Of a stretch of DNA of 64,000 nucleotides, positions 1 to 64,000 are shown one piece after another. The DNA is taken from contig JAUXYA010000015.1 in NCBI GenBank assembly GCA_030684405.1, positions 1 to 64,000 on the forward strand, written 5' to 3'. Within the stretch, counting starts at the first letter, position 1; each line of letters starts with the position of its first letter. The translations under genes were made by a program, and so were the position numbers. The notes under the pieces are model-generated. The model did no database searches. It was not told where the DNA came from and was given only the letters and a program-made list of their open reading frames with translations. Source of the DNA: Burkholderiales bacterium. GTDB taxonomy: Bacteria > Pseudomonadota > Gammaproteobacteria > Burkholderiales > SG8-41.

Positions 1-1169
1 CGATTCAGCAGCCGCTCGGCCTGAGTATTGAGATAGGTGAAACGCCAGTCTCCGTCCAGCGCATAGAAGGCATCATCAATGCTTTCGAGGATGCGCTGGG
101 TTTCACTGCGCGCGGCGGACAGCGCGTTGGCGCGTTCCCGGCTGATCGACGCGACCAGTGCCGCAATCGTCGCGAGCAGCGTCACCAGCAGCCCGCCCCA
201 CAGCACGGCTGTGGGAGTACGGGTCGCCACCTGCTGCTCGATGCTGGGGCGGGAAGCGGCTTGCAGTGTCCAGGTCTGGCCATAGAATTCCGCGCTGAGC
301 GTGCGCCGGAACAGCGGTTCACGTGGTTTCTCCGGTGTTTGCTGCGCCGGACTGCGGTAGAGCAGGGCTTCCGGAACGGCGTTGCGGCCGTCGTAGATTT
401 CCAGTTCGAGGTCCGCCGCATGCTCCTGCAGTGCCGCCGTGATGAATTCGTGGACCCGGATCGGGGCGTAGATGTATCCGCGCAGCGCAGCGCGCCGGTT
501 CTCCACATTGTCCACGGGCAGTCCTTTCCCGTAGTGCGGCAGGTACATCAGCAGGCCGGGTTGCGCTTCGGCGTCGTTTTCCCGCAGCAGGGCCACCAGC
601 GGTGAGATCACCGGCTTTCCCTGGTCCCGCGCTGCGCTCATCACCTGCCGGCGCAGGGGGTCGGCAAACATGTCGTGGCCGAGCGCGCCCCGCGTCCGGT
701 CGTTGTCCGGTTCGAGGTAGACGATCGCGGTGTATTCTTCGCGCGGTCCGGGTGGCCATATCCTGTAATCGGCGATGCCGTCACGGCGTACGGCTTCGAC
801 ATGCGCCTGTACTTCGAGAGGCCGCAGGCTTTGTGCGTAGCCGAGGCCCTGGATGCCCGGGTAACGGGCAAACAGTTGCAGTCCGTCGGCATAGGTGCGC
901 CATTCCTCGCGCGACACGCTTTTTGATGCACGCAGCAGGGCTGCGGCACTGAGCAGAACTTCCTCGTAATCGGTGAGTCGCGATTTCACGCGCAGCTCGA
1001 CTTCCAATATGCGCGCGCTGAAGCGTTCCTCAACCGTATCTTTTTCAAGTTTGCTGACCAGTTGCCACCCAAGCAGGGTCAGCACGAGGAAAAACGCGGC
1101 GGTCAGGAGGGCGACCGGACGTGGTCTGAGAAGCCGGGTGGCAATTTTCGGGGTCTCCTTGCGCTGCAT
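1..1169 (-). CDS. CHASE-domain and PAS sensor protein, C-terminus outside the window
   Basis: The reading frame is open from an ATG at 1169 to the window edge, giving about 389 residues of the N-terminal part. It starts MQRKETPKIATRLLRPRP, followed by a membrane segment (about residues 18-36), a periplasmic CHASE domain (recognisable stretch YPGIQGLGYAQ and later LRGYIYAPIRV), a second membrane segment ending in LLLATIAALVASISRERAN, and the start of a PAS domain with IDDAFYALDGDWRFTYLN. CHASE domains bind small extracellular ligands. The missing C-terminus should carry a histidine kinase or GGDEF/EAL output, which cannot be told here. It lies 25 nt downstream of the secreted dioxygenase on the same strand, so the two are probably co-transcribed. 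Confidence 0.85.
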   Translation of the reverse strand, partial: MQRKETPKIATRLLRPRPVALLTAAFFLVLTLLGWQLVSKLEKDTVEERFSARILEVELRVKSRLTDYEEVLLSAAALLRASKSVSREEWRTYADGLQLFARYPGIQGLGYAQSLRPLEVQAHVEAVRRDGIADYRIWPPGPREEYTAIVYLEPDNDRTRGALGHDMFADPLRRQVMSAARDQGKPVISPLVALLRENDAEAQPGLLMYLPHYGKGLPVDNVENRRAALRGYIYAPIRVHEFITAALQEHAADLELEIYDGRNAVPEALLYRSPAQQTPEKPREPLFRRTLSAEFYGQTWTLQAASRPSIEQQVATRTPTAVLWGGLLVTLLATIAALVASISRERANALSAARSETQRILESIDDAFYALDGDWRFTYLNTQAERLLN

Positions 1170-1194
1170 GTTCGTGATGGCTGCGTCCCTCGCG

Positions 1195-1902
1195 CTAGAT
1201 GCGCATTCCGATGCTGAATGCTGCGACGTAATCCCGTGCTTTGGTGTTGCGCGCGACCGGTGTCGTGGTCAGCTGGCGTCCACCGTCGCGGTAGAGATGG
1301 TCGCGGTCGTTGCGCACGCGCCGCGAGTCCGGACGCGTGGCATAGGGTGGCTGCGACATGATCACTGCATTTACTGCCTCATCAAAGTACAGCTGGGAAG
1401 TGAATGCGACCCGGTGTCCGGCAGCGTTCTTCGCAACCACCTTGAAGTGGATATGAATGGCGCGTCCCGGATACCAGCCGGGATAAATCGTCAGGAAACG
1501 CGCCTCGCCGCCGGAATCCGTCGGCTGGTATCCGCGCAGAAAACGTTTGCCGATTGCGGCGCTGGTGCCCGAGTAGATGCCGGCGGCATCGCAGTGCCAG
1601 ACTTCAACCAGAGCGTCCGCGAGCGGTATGCAAGTGCTTGCCGTGACTGCGGACACGCGCAGCGAGAGTGCCAGCGGGACCCCGGGGGACCGCGTGCTTT
1701 CGCCGGGATCCCCGCGGATGTCACTGCGCTGCAGCCCGGTGTCGAGGAAAAAAGGCCCTTCGGTCTGCGCCGGGGTGACGATGCACGCAGGCTGTGCTGC
1801 GACCGGCCATCCGAGCATGCCGGCGCCGGCGGCGCCCAGCAGGGCCAGCGTCCGCCGCCGTTGGCGTTGCATCATACGGTCATTCATCGGGTTTAAAGTC
1901 AT
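1195..1902 (-). CDS. Exported intradiol ring-cleavage dioxygenase family protein
   Basis: The 235-residue product belongs to the protocatechuate 3,4-dioxygenase / intradiol dioxygenase family, which cleaves catechol-type rings between the two hydroxyls using Fe(III). Visible family marks are TEGPFF near the mature N-terminus, DALVEVWHCDAAGIYSG, and TIYPGWYPGRAIHIHFKV, where the Tyr/His ligands sit. The N-terminus has a twin-arginine-like signal (QRRRTLALLG followed by a hydrophobic stretch and VAAQPA), so export to the periplasm is expected. This is typical of the single-subunit extracellular subclass rather than the cytosolic PcaGH pair. The start could also be the ATG 15 nt downstream. The same-strand CHASE sensor follows. 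Substrate is unknown. Confidence 0.88.
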   Translation of the reverse strand: MTLNPMNDRMMQRQRRRTLALLGAAGAGMLGWPVAAQPACIVTPAQTEGPFFLDTGLQRSDIRGDPGESTRSPGVPLALSLRVSAVTASTCIPLADALVEVWHCDAAGIYSGTSAAIGKRFLRGYQPTDSGGEARFLTIYPGWYPGRAIHIHFKVVAKNAAGHRVAFTSQLYFDEAVNAVIMSQPPYATRPDSRRVRNDRDHLYRDGGRQLTTTPVARNTKARDYVAAFSIGMRI

Positions 1903-2065
1903 TGTGCCGGGAGGAAGGTGGTGAAGTCTTGCGGAATCATAACGGGGTTTAATTTATCAAGCCAACCCATTGAAGTTATGCTTTAATTCGCGACGATAAG
2001 CAGTTATGTCAGGCGCGACGGGCATTTCATGCCGGCGCGCATGAGGAGAATCTCTTGGGGGAGCA

Positions 2066-2968
2066 GTGACACGCACGACAGAGCCAGCCGGCAGCATCAA
2101 TTTGCCGGACAGCGATGCCGGTGCCGGATTCAGGCGGCAAACCCCGCACCGGCACAATGCGCGTTTTCGCGAGTTGGAGGAACTGATCCGCATCCTCGAG
2201 GAGCGGTTGGTGACTCCCGTTTTCCAGCCGATATTTGCGTTTGGCACCGGCGAAATCCTGGCCTATGAGGGTCTGATTCGCGGTCCCGAGAACAGCCAGT
2301 TGCACACACCGACCCGGCTGTTCGATGCCGCCAACCACGCCGGATTCCTTACCGAGCTGAACATGTTGTGTGCGCGCAAGGTTGTTCGCCAGTTCGCGCG
2401 GCTGGGACTGAAGCGCCAGCTCTTCCTGAACGTGACCCCGCAGACCGTGCTTGAGGTCAAGGACGACGTGCAGCGCATCGCCCGCTTCATCCGTGACTGC
2501 GGCCTGGATATTGCCCAGGTCACCATCGAAGTCACCGAGAACCAGTTCATCGCTGACCGCTCGATTTTCCGCCAGGCTCTGATGCTGTTCCGCGGCGCGG
2601 GATTCCGCGTTGCGCTCGATGACCTAGGGGAGGGGTTTTCAAGCCTGCGCCTGTGGTCCGAGCTGCAGCCCGACTTCGTCAAGATCGACATGCATTTCGT
2701 GCAGGGCGTCAGCGAGGACTCGGTCAAGTATCACTTCCTGCGCTCGTTGCAGCACATCGCGGAGGGCTGCGGTTCCTCACTGGTGGCGGAGGGCGTCGAA
2801 ACCGCCGCCGACTTCTGCATTCTGCGCGACCTCGGCATCAACAATGCCCAGGGCTTTTTCATCGGCCGCGCCGCAAGGGCGCCCATTGAACTGATTCCGG
2901 AGCAGGTTTCGGAATTGATGAGGTTGAGCGCGCCGCTGTTCGCAGCCGGGCATCCAGTATCGCGCTGA
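2066..2968 (+). CDS. Stand-alone EAL-domain cyclic-di-GMP phosphodiesterase
   Basis: The 300-residue protein is essentially one EAL domain (about residues 45-285) with a short N-terminal extension and no visible sensor. The signature reads YEGLIRG, so the motif is E-G-L rather than E-A-L, but the residues needed for metal and catalysis are present: E68, N122 (LNVTP), E155/E158 (IEVTE), D185-D186 (DDLGEGFSS), K206 (VKID), E242 (AEGVET) and Q262. Hydrolysis of c-di-GMP to pGpG is therefore plausible. GTG start is preceded by a GGGGGA ribosome site. It is monocistronic, divergent from the dioxygenase/sensor pair. Confidence 0.88.
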   Translation: MTRTTEPAGSINLPDSDAGAGFRRQTPHRHNARFRELEELIRILEERLVTPVFQPIFAFGTGEILAYEGLIRGPENSQLHTPTRLFDAANHAGFLTELNMLCARKVVRQFARLGLKRQLFLNVTPQTVLEVKDDVQRIARFIRDCGLDIAQVTIEVTENQFIADRSIFRQALMLFRGAGFRVALDDLGEGFSSLRLWSELQPDFVKIDMHFVQGVSEDSVKYHFLRSLQHIAEGCGSSLVAEGVETAADFCILRDLGINNAQGFFIGRAARAPIELIPEQVSELMRLSAPLFAAGHPVSR

Positions 2969-3376
2969 GTCCGGATAAACACCCCAATTCGCAGGGGGCA
3001 GTGACAAAGACCAAAACTTTCGACCTTTTTGCTTGCTGACCTGAAAGCCGGTGCGCGGCAGGAAGGACTGCAACAGTAGGTTTCTCGCCGCTTTGCTGCT
3101 GCTCAATTACACCCTCACAGTATTAATTCCCTGATTTTTAATGTTTTTCGGGTTGTCGGTCGAGCACGGCTGGTGCGCTATTCGGAGCCCTGTGCTGTCG
3201 CTGCAGTCACTGATCGGAAACGACAAGCCGGGCCGAACTGCAAAAATGTAAATGGACCTGCAAACCGGTTTCAAATGCCAATTTGCGGGGTTTGACCGGC
3301 GAATGCCAATATGGTCACATGAAGGATGAAGCTGCAATCGACGTTCCCGACACAAAAAAACCTGGAGGAGGTCGGT
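2969..3376. other. Intergenic stretch with a pair of direct repeats
   Basis: No convincing gene is present between the EAL gene and the Bug remnant. The only structure I see is two copies of ACCGG followed 2-4 nt later by AATGCCAAT and a TG (AATGCCAAT at 3274-3282 and 3302-3310, 28 bp apart), upstream of the Bug remnant/dioxygenase operon. They may be regulator half-sites. The middle part is less GC-rich than the surrounding genes. Confidence 0.4.
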
Positions 3377-3708
3377 ATGGGATTCACGAAAACCGCTGCG
3401 GCTGCCGCTGCGCCGAAAAACGCTCGTCCCACTGCCCAACCTGCCGACAGCGAAGAAGCGCGCCTTCCCGGACTCGAGGTGTCGCAGTTTTACGCACTGG
3501 TCGCGCCCGTCAAAACACCTCAGCGCATCCTCTCCCGGCTCGAAACCGAATTCCGTCGTGCTACAGGCTTGGTCGAGGTGCGCAAGAAATTCGACAATCA
3601 GGGTGCGGATCCTATGCCGAAACCCCGCCGGAGCTGATGGCTATCCTCAAATCCAACATCGCCGGTTATAACGAGGCTGCCAAGGCCGCAGGTATAAAAC
3701 CGGACTGA
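3377..3708 (+). pseudogene. Remnant of a Bug/TctC-family solute receptor gene
   Basis: A strong ribosome site (GGAGGAGG) leads an ATG, and the frame begins MGFTKTAAAAAAPKN, but instead of a full receptor of about 320 residues it passes directly into the typical C-terminal part: LPGLEVSQFYALVAPVKTP, then RKKFDNQGADP. There a one-base loss near 3612 shifts the frame. The continuation YAETPPELMAILKSNIAGYN to the end GIKPD lies in the next frame. So the gene has a large internal deletion plus a frameshift. It sits just ahead of the tauD-type gene, the same context as the intact Bug gene at 5.7 kb. The call as Bug C-terminus is by resemblance to the intact copies here. Confidence 0.75.
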
Positions 3709-3724
3709 GCAAGGAGGAGCAATC

Positions 3725-4603
3725 ATGAGCAGCCAGACCGTCCCGCCACCCACGCTGTCAGTGCGCCCCATGGGCGAAAAACTCGGCGCCGAAATTCGAG
3801 GTATCGACCTGTCAGTGCAACCGGATACGCAGGCCTTTGCCGCGATCCAGCAGACGTTGCACCGCTATGGCGTGATTTGTTTTCGCGGCCAGAAACTGTC
3901 GCCTGACCACCTTGCAACTTTCAGCCGCTGCTTCGGAGAACTCGACATCCACCACATGACCGAACATGTGTTTCCTCATCTGCCACAGGTGCGTGTGCTG
4001 TCGAACGTGAAAAAGGACGGCGTGTCGATTGGCATCACCAAAGGCGGCATGCACTGGCATTCGGACCTGTCCTACAAACCGCAGCCGGCGCTGGTGACTC
4101 TGCTGTATGCCGTCGAGTGTCCGCCAGGCGGCGCAGACACCCAGTTTGCCGACATGTACGCAGCCTTTGCCGACCTGCCCGAAACGCAGCGCAAAAAACT
4201 GCAGACGCTGCGCGCGGTACATGACCGGAACTACCGCTATTCAGCGCTGTATCCGGACCGACCGCCGCTGACGCTGGAGCAGGTCGCCAAAGTGCCGCCG
4301 GTCGAACACCCGCTGGTGCGCGTACATCCTGCCACCGGCCGCCCGGCACTGTTCGTCGCGAAAGACGTGGTCTCGCGCATCACCGGCATGTCTGATGACG
4401 AATCTCGGTCGCTGATCGACGAACTAGAGGCCTTCGCCACGCGCCCGGACCGCGTCTATTCCCACAAATGGCAGCCCGGTGATCTCGTGGTCTGGGACAA
4501 CCGCTGTACGCTGCACCGCGCGACCCCTTACGATCCGCAGTACCGGCGCACGCTCTACCGTACCCAGGTCAAAGGCGAGGCGCCGGTCGCCATGGCCGTC
4601 TGA
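3725..4603 (+). CDS. TauD/TfdA-family Fe(II)/2-oxoglutarate dioxygenase
   Basis: The 292-residue protein is a clear alpha-ketoglutarate-dependent dioxygenase. The iron facial triad is H112-x-D114 in MHWHSDLSY and H264 in TLHRATPYD, and 2-oxoglutarate-binding arginines follow in RRTLYRTQVKG. Family members hydroxylate sulfonates, aryloxyacetates or other small acids. The substrate cannot be read from sequence. A good GGAGGAG ribosome site precedes the ATG. It is the first intact gene of an apparent operon with a second TauD-like gene 13 nt downstream and a Bug receptor after that, suggesting uptake and oxidation of one small organic acid. Confidence 0.9.
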   Translation: MSSQTVPPPTLSVRPMGEKLGAEIRGIDLSVQPDTQAFAAIQQTLHRYGVICFRGQKLSPDHLATFSRCFGELDIHHMTEHVFPHLPQVRVLSNVKKDGVSIGITKGGMHWHSDLSYKPQPALVTLLYAVECPPGGADTQFADMYAAFADLPETQRKKLQTLRAVHDRNYRYSALYPDRPPLTLEQVAKVPPVEHPLVRVHPATGRPALFVAKDVVSRITGMSDDESRSLIDELEAFATRPDRVYSHKWQPGDLVVWDNRCTLHRATPYDPQYRRTLYRTQVKGEAPVAMAV

Positions 4604-4616
4604 ATTGGAGCGCTCG

Positions 4617-5651
4617 ATGGTCACTCCACGCCCGCTGATCAGGAGCCCGGATGCCTGGGTCGGTGCGGAAATCCAGCACGATCCCGCCTGGATCTGCCGC
4701 CTTGATGAAGCCGACATCGCCGAAATCGATACCACGCTGGCCCGGGCAAAAGGGGATGGCCTGCGCATCCCCTTCGACTCCGCAGCCTTTCCGCTGCCGC
4801 GGCTGGGGGCAAAGCTCGATGGAATCCTCAACGAAATCGAGAATGGCCGTGGTTTCCAGCTGATTCGCGGTATTCCCCGTCTGCGTTACAGCGACGCGGA
4901 CTGCGAACTGATCTACTGGGGCATCACCAGTTATTTCGGCACGCCGGTGTCGCAAAACGCGCGCGGTCACCTGCTGGGGCATGTCCGTGACGAGGGGCGC
5001 CAGATCGAGGATCCGAACGCGCGCGCCTATCAGACGAATGGGCGCATGGATTTTCATACCGACATGCTGCCGATCGACGTGCTCGGACTGTTCTGCCTGC
5101 GTACCGCGAAGTCCGGCGGTGCCAGCAAGCTGACCAGCGCCCTGACCATTCATAACGTGCTGCGCGAGGAGAGGCCGGATCTTCTGGAAGTGCTCTACGG
5201 ACTGTTTCATCTTGACTGGCGGGGCGAGGAGCCTGCGGGCGAAGAGCCCTGGTTCAGCATTCCGATGTTCAGCGAGTGCGAGGGACGCATTACTGCGCGC
5301 ATCTGCAGCCTGGTCTATTACGAGTCCGCCGCACGTTTCGGCGAACAGTACCGCCCGACGGCGCTGCAACGCGAGGTTTTGCTCGCCGTTCAGGAAATCG
5401 CCAATCGTCCGGAGCTGATGCTGAGCATGGATTTCCAGGAAGGCGACATCCAGTTGATCAACAACCACACCATGCTGCATGCGCGCGAGGCTTACGAGGA
5501 TTACCCGGAACCCGCGCGCCAGCGCCACCTGCTGCGGATGTGGATCGCCGTGCCCGACGGTAAACGCCGGCCGCTTGCCGCTGGGCTGACCGACCGCTAT
5601 CGCTGGGTGCAGCGCGGCGGCATTCCGGCAAAAATCCCGGCTGCCGTCTGA
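4617..5651 (+). CDS. TauD/TfdA-like dioxygenase, longer variant
   Basis: I start this at the ATG after GGAG rather than at upstream in-frame codons that overlap the previous gene, giving 344 residues. Iron ligands are H147-x-D149 in RMDFHTDMLP and H288 in NHTMLHAREAYED, with an arginine-rich stretch RQRHLLRMWI for 2-oxoglutarate. It is only distantly like the preceding dioxygenase, so the pair is not a simple tandem duplication and may act on successive substrates. Close spacing (13 nt upstream, 32 nt downstream to the Bug receptor) supports one operon. Confidence 0.87.
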   Translation: MVTPRPLIRSPDAWVGAEIQHDPAWICRLDEADIAEIDTTLARAKGDGLRIPFDSAAFPLPRLGAKLDGILNEIENGRGFQLIRGIPRLRYSDADCELIYWGITSYFGTPVSQNARGHLLGHVRDEGRQIEDPNARAYQTNGRMDFHTDMLPIDVLGLFCLRTAKSGGASKLTSALTIHNVLREERPDLLEVLYGLFHLDWRGEEPAGEEPWFSIPMFSECEGRITARICSLVYYESAARFGEQYRPTALQREVLLAVQEIANRPELMLSMDFQEGDIQLINNHTMLHAREAYEDYPEPARQRHLLRMWIAVPDGKRRPLAAGLTDRYRWVQRGGIPAKIPAAV

Positions 5652-5683
5652 GACTGCATGGATTTGACTTCCCTGGAGGAATC

Positions 5684-6658
5684 ATGAAACTGCGCGCAAC
5701 GCTGTGCTGCCTGTTTGCGGCTGCAACGGCATCCGTTGTCGTCACCACGCAGGCACAACCCTATCCGGCAAAGCCGATTCGCATTGTCGTGCCCTTCCCG
5801 GCCGGTGGTAATGCCGACATATTCGCGCGGGCCTACGCGCAGAAACTCGGCGACTCCTGGAAGCAGACACCGATCGTCGACAACCGCGCCGGAGCGGCTG
5901 GAATTATCGGCACCCAGTTTGTCGCGAGGTCTCCCGCCGATGGCTATACGCTGCTCTTCGGTACGACCGGCACCCACACCACCAACCCGGCGGTATACGC
6001 GAAGCTCCCCTACGATCCGGTCAAGGATTTTGCGCCGGTGAGCAATTTCGCGGATTCGCCTTTCCTGCTGGTGGTGCATCCTTCCGTGCCGGCAAATACG
6101 CTACAGGGCCTGATAAGGCTGGCGAAGTCACAGCCTGGGCAACTCGACTACGCGTCCTTCGGCACAGGCAGCTCGGCACATCTGGCGGGCGAGATGCTGC
6201 GCACGATGGCGGGCATCAACATCGTGCATGTTGCCTACAAGGGCGGCCCGCCTGCGGTCACCGACCTTGTCGGCGGCCATGTTTCGCTGATGTTCAATTC
6301 GCTGCCGGCGGTGCTGCCGCTGGTAAAGGCCGAGCGGCTGCGCGCGCTGGCAGTCGCATCTGCCCGACGCGCACCGACGCTGCCCGAGTTGCCCACCTTC
6401 ACTGAAGCCGGCCTGTCCGGCTTCGAGGCCGGCTCCTGGTACGGGGTGCTTGTGCCGGCCGGCACGCCGCGAGAAGCCATTACGAAACTGCATGCAGAGA
6501 CCGTGCGTATGCTGGCGCTGCCCGATATCAAGCAGAAGCTTGCGACCGAAGGCGCCGAAGCCATCGGCAACACCCCGGAAGAATTCGCGGCCCAGATACA
6601 ACGCGACATGGCGCGCTGGGCCAAGGTGGCGCGGGACGCGAAGATTCCGCAACAGTGA
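5684..6658 (+). CDS. Bug-family (TctC-like) periplasmic solute receptor
   Basis: The 324-residue protein has a signal peptide (residues 1 to about 24, ending TTQAQP) and the Bug hallmark YPAKPIRIVVPFPAGGNADIF, followed by DNRAGAAGIIG and the central HVAYKGGPPAVTDLVGGHV. Bug receptors bind carboxylates and other small acids for tripartite tricarboxylate transporters or signalling. No TctA/TctB genes accompany this copy, as is common for expanded Bug families in betaproteobacteria. It ends the dioxygenase operon and is followed by a hairpin terminator. Confidence 0.92.
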   Translation: MKLRATLCCLFAAATASVVVTTQAQPYPAKPIRIVVPFPAGGNADIFARAYAQKLGDSWKQTPIVDNRAGAAGIIGTQFVARSPADGYTLLFGTTGTHTTNPAVYAKLPYDPVKDFAPVSNFADSPFLLVVHPSVPANTLQGLIRLAKSQPGQLDYASFGTGSSAHLAGEMLRTMAGINIVHVAYKGGPPAVTDLVGGHVSLMFNSLPAVLPLVKAERLRALAVASARRAPTLPELPTFTEAGLSGFEAGSWYGVLVPAGTPREAITKLHAETVRMLALPDIKQKLATEGAEAIGNTPEEFAAQIQRDMARWAKVARDAKIPQQ

Positions 6659-6682
6659 TGCGCGCAATACGGGGGTCGTAAA

Positions 6683-6704
6683 AAAGCCGCCCGAAGGCGG
6701 CTTT
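6683..6704 (+). terminator. Hairpin terminator between convergent Bug and reductase-like genes
   Basis: A 9-bp perfect stem AAAGCCGCC/GGCGGCTTT with a CGAA tetraloop lies 24 nt after the Bug stop codon. The A-rich left flank means it could also work for the gene arriving from the other strand. Confidence 0.75.
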
Positions 6705-6719
6705 CGGCAGTAAGTTGCA

Positions 6720-7787
6720 TCAGGTTTTTTTGCGGTTTTTTTCCAGCCAGCCATCAACCAGGGCAACGGTCTGATCGACCACATCAAGCTGCATGCCCTT
6801 TTGCGCGGCGATAGTCTTGACCAGGCGATCGACACGTTCGATGTTGGGCGCACCGGCGGCCAGCGCTCGCGCTGCTGACGACGGGCTGCCCAGCGACAGC
6901 GCGGCATTGGCGTATTTCTCGAAAGGCACCATGTCCTTCTCGCTGGAGCCCAGGGAGACGCACAGCCGGACCACCCATTCATAGACGGCACGCGAAGCGG
7001 CGATGTCGGAGTGCACGGCGTCCTTGATTGGGCGCATCGCATCCTTCTGCACACAGCGGTAGTTGCCGGCGATCAGCATCGCCCATTTCGCCAGCGGCAC
7101 GAACACCGAGTCATGAACCTTGAGCTTGACCGGCAGTTCGATTTTTGTGCCGTCACCGGGGTCGAAGCGCACGGCTTCGATGTCCGCTTCGAGTTGGCGC
7201 AGGATCGCAGTGTGCGTGTCGGAGTCAAAGCGTGCGGACTTGAAATTGGTTGGCAGGCGCACTTGAAGTACATTGACTTTTTCCTCGGGTGGCCGGAAGG
7301 CCTGGGGATCAGGGCTGCACAGTGTCAGTGTTTTCGGGTCGAAGCTGTCCCAAACCGAAGCGTCGGTGTAGCAGTCGCGGCAGGCATTGGCATCGAGGCC
7401 GGGTATGCGCTTGAGGTAGGGCAGCGGCGGCATGTTCATGATCGACATGCAGGGCACACGCGACTTCGCCACGCGATCCAGCAATTCGCGCACGCCTGGC
7501 GAACGGTACTGGGGTTCCTGCATCGCGAGCACGATCAGGTCATAGTCGGCGGGATCGGCCGATTCTGGCCCGCCGGCCGTAAGCTTGCCCGGCAACTTCC
7601 GCGAACTGATCTCGACCAGGCCCTCGCGCCCCTTCACCGGCATGCGCACGATGGCGCCCTCTGCGTTGAACAGTTCGACTTCGGCGGGAAGGCAGATCAT
7701 CTTGGCAGTATGTCCGGCGAGCAGCAGTTTCGTGGCCAGCAACGAACCGTAGGAGGCGCCTAAGATCAAAATCTTGTAAGTACGCAT
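6720..7787 (-). CDS. Ketopantoate reductase-like (ApbA/PanE) Rossmann protein
   Basis: The 355-residue protein starts MRTYKILILGASYGSLLATK, a Rossmann nucleotide-binding beta-alpha-beta with GASYGS in place of the usual GxGxxG. A D/E-rich loop, YDLIVLAMQEPQ and a helical C-terminal half match the ApbA/PanE arrangement. It is longer than PanE (about 300 residues) and catalytic residues are not obvious, so it is probably a paralogue with another 2-oxo acid/hydroxy acid substrate, not the pantothenate enzyme. It faces the dioxygenase-Bug operon convergently and may or may not be functionally linked. Confidence 0.65.
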   Translation of the reverse strand: MRTYKILILGASYGSLLATKLLLAGHTAKMICLPAEVELFNAEGAIVRMPVKGREGLVEISSRKLPGKLTAGGPESADPADYDLIVLAMQEPQYRSPGVRELLDRVAKSRVPCMSIMNMPPLPYLKRIPGLDANACRDCYTDASVWDSFDPKTLTLCSPDPQAFRPPEEKVNVLQVRLPTNFKSARFDSDTHTAILRQLEADIEAVRFDPGDGTKIELPVKLKVHDSVFVPLAKWAMLIAGNYRCVQKDAMRPIKDAVHSDIAASRAVYEWVVRLCVSLGSSEKDMVPFEKYANAALSLGSPSSAARALAAGAPNIERVDRLVKTIAAQKGMQLDVVDQTVALVDGWLEKNRKKT

Positions 7788-8152
7788 GCAATACTTTCCT
7801 TATCGTGAATCGCGAAACAGCGGAGTGGCAGGCTGCACAGAGGTCTGAATATTGAACCTGCGGTAGCCACAATGTTAGTCAGTTAGGCTTGCTGGTGCAA
7901 TGACGCATCACCAGATGAAATTCAGTCTACGCCGCAGCGCAGCATTGCGGTTGTCATGAGAGCAGGGTACGGAACCGTATTCGTACGTTGTTATCATTGC
8001 CTGTCCTGATTGACGCTTGCTGCTGTGGGTACTGCAGGTTCCTGCGCAAGAGGGTGCTGCGCTGCTGTGCGCCTGGCGACGGGTGCTGGTGGCGGATTGA
8101 GGTCGCTGGCGGACCGGACATTGTGCAGCAACGAATACAACGGGAGGGCAAC
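7788..8152. other. Divergent intergenic region
   Basis: This stretch separates the divergent reductase-like gene and the small membrane protein and must hold both promoters. I see no confident -35/-10 pair, operator palindrome or small gene in it. Confidence 0.4.
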
Positions 8153-8431
8153 ATGGCTGGCATGTCGGCTGGAATACTCGTCGGGTTTGCGGTGCTTCTG
8201 CTTGCTGCAACGTTACTGGTCGTGGTGCTGCAACTGCGTGCCATGCGCCGCGAGGTCGAGGCCACGCGGCTGCAGTTGGCGAAAATGGACTGGGGCGTGA
8301 TGCTGCTGAACGGCGTGCAGCAGTTGAAGCAGGCGACCGTTGCGCTGGAACAGATCGACAAGCGGCTGCAGAAACTGGAGGCGATCGAGAAGGTTCAGTT
8401 ATCTCACATCAACCTGCGGCAGGGGCAATAA
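8153..8431 (+). CDS. Small membrane-anchored coiled-coil protein
   Basis: The ATG behind GGGAGG gives 92 residues: one N-terminal transmembrane helix (about residues 6-26, GILVGFAVLLLAATLLVVVL) then a charged, heptad-like helix with RAMRREVEATRLQLAK and LEQIDKRLQKLEAIEKVQ. The frame extends upstream but without a better ribosome site. I do not recognise a named family. The architecture, a single anchor plus cytoplasmic coiled coil, resembles small scaffolding or DUF-type proteins. Monocistronic, followed by a stem-loop. Confidence 0.65.
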   Translation: MAGMSAGILVGFAVLLLAATLLVVVLQLRAMRREVEATRLQLAKMDWGVMLLNGVQQLKQATVALEQIDKRLQKLEAIEKVQLSHINLRQGQ

Positions 8432-8441
8432 AGGATGCTGC

Positions 8442-8504
8442 AAAAAAAGCGGCCCGCTTTAACTGTCCAACTAAATGGGGTCAGTTCAGCTTGCCGCTTT
8501 TTTT
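8442..8504. terminator. Bidirectional stem-loop between convergent genes
   Basis: A perfect 12-bp inverted repeat, AAAAAAAGCGGC at 8442-8453 and its complement at 8493-8504, brackets a 39-nt loop that contains a nested AACTG/CAGTT pair. The terminal T-run on each strand makes it a plausible terminator for both the small membrane gene and the Bug gene facing it. Confidence 0.7.
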
Positions 8505-8521
8505 GTTGTGCACCGAGGCGG

Positions 8522-9478
8522 TTACAGATTCAGCCTTGGGCGTTGAACTTCAATGTTCTGGTCCTTGATCAACTTGTCCCACTTGGCGTTCTCGCGCCTG
8601 ATGAATGCGAGGAACTCGCTGGGTGTGTAACTTCCGGGTTCGGCGCCGAGTTCCGCCAGCCGTGATTTCATTTCCGGCAGTTGCAGCGCCTTGTTGACCG
8701 CCCCGTTGATTGCGGTGAGCACCGCGGGCGGGGTGCGTGCCGGAGCGGCGAGGCCGAACCATCCATAAGCCTCGTATCCGGGAAGTCCGGACTCGGCCAC
8801 AGTCGGAATGTCGGGCATGCCGCCTAGGCGCTTGGCGCTGGTAATGCCGAGCGCGCGAAGTTTTCCGGATTTGACATGAGGGATCAGCGCCTGCGACGGT
8901 CCGATCAGCATCTGTACCTGTCCGCCGAGAAGTTCGGTGGACGCCTGACCGATCCCCTTGTACGGAATGTGGTGTATGTCCACGCCCGCCATTGCCTTGA
9001 ACAATTCGGTGGAGAGATGCGATGCGGCGCCGCCGCCGGTGGAGCCGTAATTCATTTTTCCCGGCTGTGATTTGGCCAGGGCGATGAATTCCTTGACCGA
9101 TGTCGCCTTGACCGAGGGGTGGATCACGAACAGGTAGGGCGGGGCGGCAAACAGCGCGACCGGTGCGAAATACTTGAGGTTATGTTCGTCAAGGGGACCT
9201 GCTGCGAGCGCTACCAGAGTATGTCCGTTGGGGTCGGCACGGGCAACGATCTCCATGCCGATCTGGCCATTGGCACCGGCCCGGTTATCGATGATTACCG
9301 GCTGTTTCCAGGCCTCGTTCAGGTGCCTGCCGGTCAGACGGGCCAGGATATCGGTGCCGCCGCCCGGCGGGAAGGGCACAACGACGCGCACCGGACGGTC
9401 GGGAAACTGTGCGAAGACGGGCATCACCGCTCCGATCAGCATGGCGGCGACTGCCACCAGGTTCGCTGAAAATTTCAT
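8522..9478 (-). CDS. Bug-family (TctC-like) periplasmic solute receptor
   Basis: The 318-residue protein has a signal peptide ending VMPVFAQ, then FPDRPVRVVVPFPPGGGTDIL, DNRAGANGQIG and HHIPYKGIGQASTELLGGQV, all standard for the Bug fold. It is the last gene of a same-strand group FAH-family hydrolase, RidA, Bug (gap of 21 nt to RidA), so the ligand is probably an aromatic-degradation intermediate or a related oxo acid. This is inferred from the neighbours, not from binding residues. Confidence 0.92.
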   Translation of the reverse strand: MKFSANLVAVAAMLIGAVMPVFAQFPDRPVRVVVPFPPGGGTDILARLTGRHLNEAWKQPVIIDNRAGANGQIGMEIVARADPNGHTLVALAAGPLDEHNLKYFAPVALFAAPPYLFVIHPSVKATSVKEFIALAKSQPGKMNYGSTGGGAASHLSTELFKAMAGVDIHHIPYKGIGQASTELLGGQVQMLIGPSQALIPHVKSGKLRALGITSAKRLGGMPDIPTVAESGLPGYEAYGWFGLAAPARTPPAVLTAINGAVNKALQLPEMKSRLAELGAEPGSYTPSEFLAFIRRENAKWDKLIKDQNIEVQRPRLNL

Positions 9479-9499
9479 GTCATCCTCCTTTAGTTGTAA

Positions 9500-9898
9500 T
9501 TAGAGCGCTGCGGTCGCCTGGAATTCGATCATTAATCCGGGATCGGCCAGATGATTGACTTCGACAATCGTGCTGGTGGGAAGTTTGTCAATGAAGAACT
9601 CCATTCGTGCTTCAACGATGCGCTTGAACTCGCGCATGTCCGTCGTGTACACCACGATTGAAACAATATCATCCAGTGTGCCGCCCGCTGCTTCCAGCAC
9701 TGTGCGCATGTTGCGAATGCACTGACGTGTCTGCTCCGCCATATCGCCGGCGCCTACGAGGTTCCCTTCAGCATCCCGGGAAAGCTGACCGGAGAGGAAA
9801 ATCAGCGATTTCGGATTGTCGACGCGTATGTAGTGGTTATAGACCGTCTTGCGGACGTTCTTCAGATTTGGCGGATCGCCGCGCGTGATGTGGCTCAT
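9500..9898 (-). CDS. RidA/YjgF-family protein
   Basis: The ATG behind GAGGAG gives 132 residues, the usual RidA size. Family features include SLIFLSGQLSRDAEGNLVG, QTRQCIRNMRTVLEAAGG, DIVSIVVYTTDM and the C-terminal VEVNHLADPGLMIEFQA, where the family often has an arginine at the imine-binding site but this copy does not show it clearly. RidA proteins hydrolyse reactive enamine/imines. Divergent members act as deaminases in catabolic operons. It sits between an FAH-family hydrolase and a Bug receptor. Confidence 0.9.
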   Translation of the reverse strand: MSHITRGDPPNLKNVRKTVYNHYIRVDNPKSLIFLSGQLSRDAEGNLVGAGDMAEQTRQCIRNMRTVLEAAGGTLDDIVSIVVYTTDMREFKRIVEARMEFFIDKLPTSTIVEVNHLADPGLMIEFQATAAL

Positions 9899-9915
9899 GA
9901 TGACATCTCCTCGTT

Positions 9916-10863
9916 CTAGGGGGCGACTATCCGGTTGCGCAGCACCATCACCGGCTGCTCGAACGCGCATTCCACCACGTCGCCCGGTTTGAGATACAGC
10001 GCTTCGGCATCGGCCTTGCCCACCGCGACTCCGCCCGGTGCGCCGGTGGCAAACATATCACCCGGCTGCAGGTCGAGCAGGCGCGAGAAATGCGGGATGA
10101 TGTCAGGCAGTTTCCAGATCTGGTCGCTGGTGTTGACGCGCATGCGCTGCACGCCGTTGACGCTGCAGGTGACCCAGATGTTGTAGGGATCGGGCACCTC
10201 GTCCATGGTGATGATGTACGGACCCAGCGGGCCGAAGGACGGCGAATTCTTCGAGGTCCAGAAGCGCGAGCCGGAAGCGACTTCGGCCTTTTGCGTGTCG
10301 CGGCAGGTCAGATCGTTGAGAATGGTGATGCCGGCGATGTAACTCGCGGCGTCTTCCCGTTTGGCATGGCGAGCGGCCTTGCCCAGCACGAACACCATTT
10401 CCGGTTCGTAGTCGAGGCGGTTTACCGTTTGGCGCCGCGGCACGTCCGCGCCGTGACCGGTGAGGCAGGAATTCAGCTTGATGAAGCCGGTAGGTTCCCC
10501 TGGCATTTCCTTGATCAGGTCGTTTTTGCGCAGTTCCTCGAGGTGGGTGCGGTAGTTCTTGCCGACGCAGAGGAATTTGTCGGCATCGGGGACCGGGGGC
10601 AGGAAGCGCACACCTGTTTCGGGGGCCAGCGTCTTGCCGTCCAGCCTGCCGGCGTTGCCACGGGCATGATCAAGCGCCGTGCGGGCACGGGCCAAGCCGG
10701 GTTCACCCAGCGCGAGCAGGCCTTTCATCGAAGCGGGGATAAGTTGTTTGCCGTCGCCCAGAGCGCGTTCGCCGGCGACAAGATCGAGTATCTTGTCGTC
10801 GAGCTGTGCGCCGATGCGCACGGTGTCGGGATCGGAAAGCAGTGTGTAGGTAGCGAGTCGCAT
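9916..10863 (-). CDS. Fumarylacetoacetate hydrolase (FAH) family protein
   Basis: The ATG at 10863 follows GAGGA and gives 315 residues (MRLATYTLLSDPDTVRIGAQ). An N-terminal cap domain is followed by the FAH fold with KFLCVGKNYRTHLEEL, the metal-binding region DYEPEMVFVLGK, TILNDLTCRD and GDMFATGAPGGVAVG. Members hydrolyse or hydrate C-C bonds in ring-cleavage products (for example 2-hydroxyhepta-diene-dioate or acylpyruvates). With RidA and Bug downstream and LysR upstream it forms a small catabolic unit. The exact substrate is unknown. Confidence 0.88.
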   Translation of the reverse strand: MRLATYTLLSDPDTVRIGAQLDDKILDLVAGERALGDGKQLIPASMKGLLALGEPGLARARTALDHARGNAGRLDGKTLAPETGVRFLPPVPDADKFLCVGKNYRTHLEELRKNDLIKEMPGEPTGFIKLNSCLTGHGADVPRRQTVNRLDYEPEMVFVLGKAARHAKREDAASYIAGITILNDLTCRDTQKAEVASGSRFWTSKNSPSFGPLGPYIITMDEVPDPYNIWVTCSVNGVQRMRVNTSDQIWKLPDIIPHFSRLLDLQPGDMFATGAPGGVAVGKADAEALYLKPGDVVECAFEQPVMVLRNRIVAP

Positions 10864-10884
10864 TGCGGAGTCCTCGGATAACAA

Positions 10885-10912
10885 AAATAAAAAAGCGGCG
10901 CCTGCGCGCCGC
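10885..10912 (-). terminator. Hairpin after lysR, immediately upstream of the FAH start
   Basis: On the minus strand GCGGCGC, loop GCAG, GCGCCGC is followed by six T and a further T-rich tract, a canonical intrinsic terminator for the LysR gene. The T tract ends about 20 nt before the FAH start codon, leaving no room for a separate promoter after it. Confidence 0.75.
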
Positions 10913-10988
10913 CAGGTTCTGTGACGGTCGATATGTCTATTCTACGACGTTGCGTACGCTGCGTTCCAGCCTTCCCGCGGAAGACCGC

Positions 10989-11936
10989 TCAGGGCCGCGA
11001 CAGGTGGTCGAACACCAGTTTTCGCGATTCCGCCAGCATGAAGTCGAGGAAGGCCTGCGCCAAAAGCGACAGCTGTTTGCCGGCCGGATGGACGATGACC
11101 CAGGGTCGGTCGACCGGAAATCCGGCGACATCGAGCACCGCAAGCTGTTCGTGCGGTACGTCGAGGCCCAGGGTGTAGCGGGACATGATTGACACGCCGA
11201 GACCGGCGATGATCGCCTGTTTAATGGCTTCGTTGTTTGACAGTTCCATGCGCACCCGCGGCTCGCAGCCATGGGCGTCGAAAATCTCGCGGATTGTCGC
11301 GCGTGCGCCGGAGCCGGGCTCGCGCATCAGGAAAGGCTCTTCTGCAAAGCGGGCAAAAGGGATGTTTTTTTCCTTTGCCAGCGGATGGTCGGTGTGCGCA
11401 AACGGTACCACGGGATTGGGCAGCAGCGGGTAGGTGGTGATGTCCCGGTCCTCGGGCGTGCCGGCGAATATGTACAAGTCGTCGAGGTTTCCCGACATGC
11501 GTTCCAGCAGCGCGCTGCGGTTCTGGATCTGCAGCGAGACCTCTATCCGCGGATGCCGCCTTACGAATTCGGCCAGCACGCGCGGCGCGAAATATTCGCC
11601 GGTGGTGCTGACCGCCAGCTGCAGCCTGCCGGTTTCAAGGCCACGCAGATCGGCAAGACTGCGTTCGACGCCGGCCAGGGAGGCGAACATTTCAAGGCAG
11701 CCTTCATGCAGGATGCGCCCCGCCTCGGTCAGGCGGATACGTTTGCCGACCTGTTCGAGCAGTGGAAGGCCCGTCGTCTCGGCCAGTTTTTTCATCTGTA
11801 CGGAAACAGTGGGCTGTGCCATGTGGAGTTCCTCGCCGGCCTTGGTGAAACTGCCGAGCCGGGCCACGGCTTCGAATACGCTCAGCTGGGGCAGGGTGCC
11901 GTGTTTCAGGTAGCGCCGTATTGCGGATTGCGGCAT
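10989..11936 (-). CDS. LysR-family transcriptional regulator
   Basis: The ATG after AAAGGAA gives 315 residues, normal for LysR. The N-terminal winged helix is plain (LPQLSVFEAVARLGSFTKAG, AQPTVSVQMKKL, LPLLEQVGKRIRLTEAG), followed by the effector domain (LQLAVSTTGEYFAPRVLAEF). The helix is of the CbbR-like type. Longer upstream starts exist but add residues not seen in the family. It probably controls the co-oriented FAH-RidA-Bug genes just downstream, which is unusual for LysR as most are divergent from their targets. Confidence 0.92.
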   Translation of the reverse strand: MPQSAIRRYLKHGTLPQLSVFEAVARLGSFTKAGEELHMAQPTVSVQMKKLAETTGLPLLEQVGKRIRLTEAGRILHEGCLEMFASLAGVERSLADLRGLETGRLQLAVSTTGEYFAPRVLAEFVRRHPRIEVSLQIQNRSALLERMSGNLDDLYIFAGTPEDRDITTYPLLPNPVVPFAHTDHPLAKEKNIPFARFAEEPFLMREPGSGARATIREIFDAHGCEPRVRMELSNNEAIKQAIIAGLGVSIMSRYTLGLDVPHEQLAVLDVAGFPVDRPWVIVHPAGKQLSLLAQAFLDFMLAESRKLVFDHLSRP

Positions 11937-12396
11937 GCCGTTCCTTTCGATTGCAGACCAATACATCGCTCCGCCGATAAGGGCGATGCGACCTTTATCC
12001 TGCAGGGAAGGCAATACATGTCCGGTAATGAGACCTTGCCCGTGCAGGCAAAGGTCTCGCTTGCAAACCGCAGCGCTGAATGCCGCTGCTGCCTGCCGGC
12101 GCCGCCGGGATCCTGTCAGGGACCCGAATTGACGACTGCGCCGCTGCGGCATCGTTGCGATGCCGCTCAAGCTACTCCCCTTTGTAGGGATCGCGCGTTG
12201 TCGCGCGAACGGCGCGGATTAAAGCACATGATGGAAACCATTACAACATCAGGGGGTTCTGACGGTGGTTCTCAAACCATCGCCAGCAAGAGCTCAGGGA
12301 ATCAGCTCAGGCATTAAGCTTGAAAATTCTGCGGATTACGCAAAATCATGTGACCAGGTCCGGAGTTCTTCCGGTCTTCGTGCCAGAATCCGCCCC
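11937..12396. other. Intergenic region upstream of the Mn riboswitch
   Basis: This region separates the divergent lysR and TerC genes and should contain both promoters. I see no gene and no clean promoter. The opposite-strand open frames here are shadows of the riboswitch and TerC region. Confidence 0.4.
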
Positions 12397-12530
12397 CGAA
12401 GGGGAGTAGCTCAACAACCAGGTTCCGTCATTCCGGGGAAAAACGCCTCCGGAGCCTGGGGATCCAACCGGTCCGAGCAAGACCTTCGCCATGAGTTGGC
12501 GAAGGCGCTCGTTTGCGTCCTGCGTCCAGC
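12397..12530 (+). promoter_or_regulatory. yybP-ykoY (manganese) riboswitch
   Basis: The leader begins CGAAGGGGAGTAGCTC, the conserved 5' signature of the yybP-ykoY class, continues with GTCATTCCGGGG, GAGCCTGGGG and CCGAGCAAGAC, and contains the conserved hairpin CCTTCGCC/GGCGAAGG (12483-12505). This aptamer senses Mn2+ and classically controls TerC/Alx, MntP and P-type ATPases. It ends about 35 nt before the TerC start. A following TTTGCGT...ACGCAAT pairing may be part of the expression platform that opens the AGGGG ribosome site. The assignment is by recognition of conserved segments, not by a covariance search. Confidence 0.88.
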
Positions 12531-12562
12531 ATGTACGCAATCTGCATCGTAGGGGACCGGAA

Positions 12563-13516
12563 ATGGAGAGCATCGGTACTTGGTGGATGTGGGCCGCATT
12601 CGCGGCTTTCGTCGTAGTCGCAATCATTGTTGACCTGCTGGTGCTGGAGTCCAAGGGCGCCGGCAAGGTGTCGTTCCGCGAGGCGCTGAACTGGTCGATC
12701 GTCTGGATCGTCCTGTCTTTCTTGTTCAACGGCCTGCTGTGGTGGTATCTCGATGCCAATCATGGCCGCGAGCTGGCCAACGAGAAGTCGATGGAGTTTT
12801 TCACCGGCTATCTGATCGAGAAGTCGCTGGCTGTCGACAACATCTTCGTGTTCCTGATGCTGTTCACCTTTTTCGGCGTGCCGGCAGCCTACCAGCGCCG
12901 CGTACTCGTGCTCGGGATCATCGGCGCGATCATCCTGCGCGCGGTGATGATCCTGATCGGCGCCTGGCTGATCACCCAGTTCCACTGGATTCTTTACCTG
13001 TTCGGTCTGTTCCTGCTGTTGACCGGAGTGAAGATGCTGATGATGGCCGAGGCCGAGCCGGATCTCGAGAGTAATCCGATTCTTGCCTGGATGCGCCGGC
13101 ATATCCGCATCTCGCCGGATTTCCATGGCGAGAACTTCACCGTGATGAAGGATGGCGTGCGCTGGTTCACGCCGCTGTTCGTGGTGATGGTCATGATTGC
13201 CATTACCGATGTGATCTTCGCGGTGGACAGCATTCCCGCGATTTTCGCGATCACACTCGATCCCTTCATCGTGCTGACGTCGAACGTGTTTGCGATTCTC
13301 GGCCTGCGCGCGATGTATTTCATGCTCGCCGATCTCGCGGACCGCTTTCACCTGCTGAAATACGGACTGGCCTTCATACTGATATTCATCGGCATCAAGA
13401 TGCTGCTGATCGACATCTACAAGATACCGGTCGGCTTCGCGCTTGCGGTGGTGGGCATCGTGCTGGTGACTTCGATGCTGGCGAGCTTGTGGGTGACCCG
13501 CAGGCCCGGACGTTGA
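12563..13516 (+). CDS. alx: TerC/Alx-family membrane protein, Mn-riboswitch controlled
   Basis: Starting at the ATG behind AGGGGAC, the product is 317 residues, close to E. coli Alx. It has 8-9 hydrophobic segments and the conserved acidic membrane motifs IVDLLVLE, EKSLAVDNIFVF and ITDVIFAVDSIPAIFAI. TerC/Alx proteins export Mn2+ and, in some bacteria, help metallate exported enzymes. The riboswitch directly upstream strongly supports a manganese role. It is transcribed alone and convergent with ppa. Confidence 0.92.
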   Translation: MESIGTWWMWAAFAAFVVVAIIVDLLVLESKGAGKVSFREALNWSIVWIVLSFLFNGLLWWYLDANHGRELANEKSMEFFTGYLIEKSLAVDNIFVFLMLFTFFGVPAAYQRRVLVLGIIGAIILRAVMILIGAWLITQFHWILYLFGLFLLLTGVKMLMMAEAEPDLESNPILAWMRRHIRISPDFHGENFTVMKDGVRWFTPLFVVMVMIAITDVIFAVDSIPAIFAITLDPFIVLTSNVFAILGLRAMYFMLADLADRFHLLKYGLAFILIFIGIKMLLIDIYKIPVGFALAVVGIVLVTSMLASLWVTRRPGR

Positions 13517-13543
13517 AGGCCCAAGGGTAGCCCCCCAGCCAGG

Positions 13544-13567
13544 CGGCCGGCGCAGGTGCGCCGGTCG
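13544..13567. terminator. GC-rich hairpin between convergent terC and ppa
   Basis: CGGCCGGCGCA and TGCGCCGGTCG form an 11-bp stem (one G-U pair) with almost no loop. There is no T-run, so function as a terminator is only possible. Confidence 0.4.
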
Positions 13568-13568
13568 C

Positions 13569-14117
13569 TCAGAACTTAGGCTTGCGCTCCGCCTGCTCGT
13601 AGCCGCGTACGCCGTCGAGGATTTCGCGTCCTGCTTCGTCGGCGCCGAGCCAGCCGAGGACCTTGACCCACTTTCCGGGCTCAAGGTCCTTGTAGTGCTT
13701 GAAGAAGTGCGCAATCTGCGCAAGGGTGCCCTGCGGCAGGTCGTCGTGCGAGCGGACGGCGGAGTAGAGCGGCGTCAGCTTGTCGATCGGCACGGCGAGG
13801 ATCTTGGTGTCCCTGCCGGCTTCGTCTTCCATGTTGAGCATGCCCACTGGGCGGCAGCGCACCACGACGCCCGTAATCAAGGGCACTGGCGACAGCACCA
13901 ATACGTCCACCGGGTCGCCATCGCCGGACAGCGTGTGCGGCACATAGCCGTAGTTGCAGGGGTAACGCATGGCCGTCGACATGAAGCGGTCGACGAACAT
14001 CGCGCCGGTGTTTTTTTCCATTTCGTACTTGATGGGTTCCGCGTGCATGGGGATTTCAATGATTACGTTGAAATCCCTCGGCACGTCGTAGCCCGAGCTG
14101 ACCCGGTCCAGATTCAC
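13569..14117 (-). CDS. ppa: Inorganic pyrophosphatase (family I)
   Basis: The 182-residue protein has the family I soluble pyrophosphatase layout: [32 protein letters not shown] and the signature [11 protein letters not shown] with the metal-binding aspartates, then a C-terminal KWVKVLGW helix. It hydrolyses PPi to two phosphates in the cytosol, pulling biosynthetic reactions forward. The same window also encodes a membrane PPase and a PPi-type phosphofructokinase, so PPi is evidently both wasted and conserved in this organism. Confidence 0.96.
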
Positions 14118-14222
14118 GTCTTGGGTTCCCGTCTGAAGGTTGCCGAATTATAGCTGCGCCGCCTTGGCGGTCGGCTGTTTTTGCATGCTAGGATGACGGC
14201 TCAATTCAATTCGGAGCCGTCC

Positions 14223-14813
14223 ATGAAACTGTACATCACGCCAACCTCCGGCAACGCCTGGAAAGTGCGCCTGCTGTTGTCGATGCTGAAGCAGCCGTTC
14301 GAGACCGTCGTGCTCGACACCGACAAAAAGGAGCACAAGGCCCCGGAATTTCTCAAGCTGAATCCGCGCGGCCAGGTGCCGGTGCTGGTGGATGGCGAAA
14401 GGGTATTCTGGGATTCGACGGCCTGTCTGGTCTATATCGGCCGCAAATATGGCGGCGAGCAGTGGTTGCCGACGGATGCCGAGGGTATGGCCGAGGTTCA
14501 GCAGTGGTTGGCGCTGTCGAACAACGAGCTTCACTATGGGCTGCAGTGGGCGCGCGGCAAGAAAATCGGAATTCGCGCCATCGGCGACTACGAGGAATAT
14601 GCTGCCTACGGCCGCAACGGCCTGGCGGTCCTCGAGGTACGCCTGAAGGATAACCAATGGCTGGCATGTGGCCGCCCGACGATCGCAGACCTCGCCTGTT
14701 ATTGCTATACCTCGGTGTCTCCCGAAGGCGGTTTTGACCTTTCTGCTCATCCTGGCGTTGCGGCCTGGGTCAAACGCGTAGAAGCGCTGCCGGGATGGAT
14801 CAAGCGCGTCTGA
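14223..14813 (+). CDS. Glutathione S-transferase family protein
   Basis: The ATG start gives 196 residues. The N-terminal thioredoxin-like domain shows MKLYITPTSGNAWKVRLLLS, LNPRGQVPVLVDGE with the cis-proline, and the glutathione-binding WDSTACLVYIGRKYGG. The C-terminal helical domain carries PTIADLACYCYTSVSPEGG, the N-capping box region. Catalytic Ser/Cys is likely Ser9 or a neighbour. The natural substrate is not evident. It is followed 13 nt later by a FIST-domain gene and may be co-transcribed. Confidence 0.9.
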   Translation: MKLYITPTSGNAWKVRLLLSMLKQPFETVVLDTDKKEHKAPEFLKLNPRGQVPVLVDGERVFWDSTACLVYIGRKYGGEQWLPTDAEGMAEVQQWLALSNNELHYGLQWARGKKIGIRAIGDYEEYAAYGRNGLAVLEVRLKDNQWLACGRPTIADLACYCYTSVSPEGGFDLSAHPGVAAWVKRVEALPGWIKRV

Positions 14814-14826
14814 TCCGCGCAGTACG

Positions 14827-15945
14827 GTGAAAAAATTCAGTTACGGCCACGCTGCCGCTTCCGACTGGCGGGCTGCAGCGGCAGCCTGCCTGTCGCAGCT
14901 TAGCGGCGGCGAAAGCGCGGGTGCCGGCAACCTCGGCTTCATCTACGTCACCGATTTTTTTGCGGAAGCCTTGCCGGAGATTGCCCGCCATTTTGCGCGG
15001 GAGACCGGGGTTGGGCATTGGGTCGGCACAGTGGGTATCGGGATTTGCGCCACCGGGACGGAATACCTCGACGAACCGGCCATGGCTGTGATGATTGGCG
15101 ACTTTCCGGTCGAAAGCTTTCGCGTATTCGGTGCGGTATCAGATCCCGTCCGGCTGCAAACGCTCGACCTCCGCTGCGGTTCCGCGCCGGCAAGCATTGC
15201 CGTAGTCCATGCTGATCCGCTGGATGGTGACATTGCCCGGCAGATCCGGTTGCTGGCCAAACGCACCGAGAGTGGTTTCCTGGTCGGCGGTCTTGCAAGC
15301 TCGCGCAAGGGCAGCGTGCTCCTGGCGGATGTCGTCGAGCGCGGTGGAATGTCGGGAGTGGCTTTCTCCGATGCGGTGACGGTCGCTACGCGGCTGACCC
15401 AGGGCTGTTCCCCGGTCGGCGCTGCGCACGAGGTTACTGGCGCACAGAACAACATCGTCGTCGAACTGGATGGCCGACCGGCACTTGACGTCCTGCGCGA
15501 GGACGTCGGCATTGACGCCGGCGAAGACCTTGCGCAGCTCGGAGGACAGATTTTTGCGGGCCTTGCCGTGTCCGGCAGCGATACCGGCGACTACGTAATA
15601 CGCAACTTGATCGGCATTGATCCCGGCAACCGGTTGATTGCCATCGGTGACAGCGCCCGCAAGGGCCAGCGCCTGCGGTTCTGTCGTCGCGACCGTGATA
15701 CCGCTCGCGCCGACATGGCGCGCATGCTCGACAGCATACGTGAAGGGCTATATACCGCGCCCCGTGGAGCACTGTATTACTCTTGCCTCGGGCGCGGCGG
15801 CGCTCTCTTCGGAGGCGGGTCCGCCGAGCTCGAAATGATCCGCGATGCATTGGGTGATGTGCCGCTCGTCGGCTTTTTCTGCAATGGCGAGATTTCGCAT
15901 GACAGGCTGTATGGCTATACTGGTGTGCTGACGTTGTTTGTCTGA
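14827..15945 (+). CDS. FIST domain sensory protein
   Basis: The 372-residue protein matches FIST-N plus FIST-C: KKFSYGHAAASDWRAAAAAC at the start, NLGFIYVTDFFAE, a TVGIGICATGTEY loop, and at the C-terminus ALYYSCLGRGGALFGG...PLVGFFCNGEISH with LYGYTGVLTLF. FIST domains are proposed small-ligand (amino-acid) sensors and often occur next to signalling proteins. No output domain is fused here. The start is GTG without a strong ribosome site, 13 nt after the GST stop, suggesting translational coupling. Confidence 0.88.
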   Translation: MKKFSYGHAAASDWRAAAAACLSQLSGGESAGAGNLGFIYVTDFFAEALPEIARHFARETGVGHWVGTVGIGICATGTEYLDEPAMAVMIGDFPVESFRVFGAVSDPVRLQTLDLRCGSAPASIAVVHADPLDGDIARQIRLLAKRTESGFLVGGLASSRKGSVLLADVVERGGMSGVAFSDAVTVATRLTQGCSPVGAAHEVTGAQNNIVVELDGRPALDVLREDVGIDAGEDLAQLGGQIFAGLAVSGSDTGDYVIRNLIGIDPGNRLIAIGDSARKGQRLRFCRRDRDTARADMARMLDSIREGLYTAPRGALYYSCLGRGGALFGGGSAELEMIRDALGDVPLVGFFCNGEISHDRLYGYTGVLTLFV

Positions 15946-15972
15946 TCTTTCCATGCGGGAATCGGGGTGCAC

Positions 15973-16677
15973 ATGACTGGCGCACGCATTTTCGCTGAGT
16001 TGAGCCTGACCTGGCTCGACATTGGCGCCTTGCTGTTTTTTGTGCTGTCGTGGGCAGGTTACGCGCTGTTCGCCGAATGGCGCGCAAAGTCGGTACCCTC
16101 GCTGCACAATACGATGGACCGCTACCGCCGTGACTGGATGCTGCGCATGATCGAGCGCGACAACCGGATGGTTGACGTCAACATCATGCGCAATTTGACG
16201 CGCAGCTCGCAGTTTTTCGCATCGACCACGATGCTCGTTCTGGGTGCGCTGATCGCGTTGCTGGGTTATGTGCAGCAGGCGATGGAGGTGGTCTCCGGGT
16301 TACCCTTTACGGTAAAGGCCTCGCAGCGCCTGCTCGAAATCAAGATTGTGCTGCTGGTGCTGATATTTGTTTACGCCTTTTTCAAGTTTTCCTGGGCTAT
16401 CCGCCAGCTCGGATTCTGCTCCACGCTCGTCGGCGCGGCGCCCAAACCGCCCAAGGATAACCCGGAGCAATATTCTGCTGATATCGAGCGCATCGCAGCG
16501 GTCACGTCTTATGCGGGCACCAATTTCAACGATGGTTTGCGTTCTTACTATTTTGCGCTCGCCGCGATGACCTGGTTTCTGCATCCCTACCTGATGATCA
16601 TTGCCACGGCATGGGTTGTCTACGTGCTGCATCACCGCGAGTTCGAGTCCCGCACGCTGCATGCACTGATCCGCTGA
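15973..16677 (+). CDS. DUF599 family membrane protein
   Basis: From the ATG behind GGGG the protein has 234 residues (a GTG two codons upstream is equally possible). It shows four hydrophobic segments, the first LDIGALLFFVLSWAGYALF, with the loop MDRYRRDWMLRMIERDNRMVD and later FKFSWAIRQLGFCSTLVGA, typical of DUF599. The function of the family is unknown. It follows the FIST gene by 27 nt. Confidence 0.82.
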   Translation: MTGARIFAELSLTWLDIGALLFFVLSWAGYALFAEWRAKSVPSLHNTMDRYRRDWMLRMIERDNRMVDVNIMRNLTRSSQFFASTTMLVLGALIALLGYVQQAMEVVSGLPFTVKASQRLLEIKIVLLVLIFVYAFFKFSWAIRQLGFCSTLVGAAPKPPKDNPEQYSADIERIAAVTSYAGTNFNDGLRSYYFALAAMTWFLHPYLMIIATAWVVYVLHHREFESRTLHALIR

Positions 16678-16867
16678 AACGCGCAGCGCCAAGGCAGAGC
16701 GGGAAAAGGATAGGTGTCCTGCAGGCGCGTCCGGGAACTTTGCGTGATTGTCGCGGTCGTGTAAAAGATAGCCCTGTATACTGAACATGTAGGCCGCTGC
16801 CAAGCGGCGTGCCGCGATCAGCCGCGAACTGCTGGTCAGAATAAAAACGATATTCGAGGAGAGTTTC

Positions 16868-18388
16868 ATGGAGTTGCTCGACAACCTGATGCTGGGCTTT
16901 TCGGTTGCCGTCACCCCGACCAATCTTTTTTATTGTGCGCTGGGTGTGACCCTGGGAACCCTGATCGGTGTGCTGCCGGGTATCGGCGCGGTCGCGACGA
17001 TGGGCATGCTGCTGCCGATCACCTTCACGCTGCCGCCGACTTCGGCGCTGATTATGCTTGCGGGGCTGTATTACGGATCGCAGTATGGCGGGTCAACAAC
17101 GGCCATCCTGGTGAATATCCCGGGAACCGCTTCCTCGTCGGTGATCTGCCTTGACGGCCACCCGATGGCAAAGCAGGGGCGCGCCGGGCCGGCGCTGGTG
17201 ATCACTACTCTGGCATCGTTCCTGGGTGGCAGTGTGGCCATTCTGCTGATCGCGATGCTGGGGCCACCCCTCTCGGAGATGGCTCTCAAGTTCGGTTCGC
17301 CCGAATATTTTACGCTGATGACCATGGCGCTGACCGCCGCCGCCGCGCTCGCCCATGGCTCGCTGATCAAGGGCATTGCCATGGTGGTGCTCGGCGTGCT
17401 GCTGGGCGTGGTTGGCACGGACGTCAATTCGGGCATGTCACGCCTGACCTTTGGTGCGACCTCACTGTCCGACGGCATTCATTTCGTGGTCATCGTCATC
17501 GGCCTCTTCGGTGTCGGCGAACTGCTGCGCAATCTTGAGCCCGAAAGCGACAAGACGCGGCGCAAGTTCACGTCGCGCATCCCGTGGCGGGACCTGATAC
17601 CGACAAGGAAGGACATGCGGATGTCATGGAAACCGGCATTGCGCGGCCTCACGATCGGGTCGTTCTTCGGCATACTGCCCGGTACCGGCGCCTCCATGGC
17701 GTCGTTCAGCACTTACGCGATCGAAAAGAAAATTGCGAAAGACCCTTCTCGTTTTGGTAAAGGAGCGATCGAGGGCATTGCGGGGCCGGAGGCTGCCAAC
17801 AATGCCTGCGCCCAGACCTCCTTCATCCCGACACTGAGCCTGGGTATCCCGGGCAGCGCGGCGATGGCGTTGATGCTGGGTGCGATGACCATACACGGCA
17901 TCCAGCCGGGCCCGCAGGTGATGGTAAGCAACCCCGATCTGTTCTGGGGCCTGATTGCCAGCATGTGGATCGGCAACCTGATGCTCCTGATGCTGAATTT
18001 CCCGATGGTCGGTATCTGGGTGCGGTTGCTGGCTGTTCCTTACCGGATATTGTTTCCTGCGATCGTGGCCTTTTGCGGGATCGGGATTTACAGCCTCGCC
18101 AACAATCCCTTCGACCTTATCCTGGTGAGTGGTTTCGGCCTCGTGGGCTACCTGTTCATCAAGCTCAAATGTGAGCCCGCTCCGCTGGTGCTTGGTTTCA
18201 TTCTGGGGCCCCTGGTCGAAGAGAACCTGCGCCGCGCGCTGCTGATTTCACGTGGCGATTTCTCGGTTTTCTTCACGCGCCCGCTGAGCCTTACTTTCAT
18301 TATTCTGACAGTGATCCTGCTGTGCGCGGTCACGCTGCCCGATATCATCCGGGCCTGGCGCGGGCGCGATTCCAAGGGCAGGGTATAG
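16868..18388 (+). CDS. tctA: Tripartite tricarboxylate transporter permease TctA
   Basis: The 506-residue protein has about 11-12 membrane segments and the TctA signatures GTLIGVLPGIGAVATMGMLL, YGSQYGGSTTAILVNIPGTA and, in the second half, FFGILPGTGASMASFSTYA with GPEAANNACAQTSFIPTLSL. TctA is the large ion-driven subunit that takes substrate from a Bug/TctC receptor. A TctB subunit (four-helix, about 150 residues) would normally precede it, but none is encoded here. The gene starts after GAGGAG and is followed by a receptor gene. Confidence 0.94.
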   Translation: MELLDNLMLGFSVAVTPTNLFYCALGVTLGTLIGVLPGIGAVATMGMLLPITFTLPPTSALIMLAGLYYGSQYGGSTTAILVNIPGTASSSVICLDGHPMAKQGRAGPALVITTLASFLGGSVAILLIAMLGPPLSEMALKFGSPEYFTLMTMALTAAAALAHGSLIKGIAMVVLGVLLGVVGTDVNSGMSRLTFGATSLSDGIHFVVIVIGLFGVGELLRNLEPESDKTRRKFTSRIPWRDLIPTRKDMRMSWKPALRGLTIGSFFGILPGTGASMASFSTYAIEKKIAKDPSRFGKGAIEGIAGPEAANNACAQTSFIPTLSLGIPGSAAMALMLGAMTIHGIQPGPQVMVSNPDLFWGLIASMWIGNLMLLMLNFPMVGIWVRLLAVPYRILFPAIVAFCGIGIYSLANNPFDLILVSGFGLVGYLFIKLKCEPAPLVLGFILGPLVEENLRRALLISRGDFSVFFTRPLSLTFIILTVILLCAVTLPDIIRAWRGRDSKGRV

Positions 18389-18447
18389 GTCGGAGTCAGG
18401 TCGCAGATTCCCGACCGGCTGCATTTCGTGTTGTCACGGTCGCGCGA

Positions 18448-18491
18448 GGCACCTTGCATTGCTGCGCTTTTCAATGCAAGGTATGCGTGCC
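18448..18491. promoter_or_regulatory. Extended inverted repeat between tctA and its receptor gene
   Basis: ACCTTGCATTG (18451-18461) and its exact complement (18472-18482) form an 11-bp stem, with an outer GGCAC/GTGCC pairing around it. There is no T-run, so it could be an mRNA-stabilising or processing hairpin that sets the permease:receptor ratio, or an operator. No family assigned. Confidence 0.5.
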
Positions 18492-18573
18492 CATCACAAA
18501 ACGGCCGCGTACATAGCATTTCTCAGCAGACTGCCGGGCATTTTTTTAGATACCGTTTTTCGGAGGAGATAGC

Positions 18574-19581
18574 ATGAACACATATCAATACAGGAATTTC
18601 GTGTGCAGTTTTGACCGTGGTTTTGCAGCTTTGGTGGTGATGGCCATTGTGCTTGCGTTGCTGCCGTTCACCCCGGCCTGGGCCTGGAGTCCCGAGAGAC
18701 CGGTGGAAATCGTCGTTTCTTCTGCACCCGGAGGCAGCAATGACCGTGTTGCACGCCTGATCCAGAAAATTGTGCAGGAGCAGAAGCTGGCTCCGGTTCC
18801 ATTGTCGGTTATCAACAAGCCAGGCGGCAATCAGACCATCTCGCGGGCTTATATCAACCAGAATCCCGGGGATGGGCATTTTCTCGACATCGGCAATCCG
18901 ACCCTCATTTCCAACCAGGTTTTCGGGCGCCAGCGATATGGTGATTTCACGCCGGTGGCATTGATGATCAATGAATTCACGGCAGTGACGGTACGGACGG
19001 ATTCCCCGTTGAAGAATGCGCAGGATCTGATTGCACAGTTGAAGAAGGATCCCGGTTCCGTCGTGGTGGGCGTCAGTAATCTTGGCGGTACCAATCATCT
19101 TGCGCTGTCGATGCTGGCGAAGGCGGGTGGAGTGGATGTCAGGCGTCTCAGGATCGTGGTGTTCAAGACCAATGCCGAGGGCCTGACGGCCTTGATGGGC
19201 GGGCACATCCATCTGGTGGCTTCTGCGGTGGCAACTGCCATGGGACAGGCGCGTGACGGCAAGGTGAAGATACTCTCGGTCAGCGCCCCCCAGCGCATGG
19301 GAGGCGATCTTGCACAGGTACCGACGTTGCGCGAGCAGGGGTATGACGTTTCGCTCTCCAACTGGAGGGCGATCATCGGCCCCAGAGGGCTTAGTGCGGC
19401 ACAGGTCGGATTCTGGGAGGACGCTCTTGCCAAGGTTGTGGCAACCGACGAGTGGAAAAAGTCCCTGGAACAGCAGTTCTGGGACGGCAATTTCCTGCGC
19501 AGCAAGGAGTTCGTCAAATACATGGACAACGAGTATGCGCAGACCAAGACCATCATGACCGAGCTGGGACTGGTCAAATGA
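18574..19581 (+). CDS. TctC-like solute receptor paired with TctA
   Basis: The 335-residue protein has a long N-terminal signal (hydrophobic core AALVVMAIVLALLPF, cleavage around AWAWS) and the Bug fold with PERPVEIVVSSAPGGSNDRVAR, INKPGGNQTISRAYI and QVPTLREQGYDVSLSNWRAI. It is more divergent than the two other intact Bug genes here (SSAPGGSND replaces PFPAGGNAD). Because it lies between tctA and an ornithine-cyclodeaminase family gene, it probably binds the substrate or product of that enzyme. Confidence 0.9.
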   Translation: MNTYQYRNFVCSFDRGFAALVVMAIVLALLPFTPAWAWSPERPVEIVVSSAPGGSNDRVARLIQKIVQEQKLAPVPLSVINKPGGNQTISRAYINQNPGDGHFLDIGNPTLISNQVFGRQRYGDFTPVALMINEFTAVTVRTDSPLKNAQDLIAQLKKDPGSVVVGVSNLGGTNHLALSMLAKAGGVDVRRLRIVVFKTNAEGLTALMGGHIHLVASAVATAMGQARDGKVKILSVSAPQRMGGDLAQVPTLREQGYDVSLSNWRAIIGPRGLSAAQVGFWEDALAKVVATDEWKKSLEQQFWDGNFLRSKEFVKYMDNEYAQTKTIMTELGLVK

Positions 19582-19596
19582 ACGCTGATTTCTGCA

Positions 19597-20673
19597 ATGG
19601 CTGATGATCTGCTGCTGCTCGACAACGACGAGATCGCGGGCGTATTCGATCTCGGGGCCTGCATGAGTGCGCTGGAGAAGGCCTATCGGGCGGCGGCGGA
19701 TGGCCGTGCCGTCGAGCGTGCACGCAGCCAGACCCGGGTGCCGCTGGACGAGCCGGGCGTCACCTATTGCTTCAAGAGCATGGAGGGCGCTCTGGTCGGC
19801 GACGGCTACATGACTCTGCGCCTCACCTCCGATGCCGTGTTTGAGGGCAAGGTGGACGGCAGGGCGCGCCGCGAGAAATTGGCGCGCGGTCCCGGTGGGA
19901 CCTATTGCGGGTTGATCATGCTGTTCAGCACCCGCGATGTCGTGCCGTTAGCGATGCTTCATGATGGCCTGATCCAGCTTGCGCGCGTCGCCTGCACCAG
20001 CGCGCTGAGCGTGCGCTTGCTGGCGCGCGAGGATGCTTCCGACCTCGCCCTGCTCGGTGCCGGCGAACAGGCTTGGTGGCATCTCAGGGCCGCTGCTGCG
20101 GTGCGCGGGCTGAAGCGGGTGAGAATTTACAGTCCGAGAGCGGAGCGCCGCGAGTCCCTTGCCGCCAGGGCGCGGGACGAACTCGGTATCGCGGCCGCAG
20201 CAGTCGCCTCGGCGAAGGATGCGGTCAGCGGCGCGGACATCGTGATTGCCGCGACCAATGCCAGCGAGCCGGTGCTCGACGGGCACTGGCTCTCGCCCGG
20301 CGCGCATGTCGTGTCCATCGTCAGCGGCGACAAGGGCAGCACCCGGCGTGAGCTTGATGACGAGACGATGCGCCGCGCGGCGCTGGTGGTGGCGCATTCG
20401 AAGTCGGGGGCGATCGAGCACCGCAACGGCGACCTTGCGGGGCCGGTGGATGCCGGAATACTCTGCTGGGAAAAAATCATCGATCTGCCCGACCTCGTGG
20501 CTGGCAATTCTCCTCGTCGCAAGAACCGTGATGACATCACGGTATTCAAGAACAACGGGGGTACGGGGCTGCAGTTCGCGGCGGTCGGGCCGGTGGTCTA
20601 CGAGAGAGCGCGCGCCGCGGGTGTCGGCCGCAAACTGCCGGTGGGATGGTTCATGGAAAGCATGAAGTCCTGA
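19597..20673 (+). CDS. Ornithine cyclodeaminase / mu-crystallin family protein
   Basis: The 358-residue protein begins MADDLLLLDNDEIAGVFDLG and shows the OCD/mu-crystallin features: MTLRLTSDA, a central Rossmann motif LALLGAGEQAWWHLRAAAAV, SGADIVIAATNASEPVL and GAHVVSIVSGDKGSTRRELDD. Members use NAD(P) as ornithine cyclodeaminases, ketimine reductases, or amino-acid dehydrogenases. It starts 15 nt after the receptor stop, so a TctA-receptor-OCD operon for an amino or imino acid is likely. Confidence 0.88.
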   Translation: MADDLLLLDNDEIAGVFDLGACMSALEKAYRAAADGRAVERARSQTRVPLDEPGVTYCFKSMEGALVGDGYMTLRLTSDAVFEGKVDGRARREKLARGPGGTYCGLIMLFSTRDVVPLAMLHDGLIQLARVACTSALSVRLLAREDASDLALLGAGEQAWWHLRAAAAVRGLKRVRIYSPRAERRESLAARARDELGIAAAAVASAKDAVSGADIVIAATNASEPVLDGHWLSPGAHVVSIVSGDKGSTRRELDDETMRRAALVVAHSKSGAIEHRNGDLAGPVDAGILCWEKIIDLPDLVAGNSPRRKNRDDITVFKNNGGTGLQFAAVGPVVYERARAAGVGRKLPVGWFMESMKS

Positions 20674-20688
20674 TCTGCGAAACCGCAA

Positions 20689-20719
20689 AAAAAACGGCCG
20701 GGATCACCGGCCGTTTTTT
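20689..20719. terminator. Strong bidirectional terminator
   Basis: AAAAAACGGCCGG, loop GATCA, CCGGCCGTTTTTT forms a 13-bp perfect stem with A- and T-tracts on either side. It serves the OCD gene on the plus strand and hppA on the minus strand. Confidence 0.92.
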
Positions 20720-20739
20720 ATGGCTGAAGCGTGCCCTTT

Positions 20740-22809
20740 TTACAGCAGCGGCACGATCAGCAGTGCGACGATGTTGATGATCTTGATCAGTGGATTGATC
20801 GCGGGGCCCGCAGTGTCCTTGTAGGGATCACCCACGGTGTCGCCGGTGACCGCCGCCTTGTGGGCTTCGGAACCCTTGCCGCCGTGGTTGCCGTCCTCAA
20901 TGTATTTCTTGGCATTGTCCCAGGCGCCACCGCCGGTACACATGGAAATGGCGACAAAGAGGCCGGTGACGATGGTGCCCATCAGCATGCCCCCCAGTGC
21001 CTGGATGCCGGCATCCCTGCCCATCAATGCGCCGACGATGAAGGCGACAGCGACCGGAGCCAGCACCGGCAGCAGCGAGGGCACGATCATTTCCTTGATC
21101 GCGGAACGGGTCAGCATGTCCACTGCGCGCGAATAATCGGGCTTGGCAGTGCCTTCCATGATGCCTTTGATTTCCTTGAACTGGCGGCGTACCTCAACGA
21201 CCACTGAGCCGGCAGCGCGGCCGACAGCTTCCATCGCCATCGCACCGAACAGGTAGGGGATCATGCCGCCGACGAAGAGGCCGATGATGACCGCGGGGTT
21301 CGACAGGTCGAAGCTGACGACGCGGCCGGTTTCCGCGATCTTGTGGGTGTAGTCGGCGAACAGCACCAGCGCGGCGAGGCCGGCGGAGCCGATGGCATAA
21401 CCCTTGGTCACCGCCTTGGTGGTGTTGCCCACGGCGTCCAGCGGGTCGGTCACGTCGCGCACCGATTTCGGCATTTCCGACATCTCGGCGATGCCGCCGG
21501 CGTTGTCGGTGATCGGGCCGTAGGCGTCCAGCGCGACGATGATGCCGGCCATCGACAGCATCGAGGTGGCGGCGATCGCGATGCCGTAGAGACCGCCCAG
21601 CGTGTACGACACGTAGATTGCCACGCACACTGCCAGCACCGGCCAGGCAGTGGAGCGCATAGACACGCCGAGGCCGGCGATTATGTTGGTACCGTGGCCG
21701 GTGGTCGAGGCCGCCGCGACATGGCGCACCGGCGCGTACTGGGTGCCGGTGTAATACTCGGTGATCCACACCATGAATGCGGTCAGTACGAGGCCGACGA
21801 CGGCGGAGCCGTAGAGCTTCAGCACCGATAACTGCGGATAATGCTCGCTGATGTTGCCGAGCATCCAGCTGGTGATCGGATAGAAGGCGATCAGCGCCAG
21901 CCCGCCGGCGACGATCAGGCCGCGGTAGAGTGCGCCCATGATGTTCTTGCCGTCGGAAGTCTTGACGAAAAAGGCGCCGATGATCGAGGCGATGATGGCG
22001 AAGCCCCCGAGCACCAGCGGATACATCACCGCGCCCTGCACGATTTCGGGCTTGGGCAGCATCAGCGCCGCCAGCACCATGGTCGCGATGATGGTCACGG
22101 CGTAGGTTTCGAACAGGTCGGCGGCCATGCCGGCGCAATCGCCGACGTTGTCACCGACGTTGTCGGCGATCACTGCCGGGTTGCGCGGGTCATCTTCCGG
22201 AATGCCGGCTTCGACCTTGCCCACCAGATCGGCGCCGACGTCCGCGCCCTTGGTGAAGATGCCACCGCCGAGGCGCGCGAAGATAGAGATCAGTGAGGAG
22301 CCGAAGGCGAGACCGATCAGCGGCTTGATGACGTCGCTCATTTTCGCGTCGGCACCTGCGGTCGAGGTCAGGTACCAGAAAAACAGTACGGTACCGAGCA
22401 GGCCGAGGCCGACCACCAGCATCCCTGTGATCGCGCCGCCACGGAAGGCGACATCGAGCGCAGGGTTGATGCCGCGGCGTGCGGCCTCGGCGGTGCGCAC
22501 ATTGGCGCGTACAGACACGTTCATGCCGATGTAGCCTGCGGCACCGGAGAGCACGGCGCCGACCGCGAACGCGGCGGCAGTGGGGCCGCCGAGTGCAACC
22601 CAGATCAGCACCAACAGCACTGCGCCGACGATGCCGATGGTGGTGTACTGGCGGTTGAGGTAAGCCTGGGCGCCGGCCTGGATGGCCGCAGCGATTTCGC
22701 GCATGCGGTCATTGCCGTCCGGTTGGGCGACGATCCAGCGGATCGACACCACGCCGTAGATAAGCGCGGCGACGGCGCAGACCAGCGCAAAAATCAAACC
22801 TTCCGTCAT
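20740..22809 (-). CDS. hppA: Membrane-bound H+-translocating pyrophosphatase
   Basis: The 689-residue protein has about 16 membrane segments and the catalytic signatures [20 protein letters not shown] and [20 protein letters not shown]. In the K+-dependence motif it reads GNTTKA, and lysine in the place of alanine marks the K+-independent subfamily. It couples PPi hydrolysis to proton export across the cytoplasmic membrane, saving energy otherwise lost by the soluble PPase. It is the last gene of a run including pfp and adk. Confidence 0.96.
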
Positions 22810-22966
22810 GATTACTCCTAAGCTATTGTTTTAATTGATAAAATTACAGGCGCAAGGCCGGGGGTCTCCGGGATTCCCGGAAAGCCACAAATTTACGGAC
22901 GGCGCATTATAAAACCGGACGCCGCCGGCCTCCACACGAAATGCGGTGTTTGCTGCTGATTTGGCT

Positions 22967-24247
22967 CTAGATTTTGGTTTTGGCCGGAGTTTGCCATCCG
23001 GACTGCAGGTGGCGGCGCAATGGCTGCAGCCGCAGGCGGGCATGCACCGGCAGGCCATCGCTGAATGGCGGCCAGGCTTCGCCACGGATCAGCGGCGCGA
23101 AATAACGGCGTGCCGGCGCGGTCAGGCGGTAGCCGTCCGCAGTGAGGAAACTGCGGGGCAGGCGTTTCTCGCGGTTCATGATCCGTGTGAGGGAGGCCGG
23201 CGCGATTTGCCAGCGGCAGGGCAGGCCGCCGTTACGGCGGAATACCGGCATCACGTCGCTGTGTCCCTGCAATGCGTATTCGACGGCGCTGCGGCCGGCA
23301 GCATAGGCCTGCTCGACATCCGTTTTTGAAGCGAGGTGACGGGCCGCCCGCTGCACATAATCGAGCACGCTCCAGTGCACCTTGACCCCCAAGGCCTTGC
23401 GCAGCATGGCTGCAATCAGCGGCGCGACGCCGCCGAGCTGTTCGTGGCCGGGGATGCCATCACCGCCGGCCTGGGTCAGGCGGCGGCCGTCGCGCAGGCA
23501 GATGCCTTCCGCGACCGCGACCGCGCACCAGCCATGGCGCTCTACGCGCGACCGGACCGCGGCGATGAACTGGCGCCGGTTGAAAGGCACCTCAGGCACC
23601 AGCAGCAGCAAGGGCCCGTCCTCACCGGCTGGAAGGGCCATGCCGCAGGCTGCAGCGATCCATCCGGTGTAGCGGCCCATGACCTCCATGACGAACACCT
23701 TGGTCGAGCTGTTTGCCATTGACGCGAGGTCAGCCATGGCCTCGCGCAGGCTGGTCGCTACGTACTTGGCTACCGAGCCAAAGCCGGGGCTGAAGTCGGA
23801 GCCAACGATGTCATTGTCGATTGTTTTTGGTATTGCGATCGAGATCACCGGCTGACCGAGATGCGGCAATATCGTGGCGATTTGATGCGCGGTCTCGGCG
23901 GAACCGTTGCCGCCGTTATAGAAAAAGTAGCCGATGTCGTGGGCGCGGAACACTGCGGCCAGCCGCTGAAAATGGGCAAGTCCCTGCGGCAGCGGTGGCA
24001 GATCGTAGCGGCAGGAGCCGAAAATGCCGCCCGGGGTATGCATCAGGGCGCGGATGGCGGTTGCCGGTTCGAAGCTCGTGTCGACCAGATCCTCGTCGAG
24101 TGCGCCGAGGATACCGTTGCGTGCGGCGTAAACATGGCCGATTCGGGCACGGTTGCGGCGCGCGGTTTCGATCACGCCGCAGGCGCTGGCATTGATGGTG
24201 GCGGTGACGCCGCCGGATTGGGCGTAGAGAACGTTTTTTGCGGGCAC
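22967..24247 (-). CDS. pfp: 6-phosphofructokinase, PPi-dependent type
   Basis: I choose the GTG start giving MPAKNVLYAQSGGVTATINA (426 residues), since the longer frame overlaps adk. The PFK fold is clear: YAQSGGVTA, FYNGGNGSAETAH, PKTIDNDIVGSDFSPGFGSV, MEVMGRYTGW. PKTIDND with lysine is characteristic of pyrophosphate-dependent enzymes. However, the loop normally reading GG(D/N)DS is GGNGS here, with glycine at the position whose aspartate excludes ATP, so phosphoryl donor choice is uncertain. Position next to hppA favours PPi: PPi-PFK and H+-PPase are often co-encoded and exchange PPi reversibly in glycolysis. Confidence 0.9.
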   Translation of the reverse strand: MPAKNVLYAQSGGVTATINASACGVIETARRNRARIGHVYAARNGILGALDEDLVDTSFEPATAIRALMHTPGGIFGSCRYDLPPLPQGLAHFQRLAAVFRAHDIGYFFYNGGNGSAETAHQIATILPHLGQPVISIAIPKTIDNDIVGSDFSPGFGSVAKYVATSLREAMADLASMANSSTKVFVMEVMGRYTGWIAAACGMALPAGEDGPLLLLVPEVPFNRRQFIAAVRSRVERHGWCAVAVAEGICLRDGRRLTQAGGDGIPGHEQLGGVAPLIAAMLRKALGVKVHWSVLDYVQRAARHLASKTDVEQAYAAGRSAVEYALQGHSDVMPVFRRNGGLPCRWQIAPASLTRIMNREKRLPRSFLTADGYRLTAPARRYFAPLIRGEAWPPFSDGLPVHARLRLQPLRRHLQSGWQTPAKTKI

Positions 24248-24269
24248 GGCGCGATTGGCAGATGCCGGC

Positions 24270-24956
24270 TTATTTTTCGTTGCCCTGGATGCGCGCAGTA
24301 TGAGACTCGATGGCGGCAAATATCTTGTCGCGGATGTGCTCGACCGAGCCGCGGCCGTAGATGTTGACGTAATGCGGCGCGCGCGGATCGCCGCTGGAAG
24401 CCCAACTGAGATAGTAATTGATCAGCGGTTTGGTCTGCTCATGGTAGGTCTGGATGCGACGTTTGACCGTATCCTCGTTGTCATCGCTGCGCTGAATCAG
24501 GGGCTCGCCGGTGACATCGTCCTTTCCGGGCACGCGCGGCGGTTTGAACTCAATGTGGTAGGAGCGGCCCGATGTCAGGTGCACACGCCGGCCGCTCATA
24601 CGCCGCAGGATTTCGCCATCGCCTACTTCGATCTCGATGACGAAATTAATGTCGATGCCGGCCTGGCGCAGGGCTTCGGCCTGCGGCAGTGTGCGCGGAA
24701 AGCCGTCCATGATGAAACCGGTTTTGCAGTCCGGCGCCTTGATGCGCTCTTTCACCAGTTCGATGACCAGATGGTCGGGGACCAGGGCGCCGCGATCCAT
24801 GTAACCGCGAACTTCGTTGCCGAGCGGACTGTTCGCCTTCATCGCCGCGCGCAGCATGTCGCCGGTCGATATCTGGGGAATCCTGTATCGATCGATCAGG
24901 AATTGGGCCTGGGTACCTTTACCGGCACCGGGCAGGCCGAGCAGGAGTATGCGCAT
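24270..24956 (-). CDS. adk: Adenylate kinase
   Basis: From ATG at [20 protein letters not shown] the enzyme is 228 residues, including a long LID. The P-loop [30 protein letters not shown] and the [19 protein letters not shown] with [10 protein letters not shown] are all present. The LID lacks the four-cysteine zinc knuckle. It balances AMP, ADP and ATP. The gene is downstream of kdsB, an arrangement common in betaproteobacteria. Confidence 0.97.
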
Positions 24957-25034
24957 CGGGGTGCCGTGTTCGAGTTGGGTTGGAGAGTATAGCCGCGTCG
25001 CCGTCGTGCTCAAAATGAGCGGTCGCGGGAGCTG

Positions 25035-25793
25035 TCAGCGGCGCAGCAGTCGGCGCAGTCGCCGCAGGTCTTCCGGCGTGTCAACGCCCGGATGGGGTGC
25101 CGCGGCGGTGATCGCGACGCTGATGCGGTAGCCGTGAGCCAGCGCACGCAGCTGTTCCAGCGCTTCGGCACGCTCGGCGGCTGCCGGCTTCAGCCGGCTG
25201 TAGGCACGAAGAAAGCCGCAGCGGTAGGCATATATCCCGAGGTGGCGCAGGGCGGGAAGCCCGGCCGGCAGGCTGCGGATACCCCGCGCAAAGGCGTCGC
25301 GGGCCCAGGGAATGGGCGCGCGGCTGAAATACAGGGCGTAGCCTTCAGCATCGAGCACGACCTTCACCACATTGGGGCTGGCCATGTCGCGCGCGTCGCG
25401 GATGCGGCAGGCGGCGGTGGCGATGGCGGCCTTGCGGTGCGCCGCAAGGTTTTCGGCGACGCGCCGGATCAGCGCCGGCGCGATCAGCGGTTCGTCGCCC
25501 TGCACGTTGACGACAATGGCGTTCGCCGGCAGGCGCAGCTTCAGCGCCACTTCGGCGAGGCGGTCGGTGCCGGTGACGTGATCCTCACGCGTCATCAGTG
25601 CCTCGTGACCATGGTCGTTCACCGCGTTGGCGATGCGCGTGTCATCGGTGGCGACGATCACGCGCTGTGCACCACTGCGGGCAGCGCGTTCCGCGACGCG
25701 CACGACCATCGGTTTGCCGCCGATATCGGCCAGTGGTTTTCCCGGAAAGCGCGACGAGGCGTGGCGGGCGGGGATGACGACGGTGAATTTCAT
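25035..25793 (-). CDS. kdsB: 3-deoxy-manno-octulosonate cytidylyltransferase (CMP-KDO synthetase)
   Basis: The start [20 protein letters not shown] gives 252 residues. The nucleotidyltransferase signatures are visible: [49 protein letters not shown] and [11 protein letters not shown]. It activates KDO with CTP for lipid A inner-core synthesis in the cytosol. The upstream extension of the frame is only the translated repeat element, so the ATG at 25793 is right. Confidence 0.96.
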
Positions 25794-25812
25794 TGTTGAG
25801 TGAGGAGTCAGG

Positions 25813-25893
25813 GGTGAACAGTGAACAGTAAGCAGTAAGAGGGGGGCAGTAAGTTGCCGTTTACCGCTCACTGCTTACTGTTCACTGTTCACC
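25813..25893. repeat. Palindrome with heptamer-repeat arms
   Basis: A 24-bp perfect inverted repeat (25813-25836 against 25870-25893) encloses 33 nt. Each arm is itself built from imperfect 7-bp tandem units: GTGAACA, GTGAACA, GTAAGCA. It sits between the Trm112-like gene and kdsB inside an operon and would form a stable hairpin in the transcript. Confidence 0.85.
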
Positions 25894-25894
25894 G

Positions 25895-26077
25895 CTACTG
25901 AATTTCTTCTTCCGGAGGAAGTTTGCGCGCATCCTCCTCCAGCATCACCGGGATGCCGTCCTGGATCGGGTATCCGAGCCTGCAGGGCTTGCAGATGAAT
26001 TCGCCCGCTGCCTTGCGGTAGAGCAAGGGACCCTTGCAGATCGGGCACACCAGTATGTCGAGCAGTTTTTCATCCAT
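25895..26077 (-). CDS. Trm112 family (YcaR-like) protein
   Basis: The 60-residue product [20 protein letters not shown] has the Trm112/YcaR form: CPICKG and a second pair in [20 protein letters not shown]. The four cysteines suggest a zinc-ribbon. Function in bacteria is unclear, perhaps methyltransferase partner. It overlaps the 3' end of lpxK by 8 nt and precedes kdsB, as in many proteobacteria. Confidence 0.93.
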
Positions 26078-27065
26078 GTCGGGCAGTCTGAGAAAGCCGG
26101 GCGGTGATGAGGTCGCCGAGTCGCCCATCGACTTCGGCATCGACGATTAGCGCCCAGTGATTGGTTGTCGCGAATGCCGTGCATTTTACCGCATCCTTCT
26201 CGGTCATCACGACCGGCGCGTCGTCGCCAAAGGCGAGATCCGTGGCACGGAAGGAGTGATGGTCGGGAAAGGGATGTTCAGCGCACTTCAATCCAAGTTC
26301 GCGCAAGTGTGCGAAAAAGCGCTGCGGATTGCCGATGCCGGCAGCGGCATGGACCGGCTTGTCTTGAAAATACGCGACTGTCACCACCTGCTGCGGCTGG
26401 GCCAGGTTGCGGAAGCGATCGCCGTGCAAACGCATCGGCAGGGCCCGGGAAAAAGTTCCGCTGGCGTCGCTGCCATTGATCACCACGGCATTGACCTCCG
26501 CAAGACGCGATGGCGGCTCGCGCAGCGGTCCGGCCGGCAGCAGCCAGCCATTGCCGAGGCCGCGCGCCCCGTCGATCACCGCGATCTCGAAATCGCGCGC
26601 CAGGCGGTAATGCTGCAGACCATCGTCGCTGATGATGACGTCAATGGAGGGGTGCGCCCTGCGCATCGTCTCTGCGGTGGCGGCGCGGTCGACGCCGACC
26701 CAGACCGGGCAGCTCGCGCGTTGCGCCATCATGCAGGGCTCGTCGCCGAAGTCCACGGGCGCGCCATCCGCCGGGACCGGGCGTGGATCGCTGCGCGCGG
26801 CGCCGTAACCGCGGCTGATGATGGCCGGATGCATACCCTTGTGCTGCAGGAATTGCACCAGCCAAAGCACCAGCGGCGTCTTGCCGGTGCCGCCGGCCGT
26901 GATGTTGCCCACAACAATGACCGGCACGCCGGGATGGCGGCTGCGCCGCAGCCCATGCCGCCAGGCGAGCTGGCGCAGAGACACGATTGCGGCAAACAGC
27001 AGCGCAACCGGCAGCAGCAGCCGGCTTTTCAGATTGCGGTGTTGCCAGTGTGTGGGCGCGGGCAT
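26070..27065 (-). CDS. lpxK: Tetraacyldisaccharide 4'-kinase
   Basis: The 331-residue protein has an N-terminal membrane-associated helix ([20 protein letters not shown]) and the Walker [19 protein letters not shown], then [16 protein letters not shown] and [20 protein letters not shown]. It phosphorylates the 4' position of the lipid A disaccharide precursor at the inner membrane. Its neighbours exbBD upstream and kdsB downstream match the envelope-biogenesis order of betaproteobacteria. Confidence 0.96.
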
Positions 27066-27268
27066 GACGGGCGAAGGTTAGCAGGCTGCGGGAATTCCCG
27101 ATATTGATGCCATTCGCCGACTCAGCGGGTCGTTCGACTCTCGTTAAACCAGAAACTTGCACGCGTGTGCGCTCGGTCGCTGCGCTCCCGGCGCGCTCGC
27201 GCATCACTTTTTGAACGACCTGTTAGCCCGTTTGCGCCAGGCCGTCGACGGCGCCACTGTAACCGGGC

Positions 27269-27685
27269 TTACTTCGGCGCCTGGGTAGTGAAGGTGATTC
27301 GGGCGTATCCCGTGCGCTGGGCGGCTTCCATGACCCGCACCACGGCCTGGTGCGCGGCGTTGGCGTCGGCGTTGATGACGACGACGGGATCCTTCATGTC
27401 GCCCGCGGCCGTCTTCAGTGCGGCGCCGAGCGCGGCCGCATTGCCGCCAGCCACTGCCACCTTGTTGACCGTGTAGTTGCCCTTGGCATCGACGCCGACA
27501 TCGATCTGTTCGGGGCGCTCCGGCGCCTTGCCGGCCTCGGCGGTGGGCAGGTTGATCTGCAGCTCGGCGAAGCGCGAATAGGTGGTGGTGACCATCAGGA
27601 AAATCAGGATCACCAGCAGCACGTCGATCAGCGGAATGAAGTTTATCTCCGGCTCTTCGCGGAATGCGCGGGTGCGGAACTTCAT
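27269..27685 (-). CDS. exbD: Biopolymer transport protein ExbD
   Basis: The 138-residue protein has one N-terminal membrane segment containing the essential aspartate (INFIPLIDVLLVILIFLMVT) and a periplasmic domain (INLPTAEAGKAPE, ending GYARITFTTQ). It forms the proton-driven ExbBD motor. The gene lies 24 nt after exbB. No tonB is seen in the window. A 203-bp gap separates it from lpxK, with only a weak GTCGTTC/GAACGAC pair inside. Confidence 0.95.
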   Translation of the reverse strand: MKFRTRAFREEPEINFIPLIDVLLVILIFLMVTTTYSRFAELQINLPTAEAGKAPERPEQIDVGVDAKGNYTVNKVAVAGGNAAALGAALKTAAGDMKDPVVVINADANAAHQAVVRVMEAAQRTGYARITFTTQAPK

Positions 27686-27709
27686 GCGTGGGCTCCGGGA
27701 CGGGGCATC

Positions 27710-28318
27710 TCAGGCGTCGCGCTCGCCGTGGACGATTTCCACCAGCTTCACGGCCTGAATCTGCATTTCGACCAGCAGCGCATCGACGCGGGTGCGGAAG
27801 TAACGGTAAAACACCATGCTCGGTACCGCGACCACCAGGCCGAAGGCGGTGTTGTAGAGCGCGATAGAGATGCCCTGGGCCAGCGCCAGAGGATTGCTGC
27901 CCTGCGGTCCCTGGGAGCCGAAAATCTCGATCATGCCGATCACCGTGCCGAAGAGGCCCAGCAGTGGCGCAATGGCGGCAATGGTGCCGAGGCTGGTCAG
28001 GAAGCGCTCAAGCTCGATGGCGACCAGGTGTCCGCTCTCCTCGATGGACTCCTTCATCACCGCGGGGCTGCGCTTTTCGTTGCGTAGTCCGGCAGCAAGG
28101 ATCTGGCCGAGCGGTGAGCTCGCCGCAAGTTGGGCCAGCAGCTGCGGTGTGACGCCGTTCTGACGGTAGGCCTGGATCGCATGGGTCAGCGTGTTCTTTG
28201 GCAGCACGACATTCTCGCGCAGGGACCACAGGCGTTCGCCGATGATGGCAAGGGCAATGACAGAGCAGAGGATCAGGGGCCAGATGGGCCAGCCGGCAGC
28301 TTCAATGATGGATAACAC
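27710..28318 (-). CDS. exbB: ExbB/TolQ-type proton channel protein
   Basis: The 202-residue protein has three membrane helices: N-terminal AAGWPIWPLILCSVIALAII, and the MotA/TolQ/ExbB pair SLGTIAAIAPLLGLFGTVIG and NTAFGLVVAVPSMVFYRYF. With ExbD it uses the proton gradient to energise TonB-dependent outer-membrane transport. It leads the exbB-exbD-lpxK run. Confidence 0.95.
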   Translation of the reverse strand: MLSIIEAAGWPIWPLILCSVIALAIIGERLWSLRENVVLPKNTLTHAIQAYRQNGVTPQLLAQLAASSPLGQILAAGLRNEKRSPAVMKESIEESGHLVAIELERFLTSLGTIAAIAPLLGLFGTVIGMIEIFGSQGPQGSNPLALAQGISIALYNTAFGLVVAVPSMVFYRYFRTRVDALLVEMQIQAVKLVEIVHGERDA

Positions 28319-28736
28319 GCGGGACTTTCGGTAAGTGTTGCGGTCGATGCCGAAAAAATTCGCGTAACTGTAGCTGCCATGCGTGCAATGGGCAAGCCGA
28401 ACCGTCAGTCCGCCTGCGCAAAGCCCTTGAGCGGCAAGAGATTTTTCGGCTTGTCCACATTTGCTGTGGATAAGCCTGTGCGCAGCTTGTCGACGGCGTG
28501 GCTAAGTGGCCTGTGCCACTGTATTTTTTAAGTACTGCCTGTTTGTTAAACATGAAAATATCTTCAATGAAAACAGATGCTTGCAATTATGTCGCGATGA
28601 TGACGGCGTCCTCTCCTTGCCGCGGGGCTGAGGTGCGCTGCGCTGTGGATGGCGACTGGCCGGAAAATCGTTCTGCATCCGCAACTTGCGCCGCCTGCGG
28701 GATGGGTCTGCGGTGTGCGCCGGCTATACTCGCCCC
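28319..28736. other. Divergent intergenic region, partly AT-rich
   Basis: No gene is evident between divergent exbB and uup. It contains a pair of DnaA-box-like sites and, about 40-130 bp further on, an AT-rich stretch (around 28520-28600) unlike the GC-rich surroundings. Start signals of both neighbours must lie here. Confidence 0.5.
28451..28473. promoter_or_regulatory. Inverted pair of DnaA-box sequences
   Basis: TTGTCCACA (28451-28459) and TGTGGATAA (28465-28473, the exact complement of TTATCCACA) both match TTNTCCACA and face each other across 5 bp. Chance or a local DnaA-regulated site cannot be separated from sequence. The core also forms a short hairpin. Confidence 0.5.
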
Positions 28737-30548
<1,812 letters not shown>

Positions 30549-30588
30549 GAAGATACTCTGTCGGGCGCGCACTCGTTACAATCACGCC

Positions 30589-31929
30589 ATGCCCGACCTG
30601 CTGGACCAAGCCACCCAACAAGCCGTGATCTCCGTCGCCGAGCTCAACCGGCTTGCGCGCACGGCTATCGAACGCGGCGTGCCGCTGGTCTGGGTCGCCG
30701 GCGAGATTTCCAACTTCAAGCGCTACGACAGTGGCCACTGCTATTTCACGCTGAAGGACGCGGCGGCGCAGGTCGACGCGGTGATGTTCCGCCACAAGGC
30801 GCAATACCTGGACTGGGTGCCGGAAAACGGCATGCAGGTCGAGGTGCGGGCGACGGCGACGGTGTACGAGGCGCGTGGCAAGTTCCAGCTGGTTGTCGAC
30901 GCGATGCGCCGTGCCGGGTTGGGTGCGCTGTATGCCGCCTTCGAAAAGCTCAAGGCCAAACTTGAGGACGAAGGCCTGTTCGATCCGGCGATCAAGCGCG
31001 CACTGCCGCCGTTTCCGCGCACCGTCGGCGTGGTCACCTCCCCGCAGGCGGCCGCGCTGCGCGACGTGATCAGCGCATTGCGCCGGCGCATGCCCGGGAT
31101 TGGCGTGATCATTTACCCGACGCCGGTGCAAGGCGAGGGCGCGGCCGCGAAAATCGCCGAAGCCATCAGCCTGGCCGGGCAGCGCGCCGAGTGTGATGTG
31201 CTGATCGTCTGCCGCGGTGGCGGCAGCATTGAGGATCTGTGGGCCTACAACGAAGAGGCTGTGGCGCGGGCAATTCGCGCATGCCCGCTGCCGGTGGTGT
31301 CGGGCGTCGGCCACGAGACCGATTTCACGATCGCCGATTTTGCCGCTGACCTGCGCGCGCCGACGCCGACAGCGGCGGCCGAACTGGTCAGCCCCGACGG
31401 CGTGAAGCTCAGGCGCGATACCGCAGTGCTTGGCCAGCAGCTGTCACGCGTGTTTGCCCGAACTCTCGAGGATCGCATGCAACGACTCGATTACCTGTCG
31501 CGACGGCTGACTCATCCCGGCGAGCGCATCCGCAACCAAAAAGTTCACTTGCAACACCTCGCCAGCCGGTTGCACGGCGGATGGCGGCGCGGTGCGGACG
31601 AGCGGTCATGGGCGTTGCGCGATGCTGCGCAGCGGCTGCGTGCCGCTGCCCCCGACCTGTCGCTGCTGATGCAACATCAGCATGAGCTTGCGCGCCGCCT
31701 GCGCGGCATGACGCGAGAGCGGATGGCGACTGCCGCCGAGCGTGTGGCCGGCATCCGCGCGCACCTCCTGCACCTCAACCCGCAGCGTGTGCTCGAGCGC
31801 GGCTACAGTATTACCGAGACGGCGGACGGGCAGATCGTACGCGACGGCACGCAACTCGCGACCGACCAGGAACTGCAGCTGACCTTGGCCAAGGGCTGGG
31901 CTGCCGTTCGCGTTAAACGCGCCGGCTGA
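30589..31929 (+). CDS. xseA: Exodeoxyribonuclease VII large subunit
   Basis: The ATG MPDLLDQATQQAVISVAELN yields 446 residues. An OB-fold (VWVAGEISNFKRYDSGHCYF) is followed by the catalytic domain with VGVVTSPQAAALRDV, CRGGGSIEDLWAYNEE, SGVGHETDFTIADF and DLRAPTPTAAAELV, then a coiled-coil and a C-terminal segment NPQRVLERGYSI. With XseB (not in the window) it degrades single-stranded DNA. It follows uup and is likely co-transcribed. Confidence 0.96.
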   Translation: MPDLLDQATQQAVISVAELNRLARTAIERGVPLVWVAGEISNFKRYDSGHCYFTLKDAAAQVDAVMFRHKAQYLDWVPENGMQVEVRATATVYEARGKFQLVVDAMRRAGLGALYAAFEKLKAKLEDEGLFDPAIKRALPPFPRTVGVVTSPQAAALRDVISALRRRMPGIGVIIYPTPVQGEGAAAKIAEAISLAGQRAECDVLIVCRGGGSIEDLWAYNEEAVARAIRACPLPVVSGVGHETDFTIADFAADLRAPTPTAAAELVSPDGVKLRRDTAVLGQQLSRVFARTLEDRMQRLDYLSRRLTHPGERIRNQKVHLQHLASRLHGGWRRGADERSWALRDAAQRLRAAAPDLSLLMQHQHELARRLRGMTRERMATAAERVAGIRAHLLHLNPQRVLERGYSITETADGQIVRDGTQLATDQELQLTLAKGWAAVRVKRAG

Positions 31930-32046
31930 GCAAACGTGGCGAATCCGGCTTGACGCCGGCGCCGCGGCTGCATATAAGAGTTTTCGAGGGCAGTGCTGTT
32001 TCAGCCGGAGCGGCCTGCGACAACCGCCAGAACAACATGGACAACC

Positions 32047-32880
32047 ATGAGCGATCTCGATTTCACCCGCCCCGCACAGAGCGACGTCTACAAGTCTGAT
32101 GTGGCTCGGCAGTTTTTTCGCGATAACGGCAAGCCCCAGGCTGTTGCTGCGGGCAGTGTGCTGTTTGTCGAAAATGCCGCGGGCAAGGCGATGTATTTCC
32201 TCTCTTCCGGCGAGATCGCGCTGACCCGCGGCGGCAAGCCGCTGGATGTCATCAAAGCCGGCGAAGTGCTCGGCGAGATGTCGGTGCTGACCGCGGAACC
32301 GCGCAGTGCAACGGCGACCGCGCGCAGCGCCTGCGAGGTGATCGAACTCGACGGTGGCGCCTTCCTCGGCGCCATCCAGAAAACCCCGGACTTTGCGCTG
32401 ATGCTGCTGGCGATCCTGATCAAGCGCCTGCGCCTGGCGCTGGTGATGCAGAAACTCGGGAAGGGCCAGGCGACCACGACCATCGACCGGTTGCCGACCT
32501 CCGGCGCCGTATTCGATTCGGACCTGCTGAATGATCTGACCTCGAATTTTCCCGGACATCCGCCGGTATACCAGCCCAAGAATGCCGTGATCATGCGTGA
32601 GGGCGAGGCCGGAATTTTCATGTACGTGGTGATCGACGGTGCGGTGCGTATCGTCGTGAACGACAACGTCATCGAGGTAGTCAGGCCCGGCGGCGTGTTC
32701 GGCGAGATGGCGCTGGTCGATCAGTCAAAACGCGCGGCGACCGCAGCGGCGGCGACCGACTGCAACCTGCTGGCGATCAACCGCAACGACTTCATGAGGC
32801 TGATCAGGACCAATCCGGCTTTCGGTGTATCGCTGCTGCGCGCGCTGGCCAGCCGGTTGCGCAATACCGGACGGCGGTAG
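32047..32880 (+). CDS. Protein with two cyclic-nucleotide-binding-like domains
   Basis: Taking the internal ATG (MSDLDFTRPAQSDVYKSD) gives 277 residues with two cNMP-binding beta-barrels: residues about 30-125 (GSVLFVENAAGKAMYFLSSG, GEVLGEMSVL) and about 175-270 (VIMREGEAGIFMYVVIDG, GGVFGEMALVDQ, KRAATAAAATDC). No helix-turn-helix, kinase or channel part is attached. In the second barrel the phosphate-binding cassette reads FGEMALVDQSKRAATA, near the classical FGExALL...RAA. It may bind cAMP or another nucleotide, or be a structural relic. Alone on this strand. Confidence 0.85.
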   Translation: MSDLDFTRPAQSDVYKSDVARQFFRDNGKPQAVAAGSVLFVENAAGKAMYFLSSGEIALTRGGKPLDVIKAGEVLGEMSVLTAEPRSATATARSACEVIELDGGAFLGAIQKTPDFALMLLAILIKRLRLALVMQKLGKGQATTTIDRLPTSGAVFDSDLLNDLTSNFPGHPPVYQPKNAVIMREGEAGIFMYVVIDGAVRIVVNDNVIEVVRPGGVFGEMALVDQSKRAATAAAATDCNLLAINRNDFMRLIRTNPAFGVSLLRALASRLRNTGRR

Positions 32881-32892
32881 TCGTCGGCCAGT

Positions 32893-33759
32893 TCAAGCAC
32901 CTGTGATCGAGCGCGGGTCGCGCGGTTTCCAGCGGCCGCCGTCGACGAGGGTCAGGAAATCCAGCAGGTTGCGATTGAACTGCTCCGGCTCCTCGGTGTT
33001 CACCGTGTGTCCGGTGCCGGGGCAGATCCACAGCCGCGCATTGCGGCAGACTTTCTTGATGAACAGCGCCGGGCCGAGGCTGCCGTCGTCCTCGTCACCG
33101 CAGACCACCAGCAGCGGCGGGCGATAGTTCCGCAATCCGCGCTCCAGCGCGTAGACCGGCGGGCGTTTCGCCTGCACACCGCGCAGCACGCCGGCAAGCC
33201 CGGTACCCGAATGTCCTTCGTGGATGCGGCGGAACTCGGCGAAGCCGCGCGGATCCTTCAGCATCTGCGGTATGCGCGCCGCGGCAACGCCGCGCTGTTT
33301 CAGCGCGGCTGCAGTGCCTGCGCTCTCGAACAGGCGGGCATGGGCTTCGGTGGAGCGCAGGAAAGCCTCGCGTGTCGCGGGATCGGAGCCGGCGCCGGCG
33401 GCCAAGGCCGTGATCGACAGCGCCATCGCCGGGTAACGCAGGCCGAATTGCAGCGCCGAATAGGCGCCCATCGAGCAGCCGGCGACATGTGCCTTGCGAA
33501 TGCGCAGATGGCGCAGCACGTCGGCGATGTCATCGACTGCAATGCGCCAGGAATATTTCGAACGTGCGCGCGGCACGTCGGAGGGCGGGTAACCGCGCGC
33601 ATTGAAGACGATGCAGCGGTAGCGCCTTGCAAATAAGCGCAGTTGCAGTTCCCAGCTGCGCGCGTCACCGGAAAATTCGTGTACGAAGATGAGTGGCGTG
33701 CCCTTGCCCGCTTCCTCGTAATGCAGGCGGGTGCCGTCGCGGGCGGTGGCAAGGGGCAT
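32893..33759 (-). CDS. Alpha/beta hydrolase
   Basis: The 288-residue protein has an alpha/beta-hydrolase fold: oxyanion region FVHEFSGDARSW, nucleophile elbow AGCSMGAYSAL with the serine, acid in VVCGDEDDGS and histidine in GTGHTVNTEEP. The substrate is unknown. Candidate roles are an esterase or a meta-cleavage C-C hydrolase. It starts 3 nt after the miaA stop, so miaA and this gene are probably translated together. Confidence 0.9.
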   Translation of the reverse strand: MPLATARDGTRLHYEEAGKGTPLIFVHEFSGDARSWELQLRLFARRYRCIVFNARGYPPSDVPRARSKYSWRIAVDDIADVLRHLRIRKAHVAGCSMGAYSALQFGLRYPAMALSITALAAGAGSDPATREAFLRSTEAHARLFESAGTAAALKQRGVAAARIPQMLKDPRGFAEFRRIHEGHSGTGLAGVLRGVQAKRPPVYALERGLRNYRPPLLVVCGDEDDGSLGPALFIKKVCRNARLWICPGTGHTVNTEEPEQFNRNLLDFLTLVDGGRWKPRDPRSITGA

Positions 33760-33761
33760 GT

Positions 33762-34727
33762 TCAGGTTTCTCCGGCCATGATCTGCGCCTCGAGTTCGCG
33801 GCGCACATATTCCAGCACCAAGTCACCGACGTTGGTGTCGAGGCAGTCGAACACGGTGTAATCCTCCATCCCGCGCAGCCAGGTCAGCTGGCGCTTGGCG
33901 AGCTGTCGCGTTGCGGCGATGCCCTGTTCGCGCAGTTCGGCGCGGCTGATGCGGTCGTCGAGAAAATCCCAGGCCTGACGGTAGCCGACGCAGCGCATCG
34001 ACGGCATTTCCGGTTCGAGACCGTAATCCTCGCGCAGCCTGCGCAGTTCATCGACCAGTCCGGCCTCAAGCATGGCGTCGAAACGCCGGGCGATGCGCTC
34101 ATGCAGCGCCGCGCGGTCCTCCGGCAGCAGCGCAATGCGGATCGGTGTGTAGGGGAAATAAACGTACTTCGGTTTTTTCAGCAGATCGGTCATTGACCTG
34201 CCCGCGAGGTAATAGATCTCCAGCGCGCGCTGGATGCGCTGCGCGTCGTTGGGTTCCAGCCGTGCCGCCGTTTGCGGATCCACCTTGCGCAGTTTTTCAT
34301 GCACCGCCGGCCAGCCTTCCTCGTCCGCCATGGTTTCGATGATCAGGCGTACTGTCGAATCAGCCTCCGGCAGGTCATTGAGGCCTTCGACCAGCGCCTT
34401 GAAATAGAGCATGGTGCCGCCGACCAGCAGCGGAATGTTGCCGCGCTCGGTGATTTCGCGCATCAGCGCCAGCGCGTCGTCGCGGAAACGCGCGGCCGAA
34501 TAACTTTCGTGCGGTTCGATGATATCGATCAGGTGGTGCGGTGCGCGTTTGAGGATGTCGGCGTCCGGCTTGGCGGTGCCGATGTTCATGTCCTTGTAAA
34601 CCAGCGCGGAATCGACACTGATGATTTCGCAGGGCAGCGTCGTTGCCAGCTGGACCGCGACCGCGGTTTTGCCGCTGGCGGTGGGGCCCATCAGCAGGAT
34701 GGCGGGCGGGTGTGCGGGAGAAGGCAT
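33762..34727 (-). CDS. miaA: tRNA dimethylallyltransferase
   Basis: The 321-residue protein has P-loop LMGPTASGKTAVAV, SVDSALVYKDMNIGTAKP, HHLIDIIEP and LLVGGTMLYFKAL, and ends with a region for tRNA contact (YRQAWDFLDD, TRQLAKRQLTWLRG). It adds dimethylallyl to A37 of tRNAs reading UNN codons. mutL lies directly upstream, as in many proteobacteria, but no hfq follows here. Confidence 0.97.
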   Translation of the reverse strand: MPSPAHPPAILLMGPTASGKTAVAVQLATTLPCEIISVDSALVYKDMNIGTAKPDADILKRAPHHLIDIIEPHESYSAARFRDDALALMREITERGNIPLLVGGTMLYFKALVEGLNDLPEADSTVRLIIETMADEEGWPAVHEKLRKVDPQTAARLEPNDAQRIQRALEIYYLAGRSMTDLLKKPKYVYFPYTPIRIALLPEDRAALHERIARRFDAMLEAGLVDELRRLREDYGLEPEMPSMRCVGYRQAWDFLDDRISRAELREQGIAATRQLAKRQLTWLRGMEDYTVFDCLDTNVGDLVLEYVRRELEAQIMAGET

Positions 34728-34739
34728 AAATATATCAAT

Positions 34740-34757
34740 AAAAACAAGTACTTATAT
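34740..34757. repeat. AT-rich 18-mer, copy A
   Basis: AAAAACAAGTACTTATAT lies between mutL and miaA. Its exact reverse complement occurs at 48589-48606 and a degenerate version at about 60383-60400. All are intergenic. Purpose unknown. Confidence 0.6.
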
Positions 34758-34763
34758 CACTCA

Positions 34764-36539
34764 TTATTCCCCGCGGCGGAACAGGCGATCGAGCTCGGCG
34801 ATGCCGATAGCCTGCCAGGTCGGCCGGCCATGGTTGCACTGGCCGGAGCGTTCGGTTGCTTCCATGTCGCGCAGCAACGCGTTCATCTCGGGCAGCGTCA
34901 GCCGGCGGTTGGCGCGCACAGCGGCATGACAGGCCATCGTGCTGAGCAACTCATTGCGGCGTTCGGTGGCAATGCGGCTGGCACCGTACTCGCGGACTTC
35001 GTGCAGCACATCCAGCGTCAGTGCCTGCACATCGGCGTCGGCAAGCAGTGCCGGCACGCCGCGCACGACGATGGTGCCGGGCCCTGCCGGCGCGACGTCG
35101 AAGCCGAGATCCTGCAGCCCATCGTGCTCATCCTCGGCGGTGGCGACATCGAGGGCCTCGGCGGCAAAATGCGCCGGCACCAGCAGCGGCTGCATCGGGA
35201 TCGCGCGTCCGTCGAGCGCGGTTTTCAGTTTTTCGTACATGATGCGTTCATGCGCGGCATGCATGTCGACGATGATCAGTCCGTTGCGGTTTTCGGCGAG
35301 GATATAAATACCGGCGAGCTGGGCCAGCGCGTAGCCCAGCGGGTGGTCTTCGCCGGAGGCGGGCAACGCGGGGGGCTGCTGTACCGACGCAGCAGTTGCA
35401 GGCGTGGATGGTTCAGGCCGCGGCGCGAACATCGTGTCGTAGGCCCCCGCCGGCTGGGCGACGCCCAGCGGCATCACCGTCTGTCTGCGGAAATTGAATG
35501 CGGCCGGCGCTGTTACGGGCGGATATGTCGCGCCTGGCGGCATCGCAGACCCGGCCGAACCTGCCAGGGCCTTGTGCAGGGCATGGAAAATAAACTGGTG
35601 CACGGCGCGCGAGTCGCGGAAGCGCACCTCGGCCTTGGCCGGGTGCACGTTGACGTCGACCAGTTGCGGATCGATGTCCAGAAACAACACGAAGGCCGGA
35701 TGGCGGTCGTGGTGCAGGACGTCGGCATAGGCCTGGCGGATGGCGTGCGCCACCAGCTTGTCGCGGATGCAGCGGCCGTTGACGAAGAAATACTGCGCAT
35801 CCCGCGTGCCCCTGGCGTGGGCCGGAGAACTGATCGCGCCGTGCAGCGCAATCTGGCCGCCGGATTCATCAACCGCGAGTGCGCCTGCGCCGAATTCTTC
35901 ACCCAGCACAGCGGCGATACGCGCCGCCAGCGGCTGCGGCTTCAGCTGGAATCGCATGCGGCCGTTGTGGGCGAGCGCAAAGGCAACATCAGGCCGCGAC
36001 AACGCGAGGCGGCGGAAGGTCTCCTCGCAATGCGCGTATTCGGTCTGCTCGGTCTTCAGGAACTTGCGCCGCGCCGGGGTGTTGTAATAAAGCTCGCGTA
36101 CGTCGATGCGCGTGCCGCGGGCCAGCGTTGCCGGTTCGGGTGTGCCCACAGCCGGGCCTTCGGCGGTGATGCGGTGGGCATGGCGGTCCTCGCCGCGGCG
36201 GCTGGTCAGTTCCAGGCGCGACACCGAGGCAATGCTGGCCAGCGCTTCGCCGCGAAAGCCGAGGCTGGCGACGTGTTCGAGGTCGTCGAGGCAGGTGATC
36301 TTGCTGGTGGCGTGGCGGGCCAGCGCGAACTTGAGTTCGTCGCGCGCAATGCCGGCACCGTCGTCGCTGACGCTGACTTGCTTGATGCCGCCGCCAGCGA
36401 GTTCGACGCTGATCGCCTGCGCGCCGGCATCGAGGCTGTTCTCGAGCATTTCCTTCAGCGCCGAGGCCGGGCGCTCAATGACCTCGCCTGCGGCGATCTG
36501 GTTGATCAGCAGTTCAGGCAATAACTGTATGGCAGGCAT
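34764..36539 (-). CDS. mutL: DNA mismatch repair protein MutL
   Basis: The 591-residue protein has the GHKL ATPase part (INQIAAGEVIERPASALKEM, NSLDAGA, DDGAGI, TLGFRGEAL-like SLGFRGEALASI) and a C-terminal dimerisation domain. The C-terminus reads DMHAAHERIMYE, matching the endonuclease motif DQHA(X)2E(X)4E with M for Q, as in MutH-less bacteria, so intrinsic nicking activity is expected. It couples MutS recognition to strand removal. Confidence 0.96.
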   Translation of the reverse strand: MPAIQLLPELLINQIAAGEVIERPASALKEMLENSLDAGAQAISVELAGGGIKQVSVSDDGAGIARDELKFALARHATSKITCLDDLEHVASLGFRGEALASIASVSRLELTSRRGEDRHAHRITAEGPAVGTPEPATLARGTRIDVRELYYNTPARRKFLKTEQTEYAHCEETFRRLALSRPDVAFALAHNGRMRFQLKPQPLAARIAAVLGEEFGAGALAVDESGGQIALHGAISSPAHARGTRDAQYFFVNGRCIRDKLVAHAIRQAYADVLHHDRHPAFVLFLDIDPQLVDVNVHPAKAEVRFRDSRAVHQFIFHALHKALAGSAGSAMPPGATYPPVTAPAAFNFRRQTVMPLGVAQPAGAYDTMFAPRPEPSTPATAASVQQPPALPASGEDHPLGYALAQLAGIYILAENRNGLIIVDMHAAHERIMYEKLKTALDGRAIPMQPLLVPAHFAAEALDVATAEDEHDGLQDLGFDVAPAGPGTIVVRGVPALLADADVQALTLDVLHEVREYGASRIATERRNELLSTMACHAAVRANRRLTLPEMNALLRDMEATERSGQCNHGRPTWQAIGIAELDRLFRRGE

Positions 36540-36714
36540 TTTCCGATTATAAGCGCGGCCAATCGGGTTATAAGTCCTCGAGCTGCTGCGTGTTGTTCAT
36601 TATCTGGCCGTATAATTACTGTGATCCATCTGAATAGTCTGCGGGGTCCGTGAGGCGGCGCCTCCGGCGTGCTGCCAGCGGGACGCCATGCCAGTTCCAA
36701 ACCAGGGGAAAGTG

Positions 36715-38295
36715 ATGCCACAAATCATTGGGGTGCCGAAGGAAACGGCAGCCGGCGAAAAACGCGTAGCCACGGTGCCGGAAGTTGTGGAAAAGCTGAT
36801 CAAGCTGGGCTTTGCCGTCAGACTGCAGTCAGGCGCCGGTGAGGGCGCGAACTGCAGTGACGAGAGCTACCGCGCCGCCGGCGCGGAGGTGGTCGCCACG
36901 GCAGCCGAGTTGTGGTCCGGATCCGACATCGTACTCAAGGTCGGCGTTCCGACAGTCGAAGAAGTCGGCCTCCTGCGTGAAGGCGGCACCCTGATCGGTT
37001 TCATCTGGCCGGCGCAGAACCCGGAATTGATGCAGCAACTGGCGGCGAAAAAGGCCACCGTGTTGGCCATTGATTCGCTGCCGCGCACGCTCTCACGCGC
37101 GCAGAAAATGGATGCGCTGACTTCACAGGCCGGCGTTGCCGGTTATCGCGCCGTGATCGAAGCAGCCAATGCCTTCGGGCGCTTTTTCAACGGCCAGATC
37201 ACCGCCGCGGGCAAGGTGCCGCCGGCGAAGGTCTTCATCGCCGGTGCCGGTGTCGCTGGTCTTGCCGCGGTCGGCACCGCGGCCAGCCTCGGCGCCATCG
37301 TGCGCGCCAATGACACCCGTGCCGAAGTGGCCGACCAGGTGGTGTCGCTGGGCGGCGAGTTCGTCAAGGTCGATTACGCGGAAGAAGGTTCCGGCGGTGG
37401 CGGTTATGCCAAGGTGATGAGCGAGGGTTTCCAGAATGCCCAGCGCGAGATGTACGCCAGGCAGGCGCGTGAAGTGGACATCATCATCACCACCGCGCTG
37501 ATACCCGGCAAACCCGCACCGCGGCTGATCACTGCCGAGATGGTACAGAGCATGAAGCCGGGCAGCGTCATCGTCGACATGGCGGGAGAGCGCGGCGGCA
37601 ACTGCGAATTGACCGAAGCCGGCAAAGCCGTGGTCAAACACGGCGTGACCATCATCGGTTATACCGACCTGAATTCGCGTCTGGCCAAGCAGTCGTCAAC
37701 GCTTTATGCCACCAACCTGTTCCGGCTGGCCGAAGAACTGTGCAAGACCAAGGACGGCGTGATCAACGTCAACATGGAAGACGATGCCATCCGCGGCCTG
37801 ACGGTCATCAAGGACGGTGGCATCACCTGGCCGCCGCCTCCGGTGAAGCAGGCAGCGCCGCGGCCTGCCGCGGCAGCTGCCAAGCCGGCGGAGAAAAAAG
37901 GGCATGGCCACGGCGGTGGCGGGCCCATTCCGGCGAAGGCCCTGGCCATCCTGTTCGGTGTAGGTGCCCTGGCCTTCTGGTTCATCGGCGCCTATGCGCC
38001 AGCGGCCTTCCTCGGCCACTTCACGGTATTCGTGCTGGCCTGCTTCATTGGTTACATGGTGGTGTGGAATGTGACGCCCGCGCTGCACACCCCGCTGATG
38101 AGCGTGACCAATGCGATCAGCAGCATCATCTGTATCGGCGCACTGGTGCAGGTCGCGCCGCCCTTGCAGGACGTGGCCGGACGGCCCGAGGGCTGGATCC
38201 TCGGGCTTGCCGTGACCGGCATCGCACTGACCGCCATCAACATGTTCGGCGGCTTTGCCGTGACCCGCCGCATGCTCGAAATGTTCCGGAAATAG
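36715..38295 (+). CDS. pntA: NAD(P) transhydrogenase alpha subunit
   Basis: ATG after AGGGGAA gives 526 residues. The soluble NAD(H)-binding domain (about residues 1-370: GVPKETAAGEKRVATVPEVV, SLPRTLSRAQKMDAL, FIAGAGVAGLAAVGTA, RGGNCELTEAG) is followed by a linker rich in proline/alanine/histidine and a membrane part (LFGVGALAFWFIGAYAP onward, four helices). This is the E. coli-type fused alpha, not the split PntAA/PntAB seen in many bacteria. With PntB it forms the proton-driven NADPH-generating transhydrogenase. A TATAAT at 36611-36616 may be its -10. Confidence 0.95.
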   Translation: MPQIIGVPKETAAGEKRVATVPEVVEKLIKLGFAVRLQSGAGEGANCSDESYRAAGAEVVATAAELWSGSDIVLKVGVPTVEEVGLLREGGTLIGFIWPAQNPELMQQLAAKKATVLAIDSLPRTLSRAQKMDALTSQAGVAGYRAVIEAANAFGRFFNGQITAAGKVPPAKVFIAGAGVAGLAAVGTAASLGAIVRANDTRAEVADQVVSLGGEFVKVDYAEEGSGGGGYAKVMSEGFQNAQREMYARQAREVDIIITTALIPGKPAPRLITAEMVQSMKPGSVIVDMAGERGGNCELTEAGKAVVKHGVTIIGYTDLNSRLAKQSSTLYATNLFRLAEELCKTKDGVINVNMEDDAIRGLTVIKDGGITWPPPPVKQAAPRPAAAAAKPAEKKGHGHGGGGPIPAKALAILFGVGALAFWFIGAYAPAAFLGHFTVFVLACFIGYMVVWNVTPALHTPLMSVTNAISSIICIGALVQVAPPLQDVAGRPEGWILGLAVTGIALTAINMFGGFAVTRRMLEMFRK

Positions 38296-38304
38296 GAGAC
38301 CGCA

Positions 38305-39717
38305 ATGTCCACCAGCCTCACCACGGTTGCCTATCTCGGCGCAGCAATCCTGTTCATTCTCAGCCTCGGCGGACTGTCGCATCCCGAAACCTCGAGACGC
38401 GGCAATCTTTACGGCATCATCGGCATGACCATTGCCGTGCTGGCCACCGTGTCCGGACCGCAGGTTACCCAGCAGGGTTATGCGTGGATCATTGCTGCGA
38501 TGGTCTTCGGCGCCACGATCGGGCTGTATGCCGCGCGCACCGTCAAGATGACCCAGATGCCGGAACTGGTCGCGCTGATGCACAGTCTGGTCGGCCTTGC
38601 TGCGGCGCTGGTCGGTTTCGCGACCTACATTGACCCGTCTGCTTCTGCCGCCTACCAGGGTGCGGAAAAAGTGATCCATGACATCGAGATTTACATCGGC
38701 ATCCTGATCGGCCTGGTCACTTTCTCCGGCTCGGTGATCGCCTTCGGCAAGCTCTCGGGCAAGATCGGCGGCAAGCCGTTGCTGCTGCCGGCGCGCCACT
38801 GGATGAACCTCGCGGGCCTGCTGACCGTCATTTATTTCGGCGCCAGGTTCATCGAGGCGGATTCAGTTGGCATCGGCATGACGCCGCTGATCGTGATGTC
38901 GGTGATCGCGCTGTTGTTCGGCATCCACATGGTCATGGCCATCGGCGGCGCCGACATGCCGGTGGTGGTGTCCATGCTCAACAGCTACTCGGGCTGGGCG
39001 GCCGCGGCTACCGGGTTCATGCTGTCCAATGACCTGCTGATCGTTACCGGCGCGCTGGTGGGTTCCAGCGGTGCGATTCTGTCCTACATCATGTGTCGCG
39101 CGATGAACCGCAATTTCATCAGTGTCATTGCCGGCGGCTTCGGCACCGGCGCGCCCGTGGCAGCCTCCGGCGACGCCCAGCCTGCGGGCGAGGTGATCCC
39201 GATCAGTGCCATCGAGACTGCCGAGCTGCTGCGCGATGCAAAAAACGTCATCATCGTGCCCGGTTACGGCATGGCGGTAGCCCAGGCCCAGCACACGGTG
39301 TACGAGATCACGAAGCTGCTGCGCGAGAAGGGTGTCAACGTGCGTTTTGGCATCCACCCGGTGGCGGGCCGCATGCCCGGCCACATGAACGTGCTGCTGG
39401 CCGAGGCAAAGGTGCCCTACGATATCGTGCTCGAGATGGATGAGTTGAACGAGGACTTTCCCGATACCGAGGTGGCGATCGTCATTGGCGCCAACGACAT
39501 CGTTAATCCGGCGGCACAGGAAGATCCGGCGAGCCCCATCGCCGGCATGCCGGTGCTCGAGGTGTGGAAGGCGAAGACCTCGATCGTCATGAAACGCAGC
39601 ATGGCTTCGGGCTATGCGGGTGTTGATAACCCATTGTTTTATAAAGAAAATAATCGAATGCTCTTCGGCGATGCGAAAAAGATGCTGGACGAAGTGCTGG
39701 GTGCGCTGAAGGCCTGA
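38305..39717 (+). CDS. pntB: NAD(P) transhydrogenase beta subunit
   Basis: The 470-residue protein has 8-9 membrane segments followed by the NADP(H)-binding domain III ([44 protein letters not shown]-like [20 protein letters not shown]). It starts 9 nt after pntA with AGGAG, so the pair is co-translated. Domain III exchanges NADP(H) during proton-coupled hydride transfer. Confidence 0.97.
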
Positions 39718-39734
39718 AACCGAGGCCCTCGGAG

Positions 39735-39760
39735 AGGGGCCGCAACTGCGGTCCCTTTTT
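39735..39760 (+). terminator. Terminator after pntAB
   Basis: AGGGGCCGCA and TGCGGTCCCT form a 10-bp stem (one G-U pair) followed by a T run, 17 nt after the pntB stop. Confidence 0.85.
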
Positions 39761-39813
39761 GTTCCTGCAACTGTGGAGCGCGGGGTGGAATAGTACAACC
39801 CGGAGGAAGCGAC

Positions 39814-40959
39814 ATGAGCAAGGTGGACTGGTCCGAACTGCGTGAAGAATTTCCGGCGCTCTCTCGCTGGACCTACCTCGATACCGCGCGCAAGTCGGTG
39901 CCGCCGCGCTGCCAGGAACGGGCCATGCAGGACTATTGGCGCGATATCACGGAGACTGCAGGTGCCGATGCCTGGTCCGCAGTCAATGTCGCGGAAACGC
40001 GTGAGGTCATGGCGCGTCTGCTGGGTGCAAAACCGTCCGAGATCGCTTTCACCAAGAACACCACCGAAGGGCTCAACATTGCCGCGCACGCCTTTGACCT
40101 GCGCTCCGGCGACAACATTGTGCTCACTGACATGGAGCATGTCGCTAACGTCTGGGTGTGGAAACACTGGGAGGCGCGCGGCGTCGAAATCCGCTACGCG
40201 AAGAATCGCGGCGGCCGCCTGCCGCTCGAGGCTTTTACCGAGCAGATGGACAATCGCACCCGTGTGGTGTCCACGGCTTACATTACTTATGGCAACGGTT
40301 ATCGGGTGAACCTGCCCGAACTGGGTGCAGCCTGTCGCGCGCAAGGTGCACGACTGGTGGTGGATGGCGTGCAGGCTGCTGGAGTGCTGGCGGCACCACT
40401 GCACAGCCTGGGCGCTGACCTCATTGCAATTGGTGGCCACAAAAACCTGTTCGGGCTGACCGGGCTGGGGCTGCTGTATTGCCGGGAAGAACTCGTCGAT
40501 GAAATTCGCACGCCCTTCCTGAAAGCGCCGGTGGCCCAGGGTTCGGTCCAGGCCAGCGCACACCTGAAAAGTCAGTTTGATTACGTGCGCACCGCACATC
40601 GTTTTGAGGGCGGCAATCCGAATTTTCTCGGGCTGCGGGTATTGCGCGACAGCGCCCTGTTCATCGAGTCTGTCGGGCTGCAGAACATCGAGGACCGCGT
40701 GCGTGAACTCTCGACTTATTGCATGGTGCAGTTGAAAGCCGCGGGATTTCCGGTGCTGACGCCGGAGCCCTGGGCTGAGCGGGCGCAGATCGTCAGTTTC
40801 GCAGCGCCCGAGGCCGGCGGGTTGATGGATGTACTGCGCGAAAGGCACCATGTCATCGTCAACGTCAAGGACGGAGCAATCCGCGTTTCGATGGGATTTT
40901 TCAATAACGAGGCAGACATTGATCGCCTGCTGGCAGCGGTCCGGCAGGTACAGACATGA
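39814..40959 (+). CDS. Class V aminotransferase family PLP enzyme
   Basis: The 381-residue protein resembles cysteine desulfurase / isopenicillin epimerase-type class V enzymes: TYLDTARKSVPP, IAFTKNTTEGLNIAAHA, DMEHVANVWVW, VVSTAYITYGNGYRVNL, LVVDGVQAAGV and the PLP lysine in IGGHKNLFGLTGLGLLY. The cysteine of true desulfurases is not obvious, so the reaction may be a lyase or epimerase. It has a GGAGG ribosome site and stands alone after the pntB terminator. Confidence 0.88.
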   Translation: MSKVDWSELREEFPALSRWTYLDTARKSVPPRCQERAMQDYWRDITETAGADAWSAVNVAETREVMARLLGAKPSEIAFTKNTTEGLNIAAHAFDLRSGDNIVLTDMEHVANVWVWKHWEARGVEIRYAKNRGGRLPLEAFTEQMDNRTRVVSTAYITYGNGYRVNLPELGAACRAQGARLVVDGVQAAGVLAAPLHSLGADLIAIGGHKNLFGLTGLGLLYCREELVDEIRTPFLKAPVAQGSVQASAHLKSQFDYVRTAHRFEGGNPNFLGLRVLRDSALFIESVGLQNIEDRVRELSTYCMVQLKAAGFPVLTPEPWAERAQIVSFAAPEAGGLMDVLRERHHVIVNVKDGAIRVSMGFFNNEADIDRLLAAVRQVQT

Positions 40960-41174
40960 CTCGTGTGAGGCTTTGCCTAAATTACAAATAATGTGGACTG
41001 CGCATGCCGCATTGTCGATATATATGCGAGTATTTTTGCTGTAATCGTGTGAAGCGGTCTGAGCCAGGATCGAAGCTGTCTCTCTTGCGGATCAGCATTC
41101 GGGCTTAGGTCCAACCCACGCATCTGCGGGTTCTTAATTGCAACTGCAGCCGGTAACAGCCCGGAACGAGACTT

Positions 41175-43775
41175 ATGTTCAAGAATTCCGTTTTCGAAGA
41201 CTTTCTCGAGGCGGCGCCGGATGCCATGGTAATTGTCAACGGTACCGGTGAAATCGTACTGTTCAACTCCCGGGCAGTGAATCTTTTCGGCTGGACCCGT
41301 TCTGAGCTTGCGGGTCGGCAGGTCAGCAACATCATTCCTGAAGGATTTGCCGAGCGCCTGCTCGCTGATGCCCTGCGCTCGACCGCCGAAGCGCTGGCGC
41401 AACAGATCGGGTCGGGCATCGAACTCATCGGACGGCGACAAGGTGGCGACGAGTTTCCCATCGAAATCATGCTTAGCCCTTTCGAGAGCGACGGCGCCGT
41501 TCTGGTGACAGTGGCAATCCGCGACATTACCATCCGCAAGGCGGCGGAAACACAGCTGGTGCAGATGGAAAACCGTTACCGCGGGCTGCTTGAGGCAGCG
41601 CCTGATGCGATGGTGGTGGTTAACGAGGGCGGCGATATCGTCATGTTGAACGCCCGCGCGCAGAAGGAGTTCGGTTACGGCCGCGATGAACTCGTCGGGC
41701 AAAAGGTGACATCCATCATTCCCGAGGGTTTTGCCGAGCGCCTGCTGGCCGATGCCCTGCGCTCGTCGGCTGATGCGCTGGCACAGCAGATCGGGTCTGG
41801 CATCGAACTCGTCGGGCGGCGCAAAAGCGGCAGTGAGTTTCCCATCGAAATCATGCTGAGCCCGCTGAAGAGCACCGAGGGCATTCTGGTCACAGCGGCA
41901 ATCCGTGACATTACCGTTCGCAAGGCGGCGGAACAAACGATCAGGCGCCTGAGTCGTGTGTATGCCATGCTGGGCGGAATTAATGCGCTGAGCGCGCATG
42001 TGCATGACCGGGACGTGTTCTTCCGCGGGGCATGCCGGATTGCGGTTGAGGCGGGTGCGTTCCAGATGGCCTGGATCGCGATGGTGGACCGGGAAGCAAT
42101 GAAAATTGTCCCCGTGGCATCCGCCGGCGTGGACGAGACGCTGCTGACGGCGATCAAGGACCGTTTTTTACTGGCCGGTGATGGGGGGTTGGGGGATTCG
42201 TTGGCCGCCCAGGCCATTTCGGGGAAAAGGACTGTAGTCGCCAATGACTTGTCGGGAGATCGTTCGCTGGTTCTCGGCAAACAATATTCTGCGGCCGGCA
42301 TCGAGTCGATTGCGGTTTTCCCGCTGATTGTCAGTGATGAGGCAGTCGGGGTGTTGGCGTTATACGCACAAGAGAGTGAATTTTTTCGCGCCGAAGAACT
42401 GGAATTGTTGACCGGGCTCACCCGCGACGTGTCAGTCACGGTTGATCATATTGTCAAGCAGGAGCGGCTCGACTACATCGCATCCTACGATGTGCTGACA
42501 GGGCTTGCCAACCACAGGCTTTTTCTCGACCGGGTAGCGCAGTACATGCGCAGTGCCTCCAGCCGGGGGCACAAGCTCGCGCTGTTTCTGGTTGATCTGG
42601 AGCGGTTCAAGAACATCAACGACAGTCTGGGCGAGTCTGCCGGCGATGAGTTGCTGAGGCAGGTGGCGATATGGCTCACCCACAGTGCTGGCGACGCCAA
42701 TATGGTGGCGAGAGTGAGCGCGGATCACTTTGCCGTGGTGCTGCCGGCAGTAAAACACGAAGACGACATGGCGCGACTGCTGGAGAAAACACTGCACGAC
42801 CTTAGGGCACATCCATTCCGGCTGAATGACACGGTGTTCCGGATTGCGGCAAAGGTCGGGGTCGCGCTGTTTCCCACCGATGGCTCTGATGCCGATACGG
42901 TTTTCAAGAATGCCGAGGCTGCCCTTAAAAAAGCCAAGGAAGACGGTGACCCGTATCTGTTCTATACGCAAAACATAAACGCACGCGTCGCCGAAAAATT
43001 GACGCTGGAGAACCGCTTGCGGGATGCGCTGGATAAGGGGGAGTTTGTGCTCCATTACCAGCCCAAGGTGAATATCGCTAGCGGAAAACTGACCGGCGCA
43101 GAAGCATTGATCCGCTGGAATGATCCGCACACGGGGCTGGTGCCACCAGTGGATTTCATTCCGGTCCTGGAAGAAATCGGGCTGATTCACGAGGTTGGGC
43201 GCTGGGCCTTGCGTCAGGCCATCACTGACTATCTGCGCTGGCGCAATGCGGGCCTGGCAGTCGTGCGCATTGCGGTGAACGTTTCACCCCTGCAGTTACG
43301 CCAGCGTGATTTCAGCGACGAGATCAGTAGAGTGGTCGAGATCGATGAGCATGCAGCAGCCGGCCTGGAACTGGAGATCACCGAAAGCCTGCTGATGGAG
43401 AATGTCGAGCGCAGCATTTCAGCGCTGAAGCTGATTCGCGCCATGGGTATCACCATCGCTGTCGATGACTTCGGCACCGGTTATTCTTCACTCAATTACC
43501 TGTCCAAGTTGCCGCTGGATTCGCTGAAGATCGATCGCTCATTCGTGATTGAAATGACGGCCGCGCCGGAGGGGCTGGCGCTGGTCTCCACCATCATCAA
43601 TCTGGCGCACTCCCTGAAACTCAAGGTGGTGGCGGAAGGTGTCGAGACCCTTGAACAATCGCGATTGCTGCAGGCGATGGATTGCGACGAAATGCAGGGT
43701 TATCTTTTGAGCAAAGCGGTACCGGCCGAGATTCTTGAGCAAAAATTCCTGGGCCGGCTTCCGGACCGTGCCTGA
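41175..43775 (+). CDS. PAS-PAS-GAF-GGDEF-EAL protein with degenerate GGDEF
   Basis: The 866-residue protein has PAS1 (about 5-125), PAS2 (about 133-253), GAF (about 265-425), a GGDEF domain (about 435-600) and EAL (about 612-860). The cyclase site reads VARVSADHFAVVL in place of RxGGDEF, so it cannot make c-di-GMP. EAL is intact: EALIRW (643-645), NVSPLQLR, EITES, DDFGTG (764-765), KIDRSF and EGVET. It should be a c-di-GMP phosphodiesterase controlled by ligands or redox through PAS/GAF, possibly with GTP binding to the dead GGDEF domain. Residues 52-101 and 180-229 are 44/50 identical, a recent internal duplication. Confidence 0.93.
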   Translation: MFKNSVFEDFLEAAPDAMVIVNGTGEIVLFNSRAVNLFGWTRSELAGRQVSNIIPEGFAERLLADALRSTAEALAQQIGSGIELIGRRQGGDEFPIEIMLSPFESDGAVLVTVAIRDITIRKAAETQLVQMENRYRGLLEAAPDAMVVVNEGGDIVMLNARAQKEFGYGRDELVGQKVTSIIPEGFAERLLADALRSSADALAQQIGSGIELVGRRKSGSEFPIEIMLSPLKSTEGILVTAAIRDITVRKAAEQTIRRLSRVYAMLGGINALSAHVHDRDVFFRGACRIAVEAGAFQMAWIAMVDREAMKIVPVASAGVDETLLTAIKDRFLLAGDGGLGDSLAAQAISGKRTVVANDLSGDRSLVLGKQYSAAGIESIAVFPLIVSDEAVGVLALYAQESEFFRAEELELLTGLTRDVSVTVDHIVKQERLDYIASYDVLTGLANHRLFLDRVAQYMRSASSRGHKLALFLVDLERFKNINDSLGESAGDELLRQVAIWLTHSAGDANMVARVSADHFAVVLPAVKHEDDMARLLEKTLHDLRAHPFRLNDTVFRIAAKVGVALFPTDGSDADTVFKNAEAALKKAKEDGDPYLFYTQNINARVAEKLTLENRLRDALDKGEFVLHYQPKVNIASGKLTGAEALIRWNDPHTGLVPPVDFIPVLEEIGLIHEVGRWALRQAITDYLRWRNAGLAVVRIAVNVSPLQLRQRDFSDEISRVVEIDEHAAAGLELEITESLLMENVERSISALKLIRAMGITIAVDDFGTGYSSLNYLSKLPLDSLKIDRSFVIEMTAAPEGLALVSTIINLAHSLKLKVVAEGVETLEQSRLLQAMDCDEMQGYLLSKAVPAEILEQKFLGRLPDRA

Positions 43776-43798
43776 CCCCGGCGGGGCACGGTCCGCGT

Positions 43799-44572
43799 TC
43801 AGTCGGCTGCCGCCGTCGCGATTACTGGCGCGGGCTTGCCGAAGGCGATGTCGCCATACCAGGCCTGAGCACGTTCGCCGGTATTGTCGGTGTCGGTCAT
43901 GATGCCGATGGCGGTGATCCGGCCAGGGTCTCCGCCGAAGGCGCGGCGGTAATCCTCGAGCACGTTGCGGGTGATCTGCTGCCAGCTGCCAATCCGCTCG
44001 CGGCCGGACGCGGCGACGATCATCTTGATGCGCGAGGTGTGGCGGCTGCTGATCACACTGTCCAGGGGCGCACGGCCTTCCCAGATGTACATCAGAGTGG
44101 CGTAGGGCAGTTGCTGCCCGGTGATCAGGCGTACGTTGTCCAGGAACATGCGGTCCTGCAGCGGCAGGCGGTCAATGTCGCCGGAGAAGCTGACGACCAC
44201 GCGCACCGGTGAATCCTCGAGGTGCTTCTGCGTATTGTCGGCGCCGATGATCAGGTCTTCGACTTTCCACTGCCAGTTCAGCAGCGGATAGGCCTGCGGG
44301 TCCAGCGCCAGCGAATGCACGAGCCCGGATGCCGATGCATCGGCGCGTGCCTGTACTACGGTGCGCCCCTGGTAATCGATCAGCCGGTATTCGGTCGGAC
44401 GCTTGAAGCGGGACAGGGTCCACGGCTGCCAGGCCGGTGGCAGCAGTTCGCCGGGCTGCAGGCTGGAAAAAGGCTGCACATGTCCGGGTGCCGGCGCGTC
44501 GACGGCGGGCACGCCGGCGCAGGCTGCAGCCAGCGCCAGTACGGCCACAGCGGCGCAGCGAACGATTCTCAT
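43799..44572 (-). CDS. DUF3047 family exported protein
   Basis: ATG after AGGAGG gives 257 residues. The N-terminus MRIVRCAAVAVLALAAACAG has a lipobox-like LAAAC, so it may be a lipoprotein. The body matches DUF3047: SRFKRPTEYRLIDYQGR, LLNWQWKVEDLI, LMYIWEGRAPLDSVISS and a beta-rich C-terminus ending in DIAFGKP. The family has no known activity. It faces the PAS-EAL gene convergently, with about 90 nt to the amidase stop. Confidence 0.85.
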   Translation of the reverse strand: MRIVRCAAVAVLALAAACAGVPAVDAPAPGHVQPFSSLQPGELLPPAWQPWTLSRFKRPTEYRLIDYQGRTVVQARADASASGLVHSLALDPQAYPLLNWQWKVEDLIIGADNTQKHLEDSPVRVVVSFSGDIDRLPLQDRMFLDNVRLITGQQLPYATLMYIWEGRAPLDSVISSRHTSRIKMIVAASGRERIGSWQQITRNVLEDYRRAFGGDPGRITAIGIMTDTDNTGERAQAWYGDIAFGKPAPVIATAAAD

Positions 44573-44661
44573 GCTTTTCCTCCTCCTGCCCGTGCACATG
44601 GGTGCGCATCGGTGGGGCGTATTCTAGTACAAGGACTGCCGTAAGGATCGGTCGGCCGTGT

Positions 44662-45963
44662 TCAGGGCGTCGCGGCGATCCGCTCCGGCGCGAGCGGCGG
44701 ATTCTGCGCAAAATAGCGCTTGATGCCGGTGAAAATCGCATCGGCCATCTTGTTCTGATACGCAGGGTTGCGCAATTTCAGTTCCTCGTCGGGATTGCTG
44801 ATGAAGGCGGTCTCGATCAGGATGGACGGGATGTCCGGCGCCTTCAGCACTGCGAAGCCGGCCTGCTCGACATAGTTCTTGTGCAGACGGTTGATGCCGC
44901 CCATTTCCTGCAGCACCGCCTTGCCGAGCTTCAGGCTGTCGTTGATCGACGCGGTCTGCGACAGGTCGAGCAGGGTCTGTTTCAGGTAGGGGTCCTGAAT
45001 GCCGAGATTGACGCCGCCGATCAGGTCGGCGTCGTTTTCCCGCTTGGCAAGCCAGCTTGCCGCTGCGGAAGTTGCGCCGCGCTCCGACAGCGCGAACACC
45101 GATGAGCCATTGGCCGAGGGCTTGACGAAGGCGTCGGCGTGAATCGACACGAAGAGGTCGGCACGCACTCGCCGGGCCTTGGACACGCGCATGTGCAGCG
45201 GGATGAAGAAATCCCCGTCGCGTGTGAGCACGGCGCGCATGTTGGGCTCGCTGTCGATGCGTTCCTTGAGCTTTCGTGAGATCGCCAGGGTCACGTGCTT
45301 TTCCAGCGTGCCGCGACGGCCGATGGCGCCTGGATCCTCGCCGCCGTGGCCGGGATCAATGACTATGGTGAGCAGGCGTTCCGACGGCGGCCGTACCGCG
45401 CGTGGCGCAGATTTGGGTGCGCCCGGCGGCTCCGCTTTTGCTGGGGGCGGCGCTGCACTGTCGGCACCGGGGGGCGCCACGGCGGCCGGCGGTTCGCTGT
45501 GGCGGTGTTCGCGACCCCGGAGGAAAGCCAGCAGCGGGTCCGGCGGCTCCAGCGGGTAGACATCCAGCACCAGCCGGTGGCCGTAGTCACCGACAGGCGC
45601 CAGCGAAAACACCTCCGGTTTAACCCTGGCCTTGAGGTCGAACACCAGGCGTACCGTGCCCGGCTTGAAACGACCGACGCGCACGCCCTTGATATAGGGG
45701 TCTTCGGTGCTGATCTTGCCGGCGATGTCGTTCAGCGTTGCGCTCAGCGCGACGTTCTCAAGATCCAATACCAGGCGATCGGGGTTATCAAGGCTGAACA
45801 GCGCGTGTTTGATGGGCTGCTGCGACTCGATGGTGACCCGGGTGTAATCCGGTGCCGGCCATACCCGCGTCGCGGTGGTCATGATCTCCGCGGCAAACGC
45901 CGGCGCAGCGAGAGCGAAGGAGACGACAATGATCTTCAGCAGGATGCGAAGGGGTAAAAGCAT
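44662..45963 (-). CDS. amiC: N-acetylmuramoyl-L-alanine amidase AmiC type
   Basis: The 433-residue protein has a signal peptide (MLLPLRILLKIIVVSFALAA), an AMIN domain (about 30-140) for septal targeting, a proline/alanine linker, and the Amidase_3 catalytic domain with zinc ligands in VIDPGHGGEDPGAIG, TLEKHVTLA, SIHADAFV and ILIETAFISNP. It cleaves the amide bond between MurNAc and the stem peptide for cell separation. tsaE lies upstream on the same strand with a 47-nt gap, a very common pairing. Confidence 0.95.
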   Translation of the reverse strand: MLLPLRILLKIIVVSFALAAPAFAAEIMTTATRVWPAPDYTRVTIESQQPIKHALFSLDNPDRLVLDLENVALSATLNDIAGKISTEDPYIKGVRVGRFKPGTVRLVFDLKARVKPEVFSLAPVGDYGHRLVLDVYPLEPPDPLLAFLRGREHRHSEPPAAVAPPGADSAAPPPAKAEPPGAPKSAPRAVRPPSERLLTIVIDPGHGGEDPGAIGRRGTLEKHVTLAISRKLKERIDSEPNMRAVLTRDGDFFIPLHMRVSKARRVRADLFVSIHADAFVKPSANGSSVFALSERGATSAAASWLAKRENDADLIGGVNLGIQDPYLKQTLLDLSQTASINDSLKLGKAVLQEMGGINRLHKNYVEQAGFAVLKAPDIPSILIETAFISNPDEELKLRNPAYQNKMADAIFTGIKRYFAQNPPLAPERIAATP

Positions 45964-46010
45964 GGAAAGGAGCGCGTGCAGGCGGAATGCCGCGCGGTAG
46001 CGAACGGGTC

Positions 46011-46475
46011 TCAGTTTTTCAGTTTGTCGAGACAACGCCTGCCAGCCTCCGTGTGCGCAGTCACCACGATCGAGCGCCCAATGCTTTCGGGGCGCATGCT
46101 GATTTCCAGGTCGGCGGCAGGCAGGTCTGGTGCTTTTTCCGGCCACTCAACCAGGCATACGGATTCGGGGTTGAAGTATTCCCGGAAGCCGCTGGCCTCC
46201 AGTTCCTCAGGATCAAGGAACCGATAAAAATCAAAGTGATACAAGTATAACCTAGAAAATTGATAAGGTTCAACCAGGGTATAGGTCGGACTTTTGACGC
46301 GGCCCTGGTAGCCCAAGCCCCGCAGGATGCCGCGGGCCAGCGTGGTTTTTCCGGCGCCGAGGTCGCCGCGCAGATGCAGCACCATGCCCGGCTGCAGCAG
46401 CGACGCCAGCGTGCGGCCCAGTGCCAGCGTGTCGTCTTCGGCGGCGAGAAAGCGGTTAACCTTGGTCATCGGCAT
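46011..46475 (-). CDS. tsaE: tRNA threonylcarbamoyladenosine biosynthesis protein TsaE
   Basis: The MPMTKVNRFLAAEDDTLALG start gives 154 residues. The P-loop GDLGAGKTTLARGIL, KSPTYTLVEPY, YHFDFYRFLDPEEL and CLVEWPEKAP identify the family. TsaE is the ATPase of the t6A37 complex. The second ATG two codons later would also do. Confidence 0.95.
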   Translation of the reverse strand: MPMTKVNRFLAAEDDTLALGRTLASLLQPGMVLHLRGDLGAGKTTLARGILRGLGYQGRVKSPTYTLVEPYQFSRLYLYHFDFYRFLDPEELEASGFREYFNPESVCLVEWPEKAPDLPAADLEISMRPESIGRSIVVTAHTEAGRRCLDKLKN

Positions 46476-46496
46476 GGAGAGAAAATCAAAAGCTTG

Positions 46497-46630
46497 AGCC
46501 ACAGGGGACACAGGGGACACAGGGGACACAGAGAAAAACGCGACCAGAGACTCACGATCAGAGCCGCAAGCGCATTGCCGGGATGAGCACGCTTTTGAAG
46601 TTCTCTGTGAACTCTGTGTCCTCTGTGGCT
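46497..46630. repeat. Palindrome with 9-bp tandem arms
   Basis: The left arm contains three perfect copies of CACAGGGGA and a fourth CACAGAGAA (46500-46535), and the right arm (46601-46630) is its near-complement (CTCTGTGTCCTCTGTGGCT). The element occupies most of the gap between divergent tsaE and queG, so it probably overlaps their promoters. Confidence 0.8.
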
Positions 46631-46652
46631 AGGTTTTTGAATAGGGTTTGAA

Positions 46653-47720
46653 TTGAATTCCGCAACGATTGACTACAAGGCCTTGAGCGATGACATCCGC
46701 CGCTGGGGCGCGGAACTCGGGTTCCAGCAGCTTGCGGTGACCGACTGCGACCTGTCGCATGCAGAACCGCGACTGGCCGAGTGGCTTGCCAGCGGCTGGC
46801 ACGGCGAGATGGATTATATGGCACGCCACGGCGTGAAACGCAGCCGTCCCGCCGAGCTCGTGCCTGGTACGTTGCGGGTGATTGTTGCGCGGATCAACTA
46901 CACGCCGCCATCGGCGCGCGACAGCTGGGCGGTGATCGGCGATGGTACGCGGGGCTTCGTCTCGCGTTATGCCACGGGCCGCGATTACCATAAGGTGTTG
47001 CGCAACCGGCTGCAGAAGCTCGCATCACGCATCGAGTCCGCCGCGGGCCCTCACCGTTATCGCGTCTTCACCGACAGCGCGCCGGTGATGGAGGTGGCGC
47101 TGGCTGAAAAGGCCGGCCTCGGCTGGCGCGGCAAACATACGCTGCTGCTCAACCGCGAGGGCGGTTCGGCGTTTTTCCTCGGCGAGATTTACACCGACCT
47201 GCCGCTGCCGGTGGATGCGCCGCAGGCCGAGCATTGCGGCAGCTGCCGCAAATGCCTGGACATCTGCCCGACGCAGGCCATCGTTGCGCCATACCGGCTC
47301 GACGCGCGGCGCTGCATCTCCTACCTGACTATCGAATTGAAGGGCAGCATTCCCGAGGAATTCCGGCCGTTGATCGGCAATCGCATTTACGGCTGCGACG
47401 ACTGCCAACTGGTGTGCCCGTGGAACCGTTTCGCGCAGGTCACGATCGAGGATGACTTCGCGGTGCGCAACGGGCTCGACGATGCCACGCTGGCCGAACT
47501 GTTTGCCTGGGACGAAGCGGCGTTTGCCTCGCGGCTTGCCGGCAGCGCGATCCACCGCATCGGTTACGAGCGCTGGCTGCGCAACATCGCAGTGGGCCTG
47601 GGCAACGCGCCGAGCACGCCGGAAGTTATGGGTGCCCTGCGCTCGCGTGCCGACCATCCGTCGGCGCTGGTGCGCGAGCATGTGGCCTGGGCTCTGGCGC
47701 GACATGCGGGGAAGACATGA
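46653..47720 (+). CDS. queG: Epoxyqueuosine reductase
   Basis: The 355-residue protein carries the QueG features: LGFQQLAVTDCDLSH, the cobalamin-binding N-terminal part with KNRLQKLASRIE-like NRLQKLA, and two [4Fe-4S] clusters CGSCRKCLDICPTQAI and CDDCQLVCPWNRFA. It finishes queuosine in tRNA by reducing epoxyqueuosine. The start is weak: TTG is used because no ATG fits, and a repeat element precedes it. Confidence 0.94.
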   Translation: MNSATIDYKALSDDIRRWGAELGFQQLAVTDCDLSHAEPRLAEWLASGWHGEMDYMARHGVKRSRPAELVPGTLRVIVARINYTPPSARDSWAVIGDGTRGFVSRYATGRDYHKVLRNRLQKLASRIESAAGPHRYRVFTDSAPVMEVALAEKAGLGWRGKHTLLLNREGGSAFFLGEIYTDLPLPVDAPQAEHCGSCRKCLDICPTQAIVAPYRLDARRCISYLTIELKGSIPEEFRPLIGNRIYGCDDCQLVCPWNRFAQVTIEDDFAVRNGLDDATLAELFAWDEAAFASRLAGSAIHRIGYERWLRNIAVGLGNAPSTPEVMGALRSRADHPSALVREHVAWALARHAGKT

Positions 47721-47737
47721 TTTAAAAAACAGAAATC

Positions 47738-47850
47738 TTTAACCGCCGATAAACGCAGATTAACGCCGATAACATCCACAACGCCGCAGAGGCAGCTCGT
47801 TCTTTTGAGTCGGGTTCATCCGCGTTTATCCGCGTTCATCGGCGGTCAAA
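47738..47850. repeat. Palindrome with ~10-bp tandem arms
   Basis: The left arm (47738-47770) and the complement of the right arm (47818-47850) agree at 28 of 33 positions. Each is made of units like NAACGC(A/G/C)GAT. It lies between convergent queG and the HAD gene and could serve as a transcription stop or mRNA stabiliser. Confidence 0.85.
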
Positions 47851-47879
47851 TCAGTTTTTTCCTTTTACCGCTGCCGAGC

Positions 47880-48590
47880 TCAGGCGCCCAATTCATCCGC
47901 CAGTTCACCAAAGTTACTGGCGACAACGTCCCAGTCTTCGGCCGCCTTGAGGTTAGTCTGCTGTGCCGGGCCGTATTCGGTGGGACGCAGCACAAAGCCG
48001 GTACGCATGCCGTGGCTGCGCGCATGTTTCAGGTCGTCGTTGTGCGCGGCGACCATCATCACTTCATGCGGTTTACAGCCGAGCAGTTCTATGGCGCCGA
48101 GATAGATTTCGGGATCGGGCTTGAAGTGGCGAAAGACCTGGCCGCAGAGGATCACGTCCCAGGGCAGGCCGCCGTGTTTTGCCATGTTGGCGAGCATGTC
48201 CACGTCGCCGTTGGACAGTGTCGAGATCAGGAATTTTTTCTTCAGGCGCTGCAGGCCCGCGACCGCATCGGGCCAGGGCAGCAGGCGGTGCCAGACGCGG
48301 TTGATGTGCTGCAGTGAGGCCTCGTCCAGTTTGTCGAGGCCGTATCGCGGTGCCATCTCATTCAGCGCCCGGCGGTAGATGCCGTCGATCGTGGTCCACG
48401 GCCATTCGGCCTTGCGCACCTTGGCCATGCCCGGCTTGTAAGCGGTTTTCCATTCATCGGTGAAGGCCGCCCAGTCGGTGTCGAGCCCGCGCGTGCGACC
48501 CCAGGCGGAAAGATCGTTAATGATGCTGCTGCGCCAGTCGACCACCGTGCCGAAGGTGTCGAAAGTCAGCGCCTTGATTCCGGTAATCAT
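47880..48590 (-). CDS. HAD hydrolase, type II haloacid dehalogenase-like
   Basis: The 236-residue protein starts MITGIKALTFDTFGTVVDWR with the HAD nucleophile Asp, followed by LISTLSNGDVDMLA and HFKPDPEIYLGAIELLG and VAAHNDDLKHARSHGM. This is the fold of (S)-2-haloacid dehalogenase. The substrate is not established and annotation by family alone over-predicts dehalogenation. Its start codon overlaps the AT-rich 18-mer copy B. A GNAT gene precedes it on the same strand. Confidence 0.9.
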   Translation of the reverse strand: MITGIKALTFDTFGTVVDWRSSIINDLSAWGRTRGLDTDWAAFTDEWKTAYKPGMAKVRKAEWPWTTIDGIYRRALNEMAPRYGLDKLDEASLQHINRVWHRLLPWPDAVAGLQRLKKKFLISTLSNGDVDMLANMAKHGGLPWDVILCGQVFRHFKPDPEIYLGAIELLGCKPHEVMMVAAHNDDLKHARSHGMRTGFVLRPTEYGPAQQTNLKAAEDWDVVASNFGELADELGA

Positions 48591-48606
48591 ATAAGTACTT
48601 GTTTTT
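48589..48606. repeat. AT-rich 18-mer, copy B
   Basis: ATATAAGTACTTGTTTTT, exactly the reverse complement of the copy at 34740-34757, spans the HAD start codon and the end of the GNAT gene. Confidence 0.6.
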
Positions 48607-49105
48607 AAACAGTTTTTCCGGGTTCTCTCGACGCCGCGTGTTGCTGCAGGTCGCGGCGCATGCGAATGGCCGGCTCGATGTTCTGGTAATAGCCGTTGAT
48701 GTACTGTTGATGCCTGAAGCCGAGAGTTTCATAAAAGCTGCGCGCCGCGAAATTGTTGGCGCGCATTTCAACGGTGAAGTGGTCGATGCCGGCGGTGAGT
48801 GCGGATTCGATCAGCCAGTCAATCATTGCCACGCCGATGCCGTGACGCTGGTGAGCGGGCTTGACCGCGAACAGTGAAAGGTGGGCGCGGGTGTCACCGA
48901 ACTCGGTGATCGCAAAGCCGGCGGTGCGGCCCCGGATGTCCGCGACCAGCACGCAGGTTTCACGGGCACGCAGCGCGCGCGCGACTCGCGTCGGATGCCA
49001 GGTCCAGCCGCGCAGACCGACTTCGATCAGGCAACGCGACATCACGGCGATTTCCTGGATGTCGCCGTTCTCGGCCAGTCGCAATCGGTAAGGGGTTACG
49101 GGCAT
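48605..49105 (-). CDS. GNAT-family N-acetyltransferase
   Basis: The M at MPVTPYRLRLAENGDIQEIA gives 166 residues. Motif A of the acetyl-CoA site is visible as VKPAHQRHGIGVAMIDWLI, followed by FTVEMRANNFAARSFYETLG and the typical GFRHQQYINGYY. It resembles RimI-like enzymes, but the target (ribosomal protein, amine, antibiotic) cannot be told. It precedes the HAD gene. Confidence 0.9.
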   Translation of the reverse strand: MPVTPYRLRLAENGDIQEIAVMSRCLIEVGLRGWTWHPTRVARALRARETCVLVADIRGRTAGFAITEFGDTRAHLSLFAVKPAHQRHGIGVAMIDWLIESALTAGIDHFTVEMRANNFAARSFYETLGFRHQQYINGYYQNIEPAIRMRRDLQQHAASREPGKTV

Positions 49106-49196
49106 GCGGTGTCGGGTTCCTGCGCTGCAGTGTAGCGCAATCGCTGGCATGCGATTCCCGATGTTCACTTCATAGAGGGCGTCACCCTCCGCAGCC

Positions 49197-49754
49197 TCAG
49201 GCCTGTTTCGGGATGAACTTAAGCGCTACGCCGTTGTTGCACCAGCGCTGCCGCGTCGGCAGTGGTCCGTCCTCGAACACGTGGCCGTGGTGTCCGCCGC
49301 AGCGGACGCAGTGATACTCAATGCGCGGCGAGAACAGCAGGTAGTCCTTCTTGGTGCCGAACACGCCGGGGATGGTCGTGAAGAAGCTCGGCCAGCCGGT
49401 GCCGGACTCGTATTTCATCTCGGAAGTGAACAGCGGCAGGTCGCAGCCGGCACAGGCATAGATGCCGGGGCGTTTCTCGGCATTGAGCGGGCTGGTGCCG
49501 GCGCGTTCGGTGCCTTCCTCGCGCAGCACCTTGTACTGGACGGCGTCGAGGCGCTTGCGCCACTGGTCCTTGGGCAGTTTCAGCAGCTCGGTGGGCTGCG
49601 GCGCCTTGAAGCTGGCAGCCAGCAGTGCACGCCAGTTTTTCTGCATGCCCTCGATATCTTTCATCGTCATGGCCTGCGCGGCCTGCACCGTGCGCAACAG
49701 CGACGTGCCGAAAACAGTCAGTAACAGTCCCTGCAAAAATCCGCGTCGTTTCAT
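49197..49754 (-). CDS. msrB: Exported methionine-R-sulfoxide reductase B
   Basis: The 185-residue protein has a Tat-like signal (MKRRGFLQGLLLTVFGTSLL) and the MsrB domain: YKVLREEGTERAGTSPLN, YACAGCDLPLF and CVRCGGHHGHVFEDG (four zinc cysteines), and QRWCNNGVALKFIP with the catalytic cysteine. It repairs oxidised methionine residues in the periplasm. Periplasmic MsrB with a Tat signal is less usual than the cytosolic form. It is divergent from the quinone reductase gene. Confidence 0.95.
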   Translation of the reverse strand: MKRRGFLQGLLLTVFGTSLLRTVQAAQAMTMKDIEGMQKNWRALLAASFKAPQPTELLKLPKDQWRKRLDAVQYKVLREEGTERAGTSPLNAEKRPGIYACAGCDLPLFTSEMKYESGTGWPSFFTTIPGVFGTKKDYLLFSPRIEYHCVRCGGHHGHVFEDGPLPTRQRWCNNGVALKFIPKQA

Positions 49755-49928
49755 GAGTGTTCTCCTGTGCCCTTCAGACCGCCGGCGTTACGGAAGATTC
49801 CGCGGCAGGGGTGGTTTGCCAAGGACAGTTCTGCAATCAGTCGCCGCATTCCGGCATTCCTTACACGGCAGCCGGAAGGCGATAACCGATGGGCGATAAT
49901 TCCGGCTGGCCGTGAATGGTATCCCGCA

Positions 49929-50927
49929 ATGAAAAGCATACAGATCCACCGCTATGGCGGTCCCGAAGTCCTGCAGCGTGTCGATGCGCCGATGCCCGAA
50001 GTCCTGCCTGGCACGGTTCTGGTTCGTGTCCGTCACGCCGGGATCAATTTTATGGACATTCATACCCGGCAGGGCAAATACGCGAAATCGCGGACCTATC
50101 CGGTGCGCCTGCCCTGCACGCTGGGCATGGAGGGCGCGGGCGAGGTGCTTGCGCTGGGCGATGGCGTGTCCGGGCATCGCGTCGGCGATCGCGTGGCCTG
50201 GTGCATTGTCTGGGGCAGTTATGCGGAATATGCGGTGGTGCCGGCGTGGCAGGCGGTGAAGCTGCCGGATGCATTGCCGCTGGATCTCGCCGCAGTATCG
50301 GTATTCCAGGGTTACACCGCGCACTACCTCGCGCATGATGTAGGCCGCCTCGCGTCGGGCAAAAGCTGCCTGGTGCACGCCGCCTCCGGCGGCATCGGTC
50401 AAATACTCATCCAGTTGGCAAAACGTTCCGGCGCGCGCGTGCTGGCGACCACCAGTTCCGCCTCCAAGGCGGCGATCGCCCGTAGCCGCGGTGCGGAGCA
50501 GGTGTTCCTTTACGACGACGGCCGTTTTGCCGACGCCGTGCGCGCGGCCACCGGCGGGCAGGGTGTCGATGTGGTCTTCGATTCCATCGGCAGGACGACG
50601 CTGCGCGACAGCTTCCGCGCGACGCGCACACGCGGCCTCGTCGTCAACTACGGCAATGTCTCCGGTTCAGTGGACGACCTCGATCCGCTCGAACTCGGTG
50701 AAGCGGGTTCACTGCTGCTGACCCGGCCGCGACTCGCTGATCATCTGCGCGATGCAGCGGAAATACGCCGCCGTGCTGACGATATCTTCAGCGCACTGCT
50801 CGAGGGTTCGCTGTGCATAGACATCGCCGGACGTTACACGCTGGACAATGTCGAGGAAGCGCATGCCGCCTATGAACAACGCCGGATGGTCGGCAAGCCG
50901 GTGCTGGATGTATCAATAAATTATTGA
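49929..50927 (+). CDS. Quinone oxidoreductase / zinc-free MDR protein
   Basis: The ATG MKSIQIHRYGGPEVLQRVDA gives 332 residues of the NADPH:quinone reductase branch of the MDR superfamily: GINFMDIHTRQGKY, LGMEGAGEVLALG, VFQGYTAHYLA and the coenzyme motif VHAASGGIGQILIQLAK. No zinc ligand cysteines are seen. It may reduce quinones or enones during oxidative stress. It converges with the bufferin operon, whose DoxX gene ends 12 nt away. Confidence 0.92.
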   Translation: MKSIQIHRYGGPEVLQRVDAPMPEVLPGTVLVRVRHAGINFMDIHTRQGKYAKSRTYPVRLPCTLGMEGAGEVLALGDGVSGHRVGDRVAWCIVWGSYAEYAVVPAWQAVKLPDALPLDLAAVSVFQGYTAHYLAHDVGRLASGKSCLVHAASGGIGQILIQLAKRSGARVLATTSSASKAAIARSRGAEQVFLYDDGRFADAVRAATGGQGVDVVFDSIGRTTLRDSFRATRTRGLVVNYGNVSGSVDDLDPLELGEAGSLLLTRPRLADHLRDAAEIRRRADDIFSALLEGSLCIDIAGRYTLDNVEEAHAAYEQRRMVGKPVLDVSINY

Positions 50928-50939
50928 TTTAATTGATAA

Positions 50940-51413
50940 TTACTTGATCCCGAGGCGCTGGTCCATGGTCCAGTTGCCGCCGCCGCGTCCGATCAGGTAG
51001 AGCATCGGCACCGCCCAAGTCAGGTGTGTGGGCCAGGCATCGGGATAGACGAAGAACTGGATCACCGCGGTCATGCCGAGCAACGCGACCGCTGACAATC
51101 GCGTCAACAATCCAAGCACCAGCAGGATCGGGAACAGGTGTTCGGCATAAGTGGCCATGTAGGCTGCAAATTCCGGTGGTAGCAGCGGCACTTTGTAGTC
51201 TTCCTCGAACAGCAGGAAGGTCGTGTCCTTGATGCTCAGCACGCCGTCGACCTTGGTGCGCGCCGAATAAAAGAAAATCGCGGCAACGGCGATTCGTGAC
51301 GATAGCGCGATGAGGTTATGGCCGATGTAAGCCCCAAGTTGATCGGCGATGCGGTTCCACAGGCCGATGATTCCGGTGGCAGGTGTGTCTGTCACGGTGG
51401 TTGCAAGATTCAT
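50940..51413 (-). CDS. DoxX family membrane protein of the bufferin operon
   Basis: The 157-residue protein has four hydrophobic segments ([68 protein letters not shown]) and the DoxX features YSARTKVDG and GGGNWTMDQ. DoxX proteins often accompany DUF2282/DUF692/DUF2063 genes and probably support membrane redox or secretion of the modified peptide. It is last in the five-gene run, 30 nt after the DUF2063 gene. Confidence 0.92.
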
Positions 51414-51443
51414 GGTGTTTTCTCCGTTTTGTCTGAATGGGCT

Positions 51444-52220
51444 TTATTGCTCTTCGCTGCGGATGCTGCTGAACGCGCCGGCGTCGAGCAGGGTGGTAAT
51501 CAATCGGGACAGATCGGTGTTGCGATCGACGTCGAGGGCTGCCTGTGTGGCTTCGGCTATCGTGCCGCCAGCGGCGCAGCTGTCGAGGAACGCGCATCCC
51601 GCCTGATCCAGCGCGCGCCAGATCACTGTATCGCGCGGCCGGGTCAGCAAGGCGCCCTCTGCGCGCCAATCGATATCGATTTCGTCCTCTGCATCGGTGC
51701 GGTTGCGCGACCAGATGGTCCAGACGGGCGCTTCCGCGCACCAGACCCAGCGCGCCGCGGCATGCGGTTGCAGGCGCATGCGGTAAAAATTCCCTTCGGC
51801 GAGCTGTGCGATGGAGGCGGGACTCAGCCGATCCTCGGTAGCCGCGACATGGGCCTCGGTCCAGCAACGGTCGAGCCGTGCAACACCGGGCAGATAGGGC
51901 AGTTCAGCGGCCGGCTCGAAATGCGCGAGGAAATCGGCGAAGTCCGCACCGTAACCGAGCAACATCGGCAATCCCGGCAGCGTATTGCGCGCGTAAACCG
52001 CAGCGGCGGCACGCATCCATTCGTCGCCGACCAAGCGGTTCACCGCGGGGTAATTGGCCTGGAGCGCATCGATGCAGGCCTTGGCTACCGTGTTCCGGTA
52101 GACCGCGAAGGCCGGTTGCCTGACCAGTGCAGCCATTGCCGGAAGCGGGGCTTCGTCGACAGCGATCAGCGCGTGAGCGAAATCATCCTGGAAACGGCTG
52201 AGGGCGCCCGGCGCGATCAT
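51444..52220 (-). CDS. bufC: DUF2063 (BufC-like) partner protein
   Basis: The 258-residue protein begins MIAPGALSRFQDDFAHALIA and has the DUF2063 features FAVYRNTVAKACIDALQANY, GDEWMRAAAAVYAR, and ELPYLPGVARLDRCWTEAHV, followed by a C-terminal domain. In bufferin-type systems this subunit binds the precursor and delivers it to the MNIO enzyme. Its start codon overlaps the bufB stop as TGATG, so the two are translationally coupled. Confidence 0.93.
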   Translation of the reverse strand: MIAPGALSRFQDDFAHALIAVDEAPLPAMAALVRQPAFAVYRNTVAKACIDALQANYPAVNRLVGDEWMRAAAAVYARNTLPGLPMLLGYGADFADFLAHFEPAAELPYLPGVARLDRCWTEAHVAATEDRLSPASIAQLAEGNFYRMRLQPHAAARWVWCAEAPVWTIWSRNRTDAEDEIDIDWRAEGALLTRPRDTVIWRALDQAGCAFLDSCAAGGTIAEATQAALDVDRNTDLSRLITTLLDAGAFSSIRSEEQ

Positions 52221-53059
52221 CAGGCAACCTCCGCCAGCGATTCCTGCAGCACGGCGGCTGCGCGGTCACGTTCGGCCAACAGCAGGTCGAAGGCCGGCAG
52301 ATTGTCGTCGCGTTCGATCAGTGTCGGCCGCGCCCCGATGCGGCGGACCAGGCGTTCATAAAGTGCCCAGACGGCCGGCGCCACCGGCGCGTCATGCGAA
52401 TCGACCAGCAGCGCGGCGCCGAGATTGGGGTCCTGCGAGTGGCCGGCGAGGTGGATTTCCATGACGGCATCGCCCGGGAAGGCATCGATATAATCTGCCG
52501 CGGAGTAAACCATGTTGTGCGCGCTGACATGGACGTTGTTGACGTCGAGCAGCAACCCGCAACCGCTGCGGCGCGCCAGTTCCCGCAGAAAATCGGTTTC
52601 GCTCCAATCGTGACCGTTGAGTTTCAGGTAATGCGATGGGTTTTCAATGGCGATGCGACGCTGCAATGCATCCTGCGTGCGCGCAATGTTGTCGGCGATG
52701 CGCGCCAGTGCTTCGGTGCTGCGCGGGAAGGGCAGCAGGTCGGGGTGGTAGGCGCCGCGCCAGGTTGACCAGGCCAGGTGTTCTGACACCAGCGCCGGTT
52801 CGACGCGCCGCGCCAGCTCCGCCAGCCGCCGCAGATGCGCCGCATCGGGTTCGGTATCTGCGGCCAGCGACAGGGCGACACCGTGCAATGAGATCGGGTG
52901 TTTGCCGCGGATTGCTTCCAGCCATGCCAGCCGCGGACCGCCGGCAACCATGTAATTTTCGGGGTGCACCTCGAACCACAACCCCGCCGAACCGCAATCG
53001 AGTGCGGCATCAAAATGCTGCGGCTTCAATCCCAGCCCGGCGGTGAGGAATGTGGTCAT
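52220..53059 (-). CDS. bufB: DUF692 multinuclear iron peptide-modifying enzyme (MNIO, BufB)
   Basis: The 279-residue TIM-barrel-like enzyme has the conserved metal/catalytic residues of DUF692: H59 (SLHGVALSL), E93-H94 (SEHLAW), E139-N140 (IENPSHYL), D172 with N174-N175 (LLDVNNVHVSAHN), E201 and H203 (EIHLAGHS) and D220-H222 (DSHDAP). MNIO enzymes oxidise cysteines of RiPP precursors, for example into 5-thiooxazole. It lies 33 nt after the DUF2282 precursor gene and is coupled to bufC, so it should modify that peptide. Confidence 0.95.
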   Translation of the reverse strand: MTTFLTAGLGLKPQHFDAALDCGSAGLWFEVHPENYMVAGGPRLAWLEAIRGKHPISLHGVALSLAADTEPDAAHLRRLAELARRVEPALVSEHLAWSTWRGAYHPDLLPFPRSTEALARIADNIARTQDALQRRIAIENPSHYLKLNGHDWSETDFLRELARRSGCGLLLDVNNVHVSAHNMVYSAADYIDAFPGDAVMEIHLAGHSQDPNLGAALLVDSHDAPVAPAVWALYERLVRRIGARPTLIERDDNLPAFDLLLAERDRAAAVLQESLAEVA

Positions 53060-53092
53060 GGTTGCGAGATGCTGGTTGGCGACTACGCGTTC

Positions 53093-53368
53093 TTACATTG
53101 CTTTCAGTGAGCCGTTGCCTTTCGGGGTCTTGATGCCGGTGCAGGTGCCCTTGGCGACATATTTCCATGCATTGGCCTGGTAATCGACCTTTGACGTGCC
53201 TGCGCAACTAGTGCCGGGACCGGCGCCGCAGTCGTTCTTGCCGGCCATCGAGATGCCGTAGCATTTTTCCTTTTCGCCCTTGGCGGCGCTCTTGTCCTGG
53301 GCTATGGCGGCGCCGGAAACCAGTGCGGCAAGGGTGATGGCGGTGATGGCGAGGGATTTCGAGTTCAT
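53093..53368 (-). CDS. bufA: Bufferin-type RiPP precursor (DUF2282)
   Basis: The 91-residue protein has a signal peptide ([20 protein letters not shown], cleavage near AIA/QDK) and a small mature part with four cysteines at residues 36, 47, 55 and 76 in [17 protein letters not shown] and KGTCTG, the DUF2282 pattern. In bufferins, cysteines are modified to thiooxazoles by DUF692 enzymes and the exported product binds copper. Here the precursor directly precedes bufB and bufC. A GTAACC-N16-CGAACT promoter lies 89 bp upstream of its start. Confidence 0.95.
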
Positions 53369-53456
53369 TGCGTGTACTCCTTCTGTAGGGTGTTATGGAC
53401 TTGTTCCGCCGCCCGCGGCGACCCGGAAAGGCGCCGCCGCGAACGGTCTGCTGGTT

Positions 53457-53484
53457 AGTTCGGACTGGAGTCGCCGGTGGTTAC
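53457..53484 (-). promoter_or_regulatory. ECF-type promoter upstream of the bufferin precursor
   Basis: On the minus strand GTAACC (53484-53479), a 16-nt spacer and CGAACT (53462-53457) match the two other promoters of this region and the -35/-10 class used by SigF-like ECF factors. Expected transcript start is near 53450, about 80 nt before bufA. Confidence 0.82.
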
Positions 53485-53508
53485 AACAAGCCGGAGAAAA
53501 TTTTCAGA

Positions 53509-53814
53509 TCACTCCACGGCTTCTTGCCCTGAGCTGGGAAACACGCTGCTGAGGACGCCGGCGTAGCGGTTCTCCAGGTTGCGCGGCGTGCTCCGTTCGG
53601 CGTATGCGCCGCCTGCTTCGTGTCCTTCTTGCCCTGCCGAAGGGAATGTAGAACCGGTGAGCGCTGCGGCCCCGCTTCCCGCGGGCAGCGGGGCGTTAAC
53701 CGACAGGCCGTAGCCTTCATCGGCAGCCGAGGGGAAGGGCGACGCTGCGTGGACGCTGCCGGCGACGGCGAGCAGGGCGGTGACGGCGGCTGCGGACAGA
53801 TTGTGCTTGAACAT
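53509..53814 (-). CDS. Secreted peptide with three FPS repeats, in the bufferin locus
   Basis: The ATG behind AGGAG gives 101 residues: signal peptide MFKHNLSAAAVTALLAVAGS with cleavage near VHA/ASP, then a low-complexity mature part with three repeats FPSAADEG (27-34), FPSAGQEG (57-64) and FPSSGQEA (92-99). It contains no cysteine, so it is not itself an obvious substrate for thiooxazole formation. It is first in the strand order, ahead of bufA, and has its own copy of the ECF promoter. I know no family with this exact layout. Function unknown. Confidence 0.75.
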   Translation of the reverse strand: MFKHNLSAAAVTALLAVAGSVHAASPFPSAADEGYGLSVNAPLPAGSGAAALTGSTFPSAGQEGHEAGGAYAERSTPRNLENRYAGVLSSVFPSSGQEAVE

Positions 53815-53873
53815 GATGAAGGTCTCCTGTTTGGGTTTTGCCGGCAACGGGGATGTCGTCCGGTGTGCAAGGT

Positions 53874-53901
53874 AGTTCGGGTCCGTGCGACAAATGGTTA
53901 C
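53874..53901 (-). promoter_or_regulatory. ECF-type promoter for the FPS-repeat peptide
   Basis: GTAACC (53901-53896), 16-nt spacer, CGAACT (53879-53874) on the minus strand. It places the transcript start about 50 nt upstream of the peptide's ATG. Confidence 0.82.
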
Positions 53902-53944
53902 GAAATCGTGTAAGAATCCGCCGGAAATATTTTTTCACCGGCCT

Positions 53945-53972
53945 GTAACCAAATCCTTTCCAGCCACGAATA
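53945..53972 (+). promoter_or_regulatory. ECF-type promoter of the sigma factor gene (autoregulation)
   Basis: GTAACC (53945-53950), 16-nt spacer, CGAATA (53967-53972) on the plus strand. A start near 53979 would leave only about 9 nt before the GTG of the sigma gene, so the message may be nearly leaderless. Confidence 0.78.
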
Positions 53973-53987
53973 GAAAGTGAATGCGGC

Positions 53988-54542
53988 GTGAACGAGCGGG
54001 AAACACAATTGCGGGATTTGCTGGTTCGCGGGCTGGGCGGAGATGCGTCGGCGTACCATGTTTTCCTGAAAGACCTGAGCACGCATCTGCGGGGTTTTCT
54101 CAGGGTGCGCCTGGCCCGGCTGCCGGATGATGTGGAAGACCTGGTGCAGGAGACCCTGTTGGCCGTGCACAACCAGCGCCACACTTATGACCTGGACCAG
54201 CCGCTGACGGCGTGGATCCATGCCATCGCGCGTTACAAGCTGGTGGACCTGCTGCGGCGGCGCGCCGGGCGCGAGATGCTTAATGATCCGCTGGATGACG
54301 AATTGGAAGTATTTGCGGTGTCCGACCATGACGCAGCCGATGCCAGGCGCGACCTTGGCAAACTGCTGGAACAACTGCCCGAACGGCAACGCCTGCCGAT
54401 TGTGCACATGAAGCTCGAGGGGCTGTCAGTGGCCGAGGCCGCGCGTGCTACCGGCATGTCCGAAGCTGCAGTCAAGGTGGGCGTGCACCGCGGATTGAAG
54501 GCGCTGGCGGAATTGATAAGGAGTGGCCATGAAAACGGATGA
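53988..54542 (+). CDS. ECF sigma factor of the SigF type
   Basis: The 184-residue protein has sigma region 2 ([40 protein letters not shown]) and region 4 ([40 protein letters not shown]). It begins at GTG. The gene for an NrsF-like membrane anti-sigma overlaps its end by 14 nt, and three promoters of one sequence class surround it, so it should control itself, the FPS peptide and the bufferin operon. SigF/NrsF pairs in alphaproteobacteria respond to heavy metals. Confidence 0.94.
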
Positions 54543-55167
54543 TCTGATTGCGATGCTGGCAAACGACGCGGACGCGGTCGCGCCGCAGGTCTGGCGGCAA
54601 CGTTACCTGATGGCCATGTCCGCAGGTCTTGCCGGCGCGGTGCTGCTGATGCTGAGCCTGCTCGGTATTCGTTCGGACATCGCCGCTGCCGCACAGCTCC
54701 CGATGTTCTGGGTGAAGCTCGCATTTCCGGCAGCGCTGGCTACGGGAGCACTGCTGGCCGCGCTGCGGCTGTCCCGCCCCGGGATCGCCCTGGGGCGCGT
54801 CGGTACCTTGCTCGCGGCGCCGGTGCTGGCCATCTGGGTATTGGCGGGGTTGGCGCTGCTGCGTGCGCCGGAGGATGCGGCGATGCTGGTGTGGGGGGAG
54901 ACTTGGGCGGCCTGCCTGGTCAACGTGCCGCTCTTGTCAGTGCCGGCCTTTATCGCCCTGTTCATGGTCATGAAAACCTTGGCGCCGGTACGGCCAGTCG
55001 CAGCCGGCGCCGCAGCCGGACTGCTTGCCGGCTCGCTGGCGGCGATTATCTATTCACTGCATTGCCCGGAGCTGGCTGCCCCCTTCATCGGCCTCTGGTA
55101 CCCGCTGGGCATGCTGATCCCGGCCGCGGCCGGTGCAGCAATCGGTCCGCGTCTGCTGCGCTGGTAG
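54529..55167 (+). CDS. nrsF: NrsF-type (DUF1109) membrane anti-sigma factor
   Basis: ATG after AAGGAG gives 212 residues with an N-terminal cytoplasmic helix ([19 protein letters not shown]) and six hydrophobic segments, as in DUF1109. Two cysteines, C129 and C179, lie in or beside membrane segments 50 residues apart. Two conserved NrsF cysteines are linked to metal sensing in the Caulobacter protein. It probably holds the sigma factor at the membrane until metal stress releases it. Confidence 0.92.
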
Positions 55168-55176
55168 GTGAGCGGC

Positions 55177-55881
55177 TCAGGCTGCAGTTTTATTTCTGCT
55201 TTTTCCAGCCTTGCCGGCGACCTGCTCCAGCGAGCGAATCGCTTCGTCTCGCGTTGCCTGCGACAGCGCTGCGGCGATTTGTTCAGCACCTTCTCCGTTG
55301 CCAGTCCTGATGGCGTCGAACAGCGCCTGCCACTGCCGGGCCGAGTACCGCCGGTGCTCGGCCGACGCCAGTGCGAGCCTCGTGTAACGGCTGGTCTGCA
55401 GCATCAGTGCAGCCAGTGTCGCGCGCAGCCAGTGGTTGCCGAGGCTTTCGGTGAACGTGCGGTTCACCTGCAGCGCGGTGCGCGTATAGGCTGCGGCGTC
55501 CTTGCCGGCGAGCTTCTGCAGCTGCGCAATGGGTTCGGTCACTTTTTCAAGCAGCGCAGCGCGCTGCGGATCCTCGGCGATCCAGCGCGCCCGCAGTCCG
55601 ACCAGCGCGGCACGCACCTGGTAGAGCTCGCGGATCTCGCGCACTGTGACGTCGGTAACCACTGCGCCGCGGTAGGGCAGGATGGTGATCAACCCGGCGC
55701 TCTGCAGCAGGCGCAGCGCGTCGCGTACCGGGCCGTGGCTGGAGCCGAACTCCTTCGACAGCACGGCTTCGACCAGACGCGAGCCCGGCGGATAGCGGCC
55801 GTCGATGATGCGGTCGGCGAGTCTGGCGGCGATTTTTTCGGGCAGGGTCTGATTCAGCCCGGCATCGCTGGATTCACTCAT
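55177..55881 (-). CDS. GntR-family regulator with FCD domain
   Basis: The 234-residue protein has the GntR helix-turn-helix (IIDGRYPPGSRLVEAVLSKE, SSHGPVRDALRLLQSAGLIT) and an FCD effector domain with helices carrying VREIRELYQVRAALVGLRAR and NRTFTESLGNHWLRATLAAL. FCD regulators bind small carboxylates through a metal. It is divergent from a TauD-type dioxygenase, with a palindrome in the promoter between them, so it probably represses that gene. Confidence 0.93.
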   Translation of the reverse strand: MSESSDAGLNQTLPEKIAARLADRIIDGRYPPGSRLVEAVLSKEFGSSHGPVRDALRLLQSAGLITILPYRGAVVTDVTVREIRELYQVRAALVGLRARWIAEDPQRAALLEKVTEPIAQLQKLAGKDAAAYTRTALQVNRTFTESLGNHWLRATLAALMLQTSRYTRLALASAEHRRYSARQWQALFDAIRTGNGEGAEQIAAALSQATRDEAIRSLEQVAGKAGKSRNKTAA

Positions 55882-55963
55882 TTATGCCTGTTTTCAAGGA
55901 GATAGCGACAATCCTGCCGCGCCGCGAGTATAACGCTGCAGCCATCTGCGGGAAACGATTATC

Positions 55964-55986
55964 GATTATTAATAATCCGGTATAAT
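55964..55986 (+). promoter_or_regulatory. Palindromic operator in the dioxygenase promoter
   Basis: GATTATTAATAATC (55964-55977) is a perfect 14-bp palindrome, and TATAAT follows at 55981-55986 as a -10 element. The palindrome therefore occupies the -35/-10 spacer, where a bound GntR dimer would block RNA polymerase. The -35 itself (ATTATC) is weak. Confidence 0.68.
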
Positions 55987-56047
55987 CTAGCGTCGCCTGC
56001 AGGAGAGTAAAGCAGGCCCGTAAAATCGATTTCGAGGAGAAACAACC

Positions 56048-56950
56048 ATGTCCGTGACCGCAACCGCCACCAGTGTCCGCGCCATTGCCCACCCTGGCGC
56101 CATTACTGTTGAACCCATCAGCCCGCATGTCGGCGCCGACATCATCGGCGTCGATCTGTCGCTGCCGCTGACTGATGCCCAGTTCGAGCAGATCCACGCG
56201 GCCTGGATGCAGCACCTGGTGCTGCGCTTCCGCGGCCAGAATCTGAGCAAGGACCAGTTGCACGAATTCAGCTGCCGTTTCGGCGAACTCGACAAGGCGC
56301 CGATCAACGTCAAGGGCAAACCCTGGATCGAGGGCTACCCCTACATGGCGGTGATGTCGAACATCAAGGTCGAAGGCGAATCGATCGGCAGCCTCGGTTA
56401 CGGCGAGGCGGTGTGGCACACCGACATGTCGTATAACGAGGTCACGCCCACCGGCGCGCTGCTCTATGGGGTCGAGGTGACGAAGGAGGGCGGCAAGACC
56501 GGCTTCCTCAACATGTACCATGCCTACGAAACCCTGCCGGCGGATCTCAAGTCGGCGATCGACGGCAAGATGATCAAGCATGATTCCAGCCGTAACAGCG
56601 CGGGTGAGTTGCGCGCCGGCTTCAAGGCGGTGAACGACGCGCGGGAGGCGCCGGGCGCGGTCCATCCGGCGGTGATTCGTCATCCTGTTACCGGCCGCAA
56701 GGCGCTGTTCCTCGGCCGCCGCCCCTTCGGTTATGTGATGGGCATGAACCTGGAGGACAGCGAAGCACTGCTCGACCGGCTGTGGGCGCATGCCACGCGC
56801 GACGAGTTTGCCTGGTACCAGACATGGAGCGTCGGCGACCTGCTGATCTGGGACAACCGCTGCGTGATGCACAAGCGCACGGCCTTTGATCCCAACGAGC
56901 GCCGGCTGCTTTACCGAACCCAGATCAAGGGCGTCAAGCCGCAGGCCTGA
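56048..56950 (+). CDS. TauD/TfdA-family dioxygenase under GntR control
   Basis: The 300-residue protein has the iron triad H124-x-D126 in AVWHTDMSYNE and H275 in CVMHKRTAFDP, with RRLLYRTQIKG for 2-oxoglutarate, and N-terminal VEPISPHVGADIIGVDLSLP typical of TfdA-like members. It is distinct from the two dioxygenases at 3.7-5.7 kb. A GAGGAG site precedes the ATG and a terminator ends the unit. The substrate is unknown, perhaps a carboxylate sensed by the regulator. Confidence 0.92.
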   Translation: MSVTATATSVRAIAHPGAITVEPISPHVGADIIGVDLSLPLTDAQFEQIHAAWMQHLVLRFRGQNLSKDQLHEFSCRFGELDKAPINVKGKPWIEGYPYMAVMSNIKVEGESIGSLGYGEAVWHTDMSYNEVTPTGALLYGVEVTKEGGKTGFLNMYHAYETLPADLKSAIDGKMIKHDSSRNSAGELRAGFKAVNDAREAPGAVHPAVIRHPVTGRKALFLGRRPFGYVMGMNLEDSEALLDRLWAHATRDEFAWYQTWSVGDLLIWDNRCVMHKRTAFDPNERRLLYRTQIKGVKPQA

Positions 56951-57001
56951 TGGCGCAGTGGCGGCCGCTTGAGGCCGTCCCCGCATGAATCAGCGCAGCA
57001 A

Positions 57002-57043
57002 CACGGGCCGCTGGATATAAAATCCAGCGGCCCGTGACTTTTT
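57002..57043 (+). terminator. Strong terminator after the dioxygenase, overlapping the MATE start
   Basis: A perfect 15-bp stem, CACGGGCCGCTGGAT with its complement around an ATAAA loop, is followed by ACTTTTT. The best start codon of the next gene (GTG at 57034) is the last three bases of the stem. Confidence 0.9.
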
Positions 57044-58365
57044 CCAAACCCCACATATCCGCAGCTGCGGGTCCGCATCGCCAGGTCTGGGCGATGGCCG
57101 GCCCCATCATCCTCGCCAACATTTCGGTGCCGTTGCTCGGCGCGGTGCATACCGCCGTAGTCGGTCACCTGCCCGAGCCGTACTACCTCGGCGCTGTGGC
57201 CATCGGCGCGATGCTGTTCAATTTCATCTATCACCTGTTCAACTGCCTGCGCATGGGCACGACCGGGCCCACCGCCCAGGCCCGCGGCGCCGGCGATTAT
57301 GCCGAGGTGCGGGCGATGCTGTCCCGCGCGTTGCTGCTGGCCACCGCAATCGGCGGCGTGCTGGTGCTGCTGCAGTTGCCGATACTTGCCACCGCGCTGT
57401 GGCTGATCAATGCCAGCGCCGAGGTCGAGCACCACGCCGGCGAATATTTCCGGATCCGTGTGTGGGCGATGCCGGCGGTGCTCGCGAGCTACGCCATCAT
57501 CGGCTGGCTTTACGGCCTGCGCGACGCGCGCCTGCCGCTGCTGATCCTGTTCGTGACCAACGGGGTGAACATCGCACTGAGCCTGTGGTTCGTGCTCGGC
57601 TTGGGCTGGGGCGTGCCCGGCGTGGCGATTGCCTCGCTGATCGCGGAATACACCGGCCTCGTGGCCGGGCTGCTTTGTGTATTGCGCGTCCTGCGCAGGC
57701 TGCCCGACGATGGCCGGCGCAGCCGCGTGCTCGACCCGGCATGTTTCGCGCGCATGCTCGCAATCAATGGCGATATCGTGGTGCGCACTTTCTGCGTGGT
57801 GTCGGTGCTCGCGTTTTTCATGGCGAAGAGCGCTGAACTCGGAGACGTGCAACTGGCGGCCAACCAGGTGCTGTACACCTTCCTGATGTTCACTTCTTTC
57901 GGACTGGACGGATTTGCCCATGCCGCCGAGGCGATTCTCGGCGAATCAGTGGGGCGCCGCAATCGCGAGGCCTTCCGCCGCAACATGCGCGTGGTGTTCC
58001 TGTGGGCCGGGCTGGTCGCCGCCCTCAATGCCGTGGTTTATGTTCTTGCCGGTCCGGCGATCATCGCGCTGCTGACCGGCATTCCCGAGGTGCGTGCTGC
58101 CGCGGAAACCTGGCTGCTGTGGCCGGCCCTGCTGCCGCTGGTCGGCGTCTGGGCCTACACCTACGACGGCGTCTACCTTGCTGCGACGCGCACCCGCATC
58201 ATGCGCAACACGGTGCTGCTGTCGTTCATGGTGTTCCTGCTGGTGCTGCACCTGGCGATGCCGTTGTTCGGCAACGCGGGACTATGGGGCGCGCTGGCAG
58301 TGTTCCTGGGTTTGCGCGGCGTGTTGCTGCACCTGTTCATGCCGCGGGTGCTGAAGTCGATCTGA
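57034..58365 (+). CDS. MATE-family multidrug/toxin efflux protein (DinF-like)
   Basis: The 443-residue protein has 12 membrane segments and MATE/DinF features: ILANISVPLLGAVHTAVVGH, YLGAVAIGAMLFNFIYHLFN, RMGTTGPTAQARGAGD in the N half and LAANQVLYTFLMFTSFGLDG in the C half. It exports drugs or metabolites with Na+ or H+. The GTG start lies in a terminator hairpin. The next ATG in frame (57094) would cut into the first helix, so GTG is kept but is doubtful. Confidence 0.9.
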   Translation: MTFSKPHISAAAGPHRQVWAMAGPIILANISVPLLGAVHTAVVGHLPEPYYLGAVAIGAMLFNFIYHLFNCLRMGTTGPTAQARGAGDYAEVRAMLSRALLLATAIGGVLVLLQLPILATALWLINASAEVEHHAGEYFRIRVWAMPAVLASYAIIGWLYGLRDARLPLLILFVTNGVNIALSLWFVLGLGWGVPGVAIASLIAEYTGLVAGLLCVLRVLRRLPDDGRRSRVLDPACFARMLAINGDIVVRTFCVVSVLAFFMAKSAELGDVQLAANQVLYTFLMFTSFGLDGFAHAAEAILGESVGRRNREAFRRNMRVVFLWAGLVAALNAVVYVLAGPAIIALLTGIPEVRAAAETWLLWPALLPLVGVWAYTYDGVYLAATRTRIMRNTVLLSFMVFLLVLHLAMPLFGNAGLWGALAVFLGLRGVLLHLFMPRVLKSI

Positions 58366-58373
58366 GGTTGCGC

Positions 58374-58529
58374 TCAGGGCACAGCGGGGAAGGCGGTACC
58401 GGGTTTTTCCTTGAGGAATTTTTCCTTCAGCTTTTTCATCGCCTCCAGATAGTCCTCCATCGTGGACTGGTTGTTCTCGTACTTGCCGGCGATTTTCTGG
58501 TAGGCGGTGATGTATTCGTGGTCGGTCAT
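58374..58529 (-). CDS. Small conserved-looking protein of 51 residues
   Basis: An ATG behind AAAGGAC opens MTDHEYITAYQKIAGKYENN, then a lysine/glutamate-rich helix and a proline tail (FPAVP). No signal peptide or membrane segment. I do not recognise the family. The good ribosome site and amphipathic helix favour a real gene. Confidence 0.6.
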   Translation of the reverse strand: MTDHEYITAYQKIAGKYENNQSTMEDYLEAMKKLKEKFLKEKPGTAFPAVP

Positions 58530-58645
58530 GGTATGTCCTTTGCGTATGGATTGACTATACGCGCTTGCCCTGGCCGGCGCCGGACTATCGGTGCTGGTTA
58601 TACTGGCGGCATGTTTTTTCTTTATCTGCTTGAGGAGTTGCAATT

Positions 58646-59107
58646 TTGGGTGCTGAACAACGTATCAGGGATCTGGGGTTGGTCCTGCCTGAGGGCAGTG
58701 CGCCTGCCGCGAACTACGTCAATGCCGTGCGCACCGGCAATCTGCTGTTCATCGCGGGCAAGCCGCCGCTGCCCGAAAACGGCAAAATGCCCAAGGGCCG
58801 GCTGGGCCGTGAATACTCGACCGAGGACGGATATCGCTTTGCGCGTTCTGCAGCGCTCGAACTGATGGCGGTGATGCGCGCTGAACTGGGCTCGCTGGAT
58901 CGAGTCGCGCGCGTGGTCGAGATCCAGGGCTTCCTGAACGCGGTTCCGGAGTTCGAGGCGCACCCCAAGGTTCTCGACGGCTGCTCCGACCGACTGGTCG
59001 AGGTATTCGGCGAGCGCGGCGTTCATGCCCGTTCCGTGCTCGGCGCCAGTTCGCTGCGCGGCGGCCTGCCGGTGATCGTCAAGGCCGTGGTCGAAGTCCT
59101 GCCTTAA
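58646..59107 (+). CDS. RidA-like protein, longer branch
   Basis: TTG after GAGGAG gives 153 residues: GLVLPEGSAPAANYVNAVRT, LLFIAGKPPLPENGKMPKGR, EIQGFLNAVPEFEAHPKVLD and a C-terminal GASSLRGGLPVIVKAVVEV. This is the RidA branch often annotated as endoribonuclease L-PSP or amide/enamine hydrolase. The arginine expected in RidA active sites (SLRGG) is present, unlike the RidA copy at 9.5 kb. Confidence 0.88.
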   Translation: MGAEQRIRDLGLVLPEGSAPAANYVNAVRTGNLLFIAGKPPLPENGKMPKGRLGREYSTEDGYRFARSAALELMAVMRAELGSLDRVARVVEIQGFLNAVPEFEAHPKVLDGCSDRLVEVFGERGVHARSVLGASSLRGGLPVIVKAVVEVLP

Positions 59108-59168
59108 GGTGTGTAGCAGTTGATGTGCGGTGGGCACGCTGCGCTTTGCCCACCCTACGGCATTTACT

Positions 59169-60065
59169 TCAGTCCGGATCAACCGGAGTGTTATTGCCGG
59201 CATCATGCACCGGTCTGGCGGCGCGTGACGCCGGCGTTTCGAGGCTGATCCTGCCGAGCGTGCCGCTGCGGTAATCGTTGAGCAGCGTCACTGCCGCCTT
59301 TTCGAAATCGGCACCGCCCCCTTTGATGCGGAAGCCGCGTTTTGCCGCGACTGCTTCGATGACACCGACGCCATCCAATCCGCCGCCGTCGGCCGGTGTG
59401 GCGTAGCGCGCCGCCAGCAGTTTCGGGTATTGGGCCAGCAATACTCCCGCCAGGTAAATCGCCACCTCGGATTCGATGTAGGCGTTAATGCCGATGCTGT
59501 GGCTGGCGGCGAGCATCCGGCCGTCATCGGGATGATCTATTTTCGGCCACATCAGGCCCGGGGTGTCGGTGAGGCTGACGGTCGGCGTCAACTCGTAACG
59601 GGTCAGTGATTTGGTAATCGCCGGCTCATCGCCGACTTTCGCGCGACGCTGTTTCAGCAGTGCGTTGACCAGCGTCGATTTGCCGACATTGGGCACACCC
59701 ATGATCAGCATGCGCAGCGGCTTCAGATTTTCGTTGCGGTGCGGTGCAAGCTTTTTTGCGGCAGCGATGATTTTCTGCGCGTCGCCGGGTTTTTTTGCGG
59801 ACAGCGCAATGGCGTGGGTGTTTTTCTGCGCGTTGAAATGGCTGATCCACTGCGGCGTGGTCTGGGCGTCGGCGGCATCGGCCTTGTTCAGCACCTTCAG
59901 GCAGGCGCGCTGGCGTGCCATGCGCAGCGCTTCGACCAGCGGATTGCTGCTCGCCATCGGGCAGCGTGCGTCGAGCACCTCGATCACCACGTCATGATCC
60001 GCCATCGCCTTCTTGATCTTGTCGACGGCGATGGCCATGTGGCCGGGAAACCAGTTGATGCTCAT
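59169..60065 (-). CDS. Ribosome biogenesis GTPase RbgA/YlqF
   Basis: The 298-residue protein is circularly permuted: VLNKADAADA (G4) comes before MGVPNVGKSTLVNALL (G1) and DTPGLMWPK (G3). It starts MSINWFPGHMAIAVDKIKKA, as in YlqF. RbgA helps late 50S assembly. A DUF1653 gene begins directly upstream on the same strand, stop and start nearly touching. Confidence 0.94.
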   Translation of the reverse strand: MSINWFPGHMAIAVDKIKKAMADHDVVIEVLDARCPMASSNPLVEALRMARQRACLKVLNKADAADAQTTPQWISHFNAQKNTHAIALSAKKPGDAQKIIAAAKKLAPHRNENLKPLRMLIMGVPNVGKSTLVNALLKQRRAKVGDEPAITKSLTRYELTPTVSLTDTPGLMWPKIDHPDDGRMLAASHSIGINAYIESEVAIYLAGVLLAQYPKLLAARYATPADGGGLDGVGVIEAVAAKRGFRIKGGGADFEKAAVTLLNDYRSGTLGRISLETPASRAARPVHDAGNNTPVDPD

Positions 60066-60066
60066 G

Positions 60067-60282
60067 TCAGAGTTTCTCGAAACGCCGCCGGCTGCGGCCG
60101 TCGATGACGACATCTTCGGTGAACATCGCGGCGGGACGCACCCACAGCCCGTCTGCGCCATAAAGCGGGCGGTAGACCACCATCGCTTCCAGCGTTTCGG
60201 AATGGGTGGCGATGCCGACCACTTCGTATTCATTGCCCTTGTAGTGGCGGTAGCGGCCGGGTGTGATGGGGCTGGAGCTCAT
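60067..60282 (-). CDS. DUF1653 protein
   Basis: The 71-residue protein carries the DUF1653 core GRYRHYKGNEYEVVGIATHS, MVVYRPLYGADGLWVRPAAM and FTEDV. Function unknown. It is the first gene of a pair with rbgA, with its stop one base before the rbgA start. Confidence 0.93.
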   Translation of the reverse strand: MSSSPITPGRYRHYKGNEYEVVGIATHSETLEAMVVYRPLYGADGLWVRPAAMFTEDVVIDGRSRRRFEKL

Positions 60283-60394
60283 GCGGATTTCCGTGAAATG
60301 CAGGCTGTGCTTTTACGTGACTGACGCCGAAGTTGCCAGCGGGCTTGCGGCGTCATCGTGCGCACTATAGTGAAATAATATCATAAGTATCTGT

Positions 60395-60437
60395 TTTTAT
60401 TAATAAAATTGACATTCAGCCGAATCGGTTATATTCG
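60395..60437 (+). promoter_or_regulatory. Promoter with adjacent palindrome for the MFS gene
   Basis: TTTTATTAATAAAA (60395-60408), a perfect 14-bp palindrome, abuts a TTGACA -35 box (60409-60414). TATATT at 60430 or TATTCG at 60432 (spacers 15 and 17) could be the -10. The predicted start is at or just before the ATG, and no ribosome site is visible, so the message may be leaderless. Confidence 0.55.
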
Positions 60438-60444
60438 CCGATCC

Positions 60445-61599
60445 ATGTCGCAAATCCCCGCGCACCGCATTGCATTCGCCGGTATGGCCGCGCTCGCCGT
60501 GGCCATGGGTATTGGCCGCTTCGCCTTCACGCCGATCCTGCCGATGATGCAGGACGATGCGGGACTGACTGTGGCTTCCGGCGGTTATCTCGCTTCCGCA
60601 AACTATCTTGGATATCTCATCGGTTCGCTGCTGGCGACGCGGCTGCGGGTGCGCGACGACGTGGCGGTGCTCGGCAGCATGCTGCTGATCGGCATCGCGA
60701 CGCTGCTGATGGGATTCACCGATCATTATTTTGCCTGGCTGCTGCTGCGCCTGGTGGCCGGCATCGCCAATGCCTGGATCGCGATATTCGCGTTTTCCTG
60801 GGCGCTTGACCGGCTCGCCGCGGTACGCAATCCCTTGCTGAACAGCCTCAGTTTTGCCGGAGTCGGCGCCGGCACATTGGTGGCCGGCCTGGTCTGCATC
60901 GCGCTGATGCGTTTCGGGGCTTCGTCGGCACAGGCGTGGATGGCCTTTGGCCTGCTGGCGCTGGCGGTGACCGCCGTGGTGTGGACGACCTATGCCGGCG
61001 GCGGCACGGTGCGCGGTGCACCGCGCCCGCCGATGCGCGGCATTCCCTGGAGCCGCGACGCCCGGTTGCTGGTGTTTTGTTTTGGTGCCGCGGGTTTCGG
61101 CTACATCATTCCCGCGACCTTTCTACCGGCGATGGCGCGCGCGGTGATCCAGGACCCGGCAGTCTTCGGCTGGGCGTGGCCGGTATTCGGTTTGGCGGCC
61201 ATGTTGTCAACGCTGCTTGCGGCCACCGTGCTGCGCGGGTTCGCGCCGCGCCGCGTGTGGGTGGTCTGCCATCTGGTGATGGCTTTCGGCGTGGTGATCC
61301 CGGTGTTTTCCGCCGGCATGGTGGCGATCGTGACCGCGGCGCTCTGCGTCGGCGGCACCTTCATGGTGATCACCATGCTGAGCATCCAGGAGGCGCGGGC
61401 GGTGGCTGGTGCCGGAGTGGTGCCGCTGACGGCGGCGATGACTGCGGCATTCGCGCTGGGCCAGATTATCGGCCCGCTGGCGGCGGGTCTGCTGAGCAAT
61501 GCCGGGCTGGGATTTGCCGGTGGCCTGCTGCTGGCGGGTGCGGTGCTGGCACTGTCGGCCGCACTGCTGTGGCGTGGATCAGCGGCAGGGGCGGCCTGA
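60445..61599 (+). CDS. YbfB/YjiJ-family MFS transporter
   Basis: The 384-residue protein has 12 hydrophobic segments and YbfB/YjiJ features: MAVAMGIGRFAFTPILPMMQ, GGYLASANYLGYLIGSLLAT and GFGYIIPATFLPAMARAVI. Members export or import small organic compounds, mostly uncharacterised. It overlaps nothing and is followed 2 nt later by an EamA transporter, apparently one operon. Confidence 0.88.
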   Translation: MSQIPAHRIAFAGMAALAVAMGIGRFAFTPILPMMQDDAGLTVASGGYLASANYLGYLIGSLLATRLRVRDDVAVLGSMLLIGIATLLMGFTDHYFAWLLLRLVAGIANAWIAIFAFSWALDRLAAVRNPLLNSLSFAGVGAGTLVAGLVCIALMRFGASSAQAWMAFGLLALAVTAVVWTTYAGGGTVRGAPRPPMRGIPWSRDARLLVFCFGAAGFGYIIPATFLPAMARAVIQDPAVFGWAWPVFGLAAMLSTLLAATVLRGFAPRRVWVVCHLVMAFGVVIPVFSAGMVAIVTAALCVGGTFMVITMLSIQEARAVAGAGVVPLTAAMTAAFALGQIIGPLAAGLLSNAGLGFAGGLLLAGAVLALSAALLWRGSAAGAA

Positions 61600-61601
61600 A
61601 C

Positions 61602-62453
61602 ATGGCGCCCGTGCTGCGCAGCCTGTTGCTGATGACGCTGGGCGTCGCGCTGCTCACGGCCAATGATGCGGCGAGCAAATACCTGGTGCAGTCGTACCCG
61701 GTGGGGCAGGTGATCGGCCTGCGCCAGGCAGCGACGCTGCTGGTGCTGATTCCGTATGTGATGTGTTTCAGCCGCTGGAGCGCGCTGCGCGTGGTCGACT
61801 GGCCGGGACAGCTCGGGCGTGGTGTGCTGTTCATCATCGGTTCGGTGTTCATCGTCTGGAGCCTCGCCGAACTGCCGCTGGCAACGGCCATCACGATGCT
61901 CTTCGCGAGCCCGATCTTCATGGTGGTGCTTTCCGCGCCGCTGCTCGGCGAACGCATCGGGCGTCATCGCTGGATTGCGGTGATCGGCGGTTTTGCCGGT
62001 GTGCTGATCATCCTGCGTCCCGGTGCCGAGTCCTTCCAGTGGGCGCTGCTGCTGCCGCTTGCCGCAGCAATGATCAACGCGCTGCGCGATGTGATAACAC
62101 GATGGTTGTCGCGCACCGAGACCTCGATCGCGATCCTGTTCTGGTCGAACATCATCCTGATGGCCGGCGGATTCGCGACGCTGCCCTTCGGCTGGCAGGC
62201 GGTGACCTGGCATGCGGGGCTGTGGTTCCTTGCCGCCGGCATTTTCAACGGCAGTGCGCATTTTCTGATCATCGAAGCCCTGCGCACCGGCGAGGCCTCG
62301 GTGCTGGCACCCGTCCGTTACACCGCGCTATTGTGGGCGGCCGCGATCGGCTTTCTCGTCTGGGGTGAACTGCCGGAACTGTGGCTGTGGGCGGGTGCTG
62401 CGGTAATCGTCGGCAGCAGTCTCTACATGATCCGTGGCGAGCGGCGGCGCTAA
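61602..62453 (+). CDS. EamA (DMT) family transporter
   Basis: The 283-residue protein has 10 hydrophobic segments in two EamA repeats (LTANDAASKYLVQSYPVGQV to GAESF, and NALRDVITRWLSRTETSIAI to LYMIRG). It resembles drug/metabolite exporters. Substrate unknown. Its ATG follows the MFS stop almost directly, so it is probably expressed with it. Confidence 0.9.
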   Translation: MAPVLRSLLLMTLGVALLTANDAASKYLVQSYPVGQVIGLRQAATLLVLIPYVMCFSRWSALRVVDWPGQLGRGVLFIIGSVFIVWSLAELPLATAITMLFASPIFMVVLSAPLLGERIGRHRWIAVIGGFAGVLIILRPGAESFQWALLLPLAAAMINALRDVITRWLSRTETSIAILFWSNIILMAGGFATLPFGWQAVTWHAGLWFLAAGIFNGSAHFLIIEALRTGEASVLAPVRYTALLWAAAIGFLVWGELPELWLWAGAAVIVGSSLYMIRGERRR

Positions 62454-62578
62454 GTTCCGTAACCCCCTGTGCGTGACGGGTTTCTCCGGTTTCGATTGCA
62501 GTGGCAGGGACCCGCGATTATGCTGGGCTTGCAGTCTGGCAATACCGATTGTTCATAATGATGACAAGGAGAACTTTT

Positions 62579-63040
62579 ATGGAAATTCAAGCAGGCGGTG
62601 CGGCACCGGATTTCACGCTGGCCGCGCACAACTCTGACCAGAAGGTCGCGCTGTCCTCGTTCAAGGGACGCCCGGTCGTGGTCGCATTCATGCCCTTTGC
62701 CTTTACCGGGGGATGAACCAATCAAGTCCGTGGGTTCCGTGAGAACTACGAAGAATTCAAGAAACTGAACTGCGAAATCCTGCAGCTGAGCGCCGATCCG
62801 CTGCCGAGTCTGAAAGCCTGGGCAGAGCATCTTGGTGGCGTGCCTTTCCCGCTGATGTCCGACTATTGGCCGCATGGTGCGGTCGGTCAGGCCTTCGGAA
62901 TTTTCAATGACGAGCGCGGCATGGATAAACGAGCCGCCTATGTCATTGATGCCAAGGGGGTCGTGCGTTACGCCAAGGTCTACCCGCAGGGCACGATTCC
63001 GACCAGTGAGGAACTGCTCGCCGAGCTGCGCAAGCTCTAG
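62579..63040 (+). CDS. AhpE-like peroxiredoxin with TGA at the active-site cysteine (probable selenoprotein)
   Basis: Reading TGA at 62714-62716 as Sec gives 153 residues in one frame. The protein opens MEIQAGGAAPDFTLAAHNSD and reaches FMPFAFTGGU46TNQVRGFR, where AhpE has FPLAFTGIC with its peroxidatic cysteine. The downstream part continues in the AhpE manner: SADPLPSLKAWAEHLGG, PLMSDYWPHGAVGQAFGIFN. A good AAGGAG ribosome site precedes ATG. Apart from the TGA the frame is unbroken and the family's usual length. Cys65 is the only other cysteine. It would reduce peroxides. Loss by a nonsense mutation is the alternative but is less likely with the hairpin that follows. selA/B/C/D are not in the window. 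Confidence 0.8.
62729..62750 (+). promoter_or_regulatory. Candidate bacterial SECIS hairpin
   Basis: Twelve nucleotides after the TGA, CGT-G-GGTTC pairs with GAACT-ACG around the loop CGTGA: 8 pairs (one G-U) with a single bulged G. The loop has G in its second position and starts 21 nt after TGA, within the range described for bacterial SECIS elements, which also carry a bulge in this part of the stem. Confidence 0.65.
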
Positions 63041-63061
63041 GGCAGGGCAGGCGCATTACCG

Positions 63062-63106
63062 GGCCGGCAGGCCATACCTCTGCGAGGGATGACTGCCGGC
63101 CTTTTT
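63062..63106 (+). terminator. Terminator after the peroxiredoxin gene
   Basis: GGCCGGCAG and CTGCCGGCC form a 9-bp perfect stem followed by five T, 22 nt after the peroxiredoxin stop. Confidence 0.85.
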
Positions 63107-63177
63107 GCGTCCGCCGACTTCCGGCTGGCCCGCATTTTGCGTCATGATGCAAGCCATCCTTTCCCGGAGTTCCTGTC

Positions 63178-63960
63178 ATGTTCAACGGAAAATGCGCCCT
63201 TGTCACCGGCTCCACCAGCGGCATCGGCCTTGCCGTTGCCAGCGCGCTGGCGGCGCGCGGCGCCAATATCATGCTCAATGGCTTCGGTGACCCCGAAGCC
63301 ATCCGCGACCTGCGCATAAAACTGGCGCAGCAGTACGGCGTGCGCGTCGAGTACCACGGCGCCGACATGAGCAAACCGGCCGAAATCGCCGAAATGATGG
63401 AGCACACCGTCGCGGTGCTCGGCAAGATCGACATCCTGGTCAACAACGCCGGCATCCAGTTCGTTGCTCCGGTCGAGGAATTCCCGCCGGAGAAGTGGGA
63501 TGCGATCATCGCCATCAACCTGGTGGCGCTGTTTCACACCATCCGCCATGCCGTGCCCGGCATGAAGCGGCGGCGCTGGGGGCGCATCATCAACATCGCC
63601 TCGGCGCATGCGCTGGTGGCTTCGCCCTTCAAGTCGGCCTATGTCGCCGCCAAACACGGCGTGGCCGGGCTGACCAAGACCATTGCCCTCGAAACCGCCA
63701 CCTTCGGCGTCACCTGCAATGCGATCTGCCCGGGCTACGTGCTGACGCCGCTGGTGCAGAAGCAGATTCCGGACACCGCGAAGGCGCGCGGCATCACGGA
63801 GGAGCAGGTGGTGCGCGACGTGCTGCTGGCAGCGCAGCCGACCAAGCAGTTCGTGACGGTGGAGCAGGTGGCAGCATTGGCCTGTTTCCTTGCGAGCGAC
63901 GAAGCGGCGTCCATTACCGGCACCTTGCAGGCGATCGACGGCGGGTGGACGGCGCAGTAA
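63178..63960 (+). CDS. bdhA: 3-hydroxybutyrate dehydrogenase (SDR)
   Basis: The 260-residue protein has TGSTSGIGLAVASALAARGA (NAD site), LVNNAGIQFVAPVEEFPPEK, catalytic ASAHALVASPFKSAYVAAKH (Ser-Tyr-Lys) and the extended CPGYVLTPLVQKQIPDTAKA characteristic of D-3-hydroxybutyrate dehydrogenases. It oxidises 3-hydroxybutyrate, a product of PHB breakdown, to acetoacetate. Monocistronic in this window. Confidence 0.94.
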   Translation: MFNGKCALVTGSTSGIGLAVASALAARGANIMLNGFGDPEAIRDLRIKLAQQYGVRVEYHGADMSKPAEIAEMMEHTVAVLGKIDILVNNAGIQFVAPVEEFPPEKWDAIIAINLVALFHTIRHAVPGMKRRRWGRIINIASAHALVASPFKSAYVAAKHGVAGLTKTIALETATFGVTCNAICPGYVLTPLVQKQIPDTAKARGITEEQVVRDVLLAAQPTKQFVTVEQVAALACFLASDEAASITGTLQAIDGGWTAQ

Positions 63961-63979
63961 TCGCCAAAAACCGTTCGTC

Positions 63980-63999
63980 ACCCCGGCGAAAGCCGGGGT
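63980..63999. repeat. Short GAAA-loop palindrome, dispersed-repeat type
   Basis: ACCCCGGC, GAAA, GCCGGGGT form an 8-bp stem directly after bdhA at the window edge. Similar C-rich GAAA hairpins are widespread between genes in GC-rich proteobacteria. No T-run is seen before the edge. Confidence 0.6.
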
Positions 64000-64000
64000 C

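Follow-up and report, generated by a model that had tools for sequence, protein, structure and literature searches.

A predicted AhpE-type selenocysteine peroxiredoxin in Burkholderiales

The window considered here is a stretch of 64,000 nucleotides from the genome of a Burkholderiales bacterium (contig JAUXYA010000015.1, positions 1 to 64,000), in which a peroxiredoxin gene of the AhpE type occupies positions 62579-63040 of the forward strand. The gene starts with ATG at 62579 and stops with the TAG that ends at 63040; a Shine-Dalgarno-like AAGGAG, read from the sequence, lies at 62566-62571 (+ strand), 7 nt 5' of the ATG. The frame holds a single in-frame TGA, codon 46 (62714-62716, + strand), which coincides with the peroxidatic residue of the PxxxTxxC motif and is read here as selenocysteine (Sec, U). 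With TGA as U the product has 153 residues, the site context is MPFAFTGG-U-TNQ (motif P39-x3-T43-x2-U46), and a Pfam AhpC-TSA match covers residues 6-131 (E 2.5e-34). This match spans the TGA and bears out the first-pass annotation, which had the frame continuing in phase to a normal length. Downstream of the TGA lies a SECIS-like hairpin, the core of which (62731-62750, + strand) has seven pairs, a bulged A on the 3' side, and a CGUGA loop that begins 21 nt after the TGA.

The gene is flanked on the same strand by an EamA-family transporter gene upstream (61602-62453) and a short-chain dehydrogenase (SDR) gene downstream (63178-63960). Homologues of the transporter and the SDR lie beside the peroxiredoxin gene in 15 and 19, respectively, of 59 homologous loci, all of them in close relatives. 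The neighbourhood yields no clue to function, with an SDR or EamA gene present in 19 of the 59 loci compared, some of which represent the same assembly twice; the transporter and the SDR are regarded as mere neighbours of the gene, outside the system.

The 59 loci come from a scan of contigs for homologues of the peroxiredoxin. TGA occupies the codon 46 column in all 45 loci with at least 58% identity (L022-L066), and the remaining 14 (L067-L080), with at most 39% identity, have Cys at the site. In the family of the source organism the gene is found in 61 of 74 genomes, including 37 of the 41 of good quality, with one TGA in each match; at the site itself TGA is read in 61 of 61 gene-carrying genomes (the source stretch, seven loci [L082-L087 and L091] and 53 short stretches), including G090, in which the gene is split between two contigs. 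These two sets overlap, many of the assemblies being the same, and the counts are not independent. Thirteen of the 74 family genomes have no match at E 1e-25, and seven of these are less than 90% complete. No Cys orthologue occurs among the 45 close relatives and the 61 gene-carrying family genomes; the exchange of Cys and Sec at this column that the first-pass annotation looked to find is therefore seen with the distant homologues, which have Cys, but not among the orthologues, which have TGA throughout.

An ordinary peroxiredoxin frame broken by one TGA is also what a nonsense mutation or a sequencing error would leave behind, in which case the gene would be a pseudogene. This explanation is refuted by the conservation of TGA at one codon in every close relative and every gene-carrying family genome, and the protein is conserved on both sides of the TGA (22 of the 36 columns that are invariant in 32 aligned sequences follow residue 46); its probability is negligible.

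Beyond the family, the TGA gene is present in 22 of 300 genomes of the order, with at least 44% identity and, for the 21 unsplit genes, scores of at least 134 bits; after these, the best match in the sample scores 79 bits and is a Cys protein. A phylum-wide sample of 398 genomes (E 1e-18) returned the gene itself and one Cys protein of 35% identity and nothing else, so the TGA gene is seldom found beyond a few families. In a tree of 62 rows, for which the bootstrap had not settled and long branches were flagged, 51 Sec rows fall on one side together with a single long-branched Cys row from Actinomycetota (L068), with support of 99/97, a grouping compatible with one origin of Sec or with more than one.

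Some of the assembly labels in these sets deserve comment. A TGA-containing relative with 58% identity (L065; SHXW01000014.1) comes from a metagenome-assembled genome (MAG) titled Dehalococcoidia in which selA scores over the cut-off; its hairpin has the same loop, with the pair between columns 20 and 34 as A-U, and the gene is either a lateral transfer or on a mis-binned contig. Five MAG records titled Bordetella parapertussis (L025, L033, L048, L052, and L061) cluster in the tree with MAGs of Betaproteobacteria/Burkholderiales, and these labels look doubtful.

Comparison with solved proteins places the 153-residue protein with AhpE. All of its best seven solved relatives belong to the AhpE type, and six carry the name Rv2238c or MT2298. 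With the single sequence, AhpE (Rv2238c/MT2298) reaches 114 bits and the next protein 69; with a profile of 32 relatives drawn from 51 distinct ones, the scores are 140 and 91 bits. In the alignments with the best two solved relatives, which span the site, TGGU is matched by TGIC, in agreement with the earlier proposal that the TGA stands at the AhpE active-site cysteine. None of P39, F42, T43, U46, and R118 varies among the 32 aligned sequences, and A41 is present in at least 90%. The AhpE signature PxAF(T/S)xxC, including the Ala-Phe pair (PMC5302317), is found here as PFAFTGGU; the conserved Val or Ile that precedes the peroxidatic Cys in the same signature (PMC5302317) is absent, its place being taken by Gly45, which is invariant in the 32 sequences. 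The protein thus belongs to a separate branch of the AhpE type and is not a canonical member. The protein scores 86.8 with the PrxU model (NCBIfam NF040737), under the curated cut-off of 270. Cys residues outside the Sec column are poorly kept (column 65 in 14 of 49 sequences, column 93 in 2 of 49), and by this alignment the predicted enzyme is of a one-Sec type that lacks a conserved resolving Cys.

Bacterial SECIS elements are hairpins that closely follow the UGA and have a small apical loop containing a G (PMC1088965). In the source gene this G lies in the small loop CGUGA, which begins 21 nt downstream of the UGA; the G in the apical loop had been recognized in the first-pass annotation. 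The hairpin drawn there (62729-62750, + strand; eight pairs with one bulged base, starting 12 nt after the TGA) does exist, but each of its lower three pairs fails in most of the 31 distinct relatives compared (they form in 14, 8, and 5, respectively); that base-pairing is replaced by the shorter, conserved seven-pair core at 62731-62750. In the alignment used for pairing (31 distinct sequences of 33, with the more distant L101 and L102 excluded because their hairpin is shifted) the core corresponds to columns 18-24 paired with 30-37, A35 being bulged, and 98.6% of cells are paired. The pair between columns 20 and 34 is seen as G-U, G-C, and A-U, every change being one-sided; two-sided covariation in the core pairs is absent from the main alignment (476 of 500 shuffles reach the observed score), and the shuffles give no covariation support because the core hardly varies. 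Folding energy is likewise unremarkable, as 134 of 200 and 131 of 200 shuffles fold at least as well. A competing minimum-energy fold pairs columns 18-28 with 34-46. With 87.1% of its cells paired it is less conserved than the core hairpin; 30-31 of the 31 sequences can form its inner four pairs, and it may be a second state.

It is conservation, not energy, on which the hairpin is judged to be real. Sixty-six genes (the source, L022-L066, and L082-L102 minus the split L100) gave 52 distinct sequences, of which 49 were compared, the partial L064 and the distant L101 and L102 being left out. Seventy codon columns are assessable in that their amino acid is conserved and degenerate, and exactly five of these show zero synonymous variation: GGG 52, TTC 53, CGT 54, AAC 56, and TAC 57, all of which sit within the hairpin. 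Synonymous diversity in the other columns has a mean of 0.44 and is never lower than 0.04; the chance that five zero columns would fall on those five is 1/C(70,5) = 8e-8 if the columns are taken as exchangeable. The corresponding sequence GGGTTCCGTG[A/C]GAAC is present in all 53 additional family stretches. L101 and L102, at 44-45% identity, also have TGA at the site and carry a hairpin of their own (CUUCAAC-CGUGC-GUUGAAG), with the loop three bases further on and the CGUGC set on an unrelated seven-pair stem. In folding energy this hairpin surpasses 190 of 200 shuffles in L101 and 164 of 200 in L102; the two distant relatives have thus kept the CGUG loop on a newly built stem.

The source genome (3.74 Mb, 99% complete) contains the machinery for Sec insertion, all four components that the first-pass annotation proposed as a check having been found: tRNA-Sec scores 75.9 bits (cut-off 47), and ARAGORN calls it as well, giving the anticodon as tca; selB scores 434 bits (cut-off 242); selD 424 bits (cut-off 125); and selA, which adjoins selB, 586 bits (cut-off 268). 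Among 14 control genomes the tRNA-Sec model exceeds its cut-off in five, selB and selD in two each, and selA in one; the tRNA-Sec model alone is therefore not decisive, and selA is the most specific marker. Within the 300 genomes of the order selA is present in 87, comprising all 22 that have the TGA gene and 65 of the 278 that lack it (Fisher P 1.8e-13, a value that ignores kinship and is optimistic because the genomes are related).

Conservation of the TGA does not by itself name the amino acid, and the codon might be decoded without selenium, as Cys, as Trp, or through general leaky read-through. The presence of tRNA-Sec, selA, selB, and selD together, the occurrence of selA in every genome of the order that carries the gene, the coincidence of the constrained sequence with the SECIS position, and the placement of the TGA at the catalytic site all speak against such decoding, and at least one other gene of the genome, the PrxQ-like gene described below, appears to end in TGA. 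General read-through is rejected on these grounds, and selenium-free decoding as a whole has a very small probability. Machinery, TGA conservation, and synonymous constraint agree with the original preference for selenocysteine over a nonsense mutation, so far as sequence can indicate.

The peroxiredoxin gene is accompanied in the source genome by at least four further redox genes with an in-frame TGA (selD, an fdnG-type gene, a TlpA-like gene, and a PrxQ-like gene). The TGA of selD itself lies in a GGG-U-GCK motif and is followed by a hairpin of similar build (seven pairs, 3' bulged A, loop GUU) at 20 nt. The TlpA-like gene has a hairpin with loop CGUGCA at 26 nt, and the fdnG-type gene has a possible one with loop GGUCU at 18 nt, although a different hairpin is more stable there; the best hairpin of the PrxQ-like gene lacks a G near the start of the loop and does not fit the SECIS rule.

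The TlpA-like and PrxQ-like genes adjoin each other on contig C27 (L111:1492-2606, - strand) and have one in-frame TGA each, in the contexts WASW-U-SSC (TlpA/ResA-like) and AAFTDT-U-TTE (PrxQ-like peroxiredoxin). Signal-like stretches can be seen by eye at both N-termini, and the two look like a pair of exported selenoproteins. At least nine further genomes in the order have a second, distant peroxiredoxin gene with 35-40% identity and one in-frame TGA (G233:C152, G005:C13, G131:C19, G140:C33, G100:C239, G090:C17, G203:C34, G293:C40, and G169:C64), and these genes are probably the counterparts of the PrxQ-like gene. On contig C6, near 46498 (L119), a formate-dehydrogenase-like gene has its TGA in ARI-U-HSSSVPG, the Sec site of fdnG-type enzymes, and is probably an fdnG-type selenoprotein gene. 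No TGA occurs in the gene that best matches FdhA in this genome (C27:174718-176769).

The reading that best accounts for the locus, and to which we assign a probability of about 0.96, is that the gene encodes a one-selenocysteine peroxiredoxin of the AhpE subfamily whose UGA is decoded by way of SelB and the hairpin; Sec insertion, activity, and reductant are predictions from the gene and its genome. In this mechanism Sec-tRNA-Sec would be supplied by SelA and SelD, SelB carrying it would bind the putative SECIS hairpin with its loop from 21 nt downstream, and the ribosome would decode the UGA at codon 46 as selenocysteine. The Sec selenolate, presumably held by P39, T43, and R118 as in other peroxiredoxins, would then attack a hydroperoxide and become a selenenic acid. 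Because the family conserves no Cys besides the Sec position, an outside thiol would probably resolve the selenenic acid, most likely glutathione with glutaredoxin, or else thioredoxin. AhpE is reportedly reduced by mycothiol/mycoredoxin 1, according to the title of one study, and by analogy glutathione plus glutaredoxin is the likely betaproteobacterial counterpart.

Every gene in which UGA encodes Sec has the potential to act as a selenium switch, the product being a short peptide when selenium is lacking and the enzyme when it is available, and the strong conservation of the hairpin would suit a UGA and hairpin that serve mainly for selenium sensing. The protein after the UGA is itself strongly conserved, which indicates that selection sees the full-length enzyme, and a sensing role as the main function is accordingly improbable, though not as remote as the other two alternatives. 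The Sec enzyme favoured here may have a further peculiarity. Cys homologues of Sec peroxiredoxins are generally widespread (PMC1088965), whereas the Burkholderiales AhpE-type lineage is, among the genomes sampled, Sec-only. We suggest tentatively, at somewhat less than even odds, that this lineage is one of obligate one-Sec, glutathione-dependent peroxidases resembling Sec-containing GPx, and that its gene is among those that make the Sec system worth keeping in these bacteria.

A Sec peroxiredoxin of Eubacterium acidaminophilum was reportedly described by Sohling in 2001, as cited in PMC13188914 and PMC9312934. The cited literature treats Sec peroxiredoxins with TxxU as an established selenoprotein family (PMC1794560, PMC5029168, PMC2398784), as the first-pass annotation indicated in calling them known in some bacteria; PMC1088965 counts 43 of them in the Sargasso Sea, PMC1794560 counts 12 in the genomes of 2006, PMC2398784 counts 253 in GOS, and PMC5029168, from 2016, counts 91 in 78 organisms. 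AhpE has long been described from actinobacteria (PMC6155587) and is classed as a one-Cys peroxiredoxin (PMC5811025); an atlas that speaks of AhpE as "previously" confined to actinobacteria itself extends the group, archaea included (PMC5302317). The word AhpE does not appear in the available text of two reviews from 2022 and 2026 (PMC9312934, PMC13188914) and of the GOS paper (PMC2398784), and no report of a Sec AhpE is found in the titles and abstract openings of the literature on AhpE, Sec peroxiredoxins, and Burkholderiales selenoproteins, a scope that lies short of supplements and most subscription papers. AhpE-type sequences may well be present in the older TxxU sets, labelled there as Prx; for this reason the predicted Sec AhpE is classed as a new branch of an already known kind of protein. 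What may be new are the AhpE subtype, the betaproteobacterial setting, the use of Sec, with no Cys form, across the lineage as sampled, and the lack of a conserved resolving Cys.

These results add a well-supported selenoprotein branch, with the gene for an AhpE-type selenoenzyme in most good-quality genomes (37 of 41) of one betaproteobacterial family. Gene callers that stop at TGA would yield a 45-residue fragment and miss the enzyme, and a Sec-only peroxiredoxin of the one-Cys type would allow a test of the advantage of Sec over Cys.

The predicted enzyme shares with the bacterial Sec peroxiredoxins (Prx, pfam00578, TxxU) the PxxxTxxU motif, a peroxidatic Sec, a UGA with downstream SECIS, and the sel machinery, but that family is tabulated under pfam00578 or COG1225 (Bcp) rather than AhpE (PMC9312934, PMC13188914). 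The one-Cys AhpE of Actinobacteria (1xxu, 1xvw, and 4x0x) is its closest solved relative, with which it has the AFTG motif in common; it differs in having Sec for Cys and Gly for the Val/Ile before the site, and a conserved second Cys is likewise absent from the Sec protein. The fdhF SECIS of Escherichia coli resembles the present hairpin in lying just after the UGA and in having a small loop with GU, whereas the loop, the stem sequence, and the side of the bulge differ, the bulge being on the 3' side here and on the 5' side in fdhF.
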